From positions 434,001-498,000 of the forward strand of contig CATOTH010000001.1 of assembly GCA_951813065.1 (NCBI GenBank): a DNA stretch of 64,000 nt. The letters run 5' to 3'. Under the pieces are notes generated by a model, which had not been told where the DNA came from, did not search any database, and saw only the letters and a list, made by a program, of their open reading frames with translations. The position numbers and the translations under genes were made by a program. This document shows positions 1 through 64,000 of the stretch, piece by piece. Source of the stretch: an uncultured Bryobacterales bacterium (GTDB lineage Bacteria; Acidobacteriota; Terriglobia; Bryobacterales; UBA6623). Within the stretch, counting starts at the first letter, position 1. The number at the start of each line of letters is the position of its first letter.

Positions 1-567
1 ATCTACGGACTGCTGATGTCCCCCATCGGTGCCATTGTCGTGACCGAGCACTGGGTATTCCCGCGCACGGGCCTGCGCAGATACTGGGCTACGAGCCACG
101 GCGGCAGCTTGAACTGGGCGGCCATGCTCGCCTGGGGATTGTCGGTAGCGTTCGCGGTCATTCTCGAGCAAAGCGGCATCCTGCATCTGTTCTTTCTCTT
201 CCTGCCCGTTTACGGATTCGCCATGGCCTCCTATTGGTGCCTGGCCAAGGCCATGGGGGCGAGCAAGCCCGATGATTTGGAGCAAGCGGTAGAGTCGGAG
301 GCCGCTCCACCTCCGGAACCCATGATTCCTCCGCAAGCGGCGCGAACTTCGCTGCCGACGATCCTCTCAGGCGCGATTGCCGCCGCGGCCCTGGCGTCGT
401 GCCTCTGGCTCGTTTATTGCCTCATCGACGCACCGGGCGACGGCTATCGGGATGCGCTGTCACAGTTTCAGTCCCAGCTGGCTATTCCCACCCTGGTTTA
501 CTTCGTCGCAGGGACTGTCTACTTCTCGCTGAGGGAACGCAGAAGAAATACCAGTCTGACCCGATAG
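1..567 (+). CDS. NCS1-like nucleobase/cation permease, C-terminal part (5' end outside window)
   Basis: The reading frame is open from base 1, so the gene starts upstream. The visible 188 residues are mostly hydrophobic, with about four membrane segments: one around the GAIVVTEHW stretch, then NWAAMLAWGLSVAFAV, LHLFFLFLPVYGFAMAS, and two after a proline-rich loop (about residues 115-140 and 155-175). The order Gly-Pro/Ile-Gly, then Trp, then an FFLFLP-type helix ending in a small-residue YWCLAKAMGA resembles the last helices of cytosine/purine/hydroxymethylpyrimidine permeases of the NCS1 family. That family link rests on partial sequence and is tentative. It lies 651 bp upstream of a molybdenum hydroxylase operon on the same strand, which would suit uptake of a heterocyclic substrate (inference). 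Confidence 0.55.
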   Translation: MYGLLMSPIGAIVVTEHWVFPRTGLRRYWATSHGGSLNWAAMLAWGLSVAFAVILEQSGILHLFFLFLPVYGFAMASYWCLAKAMGASKPDDLEQAVESEAAPPPEPMIPPQAARTSLPTILSGAIAAAALASCLWLVYCLIDAPGDGYRDALSQFQSQLAIPTLVYFVAGTVYFSLRERRRNTSLTR

Positions 568-1218
568 CGGGCGCCCTGGGGAAGGTCCAAGAACAGGGCC
601 TTGCGTGGAAATTCGCGAGTGCCACGCGGTGCCCGGGGCGCCAATCCGCGGATTCTGTGCGAAATGCCGACACCGCCAGCTTCCTGTCTGGAAGCGGCAG
701 GACCGCCAAGACGGCGCCAACTTGGAACAGCACGGTGCTGGCGATCCTGGATGTGGTGTCCGGACTGAACGGAAGCAGCCCACCGTCGTGGTTGTCGCGC
801 CACGAGCAATACATCAGCAAAGCATTTCGAATGGCCGCCTCGGTCCGCATCACGGCCCGTATCACGAAGTCCCACCATCATCCGATCCGAATACCGGAAT
901 GCTCGCGGTTCAACGTCTCCTGGCGGCAGCGACGCGCGCCGTACCGGCCGACAGCCAGAGCCAAGATCAGGTCTGACAGAACGAGGGCAACTCCCCAAAC
1001 CCAGTCATCGTTGAGCACCGACGGGAACTGCCGGCGGCTCCAATCGCCCGCGCTTGCTTTCGCCGACGTGCCGTCCCTGCCTGGACGCCTCTATTGATCG
1101 GGTCGGTTCACCGAAATGCCGCGGTTTTCCCACCTGACGCCATTGGTATACAATCTGCTTGGCATTTCCGGTTCGGCCCAGCAGCTGACCCGGTCAGTGC
1201 TGAAAGAGAGGTTGACCG
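568..1218. other. 651-bp intergenic region upstream of the cox-like operon
   Basis: No convincing gene. A minus-strand frame from about 1095 down to 482 is open except for one TGA near 877-879 and contains two hydrophobic stretches. It has no recognisable family and could be chance in GC-rich DNA or a decayed membrane-protein gene. Close to the operon, TGGTATACA at 1144-1152 resembles an extended -10 element (TGnTATAAT) about 65 bp before the coxS-like start; no good -35 is visible. Confidence 0.4.
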
Positions 1219-1698
1219 GTGAAGATACCCATCAGCGTCCAGATCAACGGACGCCAGTACGACAGAGAAGTGGAACCGCGACTGCTGCTGGTTCATTTCA
1301 TTCGCGACACCCTACGATTGACCGGAACGAAAGTGGGTTGCGACACAAGCCAGTGCGGTTCCTGCACTGTACTGCTGGACGGCGTTTCCGCCAAGTCGTG
1401 CACTTGCCTGGCGGTGCAGGCAGACGGCGCGTCGATCACCACCATCGAAGGGTTGGCGGGGACCGACGGGCTGCACCAGATTCAGGAGTCGTTCTGGAAT
1501 AAGCACGGGCTACAGTGCGGATTCTGCACGCCCGGCATGATCATGGCGTCCCAAGAATTGCTGCGGTGCAACTCGGATCCGAGTGACGAGGAGATTCGCC
1601 ACGGATTGGAAGGCAACCTCTGCCGCTGTACCGGCTACCAGAACATCGTGCGCGCCGTACGTGATGCGGCAGGGTCGATGGAAGGAGGTTCCCAATGA
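1219..1698 (+). CDS. coxS: Molybdenum hydroxylase small subunit, two [2Fe-2S] clusters (CoxS-type)
   Basis: Electron-transfer subunit of a xanthine dehydrogenase/CO dehydrogenase-type molybdenum hydroxylase. The 159 residues hold the whole domain pair. A plant-type ferredoxin domain has Cys41, Cys46, Cys49 and Cys61 (CDTSQCGSC...C), and the helical second cluster domain has Cys100, Cys103, Cys135 and Cys137 (CGFC, CRC). Length is normal for the family. The start is GTG at 1219, preceded by GAGAGG at 1206-1211 with 7-nt spacing. It overlaps the large-subunit gene by 4 nt (ATGA), a sign of translational coupling. It shuttles electrons between the molybdopterin site of the next gene product and the FAD subunit. 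The symbol marks subunit type, not proof of CO oxidation. Confidence 0.93.
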
Positions 1699-4052
1699 GC
1701 GCCTCGACATTTGGTTCCGGCATCCGCCGAAGGGAAGACCCGCGCCTGATCACGGGCAGCGCCACCTACACGGACGACATCAACCTGCACGGCACACTGC
1801 ACGCGGCGATGCTACGTAGTCCATACGCCCATGCCCGGATTGCGGGAATCGACACGTCTCAAGCATCGCAGGCTCCCGGCGTCGTGGCCGTATACACTGC
1901 TGCGGACACGGAGGGGGAACTGGCGCCAGCACCGTGCGCGTGGCTGTTGCCGAACTCCGAACTGAAGATCGCCGACTTCCACTGTCTGGCCAAGGAAACG
2001 GTGCGCTATGTCGGAGACATCGTGGCGGTGGTCGTCGCGGAGTCGCAATACCAGGCATGCGACGCGCTCGACCTGATCGAGGTCGATTACGAGCCTCTCG
2101 ACACGGTCGTCGAGCCTAAGCAGGCAGCCGCAACCAATGCCCCGCAGCTGCACGCAGGGATCGAAGGCAATCAAGCGTTCCACTGGACTGTCACCGGAGG
2201 CGGCGACATCGGAGAAGCGTTCGAGAAGGCGGATGTCGTCGTCAGCGAGACGATTGTCCAGCAGCGCCTGATCCCGAACGCGATGGAACCGCGCGCGGCC
2301 TTGGCGAGCTACAAGCCCGCCACAGGCGAGCTCACCTTGTGGAGCACGACCCAGAATCCGCACATCGTGCGATTCCTTTGCTCGCTGGTCACAAATGTCC
2401 CGGAGGATCGGTTGAGGGTTATCGCCCCGGAGGTGGGAGGCGGATTCGGCAGCAAGATCGCAGTCTACCCGGCCGACTTCATCACGGTCTTCTGCTCCAA
2501 GCGTCTCGGTGTCCCGGTGAAGTGGGTCGAATCGCGCACGGAGAATTACCAAGCCACAACCCACGGAAGGGACCACATCCAAGAGATCGAGCTCGCCGCG
2601 ACAGCTGACGGCAAGATCACCGGAATTCGAGCTACCGTCTGGGCCGGGATGGGCGCCTACCTTTCCACGGCGGCCCCGGGCATCCCGACGATCTTGCACG
2701 GACTGATGCTGTCGGGTGTGTACGACATCCCCGCGATTCATGAAGACGTGTACGGAATCTATACCAACACGACTCCAGTCGAGGCCTATCGCGGAGCCGG
2801 ACGGCCCGAGGCAACTTTCATGCTCGAACGCCTCGTGGACCTGCTCGCAGCCAAGATCGGGGCCGACCCGGCCGAGATCCGCAGGAGGAACTTCATCCCG
2901 AAGTTCGACGACGGCCACGATGTTGTCACCGGCCTGACATACGACAGCGGCGACTACGCCGGCGCGCTCGGCAAGCTGCTGGACGAGGCAGGCTACGCCC
3001 AGTTGCGAGCGGACCAGGCCGCGGCACGCGAGAACGGTCGATACATCGGCCTGGGGCTTTCGACCTATGTCGAGATCTGCGGCCTGGGACCGTCCCAGGT
3101 CGCCGGCGCGATCGGTTTCCAAGGGGGGCTATGGGAAAGCGCGATCCTGCGCTTCCACCCCAGTGGAAAGGTTCACGTGATGATCGGGGCCTCGCCCCAC
3201 GGTCAGGGCGAGGAGACCACGTTCGCCCAGATTGTCGCGGGGGAGCTTGGCGTGTCCCCGGACGACGTCAAGGTCATCCACGGGGACACGGACAACACTC
3301 CGATGGGCTGGGGCACCTATGGAAGCCGGACAACAGCGGTCGGCGGGGCGGCCCTTGCGCTCGCAGCCCGCAAGATCAGGGAAAAGGCGAAGATCATTGC
3401 CGCTCACTTGCTGGAGGCAGCCGTCGAGGACATGGACTACGAGGACGGCAAGTTCTTTGTCAAGGGATCGCCCGACTCGAGCAAGACCATCCAAGACATC
3501 GCGCTCATGGCAAACGTCGCCTGGAACATGCCGGAAGGAGTCGAAGCAGGACTGGAAGCGACTTCGTTCTATGACCCGCCAAACTTCGTGTTCCCCTACG
3601 GTGCGCACCTCGCGGTAGTGGAGATCGATCCGGAAACGGGGCATGTCGAACTGAAGCGGTATGTGGCCGTGGATGACTGCGGCCCCCAGATCAATCCTGT
3701 CATCGTCGAAGGTCAGGTCCACGGCGGTATCGTCCAAGGCATCGGGCAAGCCCTGTGGGAGGAGGCCGTCTACGACGAAGGAGGCCAGCTGCTAACCGGC
3801 TCCATGCTCGACTACGCGATTCCTCGCGCCGACCGCCTTCCGGACATCGAAGTCCACTCAACCGTCACTCCGTCGCCGCACCATCCGCTGGGCGTGAAGG
3901 GCATCGGCGAGGCTGGCACAATCGCTTCTACGGCCGCAGTCTACAACGCAGTCATTGACGCTCTCCAGCCGCTCGGCGTGGAGGGCGTGAGAATGCCACT
4001 GACGCCCGAGCGCGTGTGGCGGTCCATCCAGGACGTACAGGAGAGGAACTGA
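1695..4052 (+). CDS. coxL: Molybdenum hydroxylase large subunit, form II CoxL-like
   Basis: Molybdopterin-cytosine-dinucleotide-binding catalytic subunit, 785 residues. The N-terminus ([15 protein letters not shown]) and the whole length match the aerobic CO dehydrogenase/xanthine dehydrogenase large-subunit family. The active-site loop at residues 364-370 reads AYRGAGR, the form II signature; form I CO dehydrogenases carry AYxCSFR with the copper-binding Cys, which is absent here. The conserved catalytic glutamate is present in the GIGEAG motif (Glu739). Glycine-rich cofactor loops GGGFGSK and GQGEET are also seen. The ATG is preceded by GGAGG. It sits between the small and medium subunit genes. 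The true substrate is unknown; a heterocycle or aldehyde is more likely than CO (inference from the signature and the permease upstream). Confidence 0.92.
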
Positions 4053-4055
4053 GCC

Positions 4056-4925
4056 ATGTACGCACCCGAATTCCAGTACTATCGCGCGGCATCCGTGGCC
4101 GAGGCTGCGGAACTCCTGAGCAAGAATCCTGACGCCAAGATACTCGCGGGCGGACATAGCCTCATTCCAGTGCTCAAACTGCGGCTCGCGGCACCGTCGG
4201 CGCTGATCGACATCGGCCGAATCGAGGTGTTGCGCGGGATCGAATGCAGCTCCGGAACCATCCGCATCGGAGCATTGACGACGCACGCCGAACTGGCCGC
4301 TTCGGCCGAACTGAGAGCCAGAGCCCAAGCGCTCGCGGAAGCAGCCGGAATGATTGGCGACCCGGCAGTCCGCAATCGCGGCACGATAGGGGGCAACGTC
4401 GCCCACGCAGATCCGGCATCCGACCTGCCCCAGGTACTCTCTTGCCTGGGCGCCGAATTCCTAATCACCGGTCCCCAAGGAGAGCGGAGGCTTGGGGCAT
4501 CGGAGTTCTTCGAGGGTCTGATGTCGACGGCGTTGGGCGAGGATGAGATCCTGACCGCCATCGAACTGCCGGAAGCGGGCGCGGGCGAGGGCTCAGCCTA
4601 TGCCAAGTTCGCCCACCCTGCCTCGCGGTACGCCGTCATAGGAGCAGCGGCCAAGGTGGCTGCCAACAACGGGACCTGCACCGCAGCAAGCGTTGTGCTG
4701 GGCGGCCTTTGTCCCGCGCCGGTACGCGCAGAAGCTGTCGAACGGGCACTGGTCGGACGGTCCTTGACCGACGAAGCAATCGGCAGCGCCTCCCGAGCTA
4801 CGGCAGAATCCCTGGACGACGACGAAGTGCTAGGTGACGTATATGCTTCGGCGGGGTATCGCAAAGCGGTTGCGCCCGTCTGGGTCCGGCGCGCTGTGAC
4901 CGCGGCCGCCTCACGGAGCGGCTAG
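4056..4925 (+). CDS. coxM: Molybdenum hydroxylase medium subunit, FAD-binding (CoxM-type)
   Basis: FAD subunit that passes electrons from the iron-sulfur clusters to the final acceptor. The 289 residues carry both flavin-binding motifs of the family: AGGHS at 31-35, followed by LIPVLKLR, and TIGGN at 110-114, followed by VAHADPASDLP. The C-terminal half is the CO-dehydrogenase flavoprotein C-terminal domain. It starts 3 bp after the large-subunit stop, so the three subunits form one transcription unit in S-L-M order. The commonest published cox order is M-S-L, so this is a variant order, frequent among form II-type operons. Confidence 0.92.
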   Translation: MYAPEFQYYRAASVAEAAELLSKNPDAKILAGGHSLIPVLKLRLAAPSALIDIGRIEVLRGIECSSGTIRIGALTTHAELAASAELRARAQALAEAAGMIGDPAVRNRGTIGGNVAHADPASDLPQVLSCLGAEFLITGPQGERRLGASEFFEGLMSTALGEDEILTAIELPEAGAGEGSAYAKFAHPASRYAVIGAAAKVAANNGTCTAASVVLGGLCPAPVRAEAVERALVGRSLTDEAIGSASRATAESLDDDEVLGDVYASAGYRKAVAPVWVRRAVTAAASRSG

Positions 4926-4941
4926 ACAGCGAACCGCGTCC

Positions 4942-5910
4942 ATGAGCGATTCCAAGCCGATTCCCGGCTCCATCGACGAACTGGAGTCGTTACTGGCACG
5001 AGAGGACTATGTGTCCGGTCGCGCCCTGTCGACGGCTTTGTACCTGGCGCTGCGGCTTGGACGGCCCATCCTGCTGGAAGGCGAGGCCGGCGTTGGCAAG
5101 ACAGAGGTGGCCAAGGCTCTTGCCGGATGCCTCGACCGGGACCTGATTCGACTGCAGTGCTATGAAGGGCTGGACATCCATCAAGCAGTGTACGAGTGGA
5201 ATTATGCCCGGCAGGTCCTGGAAATCCACTTGATGCGCGACGGTGGCAATCTGGACCGGACGGCTGCCGCCAAGGAACTCTTCAGGAGGGAGTTCCTCAT
5301 TGAGCGGCCACTGCTGCGTGCACTCGAGCATGACGGGCCAGCCCCTGTGCTGCTGATCGACGAACTTGATCGAGCCGACGAGGAATTCGAAGGGTATTTA
5401 CTCGAGATGCTCTCGGATTTCCAGGTGACGATTCCGGAACTCGGGACGGTCCGCGCACCGCGTCCTCCGATCATCCTCATCACGTCGAACCGAACGCGAG
5501 AGCTTCACGACGCTCTCAAGCGACGGTGCGTATACTGCTGGATCGACTATCCTGATTTCGAGAAAGAGCTCCGGATTGTCGAAACCAAGGTCCCGGGAGC
5601 AGGCCGAGCTCTCAGCGAGCAGGCCACCGCATTCGTCCAGGAACTGAGGCAGGCGGACCTGTACAAGAAGGCGGGCGTTTCGGAAACTCTGGACTGGGTC
5701 ACAGCCCTCGTGGCACTCAACGACAACCGCGTCACCCCGGAACGAATCGATCAGACGCTAGGGCTCCTTCTGAAGAACCAGGAAGATATCCACACCGTCC
5801 GCGGGGATCCAGTAAGGGCGATGCTGGACCGGGCCCAAAATCGGGGCGTTCGGACCAGCTACGCGGGTCAAGAGCCTGCCAACAAATGGGCCACCTCCTC
5901 GAAAACCTGA
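4942..5910 (+). CDS. coxD: MoxR/CoxD-type AAA+ ATPase
   Basis: AAA+ ATPase of the MoxR group, 322 residues. Walker A GEAGVGKTE lies at 47-55 and Walker B VLLIDELD at 136-143; sensor-like TSNRTRELHDALKRRC follows. In the CO dehydrogenase system of Afipia (Oligotropha) carboxidovorans the homologue CoxD is needed for maturation of the metal centre and works with the VWA protein CoxE. Its position right behind the three subunits and its 25-bp overlap with the next gene, which encodes a VWA protein, support the same chaperone-like pairing. Whether it inserts sulfur or otherwise remodels a form II enzyme is not shown by sequence. Confidence 0.85.
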   Translation: MSDSKPIPGSIDELESLLAREDYVSGRALSTALYLALRLGRPILLEGEAGVGKTEVAKALAGCLDRDLIRLQCYEGLDIHQAVYEWNYARQVLEIHLMRDGGNLDRTAAAKELFRREFLIERPLLRALEHDGPAPVLLIDELDRADEEFEGYLLEMLSDFQVTIPELGTVRAPRPPIILITSNRTRELHDALKRRCVYCWIDYPDFEKELRIVETKVPGAGRALSEQATAFVQELRQADLYKKAGVSETLDWVTALVALNDNRVTPERIDQTLGLLLKNQEDIHTVRGDPVRAMLDRAQNRGVRTSYAGQEPANKWATSSKT

Positions 5911-7028
5911 CGGCGTTCGCCCGGTTTCTCCGGTCGCTCGGACTGGCAGTGCCAGCCGGCAGCACAATCGAAGCCGCACGGGCGGCCCAGTGCATCAACA
6001 TCGGGAAAAAGGACGATTTCCGGCTCGCGCTGCGGGCGATGCTCGTAAGCCGGGCGGAAGACTTGCAAGTATTCGACCAGGCCTTCCAGGCGTTCTGGAA
6101 GGAACCGTCCGGAACGAGCACAAAGCTGGACTTGCGGCCGCTCGGAAGCGAGCGGCGCTTCGGCGAGCCGATCGTCGAAATGGAGTCGCTGGCCGGAGAC
6201 ACCGGCTCCGTCGTGCCCGATCAGGGCGCAAGAGTCGAGCGTGTCGAAATCGCAACCTACAGCCAACGAGAGGTCCTGCGCCAAAAGGACTTCAAGAGCT
6301 TCACCGCGGAAGAGACGGCCCAAGCCATCCGCCTCCTCCGCGAAATGCGGTGGCGTCCGGAACCAAGAAGGACAAAGCGCTGGGTAGCGGGCCGGGGTAC
6401 ATCCGCCGATCTCCGCAAGCTGCTCGCCAAGTTCGCATGGCGGGAAGCCGACCCGACACCACTGCCAATGCGGTTGCGAAAGACGGCTCCGCGTCACCTG
6501 GTTCTGCTTTGCGACATCAGCGGTTCGATGGAGCGATACACCCGGATGATGCTATGGTTCGCCTGCTGTCTGGCCGGCAACCTCCGGAGCGTCGAATCGT
6601 TCGTCTTCGCGACACGCCTCACCCGAATCACAAAGAAGCTGCGCGGACAACGCGGAAGCAACCCCTTGCGAGAAATCGGCCGGCTCGTGCCCGACTGGTC
6701 CGGTGGCACGTGCATCGGAGATGCCGTGCGCGTCTTCAACACCCAGTGGGCGCGGCGGATTCGCCGGAACGGAGCGGTCGTCCTGCTGGTGTCTGATGGC
6801 TGGGACCGCGGGGATCCTGAGTCGCTACGACGGGAGGTCGCACGATTACAGCGGTCATGCCACCGGTTGATTTGGCTCAGCCCATTGCTGGGCGACCCGC
6901 GCTACGAGCCACTGACGAGAGGGCTGCAGGCTGCCCTGCCCCACGTTGACAACTTCCTGCCGGTTCACAATCTGGCAAGCCTCGACCGGCTCGCGGTGCA
7001 CCTGAACACCCTGCCGCAAGGAGCTTAG
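5886..7028 (+). CDS. coxE: CoxE-type VWA-domain protein
   Basis: 380-residue partner of the upstream AAA ATPase. The C-terminal half is a von Willebrand factor A domain with the MIDAS motif DxSxS at residues 210-214 (CDISGS), a later Thr in the GGTCIGD stretch, and LLVSDGWDRG near the end of the domain. The N-terminal half (about 1-190) is the charged helical part typical of CoxE/DUF58-like VWA proteins. The ATG at 5886 lies inside the end of coxD, so translation is probably coupled. An insertion sequence begins 78 bp after its stop and separates it from the coxG-like gene. Confidence 0.85.
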   Translation: MGHLLENLTAFARFLRSLGLAVPAGSTIEAARAAQCINIGKKDDFRLALRAMLVSRAEDLQVFDQAFQAFWKEPSGTSTKLDLRPLGSERRFGEPIVEMESLAGDTGSVVPDQGARVERVEIATYSQREVLRQKDFKSFTAEETAQAIRLLREMRWRPEPRRTKRWVAGRGTSADLRKLLAKFAWREADPTPLPMRLRKTAPRHLVLLCDISGSMERYTRMMLWFACCLAGNLRSVESFVFATRLTRITKKLRGQRGSNPLREIGRLVPDWSGGTCIGDAVRVFNTQWARRIRRNGAVVLLVSDGWDRGDPESLRREVARLQRSCHRLIWLSPLLGDPRYEPLTRGLQAALPHVDNFLPVHNLASLDRLAVHLNTLPQGA

Positions 7029-7106
7029 ACCCGCTAGACTCGCAGCGCGAAGATTGGAACCTCGCGGCGACGGAAACCCACGCGGCAGGGCATTCGGATA
7101 GGCTAG

Positions 7107-7137
7107 CCCTGATTCCCAACGGTCAGGAAAAATGTGA
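7107..7137 (+). repeat. Left terminal inverted repeat of the insertion sequence
   Basis: Bipartite: 14-bp tip CCCTGATTCCCAAC, an unconserved 11-nt spacer, then ATGTGA. It pairs with 9311-9341 with the same spacing. It lies 12 bp beyond the transposase stop codon. Confidence 0.8.
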
Positions 7138-7148
7138 CGATTCTGCCC

Positions 7149-8909
7149 TTAGAAGAAGCGTAGCCGGAGGGTGCGGTTGTCGAGCCAGGGGAGGGGCTCG
7201 CGCAGGTCCGCGTATCCGGCGGCCAGTAGCAGCGGGTTGTTGGCCCGCCGTCCGAGGCTGACGACAATCTCGGTGGCGGTGATCTCAATGTGGCCCGTGG
7301 CGCGCACCAGCTTGTCGAAAATGGTGCGGGCCTTGGCGGTGGCGAAGCCTTCGCCGACCCGCAGCCCGAGCAGGCGGTACAGCGAGCTGGCCATCAGGGT
7401 GAGCTGGACGTCGAAGTCGACCCTCAGCGGCACGGCGGCCGAGAGGGCGTCCATGTGGAAGAAGTCGATCGCATCGGCGATGGTGTTCTCGATCACCATG
7501 CGGCGGGCATAGCGGTCGATCAGGGGGGCGACCGGGCAGTCCATCTGGTTGGTCAGCAGCAGGGTGGGCTTCTCGTGGCCGAGGTCGGTGACGGCGATCT
7601 GGCGGATCGGTTGGGGGTAGCCGCGGAGCCGGACCGTGCTGTTGAGGATGCGCGGGGTACGGTAGATGCGGCCGACATTGGAAAGCGTCACCTGGCGCCA
7701 TTGGGAGGCCGGGGCGGCCAGCAGCTCGTTGACCAGCTTGGGGCTGCGGCGGCGCAGGGTGAGGAAGTCGATGCCGAGTTGGTCGAGCCGGGCGAGGTAG
7801 GCGTAGGTGGTCAGGCGGGAGTCGAAGACGAGTTCGGCCGGGTACTGGCCGGTGCGGTCCTTCCAGGCTTCGGCGAAGCGCAGGATGGCGGCGTTCTGGT
7901 CGGCCTTGCGCAGGCTGGCATCGGCCCAGGCGAACAGGCGCGAGTCGGCGTCGCGGGCGAGGAAGGCGAGGATGCCTTTCTGGCGGCGGCTGCGCTTGGA
8001 GACGTAGTGGCGCTCGATGAGCGCGTCGTGCCCGTGGAAGGGAATGGTGTGGAAGTCGAGGTCGAAGGATTGGCCGAGGCCGAGCGGGGGCTCGAGGGTG
8101 CGGATGGCGTGGTGGAAGGCATCCATCAGGGCGGGGCCGTGGCGCGGATCAGTGCGGCAGGAGTATTCGGTCAGGGAGGAGCGCTTGGGGACGGCGTTGA
8201 GGCCGGCGAAGAGGGCGAGGCCCTGATCGAGGGTCTCGGGCATGACGCGGGAGGGGCGGCCGATACCCCACAGCTTGAGGGCGAGCAGGGAGCGGACGGC
8301 GCAGCCGGCCGGGAGCATGGAGCTGGAGGGCAGGTGGTGGCGCGCGAGCAGGGAGTCGAGGCCGAGGCGGGCCAGGTCGGCAGCGAACAGGAAGAGGCCC
8401 CCGAAGTCGGTGCGGAAGCGGCGGGGAGCGAGGTCGAGGAGGCGACGGTCGGCGACGGGCGCGGGGGTGGGGAGGGCGCGTTGGGCGAGTTGGTCAGCGG
8501 TGCGGCGCCAGAGCTTGGGCACCCCGTGCCGGTGGAGCACGCGGGAGACAGTGGTAGCGCTGACGGGGAGCTGTTCGTGGGCGCTGAGGTGCTGGGCGAT
8601 TTCGGCGGCGGAGAGGTCGCGTTCCGAGCGCAGGGCGAGGATGCGCTGGTCGCGGTCGGGGCCGGGCGGAGGCTTGCGACGGCCGCGCGGGTCGGGCAGG
8701 AAGAAGGGCTGGTCGGGGTGCTGGAGGAAGGCGGAGCGGAGGTTGCGCAGGGAGCCCGGGGCGTAGCCGAAGCGGCGGGCGGCCTCGGGGAGGGGGGTGC
8801 GCTCGACGAAGAGGCAGCGCAAGGCTTCGTAGCGGCGGTGGGTGGGATTGGAGGGGACGAGGAAGTGCTGAGCGGGGTCCTGCATGTCTAACTGCATGTT
8901 AGCATGCAA
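7149..8909 (-). CDS. DDE transposase (IS4/IS1380-like superfamily)
   Basis: 586 residues counted from a TTG at 8909; in-frame ATGs at 8897 and 8885 are alternative starts. Residues about 25-130 look like two helix-turn-helix DNA-binding units (AARRFGYAPGSLRNLRSA; SAAEIAQHLS...SATTVSRVLHRHGV). The catalytic core shows a plausible triad: Asp285 (LDFHTIP), Asp363 (VFDSRLTTYAYL) and Glu474 (YARRMVIENTIADAIDFF). The last resembles the Y-x2-R-x3-E part of the IS4 signature, but the following Lys position is Ile. The frame is intact over its full length, so the element may be active. I cannot assign the exact IS family. It is transcribed against the surrounding operon. Confidence 0.88.
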   Translation of the reverse strand: MHANMQLDMQDPAQHFLVPSNPTHRRYEALRCLFVERTPLPEAARRFGYAPGSLRNLRSAFLQHPDQPFFLPDPRGRRKPPPGPDRDQRILALRSERDLSAAEIAQHLSAHEQLPVSATTVSRVLHRHGVPKLWRRTADQLAQRALPTPAPVADRRLLDLAPRRFRTDFGGLFLFAADLARLGLDSLLARHHLPSSSMLPAGCAVRSLLALKLWGIGRPSRVMPETLDQGLALFAGLNAVPKRSSLTEYSCRTDPRHGPALMDAFHHAIRTLEPPLGLGQSFDLDFHTIPFHGHDALIERHYVSKRSRRQKGILAFLARDADSRLFAWADASLRKADQNAAILRFAEAWKDRTGQYPAELVFDSRLTTYAYLARLDQLGIDFLTLRRRSPKLVNELLAAPASQWRQVTLSNVGRIYRTPRILNSTVRLRGYPQPIRQIAVTDLGHEKPTLLLTNQMDCPVAPLIDRYARRMVIENTIADAIDFFHMDALSAAVPLRVDFDVQLTLMASSLYRLLGLRVGEGFATAKARTIFDKLVRATGHIEITATEIVVSLGRRANNPLLLAAGYADLREPLPWLDNRTLRLRFF

Positions 8910-8926
8910 TGACCACTATATGTCAA
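8881..8926 (-). promoter_or_regulatory. Candidate transposase promoter and palindromic operator
   Basis: On the minus strand a perfect -35 hexamer TTGACA (plus 8921-8926) is followed after 19 nt by TGCTAACAT, a weak extended -10. Over the same stretch lie nested palindromes: CTAAC-TGCAT-GTTAG (8888-8902) and GCATG-TTAG-CATGC (8895-8907 region), plus a direct repeat TGCATGT at 8881 and 8893. If this promoter is used, transcription starts inside the longest frame and the ATG at 8885, or a later codon, would be the real start. The palindromes would suit self-repression (inference). Confidence 0.4.
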
Positions 8927-9310
8927 CATGTCATGGAGGGGGGCATGAAGGGGCTGCGTGGAAGGTTCAGCCAGCGGGAGGGGGCAGGTGTGGTGGCGCA
9001 TCAGGCAGCCCGCGGGGAGTGAGCGGACACAAGTCGGCGTCTGAGCTATAAAGTATTGATATACAGATGGATATGCTCATGGAATGGGATTTGTAAAGCA
9101 CAGGGTCAGTGCCCGGAAAGTGGGTTGCGAGGTCTTCGCCGACGCAGTCCTCGGCATGGATTCGGAGGCGTCCAGAGTTCGTCAAGCGAACTGGGGGATT
9201 TCACACATAAAATATTGGTAGTGACATGCAAATTTGCACAAATAGATTCAGATTCTGATTGGTAAGTGCCTATTGCACATTGCCTTCAGCCCCAACAAGC
9301 CGCTCAAGTC
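8910..9310. other. AT-rich non-coding end of the insertion sequence
   Basis: About 400 bp between the transposase start and the right inverted repeat with no convincing reading frame on either strand. The part from about 9045 to 9270 is clearly richer in A+T than the genome around it. It includes a perfect 12-bp palindrome TGCAAATTTGCA (9227-9238). The function is unknown; it could hold transposase-binding sites or an outward promoter. Confidence 0.5.
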
Positions 9311-9341
9311 TCACATGTGGAATCCTAGTTGGTAATCAAGG
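9311..9341 (-). repeat. Right terminal inverted repeat of the insertion sequence
   Basis: On the minus strand the tip reads CCTTGATTACCAAC (9341-9328), then 11 nt, then ATGTGA (9316-9311), mirroring the left end. CTAG follows at 9342-9345. Confidence 0.8.
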
Positions 9342-9406
9342 CTAGGAGGCACCCTGCCAGACCCAACCAAGCGAGTCAGGGCTCAAGCTACGAGGGCATT
9401 GCCACC

Positions 9407-9871
9407 ATGGAGTTCCAAGGCCGATACGAAGTTGACGCGACGCCGGAGAGCATCTTCGACGCGCTGACTCGCCCGGAGACGGTCGCGTCCTGCCTGCCTG
9501 GATGCGACTCATTGGAGCCGCTCGGCGACAACCGGTACCAAGCCACAATGACGATCGGAGTCGCGGCGATCAAGGGCCGTTTCAAGGGTACTGTCGAGCT
9601 TCGAGACCTGGACCGCCCGTCGTCCTACGTGATGCAAGTCAGCGGACGCGGAAACGCCGGCTTCGCCACCGGGGAAGCCCGAGTGACAATCGAGAAGCAG
9701 GACACGGCGAGTTCGATTTCGGTGCAAGCCAAGGCACAAGTAGGGGGGGCCGTAGCCCGGGTTGGCCAGCGCCTACTGGCAGGAACGGCAAAAATGATCG
9801 CCGACAAGTTCTTTGCGTGCTTGCGCAAGAGAATCGAGGCTGCCTCCGACCCTGCACTGCCCGGTTCCTGA
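9407..9871 (+). CDS. coxG: CoxG-type SRPBCC protein (molybdenum hydroxylase accessory)
   Basis: 154 residues of the CoxG/SRPBCC lipid-binding-like fold: opening MEFQGRYEVDA, then ATPESIFDALTRPETVASCLPGC, and the GxxxIKGRFKGTVEL strand pair, ending in a long helix (AKMIADKFFACLRKRIE). The ATG at 9407 is preceded by GAGGG at 9392-9396; the frame is open further upstream, but the family N-terminus begins here. In A. carboxidovorans CoxG is proposed to help attach CO dehydrogenase to the membrane. It belongs with the genes at 1219-7028, but the insertion sequence now separates it. It would need read-through or a promoter within the element or the 61 bp after it. Confidence 0.85.
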   Translation: MEFQGRYEVDATPESIFDALTRPETVASCLPGCDSLEPLGDNRYQATMTIGVAAIKGRFKGTVELRDLDRPSSYVMQVSGRGNAGFATGEARVTIEKQDTASSISVQAKAQVGGAVARVGQRLLAGTAKMIADKFFACLRKRIEAASDPALPGS

Positions 9872-9989
9872 CGACCAGGCCGCCTCGAGGTCCGCACGCA
9901 ATAGAGACAAGTCGGCCTGGAGCGGCGCTCAGGTGTCGACGGTGAAGAGAGGGGTGGATCAGCGGGAAATCAAGTACAATCTGACAACC

Positions 9990-11183
9990 GTGCTCAACAG
10001 ACGTGACTTCGGCATATCTACCGCCGCTTTCCTGGGTGCCTGCGGTACGACCTCGGAGCAAGCCCCCGAGAACCCCGTGGCGGCCACGGGGCCGCTCTAC
10101 CTGGACCTGCACATCGACACGCCATCGCGGTTGGTGTCAGAGGGCCTCAACTTAGGAGAGAGCCCGGAATACAGCCAGGTCGACATTCCCAAAATGCGGC
10201 AGGGAGGACTGACCGCAGGGTTCTTCGCCGTATTCAGTCCGGCTCGAAACAAGACTCCGCTGGAATCGGTCAAGGATGCGTTGCGGATCACCGACGTGAT
10301 CGTCGAAGAGGTCAGGCGACACCCAGACGACATGTTTCTCGCAACAACATCCGACGACGTGCTGCGGGCGCAACGCGAGAACAAAATCGGTGTGCTCCTC
10401 GGCATCGAGGGCGGGCACATGATTGACTCGAGCATCGAAGTGCTCCGGCAGTTGTACCGCCTGGGAGCGCGGTACCTGGGGCTGACCCATAGCGGCAACA
10501 CCCCGTGGGTGGGCGCCGCGGAATACTCCGACGGGCCCGAAGGCCTGACGGACCAGGGCAGGGAGATTGTTCGCGAAATGAACCGGCTTGGAATGATGGC
10601 AGACTTGTCGCACGCCTCAGAACAAGCCTTCTTCGACACGATCGACACCTCGGTGGCTCCCGTGCTGAACACGCACGCGGCGTGCCGTGCAGTGGCTGAC
10701 CATCCAAGGAACCTCACTGACGAGATGCTCAGGGTACTGGCGCAGAACGGTGGTGTACTCGGTGTGGCTTACTTCACGGGCATGCTCGATGACGGGCACC
10801 GGGCGCGCTTCTCCGAACTCCGAGAGATCGGGCAACAGCGATCGGCTGCGAGGAGGGAATTCAAGGACAATCTGCAGCGCCTTTCCGAGGAACTCTGGAA
10901 GCTCAACCTGGCGGAGGTCGAATTGATCGGGACGCCACCGCTGAGCCGGCTCGTCGATCACATCGAGCACGCCGCAACTGTCGCGGGAATTGATCATGTC
11001 GGGCTGGGGTCCGATTTCGACAGCGTCGGGCTGAAGCTCCCGGCCGGGCTGGAGCACATCGGCAAGACGCCAAACCTGATTGCTGCAATGAAGGACCGGG
11101 GCTTCTCCGATGAGGACGCAGCAAAGGTGATGGGCGGCAACGCCTTGCGAGCAATGCAGGCAGCCGAGCAAGCTGCGGGCTAG
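9990..11183 (+). CDS. Membrane dipeptidase, peptidase family M19, predicted Tat lipoprotein
   Basis: Zinc dipeptidase of the renal dipeptidase family, about 397 residues from a GTG at 9990. The N-terminus has a twin-arginine pair (NRRDF), a short hydrophobic stretch and a lipobox-like FLGAC with Cys18, so export by Tat and lipidation are likely. Metal ligands are visible: H41-x-D43 (LDLHIDTP), Glu140 (GIEGGHMID), and His residues in MADLSHASE and the GLGSDFD region. The frame is open upstream as far as 9813, so other starts (for example a GTG near 9948) are possible; no strong ribosome site decides it. Family members cleave dipeptides and some beta-lactam-like amides. It lies 118 bp after coxG and may be co-transcribed. 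Confidence 0.85.
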   Translation: MLNRRDFGISTAAFLGACGTTSEQAPENPVAATGPLYLDLHIDTPSRLVSEGLNLGESPEYSQVDIPKMRQGGLTAGFFAVFSPARNKTPLESVKDALRITDVIVEEVRRHPDDMFLATTSDDVLRAQRENKIGVLLGIEGGHMIDSSIEVLRQLYRLGARYLGLTHSGNTPWVGAAEYSDGPEGLTDQGREIVREMNRLGMMADLSHASEQAFFDTIDTSVAPVLNTHAACRAVADHPRNLTDEMLRVLAQNGGVLGVAYFTGMLDDGHRARFSELREIGQQRSAARREFKDNLQRLSEELWKLNLAEVELIGTPPLSRLVDHIEHAATVAGIDHVGLGSDFDSVGLKLPAGLEHIGKTPNLIAAMKDRGFSDEDAAKVMGGNALRAMQAAEQAAG

Positions 11184-11395
11184 CTTGGGCTCCCCACACT
11201 AGCCCGGCTGCCCCGGGGATTCAAAACGGTTTGGAGGCATCCGACCGTCAGTGCCAGTAGCATGGATCTCACGCCCCCAGCCGGGACCGGACGAGGGCAT
11301 CTGCCGAAACCTGTCGCTATCCCGGCGTCGGCAGGGCCCGGATCAACTGCGTGATCGGACACACACCCGAGGGCTTCCGCCCAAAGACTCGCGGA
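11184..11395. other. Intergenic region between convergent genes
   Basis: 212 bp with no gene. A weak hairpin with 7-bp arms CTGCCGA/TCGGCAG (11301-11307 and 11328-11334) has a 20-nt loop and no T-tract, so it is not a convincing terminator. Confidence 0.3.
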
Positions 11396-12226
11396 CTACT
11401 TCCCGGACATCGCCCCGATGTCGATGAATGGAACCGCCCCTCCGACCACCTGTGGCAAGACCCCGTCCCACCTTTCAATAGCCCGGAATTGCAGGAGTTC
11501 CTCCGTGAGCGTTTCGCGCTGTAGCCGCTGGGACTCAGCCTCGGCCTGGGCAGCAGCGATGGTCTGCTCCGCTTCGATCCTGACGCGATCCAACTCTCGT
11601 TCGGCTCTAAGCGCGTCCTGCTCGGCAGTCTGCTTGGCCTCGATCGCCTGATTGAAGACGCTTGAGAAATTGAAATCGACGATGTTGAACTCGTCGACCA
11701 CAATGTTGTGCGGTACAAGCCGGCCTGTGAGCATGGCCTTGATCTCTTCAGAAACTTCAGCACGCCGCGTGATCAGCTCTTCGGCGGTGAATTGGGCCGC
11801 CGCCGCCTTTACAGCCTCCTGCACCGAAGGGTCGATCAGCCGCTCCCTGTAAAGCGTGCCAACCTCCTGGTAGATCCGCCAGGCCTCGCTCGGCGCGATG
11901 TGGTAGTTCAGGGCGATTCGGGACTCCACGGTTTGCAAGTCCTTGGAAGACGCCGCAGCATCGGTTTCGGCCTTGTTAATTCGCACGTCCATCGGGATGA
12001 TCGTTTGGATGAACGGTACCTTGAGCTGAAGCCCTTCTCCTCGCACGCCTGCCTGAACACCACCAAACGTCGAGAACACCACCCCTCTCTCGCCTGCACC
12101 GACGATTTGAAAGGAGTTATATCCGAGGAACAGAAGCAGCACGAGCACTACGATCGGCCCGATGCCGCCTCCGAAAACACGCCCGAGCATATCTCGAACA
12201 GATCCAAACTCGATATCAGAGTCCAT
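11396..12226 (-). CDS. SPFH/band 7 (prohibitin-like) membrane protein
   Basis: 276 residues. One transmembrane segment lies at about 22-42 (GIGPIVVLVLLLFLGYNSF), followed by the SPFH domain (VGAGERGVVFSTFGGVQ...GLQLKVPFIQTIIPMDVRINK) and a charged coiled coil at about 190-245 rich in Ala, Glu and Gln. The C-terminus reads VLPQVVGGAVPFIDIGAM, like prohibitin and HflC relatives. Such proteins form ring-like scaffolds in the inner membrane and modulate proteases such as FtsH. GGAGG stands 7-8 nt before the ATG. No hflK partner or nfeD gene is adjacent, so it is a single-gene prohibitin-type member rather than HflKC. Confidence 0.85.
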   Translation of the reverse strand: MDSDIEFGSVRDMLGRVFGGGIGPIVVLVLLLFLGYNSFQIVGAGERGVVFSTFGGVQAGVRGEGLQLKVPFIQTIIPMDVRINKAETDAAASSKDLQTVESRIALNYHIAPSEAWRIYQEVGTLYRERLIDPSVQEAVKAAAAQFTAEELITRRAEVSEEIKAMLTGRLVPHNIVVDEFNIVDFNFSSVFNQAIEAKQTAEQDALRAERELDRVRIEAEQTIAAAQAEAESQRLQRETLTEELLQFRAIERWDGVLPQVVGGAVPFIDIGAMSGK

Positions 12227-12348
12227 GCCCTAACCTCCAAATGGGTGCGGAACGCCGCTAGGCCTCAAACGAATGCACCAGCGCAGCCGCTCCGTGAGTC
12301 TTGAGCATACAGGATCAAGCGTCGACGCACCCTAGGCAGGTCCTGCAC

Positions 12349-13938
12349 CTACTGTGGAAGCGTGAATACGAAGATTGCCGTGCCTGAGGCTGTGGCGACG
12401 TATTGCCGGCCACCAAAACGGTAAGTGATGGCAGGTGCCTGCACCCGACCGCCGGTTCGCAGACGCCAGAGCGGCTTCCCGCTCCGGGCGTCGAGAGCGA
12501 AGAAATACCCCTCGCTGGTGCCGGCAAACAATAGCCCCCCGCCTGTGGACAGCAACCCGCTCGATGGTGGGCTGACCAGAGGGTAGCGCCACCGGGTATC
12601 CCCCGTGCTGGGCTCGACGGCAAGAATCGATCCTTCCCGCGGCTCGCCGGACACATTCTCCATGGCGCTGCCGAAATAGAATTCCCCCTGGACATAGTCC
12701 TGGGGCGCACTGTGATAGATCTGGCAGCCGTCGCTGCTGTTGAAGTAATACAGCCCTGTCAGCGGGCTGAACGAGGTCGCGTGCCAGTTGTGCCCACCGC
12801 CTAGACCGGGGCAGGTCAGGGTGCCTTCGTCCGTGGGCTCGTGCCCTGGGATCAAGATCGGACGGCCGTCCGATCCGATACCGTCGGCCCAGGTGACCTC
12901 TGTATACGCCCTGCCAACCAAGAATTCGCCGTTGGTGCGGTCAAGCGCGTAGTAGTGGCCGTTGCGGTTGGCATGGATCAGGCCCTTCCGGGGCTCACCG
13001 TCGACCTCCAGATCCACCAGGACGGGATCGGCAACAGCGTCCCAGTCGTGTACGTCGTGGGGAGTGAATTGGAAATACCAGCGCAATTCTCCGGTGTCGG
13101 CATCCAGCGCAACCATGGAATCGCTGTAGAGATTGTCCCCCCGGCGCGGAGTGCCGTCGAGATCGGGTCCCGGGTTGCCCGTCCCCCAATAAATCAGGTT
13201 CAGGTCCGGATCATAGCTCCCCGTAATCCACGTCGATGCCCCGCCGTGCTTCCAGGAGTCCCCGGCCCACGTCTCGTTACCGGCCTCGCCTGGACCGGGC
13301 ACCGTCCAGAACCGCCATACGCGACGACCTGTCTCGGCATCGTAGGCATCGACGAAGTCGCGCGTGCCGTACTCGGCTCCGGCGATTCCAACAACCACCA
13401 TGTCCTTGACGATCAGCGGAGCCACCGTGTTGGAGTAGCCTTCGCGATAGTCGGCCAGCTCGACCTCCCAAACCACCTCTCCGGTACTCGCTTCCAAGGC
13501 AACCAGGGTGGCTTGGAAATTGACCTTGTACAGCCTGTCACCCTTGACCGCGAACCCGCGGTTCGGCTTGCCACAACAACCGACTGCCCCCTCCGGAACA
13601 GGCTCGGAGTAATGCCATAGCTCACGCCCGGTCTTGAGATCCAGCGCCCAGGCATGGTTCGACGGACCGGTCACGTACATCACGCCATCCCGAACCAACG
13701 GTGTCGTTTGGAACTTTCCGCTCACGCCGGACTGGAAAATCCAGACTGGGGAAATCCGGTGTACGTTTCCGGTGTCGATTTCATCCAGTGGCGAATAGCG
13801 CCAGGCCGAGTAGTTGCGCCCGTACATCAGCCAGGATTCGTCATCCTGCTGCGCGGCTCGCAGCGTCACCTGGTCCACTTGTCCGTGCGCGAGCGCGGTC
13901 CCAATCAAGAAAACACTGCACAACGAAGGCACTCTCAT
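12349..13938 (-). CDS. PQQ-dependent alcohol dehydrogenase, lanthanide-type motif
   Basis: Periplasmic quinoprotein, 529 residues with a signal peptide (about 1-19, ending in ALAHG). Family hallmarks are visible: the vicinal cysteine pair Cys121-Cys122 that packs on PQQ (GCCGKPNRG), repeated propeller strands ending in LDxxTGxxxW, and WGTGNPGPDLDG. The catalytic Asp298 is in FTPHDVHDWD. Asp300, two positions on, matches the extra acid found in lanthanide-dependent XoxF/PedH enzymes, where calcium MxaF enzymes have Ala. It likely oxidises an alcohol and passes electrons to the diheme cytochrome encoded just upstream; the gap is 2 bp (TAG-CC-ATG). GAGGAG stands about 8 nt before the ATG. The substrate cannot be read from sequence. 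Confidence 0.88.
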   Translation of the reverse strand: MRVPSLCSVFLIGTALAHGQVDQVTLRAAQQDDESWLMYGRNYSAWRYSPLDEIDTGNVHRISPVWIFQSGVSGKFQTTPLVRDGVMYVTGPSNHAWALDLKTGRELWHYSEPVPEGAVGCCGKPNRGFAVKGDRLYKVNFQATLVALEASTGEVVWEVELADYREGYSNTVAPLIVKDMVVVGIAGAEYGTRDFVDAYDAETGRRVWRFWTVPGPGEAGNETWAGDSWKHGGASTWITGSYDPDLNLIYWGTGNPGPDLDGTPRRGDNLYSDSMVALDADTGELRWYFQFTPHDVHDWDAVADPVLVDLEVDGEPRKGLIHANRNGHYYALDRTNGEFLVGRAYTEVTWADGIGSDGRPILIPGHEPTDEGTLTCPGLGGGHNWHATSFSPLTGLYYFNSSDGCQIYHSAPQDYVQGEFYFGSAMENVSGEPREGSILAVEPSTGDTRWRYPLVSPPSSGLLSTGGGLLFAGTSEGYFFALDARSGKPLWRLRTGGRVQAPAITYRFGGRQYVATASGTAIFVFTLPQ

Positions 13939-13940
13939 GG

Positions 13941-14717
13941 CTATTGCTCCTCGCCGTGCAGGCTTTGCAGATAGGCGAGCAAGTCTCGTTGCTGCTCGTC
14001 CGTCAGGCTGTCGCCATACCCGTCCGGCATGAGGGATGTGAACTCCCTCGACATCGACCGCACTTCCTCGCGGAAAAACGAATGCAGCTGGCCAGCCGCG
14101 TCCCGTACCTGCGCCGAGAAATCGTCGAATCCGACCCCGATGCCGCGAATCGTCTGTCCGTCGCGGGTAACGATCTCAACAGCGTAATAGCCGGGGGGCA
14201 AGTCCTGGTCGGGATCGAGCAGCGAGGCCCGCAAGTGCTCCGTGCTCCGCGCGCGACCGATCCGTGTCAGAGCCGGGCCGAACCGGCCTCCCCGTGAGCC
14301 AACGCGGTGACAACCGCCGCATCCGGCCTGGTTCCAGAAGATATCCTCCCCCTGGCTGGCATTGCCGTCGATCGTGTCATCCGGAGAAGCCTCCAAGGTC
14401 CGCAGAAAGGTCACGATCCGCCAGATGCTCTCTTCTGAGTTGCGGGCCGCGTACCCGGACATTTCAGTCCCCGGCACGCCCTCCGCGATGACTCGGTAGA
14501 TATCGAGATCGGTGTCTCCGGCGGCGAACTCTCCGCGATTGAGTGCCGGTCCGCGCCCACCGTCCGCTCGGATCCCGTGACACGCCGAGCAACGCAGCCG
14601 AAACGATGCCTTGCCTAGGTCCGCCGCCTTCGCGTCTCCGCGAAAGGGGTTGCTCGCGACATCCTGGGCGGACAGCAGGGCACCACCCAATGCCAGCAGC
14701 AAGCCCCCCCAACGCAC
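13941..14717 (-). CDS. Diheme cytochrome c with PQQ-dehydrogenase partner
   Basis: 258 residues from a GTG at 14717. The N-terminus is a signal peptide (VRWGGLLLALGGALLSAQ). Two heme-c motifs are present: CSACH (43-47) and CGGCH (133-137), with candidate distal Met in GTEMSGYA. The C-terminal part, from about residue 150 (LRASLLDPDQDLPPGYYAVEIVTRDG), resembles the putative heme-binding C-terminal domain found in planctomycete and acidobacterial cytochromes. The frame is open much further upstream, but that part overlaps the divergent gene and has no exported-protein start. A minus-strand TTGACG (14748-14753) and TAAGCT (14725-14730), 17 nt apart, are a weak candidate promoter that would give an almost leaderless transcript. 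Confidence 0.82.
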   Translation of the reverse strand: MRWGGLLLALGGALLSAQDVASNPFRGDAKAADLGKASFRLRCSACHGIRADGGRGPALNRGEFAAGDTDLDIYRVIAEGVPGTEMSGYAARNSEESIWRIVTFLRTLEASPDDTIDGNASQGEDIFWNQAGCGGCHRVGSRGGRFGPALTRIGRARSTEHLRASLLDPDQDLPPGYYAVEIVTRDGQTIRGIGVGFDDFSAQVRDAAGQLHSFFREEVRSMSREFTSLMPDGYGDSLTDEQQRDLLAYLQSLHGEEQ

Positions 14718-14792
14718 TTTATGAAGCTTAGAGGTTCCACGTCCCGACGTCAATCCGCCGGAGGGCACGCAGCGGGCATAATGGTGGCGCCC

Positions 14793-17585
14793 ATGACACG
14801 TCTCGCAGTCCCCCTGTTGGCGATTGGCCTCGCGGTCCCTTCGGTATCGCAGGAGCACCCGCTGAGAGCAGTCAACATCGAATTCGGAATCAAGGACTTC
14901 GAGCCCACGCAGTGGGACGGCTCGCTCAGCCTGGACAAAGGCCAGATTATTGACCTGCGCGGCCATCGGTTCAAGGAAGGCGAATCGATCGGCCCGGACC
15001 ACTCCTGGGTCGCCCGCACGGATCCATGGGTGCGCCCTACGGGCGGAATGCATCCGCACGAACTACCATTCCCGCACGTCACCATAGTCCAGACCGTCGG
15101 GGTCACCCTCTACTACCGAGCGCCGGACGATGCGACCGTCACGGTGAAGACGGTCAACGGAGACTTCTCCTTCAAGCCGAGCGACCTGCCCCCGTCGGAC
15201 GCCATGCACATCCTGTCGACCCGCGTCGAGTTGCGCCGGGTGCCGCCCGTCGAGGCAGTAACCACGGACGAATTCGAGGACGACCACGCCGCCTTGTCCG
15301 GTACGGGAGACGGCACGCTCGCATTGGCTTGGATTGGTTACAAGGACGAAAACGACCAAGTCTTCGTGCGCGACTGGTCGAACGGATCGTGGGGTGCCAT
15401 CCGCCGTGTCGAGGGAGCCTATGGTGACTTGCAAGGGCTGGCTTCAGCAAGCGGCCTAGACAACTCGGTGCACCTGGTTTGGGCACAACGGTTCGAGGGG
15501 TCGTGGCGACTGATGCACGCGCAGCGCTCGAACGAAGCATGGAGTGCCCCTCGAGCGATCGTTTCCGCGGCTGGCAACAATCTCTTCCCTGCCCTCGCAA
15601 GCGACCGCGACGGAACGCTGCACCTTGCCTGGCAGTCCGCGAGAGGCGGCTTCTCAGCGATTTACCACAAGTCCTTCGACGGTTCCAAGTGGTCCGCAGA
15701 AATACCGCTCAGCCACCCCGGGGCGATGGCCAACGAATGGAATCCAGACATTGCCACGGACACCAACGGGACCGCCTGGGTCACTTGGGACAGCTACGAA
15801 GGCGGCAGCTACAACATCCGATTGCGGTCCGTGGTGGACCACCGGGCCGGTGACCTGATCAGAGTCACGGACACGCCCCGATACCACGGCAGTCCCAGCA
15901 TCGCAGTCGACGGCGAGGACCGAGTGTGGATCGCTTACGACGAGTCCGAAGAAAACTGGGGAAAGGATAGCGGCTTCCTTCTGCGAGGAGGAACGGGCAT
16001 CTATCAATCGCGCACCAATCGCGTAGTCGTATGGAACGGCAGCGAGTGGCTGGAGCCCCTCGACGACGTGAACCGCCGGTTTCGCCCGGGCGTCCAGCGA
16101 TACGTCCAGTCGCCGAAGCTCGTGCCCGACAGCAAGGGCCGAATGTGGATCCTGGTACGGCCTAGAGTGCGGGCTACGAAACCGGAATCTCTTTGGGCTG
16201 CGGGTGGCAAGTGGGCGGTCATGGCCACCTACTACTCCGGAGGAGAGTGGGCGGACCCGTTCGGCATACCCGAGAGCGTGGGCCGGAACGAGGGGCCCAT
16301 GGACGGCCTCGCGGGTACGCACGGCAAGATATTTGCCGCGTGGACAACAGACCAGAAGCTGTGGGGCGGACCGACCTTCGGGCACTATCCGAGGGATAAC
16401 CAGATCTTCTTCGCCGAGATTTCGGGCCAATTCCGCAACGAGCGCATTGAACCGATATTGCTCGGCCCCAGAGGCAGGGAACGTCCGGCGATGCTACCGC
16501 TGGAGCCGCGGGAATCGCAGCAGATCGCTGCGATCCGCAACTACACGATCCACTCCGCCGGAAAGCGGTTCAAGATCTATCGAGGCGACATGCATCGTCA
16601 CACGGATATCTCGCTGGATGGATCCGGCGACGGCTCCCTGTACACCGCGTTTCGCTACATGATGGATGCCGCGGGCATGGATTTTTTCCTTGTGACAGAC
16701 CACAAGGGCGGCCAAGACACCGAGTACAGCTGGTGGCGAACCGAAAAGGCCGAGGACATGTTTCATGTGCCCGGCCGGTTCGTGACCCTCTTCGGATACG
16801 AGCGAAGTCTCTCCTACCCCAACGGACACCGCAACATCATCTTTGCCGAGCGGGGTAACAGGCCGATCCCGATCACTCGGGAAGAACGGAACTCGAGCAC
16901 CGGTCCGTTTCTGTACGACGCCCTCCGCGAGCAGCGAGGCATCGCAACCTCGCACACCTCTCACACGAATATGGGAACCGACTGGCGCGACAATGATCCC
17001 GAACTGGAACCCATCGTCGAGATCTTCCAAGGCGCCCGCACATCAGCCGAGCATGAGGGGGCCCCGCTGGCTTCATCTGAAGCGAGAAACGCCCTCTGGG
17101 CTGGCGGATACCGGCCGAAGGGCTTCGTGTGGCTAGCCTGGGAGAAGGGCTACAAGCTCGGCGTTCAGGCCAGCTCCGACCATGTCTCGACGCACACCTC
17201 GTACGCCATGGTGATCTCCGAGAATTTCTCGAGGCAGGGCTTGCTTGACGCGATGCGGCAGCGGCACACCTACGCCGCAACCAGCAACATTATCCTTGAC
17301 TACCGGCTACGGGCCGGCGACGACGAGTGGATCCAGGGGGATGACTTCTCAACATCGGAGATTCCCACCGTCCGGGTGGTGGTGCGCGGCACAGACGACA
17401 TCAAGGAAGTCGCTGTCGTGCGCGACAACAGCTACGTCCATACGCTGAAGGGCGACGGAGAGCGAATGGAGTTCGAATTCCGCGAGCAGTCCCTGGAGGC
17501 GGGAGAGCACTACTACTACGTGCGCGTCGAGCAAGCGGATGGCAACGTGGCGTGGTCAAGTCCGATCTGGGTCACCAAGCGATGA
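14793..17585 (+). CDS. Exported beta-propeller plus PHP-domain protein (DUF3604-like)
   Basis: About 930 residues with a signal peptide (MTRLAVPLLAIGLAVPSVSQ); an in-frame ATG at 14781 is an alternative start. Residues about 170-560 contain sialidase/propeller-like repeats (DGTLHLAWQS, NGTAWVTWDSYEGG, DRVWIAYDES). From about 595 the PHP metal-dependent hydrolase motif appears: DMHRHTD (599-605), then FFLVTDHKGG, and further His residues in SHTSHTN and SSDHVSTHTS. The last about 100 residues form an Ig-like domain. DUF3604 proteins have this arrangement, but their substrate is not established. It is divergent from the cytochrome/PQQ dehydrogenase pair. Predicted periplasmic or outer surface. 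Confidence 0.8.
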   Translation: MTRLAVPLLAIGLAVPSVSQEHPLRAVNIEFGIKDFEPTQWDGSLSLDKGQIIDLRGHRFKEGESIGPDHSWVARTDPWVRPTGGMHPHELPFPHVTIVQTVGVTLYYRAPDDATVTVKTVNGDFSFKPSDLPPSDAMHILSTRVELRRVPPVEAVTTDEFEDDHAALSGTGDGTLALAWIGYKDENDQVFVRDWSNGSWGAIRRVEGAYGDLQGLASASGLDNSVHLVWAQRFEGSWRLMHAQRSNEAWSAPRAIVSAAGNNLFPALASDRDGTLHLAWQSARGGFSAIYHKSFDGSKWSAEIPLSHPGAMANEWNPDIATDTNGTAWVTWDSYEGGSYNIRLRSVVDHRAGDLIRVTDTPRYHGSPSIAVDGEDRVWIAYDESEENWGKDSGFLLRGGTGIYQSRTNRVVVWNGSEWLEPLDDVNRRFRPGVQRYVQSPKLVPDSKGRMWILVRPRVRATKPESLWAAGGKWAVMATYYSGGEWADPFGIPESVGRNEGPMDGLAGTHGKIFAAWTTDQKLWGGPTFGHYPRDNQIFFAEISGQFRNERIEPILLGPRGRERPAMLPLEPRESQQIAAIRNYTIHSAGKRFKIYRGDMHRHTDISLDGSGDGSLYTAFRYMMDAAGMDFFLVTDHKGGQDTEYSWWRTEKAEDMFHVPGRFVTLFGYERSLSYPNGHRNIIFAERGNRPIPITREERNSSTGPFLYDALREQRGIATSHTSHTNMGTDWRDNDPELEPIVEIFQGARTSAEHEGAPLASSEARNALWAGGYRPKGFVWLAWEKGYKLGVQASSDHVSTHTSYAMVISENFSRQGLLDAMRQRHTYAATSNIILDYRLRAGDDEWIQGDDFSTSEIPTVRVVVRGTDDIKEVAVVRDNSYVHTLKGDGERMEFEFREQSLEAGEHYYYVRVEQADGNVAWSSPIWVTKR

Positions 17586-17621
17586 GTATCCACCGGGAGT
17601 AGCTCGGAACAACGCAATACG

Positions 17622-17649
17622 GGCTGGGAGCCTGGCAGGACTCCCAGCC
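17622..17649. terminator. Bidirectional hairpin terminator candidate
   Basis: Perfect 9-bp inverted repeat GGCTGGGAG / CTCCCAGCC with a 10-nt loop, lying in the 88 bp between two convergent genes. No T-run follows on either strand, so it is either a Rho-independent-like hairpin lacking the usual tail or an mRNA 3'-end stabiliser. Confidence 0.6.
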
Positions 17650-17673
17650 GTGAGAGCGCCCCGGGGGGACGGG

Positions 17674-19095
17674 TTAGATGTCGTAGTAGAGCGAGAACTC
17701 GTACGGATGTGGCCGCTGGCGGACCTCGTCGACCTCCGCCGAGCGCTTGTAGTCGATGTAGCTCGTGATCAGTTCATCCGTGAACACGTCGTTTTGTGTC
17801 AGGAAGTCGTGGTCCCGCTCGAGCGCGCTCAGCGCACCCGCCAGGTCTTCCGGTAGTGCCGGCACGTTGGCGAGTTCCTCGGGTGAGAGATCGTAGATGT
17901 CCTTGTCCATCGCCTCGCCCGGGTCAATCTTGTTCTGGATTCCGTCCAGGCCCGCCATCAGGCAGGCAGCGAAGGCCAGGTACGGGTTGCAGGACGGATC
18001 GGGATAGCGCAACTCCACCCGCTTGGTCTTGGGGTTCGGGGAGTACATCGGGATCCGGCATGCAGCCGAACGGTTCCGGCGGGAGTACGCCAGGCTGACC
18101 GGAGCCTCGAATCCGGGAACCAAACGTTTGTAGCTGTTCGTGGTGGGCGCTACGATCGCCGCCAGGGCCGGGGAGTGCTTCAGCAGGCCGCCGATGTAGT
18201 ACAGGGCGGTTTCGCTCAACCCTGCGTAACCATCGCCCGCAAACGTTGGATCGCCGTCCTTCCAGATCGATTGGTGCGTGTGCATCCCGGAGCCGTTGTC
18301 GTTCCAAAGAGGCTTCGGCATGAAGGTCGCCGACTTGTTGTGCTCGAAGGCAACCTGGCGGACGATGTACTTGTACAGCATCATGTTGTCAGCCGAAAGC
18401 ACGAGGGTGTCGAACCGCTGGTCGATCTCGCACTGGCCGCCAGTCGCCACTTCGTGATGATGGCACTCGATGCTGATGCCGCATTCCTCCATCACCTGCA
18501 CCATCTCGGTCCGGATGTCCTGGAGGTGGTCGGTCGGCGGAACTGGGAAATAGCCCTCCTTGTAGCGCGGGCGATACCCGAGATTGTTCTCCTTGCGGCC
18601 GGAATTCCAACGGCCCTCTTCGGAATCCACCTTGTAGAAACCGTAGTTGTACGACGAGTCGTATCTGACGTTGTCAAACAGGAAGAATTCGGCCTCGGCC
18701 CCGAAGAAGGCCGTATCGCCAGCACCGGTGTATTGGAGGTATTTCTCCGCCTTCTGTGCGATCCACCGCGGGTCGCGCTCGTAGTGCTGCTTGGTGATCG
18801 GGTCGACGATGTTGGAAATGAGACAGAGCGTCGGAACCTCCGTGAATGGATCGATGAACGCCGTGTTGGAATCCGGCAGGATCAGCATGTCGGACTCGCT
18901 GATCGCCTGCCAGCCACGGATCGAGGAGCCGTCGAAACCGAAGCCGTCTTCGAAGCTTTCCTCGTCCAGCATCCCAATGGGATACGAGACATGCTGCCAC
19001 AGTCCGGGAAGATCCGAGAACCGCAAGTCCAAGATCTGAGCGTCGTTCTCCTTGGCGTATGCAATGACTTCTGCGGGAGTTCGTTTCGTTGCCAT
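17674..19095 (-). CDS. glnA: Glutamine synthetase type I
   Basis: ATP-dependent synthesis of glutamine from glutamate and ammonium. The 473 residues show all class I signatures: [10 protein letters not shown] near the N-terminus, FDGSSIRGW, the metal-site EAEFFLFD and [13 protein letters not shown], the ATP-site [18 protein letters not shown], and [26 protein letters not shown]. Tyr401 in [11 protein letters not shown] occupies the adenylylation site of GSI-beta enzymes, so covalent control by GlnE is possible; neither glnE nor glnB is in the window. A strong ribosome site TAGGAGGAG precedes the ATG. It is downstream of the cupin gene on the same strand but separated by 381 bp and its own candidate promoter. 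Confidence 0.97.
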
Positions 19096-19476
19096 AAGCT
19101 CCTCCTATAGAGCTCCAGGAAATGGATTCAGTAACCTGCACACGCCCGGGCAGAACAGCTCTCGCGACGTGTGCGAAATAGCGATTGTATCATGGCCGTT
19201 CGGCCCATCAGCGCCCATGGTTGGAGTCATAAGATTTATTGATTGGAGTCAGGACTCAGCCGGGGTCGGAAGTGTCCTGCCCGGTCGGCGCGGACGCGCT
19301 GACCAGCCAGTCCAAGCGCACCGCTGAAATAAACCACACACAGCAGTACTCCTCCCTCCAACCCCTGGCGTGCACAAGGCAACCTCAACCGACTAAGCGT
19401 TGGCAGGTCCACGCCCGAAGGGACTTCGCACGGGGCGGCCTGGCACCGCTCACGCAACGCCAGCTGCTCAGGACGA
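19096..19476. other. 381-bp region upstream of glnA
   Basis: No gene on either strand that I can support. The glnA-proximal part holds the candidate extended -10 listed separately and the ribosome site. I see no clear sigma-54 box (GG-N10-GC) and no convincing terminator for the upstream cupin gene. Confidence 0.4.
19184..19192 (-). promoter_or_regulatory. Candidate extended -10 promoter of glnA
   Basis: Minus strand reads TGATACAAT, matching the extended -10 pattern TGnTATAAT at eight of nine positions counting the free n. It lies about 90 nt before the glnA start. No matching -35 is evident, which extended -10 promoters can tolerate. Confidence 0.4.
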
Positions 19477-20706
19477 TCAGCGCTCGAGCGCTCGCGCGTC
19501 AGGGTTGTCGGGACCAAAGTGCTTGAGCATCACCAAGTTCTCCTCGGGGCTGGCGTTGGTAATCCGCACTCCGGAACCGGCTGCCCCCGCGGTCACGAAG
19601 TACTCGTCGGCCGTCTGTTCGCCGTATCGGACCATTGCCGGGGTATGAACGTCCCACACGCCGATCGAGCCGCGTCCCTGGGTCACGATCAAGCCGTAGG
19701 CCGCCGCGTCAGTCACAGTCACACTGCGACCGGGGAAAACAGTCAGTTCCTTCGCCGAATAGTACTGCGTCGAATACGTCACCCAGGACTCGCTGTATCC
19801 GGCTTCGGCCATTTCATCGACCGGGCGGACCGGGAGCGGCTCGAAGAACCTGTTCTGCATGAAGTACGGATCGACGTTCGCCTCCCAGTCGAGCATCCCG
19901 ATGATGTATTCGAGATCGTGATGGTTCTCGGGCGGGACGTCCTTCACCAGCAGGTCCCACGGAACAGCGCGCCCCTCCACCATCGACTGGAACATGCCGA
20001 AGACGTCCGAGTTGACCTGGGGCTCGTACGTCACCGCCGAACCGGGAGCGTGCAGCACGCCGGCGGGAATCTGCCAACCGGTGCCGGGCTTGAGCTTGTA
20101 GGCTTTGGAATGATAGAGAATGCCGTTGTCGCCTTCGTTCCAACGCTCCAGGCACCGTCGCACGTCGTCCTTTGTCGTGCCTGGCTCGAGTCCCATGAAC
20201 GTGTAGGCGAAGTTGTTCTCCTTGTAGTTGTACTGGGGCGGGAAGTAGTAAGCCTCAGGCTTGCCCCTCCGACCGACCCTCGCGGCCGCCTCCTCGTCCT
20301 GATGCATGTGATGGGGAATCGGTCCGAGGTTGTCGAAGAACTTGCAAAGCACGTTCCAGCCGCCCTGCGCGCTCATCACGTCCGAGCCAAGGAACTCGTC
20401 CCCGAGTTCATCGATCCCCTCCTTGAGCAGCACCTTTCTGGCGCTGCCGTTGCCATTCGTGGCCACGACGTAACTCAGCCCTTCGTCTTCGGGAGTCCCC
20501 GGACCGTTGTCCGCTTGGGTTGTGGACGAGAACCAACGCTCGTCGATGCCACCCCGATGGGCACCCAAGGCGTAGATGTCGGCAGGATGAAGCTTGAGAC
20601 GTCCACCCGGCATGAGAAAGGAGCGAGGGACCCAGCAGGGAGCGAGGCGCACAACACCCTCGCCGGCGGATAGCGCGTTCTTGAGGACCGCGATGTGATC
20701 GGACAT
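19477..20706 (-). CDS. Phosphomannose isomerase-like cupin protein
   Basis: About 409 residues from ATG 20706; the frame runs further upstream, but the N-terminus starting MSDHIAVLKNAL looks natural. The zinc-site pattern of class I mannose-6-phosphate isomerases is recognisable: GPIPHHMHQDEE (His132, His133, His135), GKPEAYYF (Glu151) and WQIPAGVLHAPGSA (His219). A second cupin-like half follows (PGRSVTVTDAAAYGLIVTQGRGSIG). Compared with true ManA the substrate-binding segment is not obvious, and relatives are often annotated only as cupins. It may isomerise a sugar or act as a related sugar-binding protein. It is divergent from the tRNA-Leu gene. Confidence 0.65.
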   Translation of the reverse strand: MSDHIAVLKNALSAGEGVVRLAPCWVPRSFLMPGGRLKLHPADIYALGAHRGGIDERWFSSTTQADNGPGTPEDEGLSYVVATNGNGSARKVLLKEGIDELGDEFLGSDVMSAQGGWNVLCKFFDNLGPIPHHMHQDEEAAARVGRRGKPEAYYFPPQYNYKENNFAYTFMGLEPGTTKDDVRRCLERWNEGDNGILYHSKAYKLKPGTGWQIPAGVLHAPGSAVTYEPQVNSDVFGMFQSMVEGRAVPWDLLVKDVPPENHHDLEYIIGMLDWEANVDPYFMQNRFFEPLPVRPVDEMAEAGYSESWVTYSTQYYSAKELTVFPGRSVTVTDAAAYGLIVTQGRGSIGVWDVHTPAMVRYGEQTADEYFVTAGAAGSGVRITNASPEENLVMLKHFGPDNPDARALER

Positions 20707-20878
20707 GCAGGCTATTTTACTGAACCCAAAGCCTTGGCAGAGGCCGGCTATCGGCATTCGGAAACTCGGCTCACGGAAGGCCGGGTAGTTCACCTGGCTA
20801 GGTTGAGAGCCGGATTCGCCCGACGAAATCGGCTCCGTCCAGTAGGATTAGGGTTGGGCGAAGGGGCACGGCCCTTGG

Positions 20879-20963
20879 GCGAACGTGGCGGAATTGGCAG
20901 ACGCGCTAGATTTAGGTTCTAGTGGGGCAACCCGTGGGAGTTCGAGTCTCCCCGTTCGCACCA
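20879..20963 (+). tRNA. tRNA-Leu (anticodon UAG), CCA encoded
   Basis: Folds as a class II tRNA. The acceptor stem GCGAACG pairs with CGTTCGC; the D stem is GCG/CGC with GAATTGGCAGA loop. The anticodon stem CTAGA/TCTAG encloses the loop TTTAGGT, giving anticodon TAG (reads CUN codons). A long variable arm TGGGGCAACCCGT follows, with T stem GGGAG/CTCCC and TTCGAGT loop. The discriminator is A and CCA is encoded at 20961-20963. Confidence 0.97.
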
Positions 20964-21112
20964 GTCCGCAAGGGCGGGCTGTGGGCAGCGGCTCTTGGCG
21001 GCAAGGACTCGAAGGCATCTCGGAACCCTGCCGCCAGGCGTCCGCCGATCTCGGGACCGAGCGCTTGTGGCAACCCTGAACATCAGGTATCGGAGCATTT
21101 GGGAGAGCCTGC

Positions 21113-21268
21113 GTGTTCGACTTCGTTGACTTCCTCTACGAGGCTGTAGCAGCCATTGTCGCCCGGCTGACAGGGGGCAGCCGTTTGAAGGCACTTGCGC
21201 TGATAGCCACGATCGCCATAGCGATCTTGTTGCTGGCCCTGCTGACTTGGGCGTTCGCTCTGCGGTAG
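21113..21268 (+). CDS. Small membrane protein, 51 residues (predicted)
   Basis: A GTG at 21113 preceded by GGGAGAG at about 6-nt spacing opens a 51-codon frame ending TAG at 21268. The product starts VFDFVDFLYEAVAAIVARL, has a short basic turn (GGSRLK), then a clear transmembrane helix (ALALIATIAIAILLLALLTWAFALR). The hydrophobic second half and the ribosome site argue for a real gene, but I recognise no family. It lies between tRNA-Leu and the convergent DUF1552 gene. Confidence 0.5.
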   Translation: MFDFVDFLYEAVAAIVARLTGGSRLKALALIATIAIAILLLALLTWAFALR

Positions 21269-21306
21269 GACCCCTGTCGCAACTGCAATCCCGGCCCGGG
21301 TGCAAT

Positions 21307-22641
21307 TCAAGCGAGTATTTCCGTCAGTTCGCCCGTGCTGTCAACGAAAGTCTCGATTGGCACGTCGAGCCGGTTCAGCATCGTCACATAGAGGTTGGAA
21401 AGAGGGATCTCGTCGCCGAACCGATGGAAGCTCCCATGCCGCAAGCCCAGGCCACGCCCGCCTGCAAGCAGCAGCGGATAGTTCAAGTTGACGTGTGTCT
21501 GGCTGTTGCTGCTGCCATAGAGCACGAGAGTGCGATCCAGCAGGTTCCCGTCCCCATCCGGGGTCTCCCTCAGTCGCCGGAGAAAGTACGAGAACTGCTC
21601 GGTAAGGAAACGGTCCCAATGTCCAAGCGGTTCAGCACCCGCGTCCCCCTTGCGCGCGTTGTGCGCCAACTGGTGCATGTTGCCTGAAAGGCCGAGGAGC
21701 GACGGGTACTTTCCAGCGATCGATGTCGCTCCGTTCATGTTGCCCAGCTGGTAGGTGGCAATCCTTGTCGAGTCGGTCTGAAATGCCAAATAGATCAAAT
21801 CGTACATCGTCTGGATCAGTTCGCCGGGCGTCGTGTCGTCGGCTGACAGGTGCAGACCCGAGGCATCCACCGCGGGTTTCGGCACTTCCAGCCACTGCTG
21901 GGATCTTCCAACCCTCTGCTCGATCTGTCGGACCGAAGCCAGGTATTCGTCGAGCTTCCTCCGATCTTGGTCTCCGAGACGGGCTTGTAATGACCTGGAA
22001 TCGTCCAAGACGAGATCCAGCATGCTGCGCGAACGATCCAAGCTGCTTCGCTGGGTCCTCAGGGACCGTGGATCGACTCCGAACAGACGGTCGAAGACCT
22101 GCCTCGGACGATGCTGCGCCGGCACTGGCTGCCCGGTGCGGCTGAATGACAACGTGCTGGACCTTGTGGGCTCGCCCACACCCCCGTCGCTGGAAAGCAC
22201 GAGTGAGGGGTATCGTGTCTGGCTGCCAAAGCGCATCGCCGCCAGCTGGTCGATCGATACGGTGTTCTCGAGGTGGCCTTCCTTGAGCTCAGCCGCTGTG
22301 AGCCATGTGTCGGCGGTGTCGTGGCCTCCCATGTTCCGACCATTCGGGTGCGAGAGCCCCCCGAGCACGCTGAGTTCGGGGCGGAGCGGCTCGAGCGGCG
22401 CCAAGCTCTTGTTGAACCGGTAGTCCCGACCCGAGCCTTGGGGGAACCAGTTCCACTGGGCCGCTTCAGTCCCCTCTTGTCGCTGCACAATACCGTAGGG
22501 GAAATACACCGCGCACAGGCGCTTGGGCCGCTCGCGGGTAACGGGGTCCGCCCCCATGCACTCCAAGAATGGGAGAGCAAGAGAGACGCCGCTCCCCTGG
22601 AGGAACGTGCGCCGACTCAGATGCCACGGTTTTGATGCCAT
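21307..22641 (-). CDS. DUF1552 protein, Tat-exported
   Basis: 444 residues. The N-terminus has a twin-arginine signal, LSRRTFLQGSGVSLALPFLE. The body matches the DUF1552 family common in Planctomycetes, Verrucomicrobia, Acidobacteria and Myxococcota: MGGHDTADTWLT, TVSIDQLAAMRFG, a long helical region (DDSRSLQARLGDQDRRKLDEYLASVRQIEQ) and the C-terminal VLYGSSNSQTHVNLNYPLLLAGG. DUF1552 genes are almost always next to DUF1592 cytochromes, as here: the DUF1592 gene ends 13 bp upstream on the same strand. The biochemical role of the pair is not known; a periplasmic redox or hydrolytic function is assumed. Confidence 0.88.
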   Translation of the reverse strand: MASKPWHLSRRTFLQGSGVSLALPFLECMGADPVTRERPKRLCAVYFPYGIVQRQEGTEAAQWNWFPQGSGRDYRFNKSLAPLEPLRPELSVLGGLSHPNGRNMGGHDTADTWLTAAELKEGHLENTVSIDQLAAMRFGSQTRYPSLVLSSDGGVGEPTRSSTLSFSRTGQPVPAQHRPRQVFDRLFGVDPRSLRTQRSSLDRSRSMLDLVLDDSRSLQARLGDQDRRKLDEYLASVRQIEQRVGRSQQWLEVPKPAVDASGLHLSADDTTPGELIQTMYDLIYLAFQTDSTRIATYQLGNMNGATSIAGKYPSLLGLSGNMHQLAHNARKGDAGAEPLGHWDRFLTEQFSYFLRRLRETPDGDGNLLDRTLVLYGSSNSQTHVNLNYPLLLAGGRGLGLRHGSFHRFGDEIPLSNLYVTMLNRLDVPIETFVDSTGELTEILA

Positions 22642-22654
22642 TGCGGTAGCCTCC

Positions 22655-25060
22655 CTATCGGGCGCGGAACGAATTGCTGGTCACAATGATTGCACACAGT
22701 TCCCGCAACCGAAACCCTTCCTTTTCGAATCGATCGGCGATTTCGTCCACCGCAACGTCGTCCGTCGAATCCAGGGTGCGCCCGAGAGCGTATGCCAGCA
22801 GCTTCGCAGCAAGTGCACGCGCAAAGCGCCGCGCCTGCCTGTCGACGAGATAGCGCGATAGCGCTTCCGCTCCGTCGACTTCGTGGCCGTCCGGAAGGAT
22901 GGCTGACGCATCGACTGGATGTGTCTCCACACGCTCGCCGAAACGTCGCAGCACGGTTTCGCGCCGCAGTCCGACCGCGTCGTATTCTTCGAGGGTGATT
23001 CCCCAAGGGTCGATCCGCTCGTGGCAGCGAGCGCAGGCTTCGTTGTCCTGATGAAGCTCAAGCTGGCGTTTGAGGGGCAGCAGCGTGAGGTCCTGATCGG
23101 TGCTGTTGAGATTCGGCACGGCCGGAGGAGGGGGCGCCGGGGGATCCCCCAGCAATGCTCTCCGAATCCACACGCCCCGTTCCACGGGATGGGAGTCCTC
23201 ACCGGTCGAGTTCGAAAGGAGAATGCTCGCGTGGGCCAGGAGTCCTCCCAATCGCCCCTGCTCGCCCAAGGCAATGCGTTCAAAGGTGCCCCCTTGCGGA
23301 CCCCGGACCCCGTAGTGCCGGGCCATCCGCTCGTTGAGCATGGCGAAATCAGACCTCAGGAAGTGCAGGGCGCTTTGCTCCCCGCGAAGCAACTCGGCGA
23401 AGAAATGCTGCGTCTCACGGCGCATGTCCTCCTTCAAGCTCAAGTCGAATTGAGGGTAGTAGTTCGGGTTGATGGCCACGCGATGCACGCCCCGCAGATC
23501 GAGCCATTGATCACTGAACTGTTCGACAAAGGCCCAGGAACGAGGATCATCCAGCATCCGCAGGGTCTCGTCTCGCAACACTCGCAAATCAGCCAAGAGC
23601 CCACGATCTGCGAGATCCATCAAACGAGCGTCTGGCATCGTGTTCCAGAGAAAGTATGAGAGGCGCGCGGCTAGTTCGTGGTCGTCCACATGTCCGCTGG
23701 CTTCGGAGGAGTCTTCGATTCGGTATAGAAAGTTCGGCGAGATCAACGCCATGGCCATGGTCTCGCGCATGGCTTCCTCGAAGCCGCCCACATGCGGGCG
23801 GACCTCGCCGAAGAAACGCAGCAGCGGATCGATGTCAGGTGGCCTCACCGGCCGACGGTAGGCCCGGCGAAGAAACCGTTGCAGGGCGGAGCGCACACTC
23901 TGCATCTCGCGGCCAGGATCCGGCGAGGCTGCCGGCAGGAGATTGACATGGTGCTCAGGCGGCCATCTCGCGTAGTCCGGCGCTTTGAAATCAACGGATT
24001 CCACGATGATCTTGGGGAATTCCGGATCTTCGGCCCAGACCAGCTTCTCCTTGACCTTACCGTCCTGCTCGAAGGACACCTTCTCGCCGGCCGGAGGGGG
24101 CCTGCCGTCGGAATAGACATTGCGGATCCAAATCAGCAGTCCCGGGTATTTGCTCTGAGTGCGGCTTTGGAGAGGGAACTCCTCGATCCGGCCGCGGAAC
24201 TCGAAGATCTGGGGTGAATCCTCGATGACATCAACCTCGGCCACTTGGCGGGACGGAGTCTGGGTATCCGCACGGTATCCAAGCGAAATGCTCATCCGCG
24301 GAAACGGCGCGCCCTCGGGAATTTCCGCCCGCGCTCGAACGCGCAACAGGAAGTGCCCCTCGTCCGGGAACTCCGGGACCCTCGCGACAAACGTGCCGGT
24401 CCGTCCAAGGCGGTTCGCCCAGTTCACGGTCCTCAACTTGTCAGCGACCGTTTCTTCAGCTCGGTGTTCATACACCTTGGGCGGCGGTCCCGTGACGATC
24501 GCACGACCCAAGCCATCGCGGGCCGCACCCAGGTAGTGTTCCATCAGGAGCGGTGACATGCGCAGAACTGACCCGTTGTTCGTAAAGCCGTCGGAACTGA
24601 CTTCGTCCGGCGGTAGATTTTTCACGAAATCGATCTCCAGCCCCAGCAAGTCCCGCATCGTGTTCTGGTACTCGCCGCGATTCAGCCTACGCATCACCAC
24701 GACGCTCTTGGAACCCGTCCGATTCTTGCTGGCATCGAGAATCGCCGCGTCCAGCCAATCGAGGAGGATCTCCCTGTCGGCGCGACCCAGCGGAACTGCG
24801 CCGCGGGGCGGCATCTCGCCGCGGTTCAGCGCGTCGCGCACGTCATGCCAAGTCTCGGCAGCCCGGGCATCGCCTGCGAAGTCCATCGCCAAAGTGTCGA
24901 GCCGCACGTCGGCGTTTTGGATCGAGGGGCCGTGGCAGGCCACGCAGTGCTTCTGGATGATCGCCTCGACGGAACCAGGTGAAACCGCGGCACGCAACGG
25001 GCGACCCGCAGAGGGAAGCCAGGCGAGCGTGAGTGCCAGGAGGAAGAAATGTCGTCCCAC
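22655..25060 (-). CDS. DUF1587/1592/1588/1585 multidomain cytochrome-like protein
   Basis: 801 residues with a signal peptide (about 1-25). A single heme-c motif CVACH lies at 39-43 (planctomycete-type cytochrome domain). The typical chain of domains follows: DUF1587 (RRLNRGEYQNTMRDLLGLEID), DUF1595, DUF1592 (ARLSYFLWNTMPDARLMDLADRG), DUF1588 (GLLAHASILLSNSTGEDSHPVERGVW ends before the proline-rich PPAPPPPAVP) and DUF1585 at the C-terminus (LAAKLLAYALGRTLDSTDDVAVDEI). It forms an operon with the DUF1552 gene and is divergent from the cytochrome-quinoprotein at 25326. The function of this abundant family is undetermined. Confidence 0.88.
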   Translation of the reverse strand: MGRHFFLLALTLAWLPSAGRPLRAAVSPGSVEAIIQKHCVACHGPSIQNADVRLDTLAMDFAGDARAAETWHDVRDALNRGEMPPRGAVPLGRADREILLDWLDAAILDASKNRTGSKSVVVMRRLNRGEYQNTMRDLLGLEIDFVKNLPPDEVSSDGFTNNGSVLRMSPLLMEHYLGAARDGLGRAIVTGPPPKVYEHRAEETVADKLRTVNWANRLGRTGTFVARVPEFPDEGHFLLRVRARAEIPEGAPFPRMSISLGYRADTQTPSRQVAEVDVIEDSPQIFEFRGRIEEFPLQSRTQSKYPGLLIWIRNVYSDGRPPPAGEKVSFEQDGKVKEKLVWAEDPEFPKIIVESVDFKAPDYARWPPEHHVNLLPAASPDPGREMQSVRSALQRFLRRAYRRPVRPPDIDPLLRFFGEVRPHVGGFEEAMRETMAMALISPNFLYRIEDSSEASGHVDDHELAARLSYFLWNTMPDARLMDLADRGLLADLRVLRDETLRMLDDPRSWAFVEQFSDQWLDLRGVHRVAINPNYYPQFDLSLKEDMRRETQHFFAELLRGEQSALHFLRSDFAMLNERMARHYGVRGPQGGTFERIALGEQGRLGGLLAHASILLSNSTGEDSHPVERGVWIRRALLGDPPAPPPPAVPNLNSTDQDLTLLPLKRQLELHQDNEACARCHERIDPWGITLEEYDAVGLRRETVLRRFGERVETHPVDASAILPDGHEVDGAEALSRYLVDRQARRFARALAAKLLAYALGRTLDSTDDVAVDEIADRFEKEGFRLRELCAIIVTSNSFRAR

Positions 25061-25325
25061 GGCGGAGCATGGCGGACCGGGACCGAGATCTCCGATCGAC
25101 GCACAATCAGTGTAGCGGCCACCGGCTGCTCTTCACCAGGCGAACAGAGCCGTCATTGCCATGCTCGCAGCACGAACCGTCCGGATTAGGCCTTGCCCGG
25201 CGTCGACGAGTCTCCTAGCGGACCCGCCGGTTGGTATTGGCCCTGAGAAACCTCGCGGCAGATTGCAACCATTCCACATACAATGTTGGACATCCTTGTG
25301 GCACCACAGGCTGGGAAAGGCCGCC

Positions 25326-27176
25326 ATGAATGTCAGACGACCGCTACCGCCAACTGCCGGAGCCTCCTGCATAGTTCTCGGACTCGCCGCGATATCAATC
25401 GTTGGGACAGGCGAACTCCGAGCGGCGGCGCCTGACGGTGGCGAAATCTACGCTCAGCACTGCGCAGGATGCCATGAGAGCGGGGAGAATCGCGCTCCAT
25501 CAATCGAGGCCATGAAACAGCTCCCGGCCGGTGCGATTCTCAAGTCCCTGACGACCGGCACCATGGCAGCCATCGGCCAGGACTTGCCCGAAGGATATGC
25601 CGCCGCTGTCGCGTCATTCCTGGGAACGGACGCCCGGGTGGAGCGGCCCGGATCCCCAGGAGCCTGTACCGACGTTGAGTGGACTGACCCGCTCGACGGA
25701 CCGCGATGGATCGGGTGGGGCGCCGACCTGGCAAATTCCCGATTCCAGGGCGCAGGGTTCGCGGGCATGGATGTCGATTCCGTTCCTCGCCTGCAGCTCC
25801 GCTGGGTCTTCGGGTTGCCTGATTCAGACCGTGTCCGCGGGCATCCGGCCGTTGCGGGCGGGCGGGTCTTCCTCGGTGGTCGAAACGGGCGGCTATATGC
25901 CTTGGACGCCCGCTCCGGCTGTACCATCTGGGAGTTCGAAGCGCTAGCCGAAATTCGCACCGCGGTGCTGCTCTCCCGCGGGGAACAACCCTCCCGGTAC
26001 ACGCTCTATTTCGGAGACACCAAAGCAAACCTCTACGCCGTCGACGCCGATACCGGGATGCAAATCTGGAGAACCAGGGTGGAGGACCACCCCGGCGCGA
26101 CGTTGACCGGCTCGCCCACGCTGCACGCCGGGCGATTGTATGTCGGAACCAGTTCGATCGAGGAGTTCACCGGCTCATTCGCCGGATACCAATGCTGCAC
26201 CTTCCGCGGGAGCGTCTCGGCGATTGACGCTTCGAACGGCGAGAGAGTCTGGAAGACCTATACCATTCCCGAGCAGCCGCGGCCCCAGCGAGCCAATGCG
26301 AAGGGCATCCAGCAATTTGGTCCATCCGGAGCCGCGATCTGGTCGGCCCCGACGATCGACACCCGATTGGCCCGGGTGTACGTCACAACCGGAGACAACT
26401 ATTCTGATCCGGCGACTGACGATAGCGATGCGATCATTGCGTACGACCTCGACACGGGAAAGCGATTGTGGTCGCAGCAGTTCACGGTAGGCGACGCGTA
26501 CAACATGTCGTGCAACCAGAGGGCTGACGGGATCAATTGCCCGGAAGCGAACGGTCCTGACCTCGATTTCGGATCGTCAGCGATCCTTGTGACGTTGGCT
26601 GGGGGGCAGCGCGTCCTCGTTGCCGGACAGAAATCTGGCGTCGTGCATGCCGTGGATCCGGATCGCGATGGGTTGATCCTCTGGCAGCGCCGCGCCGGAG
26701 CAGGCGGAATGCTTGGCGGCATCCAGTTCGGCATGGCAGCCGATGACCAGAACGTCTATGTCGCCGTCTCAGACTTCCTCGGTCCGACACGGAGCAAAGG
26801 GGGGGGCATCGCGGCCTTCCGGATCGCAGACGGGGAAAAACTCTGGCACACACCGGGAATACCATGCCCGAGCGGCCGGATGCGCTGCTCGCCGGCCCAG
26901 TCGGCAGCCGTGACTGCGATACCCGGGGTCGTGTTCTCGGGAGCCCTCGACGGGTTCATCCGGGCGTATTCGACGGAGGATGGATCGGTCCTGTGGAGCT
27001 ATGACACAGTCCGTGACTTCCCGCAGTCAGTCAACGGAGTCGGAACCAGGGGCGGATCGATCAACGGTCCCGGCCCGGCGGTGGTCGATGGGATGCTGTT
27101 TGTCAACTCGGGCTACGGAGCGTTCGGTTCGATCCCGGGCAACGCGTTCCTTGCCTTCGCCGTCAACGAGGATTGA
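25326..27176 (+). CDS. Cytochrome c-quinoprotein fusion, polyvinyl-alcohol-dehydrogenase-like
   Basis: 616 residues from ATG 25326. A signal segment (about 12-33) is followed by a cytochrome c domain with CAGCH (46-50), then a PQQ beta-propeller with repeated LDxxSGxxxW and VDxDTGxxxW strands. Features shared with polyvinyl alcohol dehydrogenases are the N-terminal cytochrome, WIGWGADLANSRFQ at the propeller start, and CCTFRGSVSAIDASNGE. The enzyme probably oxidises secondary alcohols in the periplasm and delivers electrons through its own heme. It is divergent from the DUF1592/DUF1552 pair across 265 bp. Substrate not deducible. Confidence 0.85.
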   Translation: MNVRRPLPPTAGASCIVLGLAAISIVGTGELRAAAPDGGEIYAQHCAGCHESGENRAPSIEAMKQLPAGAILKSLTTGTMAAIGQDLPEGYAAAVASFLGTDARVERPGSPGACTDVEWTDPLDGPRWIGWGADLANSRFQGAGFAGMDVDSVPRLQLRWVFGLPDSDRVRGHPAVAGGRVFLGGRNGRLYALDARSGCTIWEFEALAEIRTAVLLSRGEQPSRYTLYFGDTKANLYAVDADTGMQIWRTRVEDHPGATLTGSPTLHAGRLYVGTSSIEEFTGSFAGYQCCTFRGSVSAIDASNGERVWKTYTIPEQPRPQRANAKGIQQFGPSGAAIWSAPTIDTRLARVYVTTGDNYSDPATDDSDAIIAYDLDTGKRLWSQQFTVGDAYNMSCNQRADGINCPEANGPDLDFGSSAILVTLAGGQRVLVAGQKSGVVHAVDPDRDGLILWQRRAGAGGMLGGIQFGMAADDQNVYVAVSDFLGPTRSKGGGIAAFRIADGEKLWHTPGIPCPSGRMRCSPAQSAAVTAIPGVVFSGALDGFIRAYSTEDGSVLWSYDTVRDFPQSVNGVGTRGGSINGPGPAVVDGMLFVNSGYGAFGSIPGNAFLAFAVNED

Positions 27177-27229
27177 CCGTCGGAGCGCCGCACGGGTGAG
27201 CGCGACGCGAAACCGGGACTGTTCCGCAG

Positions 27230-30200
27230 TCAGGCCGCCTGGCGCGCGAGCGGTGTCGCCAGCTGGTCCGCGACCCAGCCCTTCGTGACAGCGGCGTTGC
27301 GACGCTTGACATCCTCATAGCCCCGGATCGCTCTTGGGGCATCCGCGATTTGGGCGGCAATTTCAACTGTTTCGGCGTCCAATTGCTCGAGCAAGGCATC
27401 CACGACGCCCAGGTACCATCCAACCAATTCACGTTCCTCCCGACGGGCCGCCAGCCAGCCGAACGGGTCGAGGGGCGATCCACGCAGTCGCTTGCCCTTG
27501 GCCAGCACGTGCAGGACCGGTCGGATCCAGGGGCCGAACGCCATCTTGCGGCGCACGCCGAGCCGACGCAGCAGAGGGGGGTGCAGGTGATAGACCATCC
27601 GGCGGGGTCGCGAGAAGGTCTTGGCGACCTGATCATCGAACGCCTTGTCGACCAGCAACCGCGCCACTTCGTACTCGTCCTTGTAAGCCATCAGCTTGTG
27701 GAGATTCCAGGCGACAGTCCGCGTCAGGCTCTCACTGCCCTGCCGGGCGCGCGTCTCGGCGTCGTGCACCCGGTCGACAATCCGGCGGTACTTGGTCGCG
27801 TACGCGCGATCTTGATAGGCCGACAACTCCCGCTCGCGGTCCTCAACAAGCGCTTGGAGCGACTGCGGCACGGAAGCTGCCGCTGGCGATGGCAGGTAGG
27901 ACTCCACCAGAGCGGAATCGACGACGTACTGGCGCCCCAAGGCAAACACCTGCAGGTTCCGTTCGACCGCGACGCCGTTCAAGCGTATCGCTTGCTGGAT
28001 CGCTTCCGCCGACAGCGGCAGCAGACCTCGCTGGTACGCCACTCCGACGAGCAACAGATTGCTGAAGATATGACCGCCAAAAAGCGTCTCGGCCAGCAAC
28101 GTGGCATTCACGAATTCGCATCCATCGCGGCGCACTCCGTCTCGAATCGACTGCAGGTATCCGCCGTCCGGGGAGAGCACGGTCAAACCCTTGCGAATGG
28201 CCTCACCCGTCAGAATCTCCTTCGAGTTCACCAGGGCGGAAGTGCGCCCGGGATCGCAGCACTCCAGATTCTTGGGGTATGCCGCACCGACAAGGTCGAA
28301 CCCAAGCAGCAGGTCAGCACAACCAACCGGAACACGCTGGGAAGCCTCGATCCGCTCCTCGCTCATGGTGATGTGCGCGACAACTGCCCCGCCTTTTTGC
28401 GCGACGCCGGTTTGGTCCAGCGTGATCACCCGCAATCCGTCCATGTGCGCAGCTGTTGCCAGCAAGGCATTGATCGTTACGACGCCGGTACCGCCGATGC
28501 CGGGCATCACGATGCCGTAACCTTCCCCGGCCCGCACCTTCGCTCCCGGCTCGGGAACGGCGAGGTCGGGAAGGTCGGGCAATGGCAAGCGCCGCAACCC
28601 GCTGCCCGGTTCGATCTCCACAGACACAAACGAGGGACAATCACCCCAGGTGCAGGTGTAGTCAGCGTTGCACGACGACTGGTGCACACGGGTCTTAGGG
28701 CCATACTCCGTGTCGACCGGCAGCAACGACACGCAGTTCGCTTCCTTAACACAATCGCCGCATCCTTCGCAGACGCGCTCGTTGATGACGATCCGTCTCG
28801 TGGGCTGCGGCAAGATGCCCCGGCTGCGTCGCCTGCGCTTTTCGGCAGCGCAAAGCTGGTCATAGATCATGACCGACACACCCTTGACCTGACCGAGTTC
28901 GGCGAGCACCGCTTCGAGGTCCTCCCGCGGTCGGAACTCCGCAGAGGGCGCCAGCACCGACTCCCCTTGGTACTTTCCGGGCTCGTCGCTCAGCACTACG
29001 ATCCGTCGAATTCCCTGGGCCTCCAGTTCGCGTGTCAACGCCGGAACAGGCAGAGCCCCGGCCGCAGCCTGCCCTCCGGTCATGGCGACGGCGTCGTTGT
29101 ACAGGATCTTGAAGGTGATGTCGATATCCGCCGCCACGGCGGCCTGTACCGCCAGGCGGCCCGAGTGGAAGTAGGTCCCGTCACCGAGGTTCTGGAACAG
29201 GTGCTTTGTCCCGCTGAACGGCGAGGCGCCAATCCAAGTAGCTCCCTCGGCACCCATCTGGAACAGGAATTCGATTCCCCGACCGGCTTCGCGCATGAGG
29301 CCAGCCATCCCGTGGCATCCGATCCCTCCCCCTGCCAACTGCCCCTCCAGCAACAGCGTCGATCGGTTGTGCGGGCATCCGGAACAGTAGCTCGGCGTCC
29401 TGGCACCGCGGGCGGACCGGTCACCGGCCGGCTTGGCGGCCGATTTCAGACTGTCTTCGGGACAGGCGGGAAGTCCCGCTTCGGATCCCAGGAAGCGGCT
29501 CAGTACCAAGGCGATCATAGCCGCGTCGAGTTCTCCCGGAGATGGCAGCAGTACGTTTCCGTCGGCGTCCCTCTTGCCGTATACGGCTGGCCGCCGGGAT
29601 CGGTTGTAGAGCAACTCGCGCAACTGCAACTCGACAAACGAGCGCTTCTCCTCCACCACAACCACGGTCTCGAGACCGCGGATGAACTCAGTCACCACAT
29701 TTGGCTCGAGAGGGTAGGACATTCCCAGCTTGAGGATGCGGACGCGTGCCCTGCGCAGCCCGTCCGACCCCACTCGCAGGATCCGAAGCGCGGACATCAG
29801 GTCTGCATAGCTCTTGCCAGTGGTAACGATGCCGATCCGGTCGGATTCATGGCGCTCGGTGATCTGGTTCAACCCGTTGGCCCGGGCGAATTCGCGCGCC
29901 GCCTCGAGACGCCGCTCGTGTACCTCGGCCTCAAGGCTCAAGCTGTACGGCACTACCAGCATGGTGCCGATCGCTTTTCGATATGGCTCGCCGTCAACTA
30001 CAATTTCCGGCAACTCCAGCGGGCATCGGTCGGGGCCAAACTCCACGATCCCTCCGCCGTCGCAAAGGTCTGTGGCCAGCTTGAGTCCCGCCCAGGATCC
30101 GCCGAATCGAGACAGGGCAATACCGTACAGCCCGAAATCAAGCACTTCCTGGGTATTCGAAGGACTGAGGACGGGCACGGCGGAGTTGTATAGCGAAAGC

Positions 30201-30679
30201 TCACTCTGGTGGGGGATCGACGAACTCTTTGAAACATGGTCGTCACCTGCCAGCGCCAACGCCCCGCAGTTCTCCCCCGTGCCGGCGAAGTTGGCGTGAC
30301 GCAGGGCATCGCCGCTGCGGTCCAAGCCAGGCCCCTTGCCGTACCAAATGCCCACGGCACCGTCGTAGAGCGGTTTCGGGAATTCCTGGAACAGCTGGCT
30401 TCCCATCACCGCGGCGAGCGCAAGTTCCTCGTTTACCCCGGGCACGAAGCGGATTCCATGCCGGTCCAAGAACTCACCAGCCCGTTCCAATGCGATGTCG
30501 TACCCGCCAAGCGGCGACCCTTCGTACCCTGAGATCAAGCAGCCGGTGTTCAGGCCTGCCCGCCGGTCGCGTCGCATCTGCTCGATCGGCAAGCGCACCA
30601 ACGCCTGGATGCCGGACATGTAGGCCGCCCCGCTCTCGAGGTGGTACTTGTCGTGTAGCGACACTTTCCGAGTTGGCAT
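27230..30679 (-). CDS. Indolepyruvate ferredoxin oxidoreductase-type 2-oxoacid oxidoreductase, single chain
   Basis: 1149 residues carrying both functional parts in one chain. The N-terminal pyrimidine/TPP half has ISGYEGSPLGGYD, VNEELALAAVMGSQ and the later CSGCPHNRST. A central [4Fe-4S] motif CEGCGDCVKEANC is followed by a second Cys group (CNADYTCTWGDC). The C-terminal gamma-type domain begins VMPGIGGTGVVTINALLA and has VAQKGGAVVAHI. It oxidises aryl or other 2-oxo acids to acyl-CoA with transfer to ferredoxin. The start is ATG 30679 with GGAGAG before it; the frame continues upstream over the preceding gene's end and is ignored. Aerobic proteobacteria have comparable 1100-1200-residue single-chain enzymes. 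Confidence 0.9.
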   Translation of the reverse strand: MPTRKVSLHDKYHLESGAAYMSGIQALVRLPIEQMRRDRRAGLNTGCLISGYEGSPLGGYDIALERAGEFLDRHGIRFVPGVNEELALAAVMGSQLFQEFPKPLYDGAVGIWYGKGPGLDRSGDALRHANFAGTGENCGALALAGDDHVSKSSSIPHQSELSLYNSAVPVLSPSNTQEVLDFGLYGIALSRFGGSWAGLKLATDLCDGGGIVEFGPDRCPLELPEIVVDGEPYRKAIGTMLVVPYSLSLEAEVHERRLEAAREFARANGLNQITERHESDRIGIVTTGKSYADLMSALRILRVGSDGLRRARVRILKLGMSYPLEPNVVTEFIRGLETVVVVEEKRSFVELQLRELLYNRSRRPAVYGKRDADGNVLLPSPGELDAAMIALVLSRFLGSEAGLPACPEDSLKSAAKPAGDRSARGARTPSYCSGCPHNRSTLLLEGQLAGGGIGCHGMAGLMREAGRGIEFLFQMGAEGATWIGASPFSGTKHLFQNLGDGTYFHSGRLAVQAAVAADIDITFKILYNDAVAMTGGQAAAGALPVPALTRELEAQGIRRIVVLSDEPGKYQGESVLAPSAEFRPREDLEAVLAELGQVKGVSVMIYDQLCAAEKRRRRSRGILPQPTRRIVINERVCEGCGDCVKEANCVSLLPVDTEYGPKTRVHQSSCNADYTCTWGDCPSFVSVEIEPGSGLRRLPLPDLPDLAVPEPGAKVRAGEGYGIVMPGIGGTGVVTINALLATAAHMDGLRVITLDQTGVAQKGGAVVAHITMSEERIEASQRVPVGCADLLLGFDLVGAAYPKNLECCDPGRTSALVNSKEILTGEAIRKGLTVLSPDGGYLQSIRDGVRRDGCEFVNATLLAETLFGGHIFSNLLLVGVAYQRGLLPLSAEAIQQAIRLNGVAVERNLQVFALGRQYVVDSALVESYLPSPAAASVPQSLQALVEDRERELSAYQDRAYATKYRRIVDRVHDAETRARQGSESLTRTVAWNLHKLMAYKDEYEVARLLVDKAFDDQVAKTFSRPRRMVYHLHPPLLRRLGVRRKMAFGPWIRPVLHVLAKGKRLRGSPLDPFGWLAARREERELVGWYLGVVDALLEQLDAETVEIAAQIADAPRAIRGYEDVKRRNAAVTKGWVADQLATPLARQAA

Positions 30680-30723
30680 GGATTGCTCTCCTTCGCCAGC
30701 GCGACGCCTGGCTGGTGCCGGTC

Positions 30724-32253
30724 TCAGGCAGGCTGCGCGCCCGGGCGCCCGTTCTCGACGACGAACTCCGCGAGCGTGCGACGCGGAGCGCCACGCTCGC
30801 TGACCGTGTCGAGCACCCGGTAGCGGGCCGTGCATGTCTGCGGTGTCAGCTCGCAAAAGACGTAACCGCGCTGGGCGTTGTGCAACTTGACGAAGGGATT
30901 ATCGCTTATGACGCCGGCGGCATACTTGGAGTTGGGACCGCCATCACCGCTAGAACTGATGGAGGTGCCGACGAACTCGGTCGCCACGACCGCTGAGGAC
31001 GGATCGCTGAAATCCGCCAAGAGGTCGTTCACCCAGTTGCTGTGAATGTCGCCAGTGAGGACTACGGGATTGCGCACACGGCTTTCGCGCAGAAAGTTCA
31101 ACAGTCGATCCCGGGATGCCACGTAGCCCGGCCATTGGTCCATGTTGAAGGCCTCCTCACTCCCCGGCGTGCGGTCAACATGCGCCATCATCACTTGCTG
31201 CGCAAGCAAATTCCACGCGGCCGGGGACGAGCGCAGAGAGTCAAAAAGCCAGTCGCGCTGTGATTTGCCGAGAAGCGCCGCCGAAGGATCGACCATTCCC
31301 TCGCACGGAGGCTGGGTGCGATCCCCGCACGGCTGGTCAGTGCGATACTGGCGCGTGTCGAGGACGGAGAACTGCGCGAGTCGCCCGAAGGAAACCGTGC
31401 GGTGCAGGCGCATCGACGGACCCTTTGGCATCTGCGCCGAGCGGAGCGGCATGTGCTCGTAGTAGGCTTGGTACGCGGCGGCGCGGCGCTCCAGGAATCG
31501 GTCCCGACTCACGTCGGGCTGCTCGGACACATCTGCAGCGTAATTGTTGTCGAACTCGTGATCATCCCATGTGACAACCCATGGCGCGGCCGCGTGCGCG
31601 GCCTGGAGGTCGCGGTCCGTTCGATACAGGGCGTACCGGTCGCGATATTCTTCCAGACGAACGACTTCTCCTCCCCGATGGGCGCGAATCCGCGGGTTCG
31701 CCCGACCCTCGTAAATGTAGTCGCCCAGGTGGAAGACCAAATCGGCCTGCTCGCGCGCCAAGTGCTCGAACGCCGTGTAGTACCCCGTCTCGAAGTGCTG
31801 ACAGGAAGCGAAGGCAAACCGCAGCCGGTCTGGAGAGGATTCCGCAGAGGGCATGGTGCGAGTCCGCCCGGGCGGACTCTCGTGGTCCCCGGCCTCGAAC
31901 CGGTACCAGTACCATCGATCAGAGGCGAGGCCATCGATCTCGACATGAATCGAATGCGCGAGCTGCGGGTCGGCCACAGCCCATCCGGATCGTACGACCC
32001 GTCGGAACGCATCGTCCTCTGCAACCTCCCACCGCACGTCAATCTCCTCCGGGGGCAAGCCGCCCCCAGCGAGCGGCTCGACGGCTAGACGTGTCCACAG
32101 CACGAACCCACTCGGGCTGGGATCGCCGGACGCCACGCCAAGCGCGAACGGGTTCGAAGCGAAAACCGGTTTCCGGCGCTGCCCGGTGGCCGTGCGCAAT
32201 GCCAAGCCATGCACCGCCGCCATAGACAGAAACGCTCTTCGATCAATTGCCAT
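30724..32253 (-). CDS. phoD: PhoD-like alkaline phosphatase/phosphodiesterase, Tat-exported
   Basis: 509 residues with a twin-arginine leader (DRRAFLSMAAVHGLAL). The PhoD family order is clear: an N-terminal Ig-like domain (ASGDPSPSGFVLWTRL), then the metallophosphatase with RFAFASCQHFE (metal Cys/Asp area), DLVFHLGDYIYEG, VTWDDHEFDNNY and VVLTGDIHSNWV. It hydrolyses phosphomonoesters or phosphodiesters outside the inner membrane using Fe/Ca. An AGGA site precedes the ATG. It is 44 bp upstream of the indolepyruvate oxidoreductase gene on the same strand; this looks like chance co-transcription rather than a shared pathway. No clear Pho box was identified. Confidence 0.9.
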   Translation of the reverse strand: MAIDRRAFLSMAAVHGLALRTATGQRRKPVFASNPFALGVASGDPSPSGFVLWTRLAVEPLAGGGLPPEEIDVRWEVAEDDAFRRVVRSGWAVADPQLAHSIHVEIDGLASDRWYWYRFEAGDHESPPGRTRTMPSAESSPDRLRFAFASCQHFETGYYTAFEHLAREQADLVFHLGDYIYEGRANPRIRAHRGGEVVRLEEYRDRYALYRTDRDLQAAHAAAPWVVTWDDHEFDNNYAADVSEQPDVSRDRFLERRAAAYQAYYEHMPLRSAQMPKGPSMRLHRTVSFGRLAQFSVLDTRQYRTDQPCGDRTQPPCEGMVDPSAALLGKSQRDWLFDSLRSSPAAWNLLAQQVMMAHVDRTPGSEEAFNMDQWPGYVASRDRLLNFLRESRVRNPVVLTGDIHSNWVNDLLADFSDPSSAVVATEFVGTSISSSGDGGPNSKYAAGVISDNPFVKLHNAQRGYVFCELTPQTCTARYRVLDTVSERGAPRRTLAEFVVENGRPGAQPA

Positions 32254-32384
32254 AGCGTCATCCTACCGCCGCCGGAAGGTGAGAATCTCAGCGAAGTCCC
32301 ACGATAGTGGAATGCGGGGCTTGGATTAGCAGGGTGGTGCCGACGGCACTGCGTAGGCTATATTTCCTATTGGAGGACTCAAAA

Positions 32385-32849
32385 ATGATCATTCGAGCGT
32401 TCGCCGTTTCCTTAGCTTTGGCCGTCGCTTTCCTTGCGGGAACGCTGGTTCCATCCGCGGAAACCCAAACCGGCAAGAGACACTTTCTGCGGGTTGACTA
32501 CATGAAGATTCCGGAGGGGCAGGCGTTGCGCTACCGGGAACTCGAGACGGATCTTTGGAAACCTGTTCACCAGTTGCGCGTGGCCAAGGGCCACATCACG
32601 TCATGGAGCCTCTACGGGCATCACTTCCCGGGCGGTGCCGGTGGGGCCAAGGACTACCAGTACGTAACCGTTACAGAGTTTCCGTCGCTGCAGTCGATGG
32701 ACGAACTGCACTACGCGGAGCTCTTCCGGGAGGTCCACGGCGAGGACTACGATACGACCGTTACCGAGCAGACGGTGGAGTCGCGGACCTTGACGCACAC
32801 TGACATCTGGGCACTCATCGACAACGTGGCCATGGACACGGTCCGCTAA
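32385..32849 (+). CDS. Exported protein of unknown function, 154 residues
   Basis: The ATG at 32385 has an excellent ribosome site, GGAGG at 32372-32376. Residues 1-23 form a signal peptide (FAVSLALAVAFLAGTLVPSA). The mature part starts KRHFLRVDYMKIPEGQ and is mixed alpha/beta, with WKPVHQLRVAKGHITSWSLYG and later SMDELHYAELFREVH. The pattern of 'step' residues is reminiscent of small dimeric alpha-beta barrel (NIPSNAP/EthD-like) proteins found exported in Acidobacteria, but I cannot confirm it. TATATT at 32359-32364 is a possible -10. Confidence 0.75.
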   Translation: MIIRAFAVSLALAVAFLAGTLVPSAETQTGKRHFLRVDYMKIPEGQALRYRELETDLWKPVHQLRVAKGHITSWSLYGHHFPGGAGGAKDYQYVTVTEFPSLQSMDELHYAELFREVHGEDYDTTVTEQTVESRTLTHTDIWALIDNVAMDTVR

Positions 32850-32938
32850 CGATCAGGCGCCGGGTGAGGTTAGGATAGGTCTGGTATCGGAACCGAGCGG
32901 GTTGCCTGCCCCAATTCAACCGAGATCGAAGGTTCGAC

Positions 32939-34810
32939 ATGAAAATCGCGCACAACTCCCAGATGGCTCTCGCCATCCTAGCGGCCACGGTCCTGACCGC
33001 TTCGCACTGCACGGTCGGCAAGTACCCGCCCGACGAACACAACAAGGTCGCCAAGCCGTTCATTGCTGACAGCGCCGCGCACGATCCTCTCGGTGTCTTG
33101 ATGTCCGGCGCGACGAGCATCATGACGGGCCAGGAGTTCAACATGTCGGAGGGCATGCTTGAGGGGGGAACGGAAACCTCGCTTCTCTCCGTTCTTCCGG
33201 ATTCCGGCACCGAGGCGATTCAACAGCAGTTGGCGCTTGCCGATGGCTTGATCGGCCCGTTCACAGCCCCGCCCGATTCCGAAACCGGCTTCGACAGATC
33301 CAAGCTGCCACCGGACTTGTGGACAGAGAACGGCACGTTGCTCAACCGCGCCGAACGGATCGCGCTTCGGATCCGCCAGGACAGAGTTCATGAGAACAAC
33401 CCGCTGGCCTATGTCGAGCAACTCGGGCTGCTGCTATACGCCTGTCTCCATCTCGATTTCGCCCCCGAGGGCGACCGTCAGTCCGCGATTGTCCAGCGGC
33501 TCTCGCAAACGACGGAGTACCTCCAGAACGCCCGGTCGTCCCTCCGGTCTTCATCGGAGGTCCGAATCGAGGCTGCACGCGAGTCTGCCCAGGGTGTCAT
33601 CAAGCTGATCCGCAACGACATCGCGAACAGCGTTCCAAGCACCATCCAACCGGGGCTGGAAGCAGCGTCAGACCAAGCCGTGGCGGCCTTGGAGAACTTC
33701 ATCCAGTCACTCGGCGACCTCCCGGCCACCGACGACTGGCGAGCCGGGCCGGATCTTTTCCACGCAAAGCTCGCACTCGACACCGGCCAGCCCATCGGTC
33801 CCATTGGCACGCTGATCGAGGATACGATGAGCGACTTTGAAGTGGCCCACAAGGCCCTGGTCAGCGCAGCGGAGCCCATCAACCGGCGCATCTATGGGGG
33901 CACCCGGCCGCGCGATGACTTTCGCCTGGTGAATGACGTGCTTGAAGTGCTGGAAGGGGAGAACCGCGCTCGCAGCAACGAGCGCATGATGGACCAAATG
34001 GCCCAGGACACCGAAGAGGCACGCACGCTCTGCAACGAGGAAGAGATCGCTCCTGTCCCGGAAGACCTCAAGTTGCGAGTGATCGAAACGCCGGAGTTCA
34101 TGCGCGTTTCCGTCCCATTGGCCGGCGGTTTCGGCCCCACTGCGGCGGAAAACGACCACACTGCGCTCGTGTGGCTCACTCCGGCCCCGCCGGACGCGTC
34201 GCGAGCCGAGCTCCGAGACCGCCTGACAACGAACAACATCCATCAACTGAAACTGCTGGCCTTGCGCTATGGAATTCCGGGCTATGCCCTGATCGGAGCT
34301 CTCGCGTCCGACATGGAAGGCCAACTCAAGAAGCTCACGCACATGGTGGAACCGCTCCCGGGGTTCATCGACGGCTGGCCGATCTACATTACCGAGACAA
34401 CCGTCGGCACCGCCTACACCGGGGATGTTGATTTCATCTGGCGGAAATACAAGCTGCAGACGATCGGCGCCGCGCTGGTCGATATGCAGATGCATGCCCA
34501 AGACATGGGTCCGAACGACGCAGTGCAGTTCCTGACCCGTCGCGCTTACATGGAGAGCAGCGCGGCCCGTGCGCTGGTTCGCTCGCTCCAGGTAAACCCG
34601 ACCGACGCCGCGTCCACGTATCTTGGCTGGCTCGGCTGGCAGAAGCTCCGAGCCCACTACCAGGAAACGACGCAGGACTTCAGCTTGGCGTCGTTCCATG
34701 GCAAGGCCTTGCAAACCGGCTCGATGCCACTAGTCGAGTTTTCGTACGCGGTTACCGAAGCCAAGGGCCGACTTTCCTTACAAACAGGTGAGGATCCTGG
34801 AGGAGAATAA
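32939..34810 (+). CDS. Large exported protein of unknown function, 623 residues
   Basis: The ATG at 32939 follows an AAGG site. The N-terminus (about 1-24) is hydrophobic and ends TASHC, which is only a poor lipobox (His at -1), so either secretion or lipidation is possible. The remainder is soluble and mostly helical: SQTTEYLQNARSSLRSSSEVRIEAA (helix near 185), LENFIQSLGDLPATDDW, and a last part with GFIDGWPIYITETTVGTAYTGDVD and AYMESSAARALVRSLQVNPTDAASTYLGW. I recognise no domain. It shares strand and a short 89-bp gap with the preceding exported protein and may be co-transcribed with it. Confidence 0.75.
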   Translation: MKIAHNSQMALAILAATVLTASHCTVGKYPPDEHNKVAKPFIADSAAHDPLGVLMSGATSIMTGQEFNMSEGMLEGGTETSLLSVLPDSGTEAIQQQLALADGLIGPFTAPPDSETGFDRSKLPPDLWTENGTLLNRAERIALRIRQDRVHENNPLAYVEQLGLLLYACLHLDFAPEGDRQSAIVQRLSQTTEYLQNARSSLRSSSEVRIEAARESAQGVIKLIRNDIANSVPSTIQPGLEAASDQAVAALENFIQSLGDLPATDDWRAGPDLFHAKLALDTGQPIGPIGTLIEDTMSDFEVAHKALVSAAEPINRRIYGGTRPRDDFRLVNDVLEVLEGENRARSNERMMDQMAQDTEEARTLCNEEEIAPVPEDLKLRVIETPEFMRVSVPLAGGFGPTAAENDHTALVWLTPAPPDASRAELRDRLTTNNIHQLKLLALRYGIPGYALIGALASDMEGQLKKLTHMVEPLPGFIDGWPIYITETTVGTAYTGDVDFIWRKYKLQTIGAALVDMQMHAQDMGPNDAVQFLTRRAYMESSAARALVRSLQVNPTDAASTYLGWLGWQKLRAHYQETTQDFSLASFHGKALQTGSMPLVEFSYAVTEAKGRLSLQTGEDPGGE

Positions 34811-35137
34811 GGGCTCAACAAGCCGGTCCCAGCAGACGTCGGCGACCCGATCGGACCGACCGGAGCGCAAGGCATTCGTTTCCATCGGTTCCCGCCAGGC
34901 CCAGCACGCAGACCGAACCCAGCCAGCGGGCAACGCGGCGTGGCCGCGCCCACGAGGTCGGATCCAAGACCCGGTAGCGGCACGATCCGATACTTAATCG
35001 AGACGCGAAGATCCTTGATCGTGCATAATAGTTCAAGGGTGTGCGTGCACCCTCCCCTACAGACGGTGCTAGTCTGCGCATGGCCGGATTGGTCCGGAGT
35101 GCCGCGGGAGAAAGGCAGCGCCATCGGAGAGACGATT
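34811..35137. other. 327-bp leader region before rpmI
   Basis: No gene. It holds a hairpin AGGGTG-(6 nt)-CACCCT at 35036-35053 and an AT-rich CATAAT at 35024-35029 without a good -35. infC, which usually precedes rpmI, is absent, so the ribosomal operon must start here. The hairpin could belong to an autoregulatory leader such as those bound by L20, but no L20-binding pattern can be claimed. Confidence 0.4.
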
Positions 35138-35332
35138 GTGCCGAAACTCAAGACCCACCGGGGCGCTGCCAAGCGCTTCCACCTGACCGGCAGCGGCAAG
35201 GTCAGACGGCGGCACGCGCTGAAAAACCATATCCTGACCAAGAAGACGCAAAAGCGGAAGCGCCACCTGCGCAAGGGTACCAATGTGAGCCCGGCCTTCG
35301 AGAAGGCTGTGCGGCGGATGATCGCGAACTAG
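35138..35332 (+). CDS. rpmI: 50S ribosomal protein L35
   Basis: 64 residues from GTG 35138, preceded by GGAGAG. It has the L35 signature: [20 protein letters not shown], then [11 protein letters not shown] and a basic [13 protein letters not shown], ending AVRRMIAN. Normal length. It is followed by rplT after 70 bp in the usual order. Confidence 0.97.
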
Positions 35333-35402
35333 CCTTTGCCCGGCCGCCAGGTGCCCTGAGCGAGGTGCCCGTTGTCCCGGCCATGGTCCCGAGGAGATAA
35401 CC

Positions 35403-35801
35403 GTGCCAAGAGTCAAGCGAGGAAACCATCGCCTCAAGAAGCGCAAGCGCGTGCTTGCCAAAGCCAAGGGCTATTACCTTGCAAAAAGCAAGCTGTATCG
35501 CTATGCCAGGGAGGCCGTCAATAGGGCCGATCAATTCGCATACATCGGCCGAAAGCTCAAGAAGCGCGACTTCCGTGCGCTCTGGATCACTCGGATCAGC
35601 GCCGCGACACGGTCGCACGGGCTGAACTACAGCCGGTTCATCCGCGGGCTCAAGGACTCCGGGATCGATCTGAACAGGAAAATGCTAGCGGAAATCGCGG
35701 TGCGCGACCCGGAAGGGTTCGGCCAGCTAGTCGCCAAGGCAAAACAGGCTCTGGGCCAGCCAGGAGCAATACCAGGGGAATCCGAGACCGAAGCCGCCTA
35801 G
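35403..35801 (+). CDS. rplT: 50S ribosomal protein L20
   Basis: 132 residues from GTG 35403 with GAGGAG about 7 nt before it. The classic start is [23 protein letters not shown], continuing with [21 protein letters not shown] and the [13 protein letters not shown] end of the conserved domain. A 20-residue tail rich in Gly, Ala and Glu extends beyond the usual 115-120 residues. L20 starts 50S assembly and in other bacteria represses its own operon. Confidence 0.97.
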
Positions 35802-35833
35802 GCGCGGTCGCCGCCTGCGTCAGGTAGGGAACC

Positions 35834-36916
35834 GTGTCAATTGCGGAGAAAACCGGCCGGCCAATCGCCGACTTACTCCGGGAAGGGGATTCTGCGGAAG
35901 ACCTGTACGCGGGCTTGCGGGCTCAGTTCGAAGCAGAACTGCGCGACACCCGGACCCCGGAGCACACCCGGGCATTGCGTGACCGCTGGCTGGGAAGGCG
36001 TAGCGGCCTGCTGACCGCCGCCAACGAGAGCTGGCTCAAGGCGGCCGCCCGCGAACTCAAGCCGACCGTCGGCAAACTGCAAAACCAGCTGAAACGAGAT
36101 CTCGAAGCGGCCCTCCAGAACGCGATGCAGGGGGCAGTTTCCGAGCCAAGGGACGAAGCCGGACTGGACCCGACGCTCCCGGGACCGGAGCGAACGGCCG
36201 GCGCGGTCCACCCAGTGCGTCTCGCCCTGGAGGAAGTTCTCGACATCTTTCGTCCGCTCGGCTACACCGTGGCGGAAGGCCCGGAAATCGAATCCTTCTT
36301 CTACAACTTCGAGGCGCTCAACTTCCCATCTGACCACCCTGCGGTCGACGAGATGGACACGCTCTTCCTGGCGGGTAAGGAGAGGGCCTTGCTACGAACG
36401 CACACGTCACCTTGCCAGATCCGCATTATGGAGGCCGAGAGCCCGCCGTTGCGCTACGTGGTCCATGGCAAGGTGTACCGCAATGACACGCCGGATGCCA
36501 CGCACAGTCCGATGTTTCACCAACTGGAAATGTTCGCGGTCGGTGCGGACATCACGTTCGGAGACCTCAGGGGAACGCTGGAGCATTTCGTGCGGAGATT
36601 CTTCGGACCCAGCACGAGGGCACGCTTTCGCCCGAGCTACTTCCCGTTTACCGAACCCAGCGCGGAAGTGGACATCACCTGCCCGTTTTGCTCGGGCCAC
36701 GGCTGCCGCATCTGCAAGCAGACCGGCTATATCGAAGTGCTCGGGTGCGGGATGATCGACCCCAACGTGCTGACCAACGCCGGGCTCGATCACGAGCGTT
36801 TCCAAGGCTTCGCGGCGGGATTCGGACTGGATCGCTTCGCAATGCTGAGGTACGGCATCGATGACATCCTCCAGATGTACCAGGGCGACACTCGCTTCCT
36901 TCGGCAGTTCCGGTAA
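35834..36916 (+). CDS. pheS: Phenylalanyl-tRNA synthetase alpha subunit
   Basis: 360 residues from GTG 35834. The N-terminal coiled coil (about 20-110) is followed by the class II catalytic core: HPVRLALEEVLDIFRPLGYTVAEGPEIE (motif region), LLRTHTSPCQIR, the motif 2 loop GKVYRNDTPDATHSPMFHQLE, and motif 3 GFAAGFGLDRFAMLRYGI. A Cys-rich stretch CPFCSGHGCRICK precedes motif 3 and is commonly seen in bacterial PheS. It forms the alpha2beta2 enzyme with PheT, whose ATG follows the stop directly. Confidence 0.97.
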   Translation: MSIAEKTGRPIADLLREGDSAEDLYAGLRAQFEAELRDTRTPEHTRALRDRWLGRRSGLLTAANESWLKAAARELKPTVGKLQNQLKRDLEAALQNAMQGAVSEPRDEAGLDPTLPGPERTAGAVHPVRLALEEVLDIFRPLGYTVAEGPEIESFFYNFEALNFPSDHPAVDEMDTLFLAGKERALLRTHTSPCQIRIMEAESPPLRYVVHGKVYRNDTPDATHSPMFHQLEMFAVGADITFGDLRGTLEHFVRRFFGPSTRARFRPSYFPFTEPSAEVDITCPFCSGHGCRICKQTGYIEVLGCGMIDPNVLTNAGLDHERFQGFAAGFGLDRFAMLRYGIDDILQMYQGDTRFLRQFR

Positions 36917-38950
36917 ATGCGAATCCTTCTCAGCTGGCTACGCGATTTCGTGGAGATACAGGAATCTCCGCGTGACCTCGCTGATGCGCTCACGATGGCT
37001 GGAATGGCCGTCGACACAGTCGAAGAAGCCGATGGCGATACCCTCTTTGAGTTCGACATCACGAGCAACCGACCCGACGCGATGAACCACTTCGGAATGG
37101 CGCGCGAGGTCGCATCGATTTATCGCCGGCCTTTACGTAGGCCCTCGAGCGAGTTCGCGGAAGCCGACATCCTGGCTTCGTCCATGGCTTCAGTAGAGAT
37201 CGCCAATCCGAAATCGTGTGCTCGATACGTGGGACGGGTGTTCACAGGTGTGCGGGTGGGGCCTTCGCCGGATTGGATCCGCCGCCGGATCGAACTATGC
37301 GGCATCCGCCCGATCAACAATCTGGCGGACTTGACGAACTACGCGCTGTTGGAGATGGGACAGCCTACGCACGCGTTCGACCTCGACAAACTCGCGGGCA
37401 GGCACATCGAGGTTCGCACGGCCCGCCCGGGCGAATCGCTCGTCACGCTCGACGGCGTGTTGCGCGAACTGGTGGCGGAGGACCTGGTGATCTGCGATGC
37501 CGAGAAGCCGGTCGCTCTGGCCGGAGTGATGGGGGGCGAGGCCACTGAAATCACGGCGGAAACCCGAAACGTTCTGCTTGAAGCCGCCTGGTTCAAGCCG
37601 TCCACAGTGCGGAACACTTCGCGCAGGCTCAAGCTCTTCAGTGAAGCCTCGCACCGCTTCGAGCGCGGCGCCGATTGGGACGGCACGGTGTGGGCTGCCG
37701 ACCGAATCGCCTCCCTTTTGGGTCAGACAGGGCCCGGCGCGGTCTTGAAGGGCTGCATCGACTGCTACCCCGGGTCGCGCAATCTGCCGGAGATTCGCTT
37801 GCAAAGCGAGAGCATAAGAAGGCATCTCGGCGTCGATCTGGGAGGCTCGGAAGTCGAATCGATCTTGCTGGCGCTCGGTTTCCGCCCAGTCGCCAGCGAC
37901 AACGGATGGATCGTTCCCGCAACTAGCCACCGGCTGGACGTGGAGCGCGAGATCGACTTGATCGAGGAAATCGCCCGCATTCATGGATTCGAGAAGATCC
38001 CTGCGACGTTGCCGGCTGTGGGGATTGCCCCGGCACGGACACCGAAAGCCGCCGAGGACACTCGGATGCGCAACGCCGTCAGCGGCCTAGGATACGACGA
38101 AACGATTGGATTCTCGTTCAGTTCGTCGAGCGAATCGCAGCGTTTCGGCGGCTCTCCGGAAATCGCTTTGCGCAACCCGATTTCCAAGCTCTGGGACGTG
38201 ATGCGCACCAGTGCCGTACCGACCATGCTTCGAGCGCTTGAGTGGAACCTCAAGCGTAACCAGCCGTTTGTGCGTCTCGCGGAGTTCGGTCGGGTGTACC
38301 AACGCACTGATGCCGGTTTTGTGGAGCCGAAGATGCTGTGCCTCGGTGCAAGCGGGACTGCGCGTCCGCTCTGCTGGAGCGAACCATCGCGCCCGTTCGG
38401 CTTCTTCGAGTTGAAGGCCGACGTGGCAGCGCTGCTGCATCCTTTCGATTCAGCCGGACTGCGATTCGACTCGCGGAACGTGCCGCCCTACTACCGGCAG
38501 GGCCACGCAGCATCGGCGAGATGCGACGCTGGAGTACTCGCACACTTCGGCGAGATCGATCCGGAGATCACCCGCGAGCAAAAGATCCGCCAGCCCGTTT
38601 GGGTCGCTGAGATCTTCCTGGACGAGGTCTACCAACGCGGCCTCCGTGCGCCGGCTCACCGGCGCCTGGCCAGAGTGCCGGCTGTCAGCCGGGACTTTTC
38701 CCTGCTGGTCCCGGAAAGTGTGGCGTTCGAGAGGATCATCGACACCGTGGGGCCGATGGCAGACCTGATCAGCTTGGAGCCGTTGGAGGTGTTCCGGGGA
38801 CAGAATGTTCCTCGAGGACACTACAGCTTGCTGCTGCGCGCATCTTGGCAGCGCCTGGACGAAAGCCTGACTGACGAGGAAGTGAACTCTTTCGCCGCAG
38901 AGTTGCGGTCAGGCTTGCACGCACGCTTGGGAATCGTCGTCAGGACCTAA
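36917..38950 (+). CDS. pheT: Phenylalanyl-tRNA synthetase beta subunit, short form
   Basis: 677 residues; the ATG comes immediately after the pheS stop. Domains seen: the N-terminal B1 part (MRILLSWLRDFVEIQ) leading directly into B3/B4 (ITSNRPDAMNHFGMAREVASIY), the B3/B4 editing core (GIRPINNLADLTNYALLEMGQPTHAFD), the B5 region (RRHLGVDLGGSEVESILLALGF), the catalytic-like core and a C-terminal anticodon-binding FDX-ACB domain (RVPAVSRDFSLLVP). The EMAP/tRNA-binding insertion that lies at about 40-150 in the E. coli protein is absent, which explains the short length. Confidence 0.95.
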   Translation: MRILLSWLRDFVEIQESPRDLADALTMAGMAVDTVEEADGDTLFEFDITSNRPDAMNHFGMAREVASIYRRPLRRPSSEFAEADILASSMASVEIANPKSCARYVGRVFTGVRVGPSPDWIRRRIELCGIRPINNLADLTNYALLEMGQPTHAFDLDKLAGRHIEVRTARPGESLVTLDGVLRELVAEDLVICDAEKPVALAGVMGGEATEITAETRNVLLEAAWFKPSTVRNTSRRLKLFSEASHRFERGADWDGTVWAADRIASLLGQTGPGAVLKGCIDCYPGSRNLPEIRLQSESIRRHLGVDLGGSEVESILLALGFRPVASDNGWIVPATSHRLDVEREIDLIEEIARIHGFEKIPATLPAVGIAPARTPKAAEDTRMRNAVSGLGYDETIGFSFSSSSESQRFGGSPEIALRNPISKLWDVMRTSAVPTMLRALEWNLKRNQPFVRLAEFGRVYQRTDAGFVEPKMLCLGASGTARPLCWSEPSRPFGFFELKADVAALLHPFDSAGLRFDSRNVPPYYRQGHAASARCDAGVLAHFGEIDPEITREQKIRQPVWVAEIFLDEVYQRGLRAPAHRRLARVPAVSRDFSLLVPESVAFERIIDTVGPMADLISLEPLEVFRGQNVPRGHYSLLLRASWQRLDESLTDEEVNSFAAELRSGLHARLGIVVRT

Positions 38951-38956
38951 CGCGCA

Positions 38957-40657
38957 TCAGCGCAGCCGATAAATCTGGTATCCCCGCTCCCTCGGTTCGG
39001 ATCCCAGACCCCAGGCGCTACGGAGTTCGCGATAGGAGTGCTCCCAGACGAGTTCGTAGCGCTCGTCCAGCGCCTTGGGCTTCCGATCCTTGGTATCCCA
39101 CAGGACGAACCATCCGGGACTAGGCGAGTCGTCGAACTGGTCGTCTGGCACCTTGCCCCGGAAGCGCCGATTGTACTCCACGTCTGAATCCAGCAGATTG
39201 ACCCACCTTCGATCTGGCAGGTAGTAGTTGGCGGTCATGCCCTTCACGTTCCGGAAGTAGGCGATGCCGTCTCCGGGCCGCGTATTGGCCGAGAGGAATT
39301 CGAGCATCCGCCCGTTGGGTTCGTCATAGCGGAGGTACTGCCGCAGAACAACTTGCTCGGTCCCGCCTCCAGCCAATTCGAGATTCGGCCATAGCGTGGC
39401 CCCGGCAAGGCAGGCGATCGCCGCCCCACGTCTCCCCTTGCTGTCCAGCGAGGCTGCTGCCAGTCCAATCAAGACGACGGCTGCCGGGCAAGTCTGATAG
39501 TAGTACCGAGGCAGTGTCGCCCTACCAGCCACAACGATCGTGAACAGCGGGCATACGGTGACAATCAAGCCTGCCAACAGCGCCATCCTTGCAGGCACGC
39601 CGGGCCGCTCCAGGCGTGACCACGAATACAGCAGGACAGCGGGCACGGCGAGAAAGACCAGTCCAAAGAGCACAAAAACTGGATCCGGGGTCCTCCTGAG
39701 CCACGGCTCTCGGACAACGAATCCCAGCAAGGGCACGGCAGCAGCCAGGCATAGCAATGCGCTCTGCACCGGCGAGTCCTTCCAGCGCTTGGGCCTGGCC
39801 AGCCAAGCCGCGGCCGGGGCAAGCACGACGAAAGGCACCCACCGCCAGTAGTCCGCCCCTCGTCGAGAGAGGACATAGCGGAGATTCTCCCAAAAGGTGC
39901 CGTCGCTGCCGGGGCGCCATTCCGTAAGGTATTCGGCGTGCAGAAGCCAGAACTCAACTCCCAGAATGACGGCGAGCACCGCTGAGGCAGCGCAAAGACG
40001 GGCAAGTACGGGTCGATCCGTGATCAGCAGGAACAAGCCGAGAGCCAGCCAAGTGGCCGCGAAGCTCAGGTAATTCCCGGCATACAGCAGGCATCCGATC
40101 AGACAGAGCTGCGCATGAAACCCCCATCTCCGGCCCAGCCCGGGATCTCGCAGGTAGCGGGCGATCTGCACGAGCAACAGAGCCGTCGCGAACACCACCA
40201 GAATGTAATAGCGGCCCTGGCGCGCAGCGTGCAGGAAATAGATCGACGCGCTCGCTGACAAGGGAAGAACGTACGGGAGCCAGCTCGGTCCGCCGATCAG
40301 CCGGCCGAGCCAGAACAGCAGGCCTAGGGCGCCGCAGCCTACGAGAGCGAATGGCAGCCTCGCAGCCAACGTGCCGCTACCCAGCAGCGCGTGCCCCAGT
40401 GCAGAGACATAAAACTGCAAGTAGCTCTGCATCGCCGGCAGTAGCCGCGAGTTCACGTCATGGCCGTCGTCATCCTGAACGAGCAGCTGTCCGGCATCGC
40501 GGTCGAAGGCGTACGGCAGGCCGCTGCCCGTATCGGCCATCAGCCGGCCCCAAACGGCGGTAGTGGCCTCGTCCCGCCAAAGCGGAACACCGTCCAGCCG
40601 CCAAAAAATCGCGGCAACGCAGAACAGCAGGATGGCGGTTGCGGCCAGGCGCTTCAT
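38957..40657 (-). CDS. Integral membrane glycosyltransferase, GT39/ArnT-like
   Basis: 566 residues with about ten hydrophobic segments. The first periplasmic loop carries WRDEATTA (27-34) with the Asp-Glu pair typical of GT39/GT-C polyprenol-phosphate-sugar-dependent transferases. A later loop has the long soluble insert and C-terminal domain ending in RRWVNLLDSDVEYNRRF and QIYRLR. It likely transfers a sugar from a lipid carrier to an extracytoplasmic acceptor; the acceptor is unknown. It is convergent with pheT, 6 bp away, and follows the SDR gene on the same strand. Confidence 0.75.
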   Translation of the reverse strand: MKRLAATAILLFCVAAIFWRLDGVPLWRDEATTAVWGRLMADTGSGLPYAFDRDAGQLLVQDDDGHDVNSRLLPAMQSYLQFYVSALGHALLGSGTLAARLPFALVGCGALGLLFWLGRLIGGPSWLPYVLPLSASASIYFLHAARQGRYYILVVFATALLLVQIARYLRDPGLGRRWGFHAQLCLIGCLLYAGNYLSFAATWLALGLFLLITDRPVLARLCAASAVLAVILGVEFWLLHAEYLTEWRPGSDGTFWENLRYVLSRRGADYWRWVPFVVLAPAAAWLARPKRWKDSPVQSALLCLAAAVPLLGFVVREPWLRRTPDPVFVLFGLVFLAVPAVLLYSWSRLERPGVPARMALLAGLIVTVCPLFTIVVAGRATLPRYYYQTCPAAVVLIGLAAASLDSKGRRGAAIACLAGATLWPNLELAGGGTEQVVLRQYLRYDEPNGRMLEFLSANTRPGDGIAYFRNVKGMTANYYLPDRRWVNLLDSDVEYNRRFRGKVPDDQFDDSPSPGWFVLWDTKDRKPKALDERYELVWEHSYRELRSAWGLGSEPRERGYQIYRLR

Positions 40658-40722
40658 ACGGCGAAGGCCCTCGTCTTTTCAGGCTCGAATCCGGAAGTGG
40701 CGCACGATGGAACGACTGGCGC

Positions 40723-41532
40723 TTACGACGACCAGGTCGTGCGAAACTCCGGAAACAGGGTCAATCCACCGCAAGCGAAGAGCGTCTGGCCGGTGATGTA
40801 GGAAGCTTCGTCAGACGCGAGGAATGCGAAGACCGCCGCGATTTCAGCAGATTCGCCGGCACGGCCCATCGGGATATGGGACTCGACCACTGCCTTGGCT
40901 TTAGGATCGTTGATCCAGCTCATGTTGATGGGCGTCACAATCGCGCCCGGACCGACGGCGTTGACGCGGATGTCGCGGTCAGCGTATTCCAGGGCAAGCG
41001 TCTTGGTGAGATTCTCCATGCCGCCCTTCGAAATCGAGTAGAACAGGTACTGGGGCTTCGGGATGATCTCATGGACGCTCGAATTGTTAACGATGGCACC
41101 ACCGCCGGGGCGCGACAGGAAGTGTTTGATTGCCTCACGGCTACAGAGATAGCAACCCCGTAAGTTCACACCCAGAATGCGATCGAAGTCAGCAGTCATG
41201 CTCTCCTCGCTGGGCGCCGGTTTCTGGATGCCGGCATTGTTGATCATCACGTCGAGCCGCCCCCACGCACCCAGGACCGCTTCGAACATCGCGGTGACGG
41301 ATGCTTCGTTGGAGACATCGGCCTTGTGGATCAGCACGCGTGCGTCGTTGAAGCCGCCTTCGCTGTGGGCTCGCTTCACCTGCTCCGCAGTGTCGGCGGC
41401 CCCCGAGTCGTTGCGGCTGTAGTTGATCACGACACTCGCACCCTCCTGGGCAAGGCGCACCGCAATGGCCTCGCCGATGCCGGCGGACGCTCCAGTCACA
41501 AGGGCGTACTTTCCAATGAATCGTTGTTGCAT
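40723..41532 (-). CDS. SDR-family dehydrogenase, glucose 1-dehydrogenase-like
   Basis: 269 residues of the classical short-chain dehydrogenase type. The cofactor motif TGASAGIG is at 13-20, NNAG at 98-101, catalytic Ser152 (NNSSVHE) and Tyr165-x3-Lys169 (YSISK). The run FLSRPGGGAIVNNSSVHE, then VHEIIPKPQYLFYSISKGG and RVNAVGPGAIVTPIN, resembles Bacillus-type glucose 1-dehydrogenase more than FabG. The INYSR after the second strand suggests NADP preference. Substrate assignment is by resemblance only. Confidence 0.82.
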   Translation of the reverse strand: MQQRFIGKYALVTGASAGIGEAIAVRLAQEGASVVINYSRNDSGAADTAEQVKRAHSEGGFNDARVLIHKADVSNEASVTAMFEAVLGAWGRLDVMINNAGIQKPAPSEESMTADFDRILGVNLRGCYLCSREAIKHFLSRPGGGAIVNNSSVHEIIPKPQYLFYSISKGGMENLTKTLALEYADRDIRVNAVGPGAIVTPINMSWINDPKAKAVVESHIPMGRAGESAEIAAVFAFLASDEASYITGQTLFACGGLTLFPEFRTTWSS

Positions 41533-41693
41533 GAATGGGAGCGGCTGCCGGGACGCTATTGCCGTATCCCACTGATTGTACCTTGGCCGCCGCCCGCCCC
41601 GGAGGGCGTGGCATGAGCTGACCAGCAGCCCCGAGGCCGTACAGGTGCCCCGCTACACTGGGGCGTGCTGGCCTTCGATTGGCGGCCTTTCGC

Positions 41694-42827
41694 GTGAAGA
41701 TTCTGATTTCGGCTGGCGAGGCTTCAGGAGACCGTTACGCAGCAGGGCTGGTTCGGGCCTTGCGAGCGCGGTTGCCGCAGGCGAGCTTCTTCGGCTGCGG
41801 GGGCCCTTGCCTGCGTGAAGCCGGCGTGGAAGCCGTGGTCCGTTCCGAGGAACTCGCAGTGGTCGGCTTGTTCGAGGTGCTGCGCCACATCCCGCGGATC
41901 CACGGACTCTACCGCCGATTGGATGCGACGGCGAGGGAGGTCCGACCGGACTTGGCGATCCTAACGGACGCCCCGGATTTTCATCTTCGACTGGCGGCCC
42001 GGCTCCGACGGATCGGAGTTCCAGTCGTGTACTACGTCGCTCCGCAGGTCTGGGCTTGGCGCAGCTGGCGAATCCGTCAGATCAGGCGGTTGATAGACCA
42101 GCTCTTGGTGATCTTCCCTTTCGAGAAGGAGTACTTCCGCGAACGCGGCGTCGACGCGGAGTTCGTCGGCCACCCGCTGCGCGACTTGGTACGGATCGAG
42201 ACGCCCAGGGAGGTGTTCTTCGAACAACATGCCCTGGACGCAACCGAGCCGCTCGTGGCTCTGCTCCCGGGAAGCAGGAAAGGCGAAGCAATCCGGCATT
42301 TCCCTGCGCTCCAAGACGCAGTCGCCAGGATGGCAGCGGAAGGGGTGCGCCAGTTCGTGCTGCCTGTAGCGCCGACCACTGGCAGGGAGTTCGTCGCTAG
42401 GCACTGGCAGGGGCCCCCGGTCCGCTTCCTGGAGAACCAAACAGCCGACGGTCTCGGACATGCTGATGTCGCACTGGTGGCAAGCGGTACCGCGACAATC
42501 GAAACGGCGATTCTCGGCACGCCGATGGTCACGTTCTATAAGCTAGCCTGGCCGAGCTACCAATTGGCTCGTCACCTCGTGGACGTGCCCTTCTACAGCA
42601 TGGTCAATATACTCGCGGGGAAGCCCATCATCCCCGAGTTTATGCAGCAAGACTGCACCGGTGCGAAACTAGCCGCCGAGGCGCTACGTCTTGTACGTAT
42701 GGAGACCGCACGATGTCGAATGACGCAACAACTAGTCCAAGTCCGCGAGATGCTCTGCACCCAGGTTCCAGCCTCGGAACGCGCCGCAGAGGCGATCTGC
42801 GATCGATTTGGGCTGCCAGCGCGATGA
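41694..42827 (+). CDS. lpxB: Lipid-A-disaccharide synthase
   Basis: GT19 enzyme that joins UDP-2,3-diacylglucosamine and lipid X in lipid A synthesis at the inner membrane. About 377 residues from GTG 41694, which gives the family start VKILISAGEASGDRYAA; a TTG at 41679 is an alternative. Other signatures: FFGCGGPCLREAGVEAVV, the catalytic-loop FEVLRHIP, VVYYVAPQVWAWRSWRIR, VALLPGSRKGEAIRHFP, ADVALVASGTATIETA and IPEFMQQDCTG. It shows that the organism makes lipid A. No other lpx gene is in the window. The gene overlaps the next one by 4 nt (ATGA). Confidence 0.95.
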   Translation: MKILISAGEASGDRYAAGLVRALRARLPQASFFGCGGPCLREAGVEAVVRSEELAVVGLFEVLRHIPRIHGLYRRLDATAREVRPDLAILTDAPDFHLRLAARLRRIGVPVVYYVAPQVWAWRSWRIRQIRRLIDQLLVIFPFEKEYFRERGVDAEFVGHPLRDLVRIETPREVFFEQHALDATEPLVALLPGSRKGEAIRHFPALQDAVARMAAEGVRQFVLPVAPTTGREFVARHWQGPPVRFLENQTADGLGHADVALVASGTATIETAILGTPMVTFYKLAWPSYQLARHLVDVPFYSMVNILAGKPIIPEFMQQDCTGAKLAAEALRLVRMETARCRMTQQLVQVREMLCTQVPASERAAEAICDRFGLPAR

Positions 42828-44806
42828 GGTTGACCGCCCGAGTCACCTGCCTGCTCGTGTCGGGCGCGGCGCTTGCCTCGCTGCTCGGTCAGGACCTGGT
42901 GTCGGAGCCATTGCTGAATGTCGAGCACTACAAGATCGAAGCGCACATCAACCTTGACGCGCAGTTGATCGAGGCTACCGCAGAGGTCCGTTTCACGCCA
43001 CTCGATCCGGCTGTGACTGCATCGTTTGAACTGCACAACTCGCTCAATGTGGATGCGGCCGAGACAGAGGACGGCATCAGTTTGGAACCCCGCCGCTACC
43101 GCGCGGATTCCACCATCCACCTCAGCTTTCCCGAGACCCTGGCCGTCAATGAACCCCAAGTCATCCGGTTCCGCTACGGAGGCCGCCTGGTCGGATACGA
43201 AGATTCTCCGGCCGAGGGGTACAGCTTGGCCGAGATCACCGCTGATCGCGCGATCCTGCTCTACGCTGGACGCTGGTTCCCTGTCAATGGCTACGGAGCT
43301 GACCGCTACACCTCGGAAATCACTATCACTGTCGAGGAAGGGATGACAGTCCTGGGAAGTGGCCAGGGTAGTCGGACCGAAGCGCTGGAAGGGATCGCGC
43401 ACCGCTTCGAATTCGACTACCCCTCGTTTCCCGGCACCATCGCGGTCGTGCGGGAGGATGCCGTCCAGGTGAATGACGGTGGCGCCTCCAGCAGCGTCTA
43501 CATGCCAACGGCGTCCGAGGACCTGGCCCTGGCCTATGGCGAAGCGGCAGTGGGGATGGTCGATTTCTACTCGGGGCTCTTTGGCGCGCCGTACTCCAAG
43601 GCGATCGCGATTGTCGAGATGGGCGAGTACGCTCCGAGCGGCTACTGGGCTCCGGGCATGGTCTTGATGAGCCCGTACGGCCGCCGGGAGGTCGTGAACC
43701 GCAAGCTCCTCGGGCAGTTAGTGGCACACCAGTGGTGGGGAACGCTCATTGGGGCAGGCAACCGCAACCACCTTTGGCTCGTCGATGGACCGGCGCTGTA
43801 CTCCGCCTTGCTCGAACTGGAGGAAACCGAGGGCGAGGAGGCATTCTCAGACGCACTGGCTGACACCCGCGTCGAGGCGCTTACGTTCGACCAAGTTCCG
43901 CTGCGGGAATCCGGCGAACTCTCGGATTTCTCTCCCCAAATGCACGCCCTGACCTCAGCCCGGGGCGCGATGGTCCTGCACATGCTGCGATGGGGCATCG
44001 GAGACGAGGCGTTCTTCGGCGCGCTGAAGAAAATGATCGGCGAGCTGACCTGGAGCACGATGACGACGGACGGTTTCCGCGAAATCGTGGAAGAGGGCTC
44101 CGGCTTGGATCTGGACAGCTTCTTCCTGCAATGGACTGAATCCAACCTGACGCCGGAGTTCCAGCAGGAATACACGATCTACCGCTTGGGTGGAAACTCG
44201 GGGTTTCGCGTGATCGGCAAGATCAACCAAGACATGGACACGTTCAAGATGCCGGTCGAACTCAAGGTGGAGACAGAGGGCGAACCGGAGTTCCATGTGG
44301 TCGAAGTGGCCGGCACGGCTTCGGACTTTACCGTCGAGACGTTCGGAAAGCCCCGCGAAGTCATCTTGGATCCTAACCACAGGATCCTGCGACTGGACGA
44401 CGACACCAGGGTCCGGGTCGCGATCCGAAGGGGTGAGCAGTTGGTCGAGCTCGGCTACTACCAGGACGCTCTGATCGAGTACCAGCGGGCGCTGGACATC
44501 AATAAGTTCAGCTCGTTCGCACACTACAGGACGGGAGAGGTGTTCTTCCTTCAGAGCAACTTCCAGTCAGCCGCCAACGAGTTCCGGGAGGCCCTCAACG
44601 GCGACCAGGAGCCTCCCTGGGTCGAGGTGTGGTCGCACATCAACCTCGGCAAGATCTTTGACATTACGGGCCAGCGCGAGCGGGCCGTGAATGAATACCA
44701 GCTGGCCATCCGGACGCGCGACAACACGCAGAATGCGCAAGACACAGCCAGCCAGTTCCTGGCGAGCCCTTACCGCAGGCCACGGGCCAAGGAGCGAACC
44801 TATTGA
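42824..44806 (+). CDS. Peptidase M1-like protein lacking the catalytic residues, with C-terminal TPRs
   Basis: 660 residues, signal peptide at about 1-23. The N-terminal beta-domain and thermolysin-like domain follow the M1 aminopeptidase layout. The zinc motif HExxH-x18-E should lie at 298-321, but it reads Gln298-Leu299-Val-Ala-His302, and the third ligand Glu is Asp321 (WLVDG). The spacing and the following QWWG are kept. Two of three zinc ligands are altered and the catalytic Glu is lost, so it is probably a non-enzymatic relative. Residues about 540-640 form TPR-like repeats (YYQDALIEYQRALDI; QSAANEFREAL). Translation is coupled to lpxB by an ATGA overlap. A periplasmic scaffold or envelope-assembly role is a guess from context. 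Confidence 0.75.
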   Translation: MRLTARVTCLLVSGAALASLLGQDLVSEPLLNVEHYKIEAHINLDAQLIEATAEVRFTPLDPAVTASFELHNSLNVDAAETEDGISLEPRRYRADSTIHLSFPETLAVNEPQVIRFRYGGRLVGYEDSPAEGYSLAEITADRAILLYAGRWFPVNGYGADRYTSEITITVEEGMTVLGSGQGSRTEALEGIAHRFEFDYPSFPGTIAVVREDAVQVNDGGASSSVYMPTASEDLALAYGEAAVGMVDFYSGLFGAPYSKAIAIVEMGEYAPSGYWAPGMVLMSPYGRREVVNRKLLGQLVAHQWWGTLIGAGNRNHLWLVDGPALYSALLELEETEGEEAFSDALADTRVEALTFDQVPLRESGELSDFSPQMHALTSARGAMVLHMLRWGIGDEAFFGALKKMIGELTWSTMTTDGFREIVEEGSGLDLDSFFLQWTESNLTPEFQQEYTIYRLGGNSGFRVIGKINQDMDTFKMPVELKVETEGEPEFHVVEVAGTASDFTVETFGKPREVILDPNHRILRLDDDTRVRVAIRRGEQLVELGYYQDALIEYQRALDINKFSSFAHYRTGEVFFLQSNFQSAANEFREALNGDQEPPWVEVWSHINLGKIFDITGQRERAVNEYQLAIRTRDNTQNAQDTASQFLASPYRRPRAKERTY

Positions 44807-44817
44807 CGCGGTGCCTT

Positions 44818-44832
44818 GCCCACAAGGTGGGC
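44818..44832. terminator. Short hairpin between convergent genes
   Basis: GCCCAC-AAG-GTGGGC, a 6-bp stem with a triloop in the 33 bp between the M1-like gene and the convergent sulfur-transfer fusion gene. There is no T-run, so termination is only suggested by position. Confidence 0.4.
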
Positions 44833-44839
44833 GGGCGGA

Positions 44840-46306
44840 TCAGTATTTCGGCACGCGGGGGTCGACCTCGTCGCTCCAGCGCAGGATGCCGCCGGCGAGA
44901 TTTGTGACCCGACTGAAGCCCATATCCCTGAGCAACCTCTGTGCCTTGCCGCTACGCACGCCGCTCTTGCAATGAACGACGATATCGGCCGTTGAATCAA
45001 GTTCGTGGACATGCTGGGGCAACGTGCCGAGTGGAATGAGCGTCGTGCCGGGAATTCTGGCTATCTCGAACTCGTGAGGCTCGCGCACATCAAGCACGAA
45101 TAGGTCGTCGCCCGCGTCCAGACGGGCCTTCAGGTCGATCGGCGCAATTTCGGGCAACCGCTCGCGAGCAGCTTCCTCCTGCGCCTGTTGCGGAATGCCG
45201 CAGAACTGCTGGTAGTCGATGAGTTCACGCACAGTCGGATTGTCGCCGCAGACCGGACACTCCGGATTGCGGCGGAGACGCAACTCGCGAAATCGCATGT
45301 TCAGTGCGTCGTACAGCAGGAGGCGCCCGCTCAGCGAGTCCCCCTTGCCGAGGACGATCTTGACGGCTTCCGTCGCTTGGATGCTTCCGATCACTGCCGG
45401 AAGGATGCCCAGCACTCCGCCCTCTGCGCAACTGGGCACCAAGCCGGGCGGAGGGGGCTCGGGATAGAGGCATCGATAGCAAGGCCCGCCCTGATGGTGG
45501 AAGACGGTGGCCTGCCCCTCGAATCGGAATATCGACCCGTACGCGTTCGGCTTGCCGAGCAGTACGCAAGCGTCGTTGACCAGGTAGCGGGTGGGGAAGT
45601 TGTCCGTGCCGTCGACCACGACATCATACGTCGAAATGATCTCGAGCGCGTTCTCGCTGGTTAGCGCCACTTCGTACTTGTCGATGGCAAGACGGGGGTT
45701 GATGTCCTGCATGGTTTCGGCGGCGGAGTCGATCTTCGACCGCCCCACGTCCTTTGAACCGTGGATCACCTGGCGCTGAAGATTCGTTTCGTCGACGATG
45801 TCGAAATCCACGATCCCGATCCGGCCGATCCCGGCTGCCGCCAGGTACAAACCCAAGGGGGCGCCCAGCCCGCCGGTGCCAACCATGAGGATCTTGGCCC
45901 CCTTGAGCCTGCGCTGCCCGGCAAGCCCAACCTCCGGCAGGATCAAGTGACGGCTGAATCGCAGGATTTCCGCATTCGACAGCTCAGGCAGCTCGGTCCC
46001 GGAAACGCCAACCGGAACTGCCGCTGCAGCAGCCGAGCCGCCTGCAATCGAGGGCACGATGCTGATCGTGCTGGCGCTCTTCAGCGCAGTGTCCTCCCGG
46101 TCCAGGTAGCGGATGTCCTCGTCATCGACGTAGATGTTCACGAAGCTGCGGAGCCGGCCCTGCTCGTTGAACAGATTCCGCTCGACCTGGGGATGCGCTG
46201 CCACCAGCTGGCGAAGGGCCTCCCCCACGGTCGCCGCGTCCACATCAACCGTGTCGTTGCCTGCGACAAACTGGCGCAGGGGCGTTGGAATCAGGATGCT
46301 CGCCAT
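44840..46306 (-). CDS. Fused sulfur carrier (MoaD/ThiS-like)-E1 (MoeB/ThiF)-rhodanese protein
   Basis: 488 residues with three recognisable parts. Residues 1-90 are a ubiquitin-like sulfur carrier ending IAGG (Gly89-Gly90). Residues about 110-365 are an E1-type adenylyltransferase: VGTGGLGAPLG (142-152), IGIVDFDIVDETNLQRQ, and two zinc Cys pairs (CYRC, CPVC). Residues about 385-488 are a rhodanese domain with active-site Cys446 in HCKSGVRSG. E1-rhodanese fusions (MoeZ/UBA4 type) are known to adenylate and thiocarboxylate a separate carrier. Here the carrier is attached, and its Gly-Gly is internal, followed by an Ala-rich linker. It could feed molybdopterin, thiazole or cysteine synthesis; a molybdenum enzyme operon and thiE are both in the window. 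Confidence 0.88.
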   Translation of the reverse strand: MASILIPTPLRQFVAGNDTVDVDAATVGEALRQLVAAHPQVERNLFNEQGRLRSFVNIYVDDEDIRYLDREDTALKSASTISIVPSIAGGSAAAAAVPVGVSGTELPELSNAEILRFSRHLILPEVGLAGQRRLKGAKILMVGTGGLGAPLGLYLAAAGIGRIGIVDFDIVDETNLQRQVIHGSKDVGRSKIDSAAETMQDINPRLAIDKYEVALTSENALEIISTYDVVVDGTDNFPTRYLVNDACVLLGKPNAYGSIFRFEGQATVFHHQGGPCYRCLYPEPPPPGLVPSCAEGGVLGILPAVIGSIQATEAVKIVLGKGDSLSGRLLLYDALNMRFRELRLRRNPECPVCGDNPTVRELIDYQQFCGIPQQAQEEAARERLPEIAPIDLKARLDAGDDLFVLDVREPHEFEIARIPGTTLIPLGTLPQHVHELDSTADIVVHCKSGVRSGKAQRLLRDMGFSRVTNLAGGILRWSDEVDPRVPKY

Positions 46307-46322
46307 GTTCTGCCTAGTCTAG

Positions 46323-46351
46323 ATCGTATCAATTACCCTATTCCCTGTCAA
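46323..46351 (-). promoter_or_regulatory. Sigma-70 promoter of the sulfur-transfer fusion gene
   Basis: Minus strand: perfect -35 TTGACA (plus 46346-46351), exactly 17 nt, then -10 TACGAT (plus 46323-46328). The predicted start of transcription is only about 10 nt before the ATG at 46306, leaving room for just a short AGG ribosome site. Confidence 0.75.
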
Positions 46352-46473
46352 CATAGTAGGGATTGAAACTGCCGCTCTCTTCGGGGGTCCCCGTCGAGCG
46401 CCGCAGCCTCGGTCAAGGCTGCCGTCGGTCATGCGCTAAGCTGTCTTCGAAACAGGGAGGCAGGGCCACCACA

Positions 46474-47076
46474 TTGCGGCAGGAACGGGACGAGACGCCA
46501 CGCTTCTTCGCCGACCCGGAGGAGATGAGAGCGTGGTTGAGAGGCAGCCACGCGGTGCTTGCAGAGCAGTGGATCGGCTACTTCAAGAAGGATTCTGGGA
46601 TTGCCAGCATCACTTGGCCCGAGTCGGTGGACGTCGCCCTCTGCTTCGGTTGGATCGACGGTATCCGCAAGACAATTGACGACAAGCGCTACAAGGTCCG
46701 ATTCACGCCAAGAAGGCCCGGAAGCAGTTGGAGCGCACGGAATCTGGCTGTAATGGAATCCTTGATCGCCGCTGGTCTTGTTGAGAAACCGGGACTTGAG
46801 GTGTTCGAGGCCCGGCGGGCCGGCACGGCCTCGCCGCCTCCCAGGGCGGCCCTCTCGGACGACTACGAGCGCAAGATCAGGGCACATCCGGCCGCCTGGC
46901 GGTTCTTCCAGGCAATGCCACCGTCCCAGAGAAAGCACTCCGTTGCATGGGTTGTGAGCGCCAAGAGGGAGGAAACCAGGCTTCGTCGTCTCGACGTGCT
47001 GATCGCTTCGTGCTCGGATGCCGAACCAATCCCGCCCTTGCGCTGGAGCGTGTCAAGGAAGGGGCGCGCCGATTGA
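46474..47076 (+). CDS. YdeI/OmpD-associated family protein
   Basis: About 200 residues counted from a TTG at 46474. GGGAGG stands 13 nt before it, a long spacing, and the frame is open further upstream, so the start is uncertain. Family features: FFADPEEMRAWLRGSH, AEQWIGYFKKDSG, TWPESVDVALCFGWIDGIRK, YKVRFTPRRPGSSWSARN and a C-terminal helical part with FQAMPPSQRKHSVAWVVSAKREETRLRRL. The family is widespread, small and cytoplasmic, with relatives named for bacteriocin protection, but no firm biochemical role is known. It is convergent with thiE. Confidence 0.8.
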   Translation: MRQERDETPRFFADPEEMRAWLRGSHAVLAEQWIGYFKKDSGIASITWPESVDVALCFGWIDGIRKTIDDKRYKVRFTPRRPGSSWSARNLAVMESLIAAGLVEKPGLEVFEARRAGTASPPPRAALSDDYERKIRAHPAAWRFFQAMPPSQRKHSVAWVVSAKREETRLRRLDVLIASCSDAEPIPPLRWSVSRKGRAD

Positions 47077-47106
47077 GTACCACGTCGCAGGACGCACGGT
47101 TGACGG

Positions 47107-47700
47107 TTACTCGCGGACGGCGGTCCATTCGTCTCCGGCGCGGGCGGACTGGAACATGCTGATCCCTGCGACAGCCGCTGCACCGACGGCGGCACAGGCT
47201 CGCTCCCGGACTGTCGTAACACCGCCCAATGCGGCGATAGGCATGTCCACGGCGCGGCATGCTGCCCGCAGTCCTGCCAATCCGGGAATCGGCTCCGGAC
47301 CATGCTTCGCGCTCGTCGGAAAGACCGGCCCGAAGACGGCGAAGTCCGCTCCTTCACGGTCAGCCCTGCACACCTCGTCCACGGTGTGGGTGGATACGCC
47401 AATCGAGAATCCGGCGGGGACGATCCGCCGCAGGTCCGACACCGGGGGCGCGTTCGATTGCAGGTGAACGCCGTGTGCGCGGGCGGCAAGTGCGATGTCA
47501 AGGCGTCCGTTGACGAAGACGCGGGTGCCATATGTCTCGACCCGTCGCAAAGCGGCCTGAACAAGTTCCAGCAATGCTCGGGACGCCAGGTCCTTCTCGC
47601 GGATCTGAATCCAGTCGACACCCTCGCGCGCATTCGCTTCTATGCAGTCCAGCACGTCCTCCCGGCAACGCAAGCGATCAGTAATATAGTAGTGCCTCAC
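47107..47700 (-). CDS. thiE: Thiamine-phosphate synthase
   Basis: 197 residues from GTG 47700 (VRHYYITDR). It condenses hydroxymethylpyrimidine diphosphate with thiazole phosphate. Family motifs in order: YYITDRL, GVDWIQIREKDL (substrate-binding QIREKDL), VFVNGRLDIALAARAHGVHL, IGVSTHTVDE, DFAVFGPVFPTSAKHG and PIAALGGVT. The usual phosphate loop near the end is shortened but recognisable (AAAVAGISMF). It stands alone without other thi genes, upstream of the divergent dnaK gene. Confidence 0.93.
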   Translation of the reverse strand: MRHYYITDRLRCREDVLDCIEANAREGVDWIQIREKDLASRALLELVQAALRRVETYGTRVFVNGRLDIALAARAHGVHLQSNAPPVSDLRRIVPAGFSIGVSTHTVDEVCRADREGADFAVFGPVFPTSAKHGPEPIPGLAGLRAACRAVDMPIAALGGVTTVRERACAAVGAAAVAGISMFQSARAGDEWTAVRE

Positions 47701-47746
47701 GCTGCAACCCCATCATGTAGCCATCGGACCACAATGTTGATAACGT

Positions 47747-47776
47747 TTGACTAACATTACGTCATTAGTCTATACT
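47747..47776 (+). promoter_or_regulatory. dnaK operon promoter
   Basis: TTGACT (47747-47752), 18-nt spacer, TATACT (47771-47776): five of six matches at each hexamer. The predicted transcript has a leader of about 80 nt before dnaK. Confidence 0.65.
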
Positions 47777-47778
47777 AA
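47749..47778 (+). promoter_or_regulatory. Candidate HspR operator: alternating ACTAA/TTAGT repeats
   Basis: Three copies of the same 5-mer alternate in orientation over the promoter: ACTAA (47750-47754), TTAGT (47765-47769) and ACTAA (47774-47778). The first two belong to a perfect 6-bp inverted repeat GACTAA-N10-TTAGTC; the last two form TTAGT-CTAT-ACTAA. The classical HAIR consensus (CTTGAGT-N7-ACTCAAG) is not present, nor is CIRCE. Binding by the HspR encoded at the end of the operon is an inference from position. Confidence 0.45.
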
Positions 47779-47864
47779 GAGTCTATCGAAGTCGTTCGCA
47801 GCGCGGGGAGCTAGAGAGTCGGCGCGATTCGTTGCGGGCAAGGAGAGCGAGCAGGAGCGAAGAC

Positions 47865-49790
<1,926 letters not shown>

Positions 49791-49841
49791 GAGGGAAGCG
49801 CACAGCAGCGGACGCGGCTCGCCGGGTCCCGGCCAGAGCCA

Positions 49842-50996
49842 ATGGCTACCAATCCCAGGAAGGACTACTACGCAACCCTCAGGGTCGCCCGGGACGCCAC
49901 GCCGGACACCATCCGCAAAGCCTATCGCCGTCTGGCGCGGAAGTTCCACCCAGACGTCAATCCCGGCGACGCCGTCTCTGAAGACCGCTTCAAGGAAATC
50001 CAAGAGGCCTACGATGTCCTCAGCGACCAGCAGAAGCGAGAGTTCTACGACCGGCACGGATTTTACGCGGACCAAGCATTTTCGGGGGCTGGAGGAACAG
50101 CGGGCCGTCGTGGCGGAGTAGGATTCGACGGCTTCGATTTCAGCGAATTCGGGCATCCGGGCCGTGCCGGCCAGGGTCCTGATTTTGGATCCCTGTTCGA
50201 GAGTTTCTTCGGGGGCGGGCGCCGACAGGGGACCGAGTCCGAGGCACCACAGGCGGGGGAGGACCTGGAATACACGCTGGACATAGGCTTCGATGACGCC
50301 ATCAACGGAACCACGGTCCGATTGAACATCGCCCGTCTGAGCACATGCGGCCAGTGCGCCGGATCCGGCAGTGCCAAAGGCGCGCCTCCCAGCGAGTGCG
50401 CCGCGTGCAACGGTAGCGGCCAAGTGCATCAAGCCGCGGGAAACATGCGATTCACGGTGCCCTGCCCCCGCTGTCGCGGGCAGGGCCGAGTACGCAGCGT
50501 GTGCAGCACGTGCGACGGGGAGGGCAGAGTCAGGGAAACGACGCCGATCGAGGCGCGCATACCGCCAGGCACGCAGGAAAATTCCCGGCTGAGAATCCCG
50601 CGCAAGGGCAACGCGGGAGTGCGCGGCGGCAAGGGCGGGGATCTTTACATTGTGGCCCGGGTCGGCAAGCACTCGTTCTTCAAGCGCGAGGGCTACGACA
50701 TCCACATCCAGGTGCCGATCACCCCCGCCGAAGCGATCCTGGGCGGGAAGATCGAAGTGCCGACTATCGACGGGACGGCATTGCTGCGGATTCCCCCGGC
50801 CACGAGTTCAGGCAAGACTTTCCGTGTCCGCGAGCGCGGCGTCAAGAATCCGCGGGGAGGGAAACGCGGTGACCAGTTCGTTAGAATCTCGATTGTCGTT
50901 CCCGAGATCCCCGACGAGTCGACCAAGGACCTAATGCGGAGATACGAGAAGGAGAACCCCGAGAATCCGCGTGCGTCGTTGTTGCGGTCGAAGTGA
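49842..50996 (+). CDS. dnaJ: Chaperone DnaJ (Hsp40)
   Basis: 384 residues. J domain with HPD at 36-38, a Gly/Phe-rich segment (about 80-130), a zinc-finger region with four Cys pairs (169/172, 186/189, 208/211, 221/224; CxxCxGxG type), and the two C-terminal beta domains. The N-terminal extension before the J domain (MATNPRKDYYATL) and the order dnaK-dnaJ-hspR match actinobacterial-type operons. It stimulates the DnaK ATPase and delivers substrates. The stop overlaps the hspR start. Confidence 0.96.
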   Translation: MATNPRKDYYATLRVARDATPDTIRKAYRRLARKFHPDVNPGDAVSEDRFKEIQEAYDVLSDQQKREFYDRHGFYADQAFSGAGGTAGRRGGVGFDGFDFSEFGHPGRAGQGPDFGSLFESFFGGGRRQGTESEAPQAGEDLEYTLDIGFDDAINGTTVRLNIARLSTCGQCAGSGSAKGAPPSECAACNGSGQVHQAAGNMRFTVPCPRCRGQGRVRSVCSTCDGEGRVRETTPIEARIPPGTQENSRLRIPRKGNAGVRGGKGGDLYIVARVGKHSFFKREGYDIHIQVPITPAEAILGGKIEVPTIDGTALLRIPPATSSGKTFRVRERGVKNPRGGKRGDQFVRISIVVPEIPDESTKDLMRRYEKENPENPRASLLRSK

Positions 50997-51451
50997 TTAT
51001 GGCCAGGCAGCGCAAGACCAAGGGCAGCTATACGATTTCCGTCGTGGCGGAGCGTTTTGACGTACATCCCCAAACGCTACGGCTCTACGAACGCGAGGGA
51101 CTCTTGCTGCCGTCCCGGACAGAGGGCAATACCCGCCTCTATACCGAGGCAGACATCGAGCGGCTGGATGTGATCCTGTCGTTGACCAGGGATTTGGGGG
51201 TCAACTTGGCCGGCGTGGAAATCATCCTCAATATGCGCAGCAAGATGGACGCGATGCAACGCCAGATACGGGAATTCGTGAAGTACGTGAATAGCTCGAT
51301 GGACTGGGCCGACGACGATGGCACGGAGGACCCGCTCTCGAACGCCCTGATTCCGATCAAGTCACGGCTGCCCATGCGAGCGAGACGAGACGATCGGGCG
51401 GAACAAGAACGGGCGGCGGACAGCCACGAGCCCGAGATCCTCGACGCCTGA
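50993..51451 (+). CDS. hspR: MerR-family heat-shock repressor HspR
   Basis: 152 residues from a GTG at 50993 overlapping the dnaJ stop (GTGA); an ATG two codons on (50999) is equally possible. The MerR helix-turn-helix covers about residues 12-80: YTISVVAERFDVHPQTLRLYEREGLL is the recognition unit, then RLYTEADIERLDVILSL and the HspR-type GVNLAGVEIILNM. The C-terminal tail is acidic and basic without effector-binding Cys residues. In Streptomyces and others HspR represses dnaK operons with DnaK as co-repressor. Its place as last gene of the dnaK operon implies the same loop here. Confidence 0.92.
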   Translation: MIMARQRKTKGSYTISVVAERFDVHPQTLRLYEREGLLLPSRTEGNTRLYTEADIERLDVILSLTRDLGVNLAGVEIILNMRSKMDAMQRQIREFVKYVNSSMDWADDDGTEDPLSNALIPIKSRLPMRARRDDRAEQERAADSHEPEILDA

Positions 51452-51474
51452 TCCCGGAGGTTGCCAAGACCAAC

Positions 51475-51496
51475 TGACCGACAGGCCAATCGGTCA
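51475..51496. terminator. Hairpin after hspR
   Basis: TGACCGA (51475-51481) and TCGGTCA (51490-51496) form a 7-bp stem with an 8-nt loop 24 bp after the hspR stop. No T-run follows. Confidence 0.4.
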
Positions 51497-51554
51497 ACAA
51501 CTTAGCATCGCTTTCCCCCACCTGACGGGTAGTACAGGCGCGCGGGTGAATGGT

Positions 51555-51604
51555 CCCCAAAAAAGGGCTCCGGAGCATGCCGGAGTGACCCGGCGTGTTT
51601 GGGG
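51555..51604. repeat. 50-nt stepped palindrome
   Basis: Nested arms CCCCAAA/TTTGGGG (51555-51561, 51598-51604), GGG/CCC (51565-51567, 51589-51591) and CTCCGG/CCGGAG (51568-51573, 51580-51585) around the loop AGCATG. It could be a terminator for both convergent genes or a dispersed palindromic repeat. Only this copy was noticed in the window. Confidence 0.5.
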
Positions 51605-51877
51605 CGCTACCCGGCGAGCAGATCGACGGCCACGCTCGCAAATCCGCTTGCTGCGCCGAGCCTCAAGGATCGATTCCAGCCCGATCTCGGGGCTGAACCT
51701 GCCTTGCTTGGCCGTGCAGGGCGTTGCCGACAATGAACGGGCTGCAGCCCCCGGAGTGACTCGCTGGGGTTGTCCTCCGAGCCGGGAAACCACGCACCGT
51801 CCACAAGAGTTGGCAGGTCTTCCGACGCTCCCTCATCGTGAGAATGGGGACAGCAATTTCGGCTGAAGCGGAGTGGG

Positions 51878-53230
51878 CTAGATCAAGCCGACAGCGTGGA
51901 GGAAGACAAGTCCGATGCAAACCGGGACTGGAAACTTGAGCCCCCAGAGCCAAATACCGTAGCCCTTGGCAAGCGCGCTTCCGGACCCAAAGTCGTTCCG
52001 CCTCAACGCACGATCCATTTTCCAAGCCACGTAGAGCGCAATCCCCAGGCCGCCCAGGGGCAAGAGCCAATTCGATACCAAGTAGTCCACTCGGCCGAAC
52101 CATATCGCGCTGACGGTTGCGGGAATCCCGCACAGTGTGACGCCGGCTCCTCCGATCAGGCAGGCCTTTCGACGACCCATCCCGAAGTCGTCGATCATGA
52201 AGGCGGCAATCACCTCCACCATCGCGATGCCGCTGGTAACGGCCCCGAAGACCAACATGACGAAAAAGACGACCGACAGAACGGCCCCGCCCGTCATTTG
52301 GGCCAGCGCTGTCGGCAGCGTGACGAACAGCAACCCGGGGCCGGCACCGGGCTCCAAGCCGAACGTGAATACGATCGGGAACACGACCATGGAAGCGACC
52401 AAGGCCACGACCGTGTCTGTGGCAGCGGTGGCCAAGGAGGCTGACACCAGGTCGTCCTTCCTCCGTAGGTAACTGCCGTAAGTGATCATCGCGCCCATGC
52501 CCAGGCTGAGGGTAAAGAACGAGTGCCCGAGCGCCTCAAGCACGCCGGCCGCTGTCAGATTATCGAAGCGCATTCCAAAGATGAAGTCGAACCCGTCGCC
52601 CCATCCAGGCATGGTCATCGCCTTGCCTAGGAGAATCACAAGCAAGACGAACAGCCCTGGCATCATCACCAGGCCGCAACGCTCAATCCCCTTTGAGACA
52701 CCCGCAACGGCAAGCAGCACTGTGATGACGATGAACACGACCTGCCACACCACGCCCACGAGCGGGGAACTCGTCAGCGATTCGAACATCCCTTGGACCT
52801 GCTCCGCGCCTGCGCCGTGAATCGAGTTCGTCACCGAGAGATAGGTGTAGTGCAGCGCCCATCCCGCGACGGTCGAGTAGTACGACATCAACAGGAATGC
52901 GGCGAGTACGCCGATCATCCCGACCCCGATCCACGGTGAGCGAGGAGTCTGCACCTGGAAGGCACGCACGGGCGAAGACCGGGTCGCCCTCCCCAGCAGG
53001 ATTTCGGCGATCATGACCGGCACGCCGACCAGCAGGATGCAAAGGAGGTAGACCCCGACGAACGCCCCACCGCCGTTCTCCCCGGTGATATAGGGGAATT
53101 TCCAGATGTTGCCAAGCCCGACAGCCGATCCGGCGGCAGCGAGGATGAACCCCGTGCCCGAATTCCATTGCCCTCTGGGCTGACCCGAATCGCTTCCCAT
53201 GCTTGCTGCCAACTCGGTACACCCTACCAT
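51878..53230 (-). CDS. Sodium-dependent transporter, NSS/SNF family
   Basis: 450 residues with 11-12 hydrophobic segments. The first helix has the family signature FILAAAGSAVGLGNIWKFPY, with the unwound Gly-Asn sodium/substrate site; WALHYTYLSV and FFTLSLGMGAMITYGSYL (TM6/7 region) also match LeuT-type transporters. It likely imports an amino acid or related compound with sodium. The start is taken at ATG 53230, preceded by GGGGG; ATG 53200 is an alternative giving MGSDSGQPRGQWNSG. It lies downstream of the DAACS transporter on the same strand (74 bp) and the two may be co-transcribed. Confidence 0.9.
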   Translation of the reverse strand: MVGCTELAASMGSDSGQPRGQWNSGTGFILAAAGSAVGLGNIWKFPYITGENGGGAFVGVYLLCILLVGVPVMIAEILLGRATRSSPVRAFQVQTPRSPWIGVGMIGVLAAFLLMSYYSTVAGWALHYTYLSVTNSIHGAGAEQVQGMFESLTSSPLVGVVWQVVFIVITVLLAVAGVSKGIERCGLVMMPGLFVLLVILLGKAMTMPGWGDGFDFIFGMRFDNLTAAGVLEALGHSFFTLSLGMGAMITYGSYLRRKDDLVSASLATAATDTVVALVASMVVFPIVFTFGLEPGAGPGLLFVTLPTALAQMTGGAVLSVVFFVMLVFGAVTSGIAMVEVIAAFMIDDFGMGRRKACLIGGAGVTLCGIPATVSAIWFGRVDYLVSNWLLPLGGLGIALYVAWKMDRALRRNDFGSGSALAKGYGIWLWGLKFPVPVCIGLVFLHAVGLI

Positions 53231-53304
53231 AGCCCCCGCGCAGGGCCGCAGGGTGGAAATCGGTTCCCCGGCATACTGGCGCGGCGCGGAGATCTAGGCG
53301 GAAC

Positions 53305-54558
53305 CTATTCGTCGATACCGGTCTCGCCCTCGGACTTGGCGATGATCGCAGCTCCGCAGGAGTCGCTGAAGACGTTTACAACAGTCCGATACATGTCGAG
53401 CGGCCGATCTACGGCGAGCATCGCTCCGACAATCAACTCGACTTGTGGCCCCGTCAGATTGACCGCCTGGAGCACGATGAAGATCACAACGAGCCCGGCC
53501 GACGGCACGGCCGCGGCGCCGATCGAGGCTAGCAAGGCTGTGAATACCACCATGAGTTGCTGCTCGAATCCCAGGCTCACCCCCATCGCCTGCGCGATGA
53601 ACAGCACTCCCGCGCACTCGTAGAGGGCGGTGCCATCCATGTTGACCGTGGCTCCCATTGGCAACACGAACGAAGTCACGCGATTCGAGACTCCCACCTT
53701 GTTCTCGACGGCGTCGATGGTGACGGGCAGCGTCGCGCCTGAGGAACTGGTGGAGAACGCCATGACAATGGGTTGCACCATATTCCGGAAGTGTTTCACC
53801 GGGTTGATCCCCCCCAAGAACCGCAAGATCAGCGGAAGGGTCACCAAGAGATGCACGGTAAGACCGCACACCAGCATGAGGGCGTAGAGGCCAAGCGACT
53901 TGAAGGCACTCAGGCCTGTCGTGCCCATGAGCCTCGCGATCAGGGCAAACACCCCGATCGGAGCGACGTAATTGATGATGCCCCCAGTGAGGACCATCAT
54001 GGCCTCAAAGGCCGACTGGAAAAATGACAATAGCGGCTCGCGGTGGGATTGCTTCAGGACGCTGATGCTGATCCCCAGCATGATCGCGAAAAAGATGATT
54101 GCCAGCATCTTGGTCTCGGCGGCAGCGCCGAAGACATTCTCGGGGACAATATCGAGAATCAAATCAACTGGAGACTGGATAACGGTCAGTTCCGGCATTT
54201 CCTCCGTTTCCGCTCCAACCAGATCCGCACCCTCGCCGGGCCGGATGATATTGACCATTGCCAGCCCGACGATGCAAGCGAACAAGCTCGTCAGCATGTA
54301 GTAGCCCAACGTCTTGCCGAACAAGCGTCCCAGTCCCGCGCCAGCTCCAACCGAGGCGACACCTGTGACGATCGACGTCACCACGAGCGGGACGATGATC
54401 ATCTTCAACAGCTTGATGAAGAGCGTTCCAAGCCAGCCGACGGTGTCGGCAAGAGGTTCGCCGCCTATCAGGCCAGCGATCACGCCAAGCATCATCGCGA
54501 TCGCGATGCGCCAGTGGAGTTGCTGGTGCCATTTGGCACCGGGACTGGTAGTAGACAT
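53305..54558 (-). CDS. Dicarboxylate/amino acid:cation symporter (DAACS/GltP-type)
   Basis: 417 residues from ATG 54558, with AAAGGGA before it. Features of glutamate-transporter homologues: the serine-rich re-entrant loop AFSTSSSGATLPVT, PMGATVNMDGTALYE in TM7 (NMDGT cation site), a second re-entrant loop region (GAAAVPSAGLVVI) and DRPLDMYRTVVNVFSDS in TM8. The Asp/Arg pattern in the last helix (NVFSDSCGAAIIAK) is that of members without the substrate-binding Arg of EAATs, so acidic versus neutral substrate is unclear. It probably takes up C4-dicarboxylates or amino acids with H+ or Na+. Confidence 0.92.
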   Translation of the reverse strand: MSTTSPGAKWHQQLHWRIAIAMMLGVIAGLIGGEPLADTVGWLGTLFIKLLKMIIVPLVVTSIVTGVASVGAGAGLGRLFGKTLGYYMLTSLFACIVGLAMVNIIRPGEGADLVGAETEEMPELTVIQSPVDLILDIVPENVFGAAAETKMLAIIFFAIMLGISISVLKQSHREPLLSFFQSAFEAMMVLTGGIINYVAPIGVFALIARLMGTTGLSAFKSLGLYALMLVCGLTVHLLVTLPLILRFLGGINPVKHFRNMVQPIVMAFSTSSSGATLPVTIDAVENKVGVSNRVTSFVLPMGATVNMDGTALYECAGVLFIAQAMGVSLGFEQQLMVVFTALLASIGAAAVPSAGLVVIFIVLQAVNLTGPQVELIVGAMLAVDRPLDMYRTVVNVFSDSCGAAIIAKSEGETGIDE

Positions 54559-55326
54559 GGATTCCCTTTCTCTGGCAACAGCGGAGCGAACCGCAATCCA
54601 GTGGCGGCCCGTCTGCCCCGGAACACTCAATCATTCCACATTCTTCAGGCGAATCCTCAAAATACCTCGAATCCGTTTGAATGGCGGTCATTTCCCGTCC
54701 GGTCCTGGCGATTCCAGCGGCACGATGGAAGGCCGGGCGCGAAAACGACTACGATCGGGTCGCCGAATGGCCTGACTACGTCCTGTCCGGCGTCACACGT
54801 GCCTCCGCATTCCGTGCCCTCGGCCAGCCAGCCTATCGGTGATTCCCGGGCTTCACGTGCGGCCGGGATTGCTTTGTGCACCTCTGTCGCCCTCGCGACC
54901 TGCCAGGCATGGACTCGTCCAATCACAGCGCGCGACAGCATGCTCCGGATGGGCACGTCGAGCACTTCCGAGCAACACGACGGCCCCGCCAAACGACCTG
55001 AACACTTCCAACTCGTTGGACGGCAAAGAATTGAGCGGAGAGAACAATTGAGCGGAGCTGAATACCGGAATCTGTGCGTACCATGCTATGCTTCACTATC
55101 AAGTTCGCTAAATGGACGTCTAAGTGCTAAGGAATTCTAGTCGTAGTCCGGTCAAACTCGAGATTCTCTGGGAACTGTTCCAGTAGACTCAGGACCAAGA
55201 GTCGACGGCTTGTACCGAGGCGCATCCTGCGCGGGCCGACAAGTACCGGGTTTGGCGGTCGGCGCAATTGGAGCTTGATCCCGGGGAACGATCGGTTTAC
55301 AGGCCGACAAATAGGGGAAATCAATT
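54559..55326. other. 768-bp gene-poor region
   Basis: No gene supported. A 53-codon frame on the plus strand (54681-54842) looks like a remnant at best. From about 55030 the sequence becomes richer in A+T than its surroundings. Near the next gene the motif GGCCGACAARTA occurs twice (about 55235 and 55300). A purine-rich GGGGAAA lies just before the ATG at 55327. Confidence 0.4.
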
Positions 55327-56748
55327 ATGTCTGAAGATAAGCCAAGCTATGATTCCAACAAAATGCGGCCGGCGGCCAAAGTCAGGGAGGTGCTGCGTAT
55401 CTCCGCCACTCTGGAAAAGCCCCACCTAGCCCGAGAAATCATTCTCGAGTGGCTGGAGAATGACGCCTCGACAGAACTTCCCGAACCTGCCTGGAAGGGA
55501 AACGCATTCCACCACGAGTCGAACGACCGCTCGTTCAGGGCAGTCCGCGCAAAAGGGGAAGCATCGGACACATGGGCACTTCGATTTGTCGAGCCCGGAG
55601 ACGCGGAGACCGAGCAAGTGTGGACAACCGAGATTGCAACGCGGCAGCACTCGGGGCAAGAGTCGCTATTCAGCGTTCGTACATTGGTGAAGTCTTCGGA
55701 ACCGAAGCTGCGCAATCAGCCGGCAGTTCCAAGGTTCATGGAGCATGTTGTGGGTGAGTGCGGCTTGGAGCAAGGTGCCGCCAAGATCGAAAAGGATCCA
55801 TGGATCATCGAATCTGACTACGACGCGGCCAACTTGACCGAGTTTCTGGTTGATCCCGACCGTCGCACACCGGCATTCGTCCTGACAGTGGCGGAAGAAG
55901 CGGAGAACCCGATTGAGCCGTTGATCGAAGCAAGCCCGCTGGCAACCGACACGTTGGGGATCGCCAAGGTCATCGTGCTTCCGGCGGAATACACCTGGAA
56001 GCTCACGAACCGGTTCGGGAAGCGCCTGTCAGTCTACCGCGGCGCGTTGCGAGTGTACCTGCCGGGATTCCGCGAGGACACCGACCCGGAGGGAGGCCAC
56101 GATCTCTTCATGCCGCACCGGATGGACACACCCGAAACGGCAGCTCGACTTGGATCACTGCTCCGCTGGATGGCGGCTCGGGAGAGCCTCAAGCGGATGC
56201 GGTTGGATCAGGAGATCTTGCCGTTCGCATCCGTTCTGGTACCTTCCATCGAGTTCGAAACCGAGGCGCTTGCTGCCAGCAAGGCCAGCGCTGCGAAGCA
56301 GCTTGCCTCCGCGAAGGAACACCTCGGCACGCTCCGCGAGGAACTGAAAGCCGCGCTTCAGATGCAGCAGTGGCTGACCGAAGAGACGAAATTTCTGGAA
56401 GGCCGTGTGCGAGAAGCCGAATCGAGAGCCCGCAGCAGCGGCCGGAGCGGGAGCCGCCCGCCATTTGACCGGCAGCGTGACCGGCCACCGCGGCCAAGGT
56501 ATTCGTCCTACGATTCGGACCGGCCTGAACGCCAGAGCGGCGGTTTCAATCGCGAACGACGATTCGGGACCTATGACCGAGATCGTCAGCCGGGAGGCTA
56601 CGAGCGTCAATCTCGAGGCTATGACCGTGACCGCCAAGCAGGTGGCTACGATCGTGATCGCAGACCACGGGGACATGATCGTGCCCGGGATTCCGAAGAG
56701 AGCGATCACGACAGCCCGTCCGGAGGCTGGGACCGGAGGTCCCGGTAG
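55327..56748 (+). CDS. Unrecognised protein with coiled coil and Tyr/Asp/Arg/Gly-rich repeat tail
   Basis: 473 residues. The N-terminal 300 residues are globular; notable stretches are WALRFVEPGD, AKVIVLPAEYTWKLTNRFG and KRLSVYRGALRVYLPGF, a pattern I associate with large hypothetical proteins found near mobile or defence genes, though I can name no family. Residues about 305-365 form a coiled coil (SKASAAKQLASAKEHLGTL). From about 370 the tail is disordered and repetitive, with units like GGYDRDRQ and GTYDRDRQ, rich in Arg, Asp, Tyr and Gly, as in RNA-binding or condensate-forming tails. It follows the gene-poor, AT-richer gap and precedes an SDR gene. No signal peptide or membrane segment. 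Its function is unknown. Confidence 0.75.
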   Translation: MSEDKPSYDSNKMRPAAKVREVLRISATLEKPHLAREIILEWLENDASTELPEPAWKGNAFHHESNDRSFRAVRAKGEASDTWALRFVEPGDAETEQVWTTEIATRQHSGQESLFSVRTLVKSSEPKLRNQPAVPRFMEHVVGECGLEQGAAKIEKDPWIIESDYDAANLTEFLVDPDRRTPAFVLTVAEEAENPIEPLIEASPLATDTLGIAKVIVLPAEYTWKLTNRFGKRLSVYRGALRVYLPGFREDTDPEGGHDLFMPHRMDTPETAARLGSLLRWMAARESLKRMRLDQEILPFASVLVPSIEFETEALAASKASAAKQLASAKEHLGTLREELKAALQMQQWLTEETKFLEGRVREAESRARSSGRSGSRPPFDRQRDRPPRPRYSSYDSDRPERQSGGFNRERRFGTYDRDRQPGGYERQSRGYDRDRQAGGYDRDRRPRGHDRARDSEESDHDSPSGGWDRRSR

Positions 56749-56801
56749 ATCGACACGGGGATTGCTGCAACGACCTCGCTTGATGTTCGCGCTTGCACGG
56801 C

Positions 56802-57572
56802 ATGATGGACCTCCAAGGCAAGACAGCGATCGTGACTGGCGGATCCCGCGGAATCGGCCGCGCGGTGTGCCTGGAGCTAGCCAGCCGCGGGGCAAGGGTT
56901 GCCGTCAATTTCCGTAGCGGCCACGACGCAGCGCAAGAGGTCACCACGGGCATAGGAACGAATGCGCTCGCCATCCAGGCAGATGTCTCGGACAGGGCAG
57001 CAGTGAAAGCTATGGTGGCTCGGACAGAGGCGGAACTGGGCACCCCGGACATCCTCGTCAACAACGCCGGGCTCTTGTACCCGGGCAGCTTGCTCGACTA
57101 CGACGAAGAGCAGTTCGACAGGATGTGGCGGACAAACGTCAAGGGCGTACTCTATTGCTGCGAAGCGGTCGCGCCCGGAATGATCGAGCGTGGCTGGGGC
57201 CGGATAGTGAACCTGTCGTCAAACGCGGCGATAGGAACGGCACTTCCGGGAACCACGCTGTACGCGGCGACCAAGGGGGCGGTACTGACGCTGACCAAGA
57301 GATTGGCGTTCGAGCTGTCTCCGAGCGGGATCACCGTCAACGCCGTGCTGCCTGGATTCACCAAGACCGACATGGTGCTGGCCGGCAAGACAGAGGAAGA
57401 AGCGGCCCGCTTGATCGAGGCTGTGTCAAACCGGTCATTGGTGGGCCGCGTGGGTGAGCCCGCGGACATCGCGAGCCTGGTAGGCTATGCCTGCTCCGAG
57501 GCCAGCGCCTTCATGACCGGCCAGTTCCTGCTCGCGGACGGAGGCCGGCAGGACTACCTCACGCGGGTGTAG
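56802..57572 (+). CDS. SDR-family oxidoreductase, FabG-like
   Basis: 256 residues from ATG 56802 (a second ATG follows directly). Classical SDR: TGGSRGIG at 12-19, NNAG at 87-90, Ser140 (NLSSNAA), Tyr154-x3-Lys158 (YAATK), and VNAVLPGFTKTDMV. The NFRS after the second strand (residues 36-39) suggests NADPH. It resembles 3-oxoacyl-ACP reductases but is isolated from fatty-acid genes, so the substrate is open. It starts 53 bp after the repeat-tail protein on the same strand. Confidence 0.85.
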   Translation: MMDLQGKTAIVTGGSRGIGRAVCLELASRGARVAVNFRSGHDAAQEVTTGIGTNALAIQADVSDRAAVKAMVARTEAELGTPDILVNNAGLLYPGSLLDYDEEQFDRMWRTNVKGVLYCCEAVAPGMIERGWGRIVNLSSNAAIGTALPGTTLYAATKGAVLTLTKRLAFELSPSGITVNAVLPGFTKTDMVLAGKTEEEAARLIEAVSNRSLVGRVGEPADIASLVGYACSEASAFMTGQFLLADGGRQDYLTRV

Positions 57573-57751
57573 ACCAGCCAGGGCACAACCGGCGATTGCC
57601 GCAAGCGGGTGTCGCCTGTCCAAGGGCCGTGGATGACTCCGGGACTCTCTGGAATCCACACCCGTAAGTTTCCGAAGGCTCTCCGCAACGGATTTCGCGT
57701 GGCTCATCGCAGGGATTGCCGGTACAGGAATCCAGCCTCGGAGCAACCGAC

Positions 57752-59152
57752 CTACGTGCGCTCCACGCGGTACGGGTAGCGGTCCTTGGCACGCTTCAGG
57801 TAGTCCAGCACTTCTCCGTCCAGTTCGTCCATCAGCCTCGCGTGGCCGGAATCGTCGGCCAAGTTGTGGCGCTGGTGCGGATCTTCCTGATTGTCATAGA
57901 GACACCAACGTCCGATCTCCCCGCAGGCGTAGGTGTAGCGGGCGGTGCGGATGCCGCGGAACAGCGGTGCTGTGTGATTGACACCCCCGGAAGCGTTGGA
58001 TTTTTCGATATGCATCAAGAATTGATGCTCTGGCCCGTCGACCGGCTGTCCTCGCACCGCCGCGGATAGGTCCCTGCCTTCGCAAGAATCAGGTACCGGG
58101 ACATTCGCCATTCCACACAGTGTCGGGAAAATATCGATTGCGCCAAGCAGCACGTCGGACTTCACGCCCGCGGGCGCACCAGGCGATCGCACGACGAAGG
58201 GTACGCGGCAGGACTCTTCGTGCGGAAGGCGCTTGCCGGTGCGGTTCTGGGCTCCGAGCATCTCGCCGTGATCCGACGTGTACACGATGATTGTGTTGTC
58301 CGCGATCCCATTCTCGTCCAAGCATCTCACCAGCCGGGCCATCTCCCGATCGACAGCTTCAATGTGCGCGTTGTAACCAGCCAGGTCACCCCTCATGGAG
58401 CGACCGCGCCCGCCTACACCACGTGTCACGCGCTCGGCGGTGTTCGGACGAAGCTGCAGATCGCCGGGAGGGTATTTCTTCATCAGTTCAGGAGGAGCGT
58501 CCTGGAATGGAGGATGAGGTGGGTTCAAGGAAAGCACCAGCATCCACTGTGCTTCACGATTCCGCTCGATGAACCCGATCGCGTCATCGGTCATGAGCGT
58601 CGCATTGTAGCCACGGGGAACTTGCTGCTTTCCGCTACGCGGGTCGTAGGTATGGGACCGATGGAAGTGTGGGTTGGTGTTGTACCACGCCCTCCAATCC
58701 TCAAAGCCGTGGCGCGAGTCGCCTTCGGGCTTGAGGGCGTGCCCTTCCGCTCCCCGCGCATCAAGATGCCACTTACCCACATACCCTGTGCGGTAGCCCG
58801 CATCCCGGAACGCCTCCCCGAGGCTGTATTCTGATCGCCGCAAGGGAAACGAGTTGTCAATGACCCCGCTCTGGTACGGCCATCGGCCCGTCATAAGAAT
58901 GCCCCGGTAGGGCGAGCAGACCGGGTAGTTGGAAATGCAATGCGAGAATGTCGTTCCTTGGGACGCAAGGGCTTCCAGTGCGGGTGCAGCAGCATCGTTG
59001 AAAGGCTCCCCCGGCATGGAGCACGCCCGATGTTGATCGCTGAACACAAAGAGCAGATTCGGCCGTCTCGTGACTTGCGCCCGCAAGGACGCCGCACCTC
59101 CTGCGGCCAAGCCGCTCAAGACGTCTCGCCGGGTCGGGTTGCGCGGTATCAT
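57752..59152 (-). CDS. Sulfatase (formylglycine type), exported
   Basis: 466 residues from ATG 59152 (GTG 59158 is two codons earlier). Twin-arginine-type leader PTRRDVLSGLAAGGAASLRAQ. Sulfatase signature NYPVCSPYRGILMTGRWP with Cys79-x-Pro-x-Arg83, the site converted to formylglycine. Metal-site residues are in LLFVFSDQHRA, where the usual Asp-Asp pair is reduced to Ser-Asp-Gln, and in VYTSDHGEMLG. It should hydrolyse a sulfate ester, perhaps on a polysaccharide. A maturation enzyme (FGE or anSME) is not in the window. It is divergent from recO. Confidence 0.88.
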   Translation of the reverse strand: MIPRNPTRRDVLSGLAAGGAASLRAQVTRRPNLLFVFSDQHRACSMPGEPFNDAAAPALEALASQGTTFSHCISNYPVCSPYRGILMTGRWPYQSGVIDNSFPLRRSEYSLGEAFRDAGYRTGYVGKWHLDARGAEGHALKPEGDSRHGFEDWRAWYNTNPHFHRSHTYDPRSGKQQVPRGYNATLMTDDAIGFIERNREAQWMLVLSLNPPHPPFQDAPPELMKKYPPGDLQLRPNTAERVTRGVGGRGRSMRGDLAGYNAHIEAVDREMARLVRCLDENGIADNTIIVYTSDHGEMLGAQNRTGKRLPHEESCRVPFVVRSPGAPAGVKSDVLLGAIDIFPTLCGMANVPVPDSCEGRDLSAAVRGQPVDGPEHQFLMHIEKSNASGGVNHTAPLFRGIRTARYTYACGEIGRWCLYDNQEDPHQRHNLADDSGHARLMDELDGEVLDYLKRAKDRYPYRVERT

Positions 59153-59243
59153 GACCACGGTATTCTAGCAACGATAAGTCGGGCATTCCGACAGCAATCC
59201 GAACGACTGGCCACACCGGCCGAATAGGACAATCGAGCCGATC

Positions 59244-60056
59244 ATGCCGTCGAGGGAAAGTGAGGCGGTCATCCTTCGCAGCTACCCCTATCGCGATGCC
59301 GACCTCGTGGTCAGCTTCTACACGCGAGACCGGGGCAAGCTCCGCGGCGTAGCGGCGGGCGTGCGCCGACCTAAGAACAAGTTCGGGGTTTCGCTCGAAC
59401 GACTCGCGCACTCCCGGGTCTTCTATTTCCAGAAGGAAACAGCCGAGCTTGTCACTCTCCAGCGCGCCGAGCTCATGGGTCCGGCCAATCTCTGGAAGGC
59501 AAGCTATTCCGCTTGTGTCGTGCTGGATCTCATTGCCGAGACAGCCGACCAGATGCTCCCCGATAGCGAGCCACACGACGCCTATTTCCGGCTACTGAAG
59601 CTGATTGTCGACGAGTCGTCGCGAGGTATTTCCCAGGAGAGCCCATCGGAACCGATCCAGGCCTGGGCACAGCGGGCGCTGGCGTACTTCCTGCTGTGGG
59701 CGGCCAGGCTTGGCGGTTGGCTACCCCCTCTTGACCGCTGCATCGAGTCGGACGTGCCGTTCGCAGACGACGAACCTGCCTACTTCAGTCCGCGGAAAGA
59801 CGGACTGTTTCGGGCCAGTTTCAGCGATAGCGAGTCGTGGCTGTTCCCGGCGGCCGCCCGCTCGCTAGCGCAGGCAATGCTGTCGCGGCGCATCGACGGT
59901 ATTGACCCTACCGCCTGGCATCAGCCGGCAGCGCTCGATTTGCAGCGATTCCTGTTGCAGCGCACCCAAGCCCAACTCGAGGGACGCTTGCGAGGCGTCG
60001 AGGCTCTACGTGCCGTGATGAGCGCCGAAGAGCCGCCCTTCCCCGCTGCCGGGTAA
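59244..60056 (+). CDS. recO: DNA repair protein RecO
   Basis: 270 residues. The N-terminal OB-fold begins SEAVILRSYPYRDADLVVSFYTRDRGKLRGVAAGVRR-like motifs of RecO, with the helical C-terminal domain after it (LWKASYSACVVLDLIAETAD). It loads RecA together with RecR in gap repair. The zinc finger seen in many RecO proteins (CxxC...CxxC) is reduced to one Cys in LDRCIESDVPF. Its stop lies 1 bp from the stop of the convergent PDZ gene. Confidence 0.93.
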   Translation: MPSRESEAVILRSYPYRDADLVVSFYTRDRGKLRGVAAGVRRPKNKFGVSLERLAHSRVFYFQKETAELVTLQRAELMGPANLWKASYSACVVLDLIAETADQMLPDSEPHDAYFRLLKLIVDESSRGISQESPSEPIQAWAQRALAYFLLWAARLGGWLPPLDRCIESDVPFADDEPAYFSPRKDGLFRASFSDSESWLFPAAARSLAQAMLSRRIDGIDPTAWHQPAALDLQRFLLQRTQAQLEGRLRGVEALRAVMSAEEPPFPAAG

Positions 60057-60057
60057 C

Positions 60058-60903
60058 TCATTCGCGGTCTGAAGCAGGGCGCACCACCCCTGAATCCGGA
60101 CGGGGCCCGAAGTCAATCTCCAGCGTGACTCGGGCCCGATCGCGGATGATTTCCACCGGCACGACGCCATCGGCTAGAGACAGGGCCCTCTCGCAACGAA
60201 TTGCTGTCCGCATGGCGTTGCCATCGACCGCCACGATCACGTCACCAGCTCGCAAACCTGACTCGTCAGCAACGGAACCCTCGCCAACCTGGCGGACCAG
60301 CACTCCTCGGTCAAGACCGAAATGCTCCGCAAGCTGGCCACCGAGGTCTTCGAGTTCAGCTCCGAGCCGCTTGTTCCGGCGGCTGAAACGCAGCTGGGGA
60401 AAGCTCAAGTCCAAATTCAAATCGATCTTGACGTCGTCAAAGTTACGCTTGGCCCGCTCGATCCGCAGCCGCGCCTCGTCAATCGCCTGCCTCACAGACA
60501 CTTCGGCCTCACGCCGCCCAATCTCGACTTCCATACTCATGCGCTCACCCGCTCGCACTATGCCGAGATCGACCTTCCTCCCGGCAGGCGTTTCCCTTAC
60601 AAGGCGCGCAAAGTGCTCATATCCCTGCACTTTCTCGCCGCGGTAGGTGAGCACGATGTCACCATCGGACAATCCCGCGTCGTGCGCGGGGCTGCCGTCA
60701 AGAACACTTGTCACCTCGATGCCGTGAGGTTCGATCAGTCCGATCTCCCGCACGGCATCTTCACTCAGGTCCATCACGCCCAGGCCAATGTAGCTCGTCG
60801 ATGCAAGAAGGATCCGCGTATCGAGAAGCTGTGCCGCATCAAGCGACGCGCCCGCGGCAAGGATGCATCCAAGGATCGCTCTAGGTGCGAATTTCGCCCA
60901 CAT
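60058..60903 (-). CDS. Exported protein with two PDZ domains
   Basis: 281 residues, signal peptide about 1-23. PDZ 1 at about 40-125 (YIGLGVMDL...GIEVTSVLDGSPAHDAGLSDGDIVLTYRG) and PDZ 2 at about 185-265 (GVLVRQVGEGSVADESGLRAGDVIVAVDG), joined by a charged helix. There is no protease domain, so it is a binding or scaffold protein and not a DegP. It is the last gene of the sigma/anti-sigma/DUF4097 operon and may recognise C-termini of misfolded envelope proteins (inference). Confidence 0.85.
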   Translation of the reverse strand: MWAKFAPRAILGCILAAGASLDAAQLLDTRILLASTSYIGLGVMDLSEDAVREIGLIEPHGIEVTSVLDGSPAHDAGLSDGDIVLTYRGEKVQGYEHFARLVRETPAGRKVDLGIVRAGERMSMEVEIGRREAEVSVRQAIDEARLRIERAKRNFDDVKIDLNLDLSFPQLRFSRRNKRLGAELEDLGGQLAEHFGLDRGVLVRQVGEGSVADESGLRAGDVIVAVDGNAMRTAIRCERALSLADGVVPVEIIRDRARVTLEIDFGPRPDSGVVRPASDRE

Positions 60904-60932
60904 GACAACCTCCTAGCGACTCGGCGGGGCTC

Positions 60933-62108
60933 CTACCGCAGTTTTCGAACCTCGATACGGCCAACTCCGTTGCGGATCGTGAGAGTGGCGCCGCCCCCGT
61001 TGATCGCCCCGGCAGCTTCTACGCTTGCCGGACCGAAGGGTCCTCCGAAGCGATTCACCTGAATCGAAGGGAACTCGCTGATGATCCCACGTGTCCCCCT
61101 GGCAAGCCGGACGCTCGCGTCAATTGTCAGGGCGAGCGATTCGGGCAACGACACGACAATCGATCCCACCGACGTTTCAAGCACTGAGTCCCGGAGCCCG
61201 GAGCCCCTCTGGAACGATGCCAGAATATCTCCCGCGCCACTGGAAACGACCAGCGCACCCATGGCGCGGTCAATGCGAATATCCCCTGCACCGGCGTCAG
61301 CATGAATGTCGTGACGGGCCTCGACCACGCGGATCGAGCCGCCGCCGGTGGTTGCACGGACAGTTCCGGAGACGTTCCCGACCTCGATACTGCCACCGGC
61401 AGTCTCGGCCTCAAGATCGCCGTTGACGTTGGCGACCCGGATGCCACCGACGATCGTTTTGAGCCTGGCAGACTTCCCGCTATCGGCCAAGTTGATACTT
61501 CCACCAGCCGTCACACAATCGACAGGACCGCCGACCGTGCCCAGCCGCACACTGCCACCCGCGGTTGCCGCCAGCACTGCGCCTCCGACACCGCTCATCG
61601 TGATCGAGCCGCCGCTCGTGCGGACGCGCACGGAGCCTTCAATGTCCTGTACACCAACTGCGCCTCCGCGGGTCACTATGTCGACCGCGCCCGTGCCGGT
61701 AGGCACCTCGATCTCAAGACGAGCATCGAATCGGCAAGCATTGCAACCAGGCTCGCGCAATTTCAGCACGAGTGTGCCACCCGGCTTTCTCGAGGGCACT
61801 ATCCCAGCGTCGCGAAGCACTGCGCGGGCCGATTCTTTATCGCTAGCGGCCGGCAGCCTCATCGTCAGAGTGAAGCGAATGGTCTCGATTTCGGAACCGA
61901 CGAGCATTACCTGGCCCTTGGTGTCGATTTCCACAACACTGGCTGCCTGCTCCTCGGCGCTGCGCTGCGCAGTCCAGTACCGGCCATCCTGCTTGACCTC
62001 CAACCGCTGCTGTCCAGACAGCACGGCCACCGAGACAAACGCCAAGCCAGCAGCGCCAAGGCAAGACGGTGCCTTCCGGCGACTTCCGACTGCGATCGTC
62101 CGGGTCAC
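60933..62108 (-). CDS. DUF4097-type exported beta-helix protein
   Basis: 391 residues from GTG 62108, 4 bp after the anti-sigma gene stop; the longer frame upstream overlaps that gene and is ignored. A signal peptide (about 10-30, ending SGQ) is followed by a short helical part and then a long right-handed ladder of about 18-20-residue repeats with GGSI, GGSV and NGDL turns (for example TAGGSVRLGTVGG, TAGGSINLADSG, NVNGDLEAETAGG). This is the DUF4097/adhesin-like fold common behind ECF sigma genes in Acidobacteria. Function unknown; it sits in the envelope. Confidence 0.85.
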   Translation of the reverse strand: MTRTIAVGSRRKAPSCLGAAGLAFVSVAVLSGQQRLEVKQDGRYWTAQRSAEEQAASVVEIDTKGQVMLVGSEIETIRFTLTMRLPAASDKESARAVLRDAGIVPSRKPGGTLVLKLREPGCNACRFDARLEIEVPTGTGAVDIVTRGGAVGVQDIEGSVRVRTSGGSITMSGVGGAVLAATAGGSVRLGTVGGPVDCVTAGGSINLADSGKSARLKTIVGGIRVANVNGDLEAETAGGSIEVGNVSGTVRATTGGGSIRVVEARHDIHADAGAGDIRIDRAMGALVVSSGAGDILASFQRGSGLRDSVLETSVGSIVVSLPESLALTIDASVRLARGTRGIISEFPSIQVNRFGGPFGPASVEAAGAINGGGATLTIRNGVGRIEVRKLR

Positions 62109-62112
62109 GGGA

Positions 62113-63102
62113 CTAGTAGTGCTCCATCGAGGCGCCCAGCGAGTGCAAGATCCGCTCGGTCTCGTCCAGGACAAATGAATTCGATTCGCGCTTGGCCAGA
62201 TCCTGCAGCGGTCCGGCCAACTCTCGGCTAGGGTACTCCCGCAGCAACTGGATGGCATGGACGCGCATCCCTGTAATTGGATCGTGCCGCAACGTCTGCA
62301 GCAACGCATTTCGAACGTCCGGAAGATCGACCTGATCCCGAATGGCGTCAAGCGCCATCAGTCGAACTCCGGGATTCTCGTCTTCCGTCAAGGACCGTAG
62401 CAGGGTCTGGCGCACCTCTCCGTCGCCCGCGTGGGCACGCAGGGCTTCAAGCGACGAAAGGCGCGCTCCCGCGTGAGAGTCCCGCACGGTGTTCAGGAGC
62501 ATGCCTCGGATGAACGGGTCCGACGACTCCCCTGTCACAACCCGGCGCTCTTCGAAAACAATCTGGACCTGGCCGCCGACCGGGTCGAGACGCACGGTCT
62601 CGACTCCGGTCAGCATCGGGCTCGCATCGACGGAGAAGGACTCGGTCGAGCCGTAGGAAGTAGCGACCTCAGCTGTCCGGAATAGCCCGCCAAGGTTCGA
62701 ACTGCCCGCCAAGAACCCCACGGCCAGTAGCAGCGCAGCCAGGGCCGGCTGCCAGACAAGTCGATGACCGGCAATCGTAGCGGCCTGCGTGCCAAGCGAC
62801 CGCAGAATGCGGCTGAACGGCCACGCGGCTCGGTGCGGGCGCTCCTGCGTCGCGACCGCCCGGCCCAAGCCCTCGCGACACTCTTCCAGCAAGGAGTCCA
62901 TGTCGGTGTCGATTTGAGGCTCGCTGAGCGCAAGCAGGAACGACTCTTCGTCCTCGACCAGCGCGCGAAACGCAGGATCCTCGGCGCGGCACCGCTCCAC
63001 TTCGTGGCGCTCAGCCAAGCTGAGTTCTCCGTACAGGTAGAGCCGAACTCGCTGCCTCAGAATCTCGCTGTCCATGGGAGCGGTCCCGTCAGACCCGGAC
63101 AT
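62113..63102 (-). CDS. Membrane anti-sigma factor with HEAT-like repeats
   Basis: 329 residues. The N-terminal cytoplasmic part (LYLYGELSLAERHEVERC...) resembles anti-sigma zinc-finger domains but lacks the HxxxCxxC zinc motif, keeping one Cys. A transmembrane segment lies at about 117-134 (WQPALAALLLAVGFLAGS). The periplasmic part ends with HEAT-like repeats from about 210 on (ARLSSLEALRAHAGDGEVRQTLLRSL, then MALDAIRDQVDLPDVRNALLQTL, and MRVHAIQLLREYP). The start overlaps the sigma gene by 14 bp. It is expected to hold the sigma factor at the membrane until an envelope signal releases it. Confidence 0.8.
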   Translation of the reverse strand: MSGSDGTAPMDSEILRQRVRLYLYGELSLAERHEVERCRAEDPAFRALVEDEESFLLALSEPQIDTDMDSLLEECREGLGRAVATQERPHRAAWPFSRILRSLGTQAATIAGHRLVWQPALAALLLAVGFLAGSSNLGGLFRTAEVATSYGSTESFSVDASPMLTGVETVRLDPVGGQVQIVFEERRVVTGESSDPFIRGMLLNTVRDSHAGARLSSLEALRAHAGDGEVRQTLLRSLTEDENPGVRLMALDAIRDQVDLPDVRNALLQTLRHDPITGMRVHAIQLLREYPSRELAGPLQDLAKRESNSFVLDETERILHSLGASMEHY

Positions 63103-63739
63103 CGTGAAGTTCCTTGCGCAGCTTACGGGTCGCGCGGAACAGGCATTGCTTGGCCGAGTCCTCGGAAATGGAGCACGCCTCCCCGATCGCCTTCAATCGC
63201 ATGCCTTCGTAGTGGCGCAGGGTGAAGACTACCCGCTCGCGATCCGACAGTATCTCCATCGCGCGCGCAATCCTCTCCGATGCTTCCCGGTTGCCGAGCA
63301 TGCGGTCGGGAGAACCCGAGGGCTTGCTGTCGGGTGCCACCTGGAGCGGCGACCGGCCGGAGGTCTCGGCCGCATCCAACGCGGTGAACTCCGGTCTCGC
63401 TTTGCGCCTACGGAGGTGGTCCAGACACACATTGGTCGCTATACGATAGAGCCAAGTATGGAAGCGACACTGAAAGCGGAAAGTGTCGAGCTTCCGGTAG
63501 ACCTTCAGGAAGGCTTCCTGGTAGGCGTCGCGCGCGTCTTCCTGCGACCGCAGGATACGCAACGCGATCCGCAGCACGCTACGGTCATACAGCCGAACGA
63601 GCTCGGAGAAAGCTCCCTGGTCACCCCGCTGTGCGGCCTCGATCAGGTCTCGCTCGGCCTCGCCATGCTGGGAAGCATCGCGCCCGATCGCGAGAATCTC
63701 GGCCTTGGCAACGTCCATTGCGCGGGTGTCCTTCTTCAT
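63089..63739 (-). CDS. ECF RNA polymerase sigma factor
   Basis: About 216 residues from ATG 63739 (GTG 63751 is possible). Sigma region 2 (GAFSELVRLYDRSVLRIALRIL...DAYQEAFLKVYRKLDTF) includes the -10-recognition helix; RCRFHTWLYRIATNVCLDHLRRRK is typical. Region 4 is a helix-turn-helix (ILSDRERVVFTLRHYEGMRLKAIGEACSISEDSAKQCLFRATRKLRK). It is first in the operon with the anti-sigma, DUF4097 and PDZ genes, and probably drives its own operon under envelope stress. Confidence 0.93.
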   Translation of the reverse strand: MKKDTRAMDVAKAEILAIGRDASQHGEAERDLIEAAQRGDQGAFSELVRLYDRSVLRIALRILRSQEDARDAYQEAFLKVYRKLDTFRFQCRFHTWLYRIATNVCLDHLRRRKARPEFTALDAAETSGRSPLQVAPDSKPSGSPDRMLGNREASERIARAMEILSDRERVVFTLRHYEGMRLKAIGEACSISEDSAKQCLFRATRKLRKELHDVRV

Positions 63740-63794
63740 GGTTGGACGCACCAGCAGGTAGAAACGTTAGGCTCGTCACGGCTGAGAGCGAGGC

Positions 63795-64000
63795 TCACGT
63801 GATCCAGCCCCCTCCAATCACGATGTCTCCGTCATAGAACACCGCCGCCTGGCCTGGAGTCACCGCGCGCTGGGGCTCGTCGAATTCGACCCTGACTCGA
63901 TCTCCGGACGGATGTGCTTCCGCCCACGCCGGAGTGGCGCGATAGCGGATCTGGACCTGAGTTCGAATCGGTCGGACGAGGGATTCCATCCGAATCCAGT
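63795..64000 (-). CDS. mnmA: tRNA 2-thiouridylase MnmA, C-terminal end (start outside window)
   Basis: The last 67 or so residues of MnmA, the enzyme that thiolates U34 of tRNA. The reading frame is open to the window edge ([10 protein letters not shown]...). The C-terminal beta-barrel motif is visible: [15 protein letters not shown], then [24 protein letters not shown] and VIGGGWIT. It lies 43-55 bp upstream of the sigma gene on the same strand. Confidence 0.85.

Follow-up and report, generated by a model that had tools for sequence, protein, structure and literature searches.

A conserved M1-like pseudopeptidase with C-terminal TPRs encoded beside lpxB in Acidobacteriota

The lpxB locus and the predicted protein

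The window, by which we mean the whole stretch of DNA analysed here, comprises 64,000 nucleotides from an uncultured Bryobacterales bacterium (contig CATOTH010000001.1, positions 434,001 to 498,000, assembly GCA_951813065.1). It carries lpxB, followed on the same strand by a gene for an M1-like protein with C-terminal TPRs (Table 1), and the stop codon of the former and the ATG of the latter share the letters ATGA at 42824-42827. Frame and length of the second open reading frame were as given in a preliminary description of this locus. Further on, a single open reading frame at 44840-46306 on the minus strand fuses a ThiS, a ThiF, and a rhodanese domain; its ThiS part ends in IAGG, which lies inside the chain, so that the di-glycine could become a free end only after cleavage.

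Table 1. Features of the lpxB locus, with positions counted from the first nucleotide of the window
Feature	Position	Strand	Evidence
lpxB, lipid-A-disaccharide synthase	41679..42827	+	PF02684, 313.7 bits; TIGR00215, 265.7 bits (cut-off 190)
M1-like pseudopeptidase with C-terminal TPRs, 660 aa	42824..44806	+	Pfam, AF2 model, PDB fold matches
Hydrophobic N-terminal stretch, likely Sec signal peptide, residues 1-28	42824..42907	+	Sequence; similar start in nearly all orthologues; low pLDDT outside domain
M1 domain I, N-terminal beta domain, residues 31-230	42914..43513	+	Model secondary structure; Peptidase_M1_N scored in orthologues L076 and L093
M1 domain II, former catalytic domain, residues 231-440	43514..44143	+	PF01433 match
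QLVAH where HExxH is expected, residues 298-302	43715..43729	+	Sequence, family alignment
D321, replacing the third zinc ligand Glu	43784..43786	+	Sequence, family alignment
S378, replacing the M1 catalytic Tyr	43955..43957	+	Family alignment against intact paralogues
M1 domain III, beta-sandwich, residues 441-525	44144..44398	+	Model; region well conserved
TPR module in place of M1 domain IV, residues 526-650	44399..44773	+	TPR_2; model helices 526-647; lowest mean column entropy

Pfam matched residues 300-437 of the window protein to Peptidase_M1 (PF01433) with 43 bits against a cut-off of 27.7, and TPR_2 was also matched, with its best stretch at residues 533-560. An AlphaFold2 model computed from an alignment of 63 orthologues reached a pLDDT of 90.7 and a pTM of 0.87, and its top fold matches in the PDB were the IRAP/ERAP aminopeptidases (E about 1e-32, TMq 0.59-0.65). 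An M1 fold with the arrangement of domains I-III is thereby predicted with confidence, followed by TPR helices, and the structure prediction that had been called for thus bears out the earlier claim that the fold was kept while the site was lost. For L179, an orthologue in which the zinc site is intact, prediction from the single sequence gave a model that was unusable (pLDDT 38.6). Judging from its N-terminal stretch, the window protein is likely exported to the periplasm.

In the family alignment, the columns of QLVAH-x18-D coincide with those of HExxH-x18-E in intact M1 paralogues, as the preliminary description had it when it placed QLxxH-x18-D, with the spacing intact, at residues 298-302 and 321. 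H302 is the one ligand-type residue that remains. The GxMEN motif is absent in this alignment as well, and GYWAPGM stands in its place. Lacking the HExxH-x18-E zinc site by which an active M1 peptidase is recognised, the window protein is well supported as non-catalytic. Three other M1 genes are found in the same genome, all of them with an intact HExxH-x18-E, and the window protein is therefore the exception in its genome.

Loss of the zinc site across orthologues

The zinc site is broken in 247 of 251 unique orthologues, and all four residues of HExxH-x18-E are found only in L179, L308, L311, and L312, which are all linked to lpxB and are 38-46% identical. To the question raised beforehand, whether the loss is shared by homologues, the answer is that it is near-universal but not one event, since the intact members do not group together in the tree. 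When the catalytic columns were masked for tree building, these four stood at three separate places, namely in family f95, in family f91, and beside family f90, each adjoining broken sisters; the four sites of the sisters read HEQE beside HEHE in f95, YANA and LERD in f91, and NEHV beside L179. A constraint that united all broken sequences in one clade was rejected by the AU test with a p-AU of 5e-57, the tested group having been defined after the data had been seen, and one ancestral loss is thereby rejected on the column-masked tree. The unordered minimum is five state changes, and without regain ten losses are counted, or six if forks with less than 95 support are collapsed; the tree was searched quickly and its branches carry SH-aLRT support alone, so the exact number is soft. 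That the site was lost more than once is firm under this model, and regain of the four residues at three places, possible in principle, is less plausible than loss. The existence of intact, lpxB-linked members implies an active ancestor at the same genomic position, and these four proteins may be peptidases still. In family f93, the four sites take a further form: L276 reads HExxQ-x18-H and its relatives QExxQ-x18-H, possibly a permuted ligand set.

Residues of the framework near the lost site (W304, W318, G322, K380, and G381) are nearly invariant among the 251 orthologues, whereas the five catalytic positions carry between 9 and 15 residue types, and this difference is beyond chance. By column entropy, the TPR module is more conserved than any other part of the protein. 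Pairwise dN/dS values (NG86) within the genus, wider pairs being saturated with dS > 1, range from 0.02 to 0.11 for the whole protein and are likewise low, 0.01 to 0.11, for the former catalytic domain. Strong purifying selection acts on the gene.

Distribution and linkage to lpxB

An orthologue was present in all 100 genomes of an order-level sample of relatives and, with L179 as the query, in 385 of 399 genomes of the class (313 of 317 among the good genomes). Across the phylum, it was detected in 134 of 396 genomes at E 1e-30, compared with 364 of 396 for lpxB itself, from which it follows that lipid A synthesis does not need the orthologue everywhere.

Directly upstream of the orthologue lies lpxB in 222 of the 251 unique cases, and this linkage extends to remote families of about 25-33% identity. 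The two genes overlap in 99 of the 222 linked pairs, and the median gap is +4 with the starts chosen in our analysis. The linkage is missing from family f5, from one deep clade whose four sites read REYQ, and from a few further members. The coupling to lpxB that had been proposed from the window alone therefore holds in part: the ATGA overlap is real here and the linkage is kept across classes, but overlap is seen in fewer than half of the linked pairs, and strict dependence on lpxB is ruled out by the unlinked clade.

A second collection was searched as well, in which a single-protein query found no matches but an alignment query did. Its 80 loci represent the best 80 of 170 relatives; every one belongs to Acidobacteriota (mainly Bryobacterales, Bryobacteraceae, Terriglobia, or Acidobacteria by name), and they come partly from the same genomes as the first collection. 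In 78 of these best 80, the gene immediately upstream, in the same orientation, is lpxB; one of the two unlinked loci lies at a contig edge. Among these loci, no other neighbour comes close to this frequency, and the remaining large neighbour clusters consisted mostly of shadow frames of the two genes, either on the opposite strand or out of frame.

The wider neighbourhood offered some further observations. In 36 of the 80 loci, which are from Bryobacterales and belong to the same best 80 of 170 relatives, a conserved open reading frame of about 264 residues with no Pfam match is found divergent upstream of lpxB, e.g. at 1953-2747 on the minus strand of L167. In the distant loci L068, L070, L081, L086, L088, and L093, mnmA is located directly upstream of lpxB (one cluster, of which the L088 member was confirmed by Pfam), and some distant loci have, ahead of mnmA, a sigma-70-like factor together with a protein of about 270 residues that Pfam did not match. 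A larger lipid A operon beyond lpxB was considered and discarded, as the distant loci hold mnmA and the sigma factor and no other lpx genes.

Candidate roles in the envelope

We propose, with a probability of about one half, that the window protein is a periplasmic, non-catalytic M1-TPR adaptor or chaperone for outer-membrane assembly, which would be co-expressed with lpxB and would derive from an active peptidase whose site was lost recurrently. An envelope role is suggested, at about even odds, by the architecture, by the likely export signal, and by the place of the gene in an operon with lpxB. In such a mechanism, an envelope partner would be the docking site for the TPR module, and a polypeptide client would be bound, uncut, by the former peptidase groove or its beta edges, so that the protein might act as an adaptor or chaperone, most plausibly in the LPS-transport or beta-barrel machinery, with lpxB co-expression matching its supply to lipid A synthesis. 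The ancestor would have been encoded at this same place in the genome and would have combined zinc peptidase activity with a function other than proteolysis; if only the latter was indispensable, the zinc site could have eroded independently in many lineages. The periplasmic scaffold of the preliminary description, whose production would keep pace with lipid A synthesis, is likewise an inference. LpxB works on the cytoplasmic side and the window protein is apparently exported, which makes direct contact between the two unlikely. A bolder version, which we put forward only tentatively and below even odds, is that Acidobacteriota possess an outer-membrane assembly factor of their own, an M1-TPR protein whose gene accompanies lpxB and which was once an active peptidase-chaperone, and that proteolysis was lost on six or more occasions, the chaperone or adaptor function remaining indispensable throughout.

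It was suggested beforehand that close homologues with an intact HExxH would point to recent decay. Four orthologues with the intact motif do exist, and pseudogenisation restricted to the window's lineage would accommodate them; but the relatives read in the genus, family, and order have all lost at least one of the four residues yet keep the reading frame intact, and dN/dS is well below 1. Such strong purifying selection means that this is not recent decay, and with ORF integrity and breadth of occurrence it refutes that explanation, to which we give hardly any credence. It is also improbable that the protein is still an enzyme, be it a peptidase with unorthodox ligands (H302 and D321 with others) or another hydrolase using the old groove. 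The retention of H302 in many orthologues and the HExxQ-x18-H reading of some families, L276 among them, would fit this idea, but in most orthologues position 299, that of the general base, is not Glu and position 378 is not Tyr, and no alternative polar set is fixed at these positions family-wide.

A more serious competitor, though one that we consider rather unlikely, is that the pseudopeptidase, though conserved, serves the periplasm in some way unconnected with LPS or outer-membrane assembly, for instance by binding exported or nutrient peptides or in nutrient sensing; the linkage to lpxB would then be an old operon of convenience. The unlinked clade and family f5 retain the gene without lpxB, and the unrelated mnmA precedes lpxB in distant linked loci, both of which speak for this explanation; against it, the two genes stay paired even where identity falls to about 25-30% and the rest of the neighbourhood is shuffled.

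The adaptor or chaperone proposed above can be set beside several known systems. With the M1 metallopeptidases IRAP, ERAP1/2, and PSA (PF01433), the window protein shares the predicted fold of domains I-III, but it lacks HExxH-x18-E, GxMEN, and the catalytic Tyr, and has TPRs instead of a helical domain IV. TAF2 is probably another dead M1 homologue. LapB (YciM) is a TPR regulator of LPS synthesis, tied to the LPS level; its likeness to the window protein is a generic one of TPRs, as LapB has no M1 domain, and homology was rejected with 14.5 bits for the NCBIfam LapB model against a cut-off of 474. BepA (YfgC) combines, like the window protein, a peptidase fold with C-terminal TPRs and is exported, as the latter probably is; however, BepA belongs to M48 and has an intact zinc site, whereas the window protein belongs to M1 and gave no M48 match in Pfam, and the two peptidase families are unrelated. 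BepA is a periplasmic peptidase-TPR protein that aids LptD maturation through a chaperone-like function distinct from proteolysis, and its TPR contacts LptD and BAM (PMC8423444). LptD is encoded in the same genome as the window protein, in which no M48 protein with detectable TPR was found. BepA is thus a parallel in layout and logic, as far as the analogy reaches, and not a matter of membership; if the bolder version of our proposal is true, the family would repeat, in nature, the separation of chaperone and protease functions known from BepA.

Our literature searches found no description of the window protein. In the parts of a 2024 review of pseudometallopeptidases reached by term search, the sole M1 case is from yeast (PMC11266112), namely Tma108, a non-canonical M1 homologue that is reported to bind nascent chains via its substrate pocket and possibly has a non-enzymatic role. 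In these respects it resembles the window protein as pictured here, from which it differs in being eukaryotic and ribosome-associated and in keeping nearly all active-site residues, and no TPRs are described for it in those parts of PMC11266112. M1 pseudopeptidases are scarcely described, and the present one is bacterial, occurs in nearly all genomes of its class, and is tied by gene order to lipid A synthesis. The repeated natural losses and the few intact members are available for comparison. Acidobacteriota are abundant in soil and little studied, and through this one gene the biogenesis of their outer membrane becomes directly testable.

Besides, the TPR module occurs outside the family. 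At 52-64% identity, it recurs ahead of TonB_C domains at 3929-5350 on the plus strand of L110 and also in L109, L111, and L112; L110, the one scanned with Pfam, has three TonB_C domains after the module. In L108, it forms an open frame of 151 residues with a signal-like start. The occurrence of the module in fusion with TonB_C and as a small secreted protein suggests that the TPR may have an envelope partner of its own.
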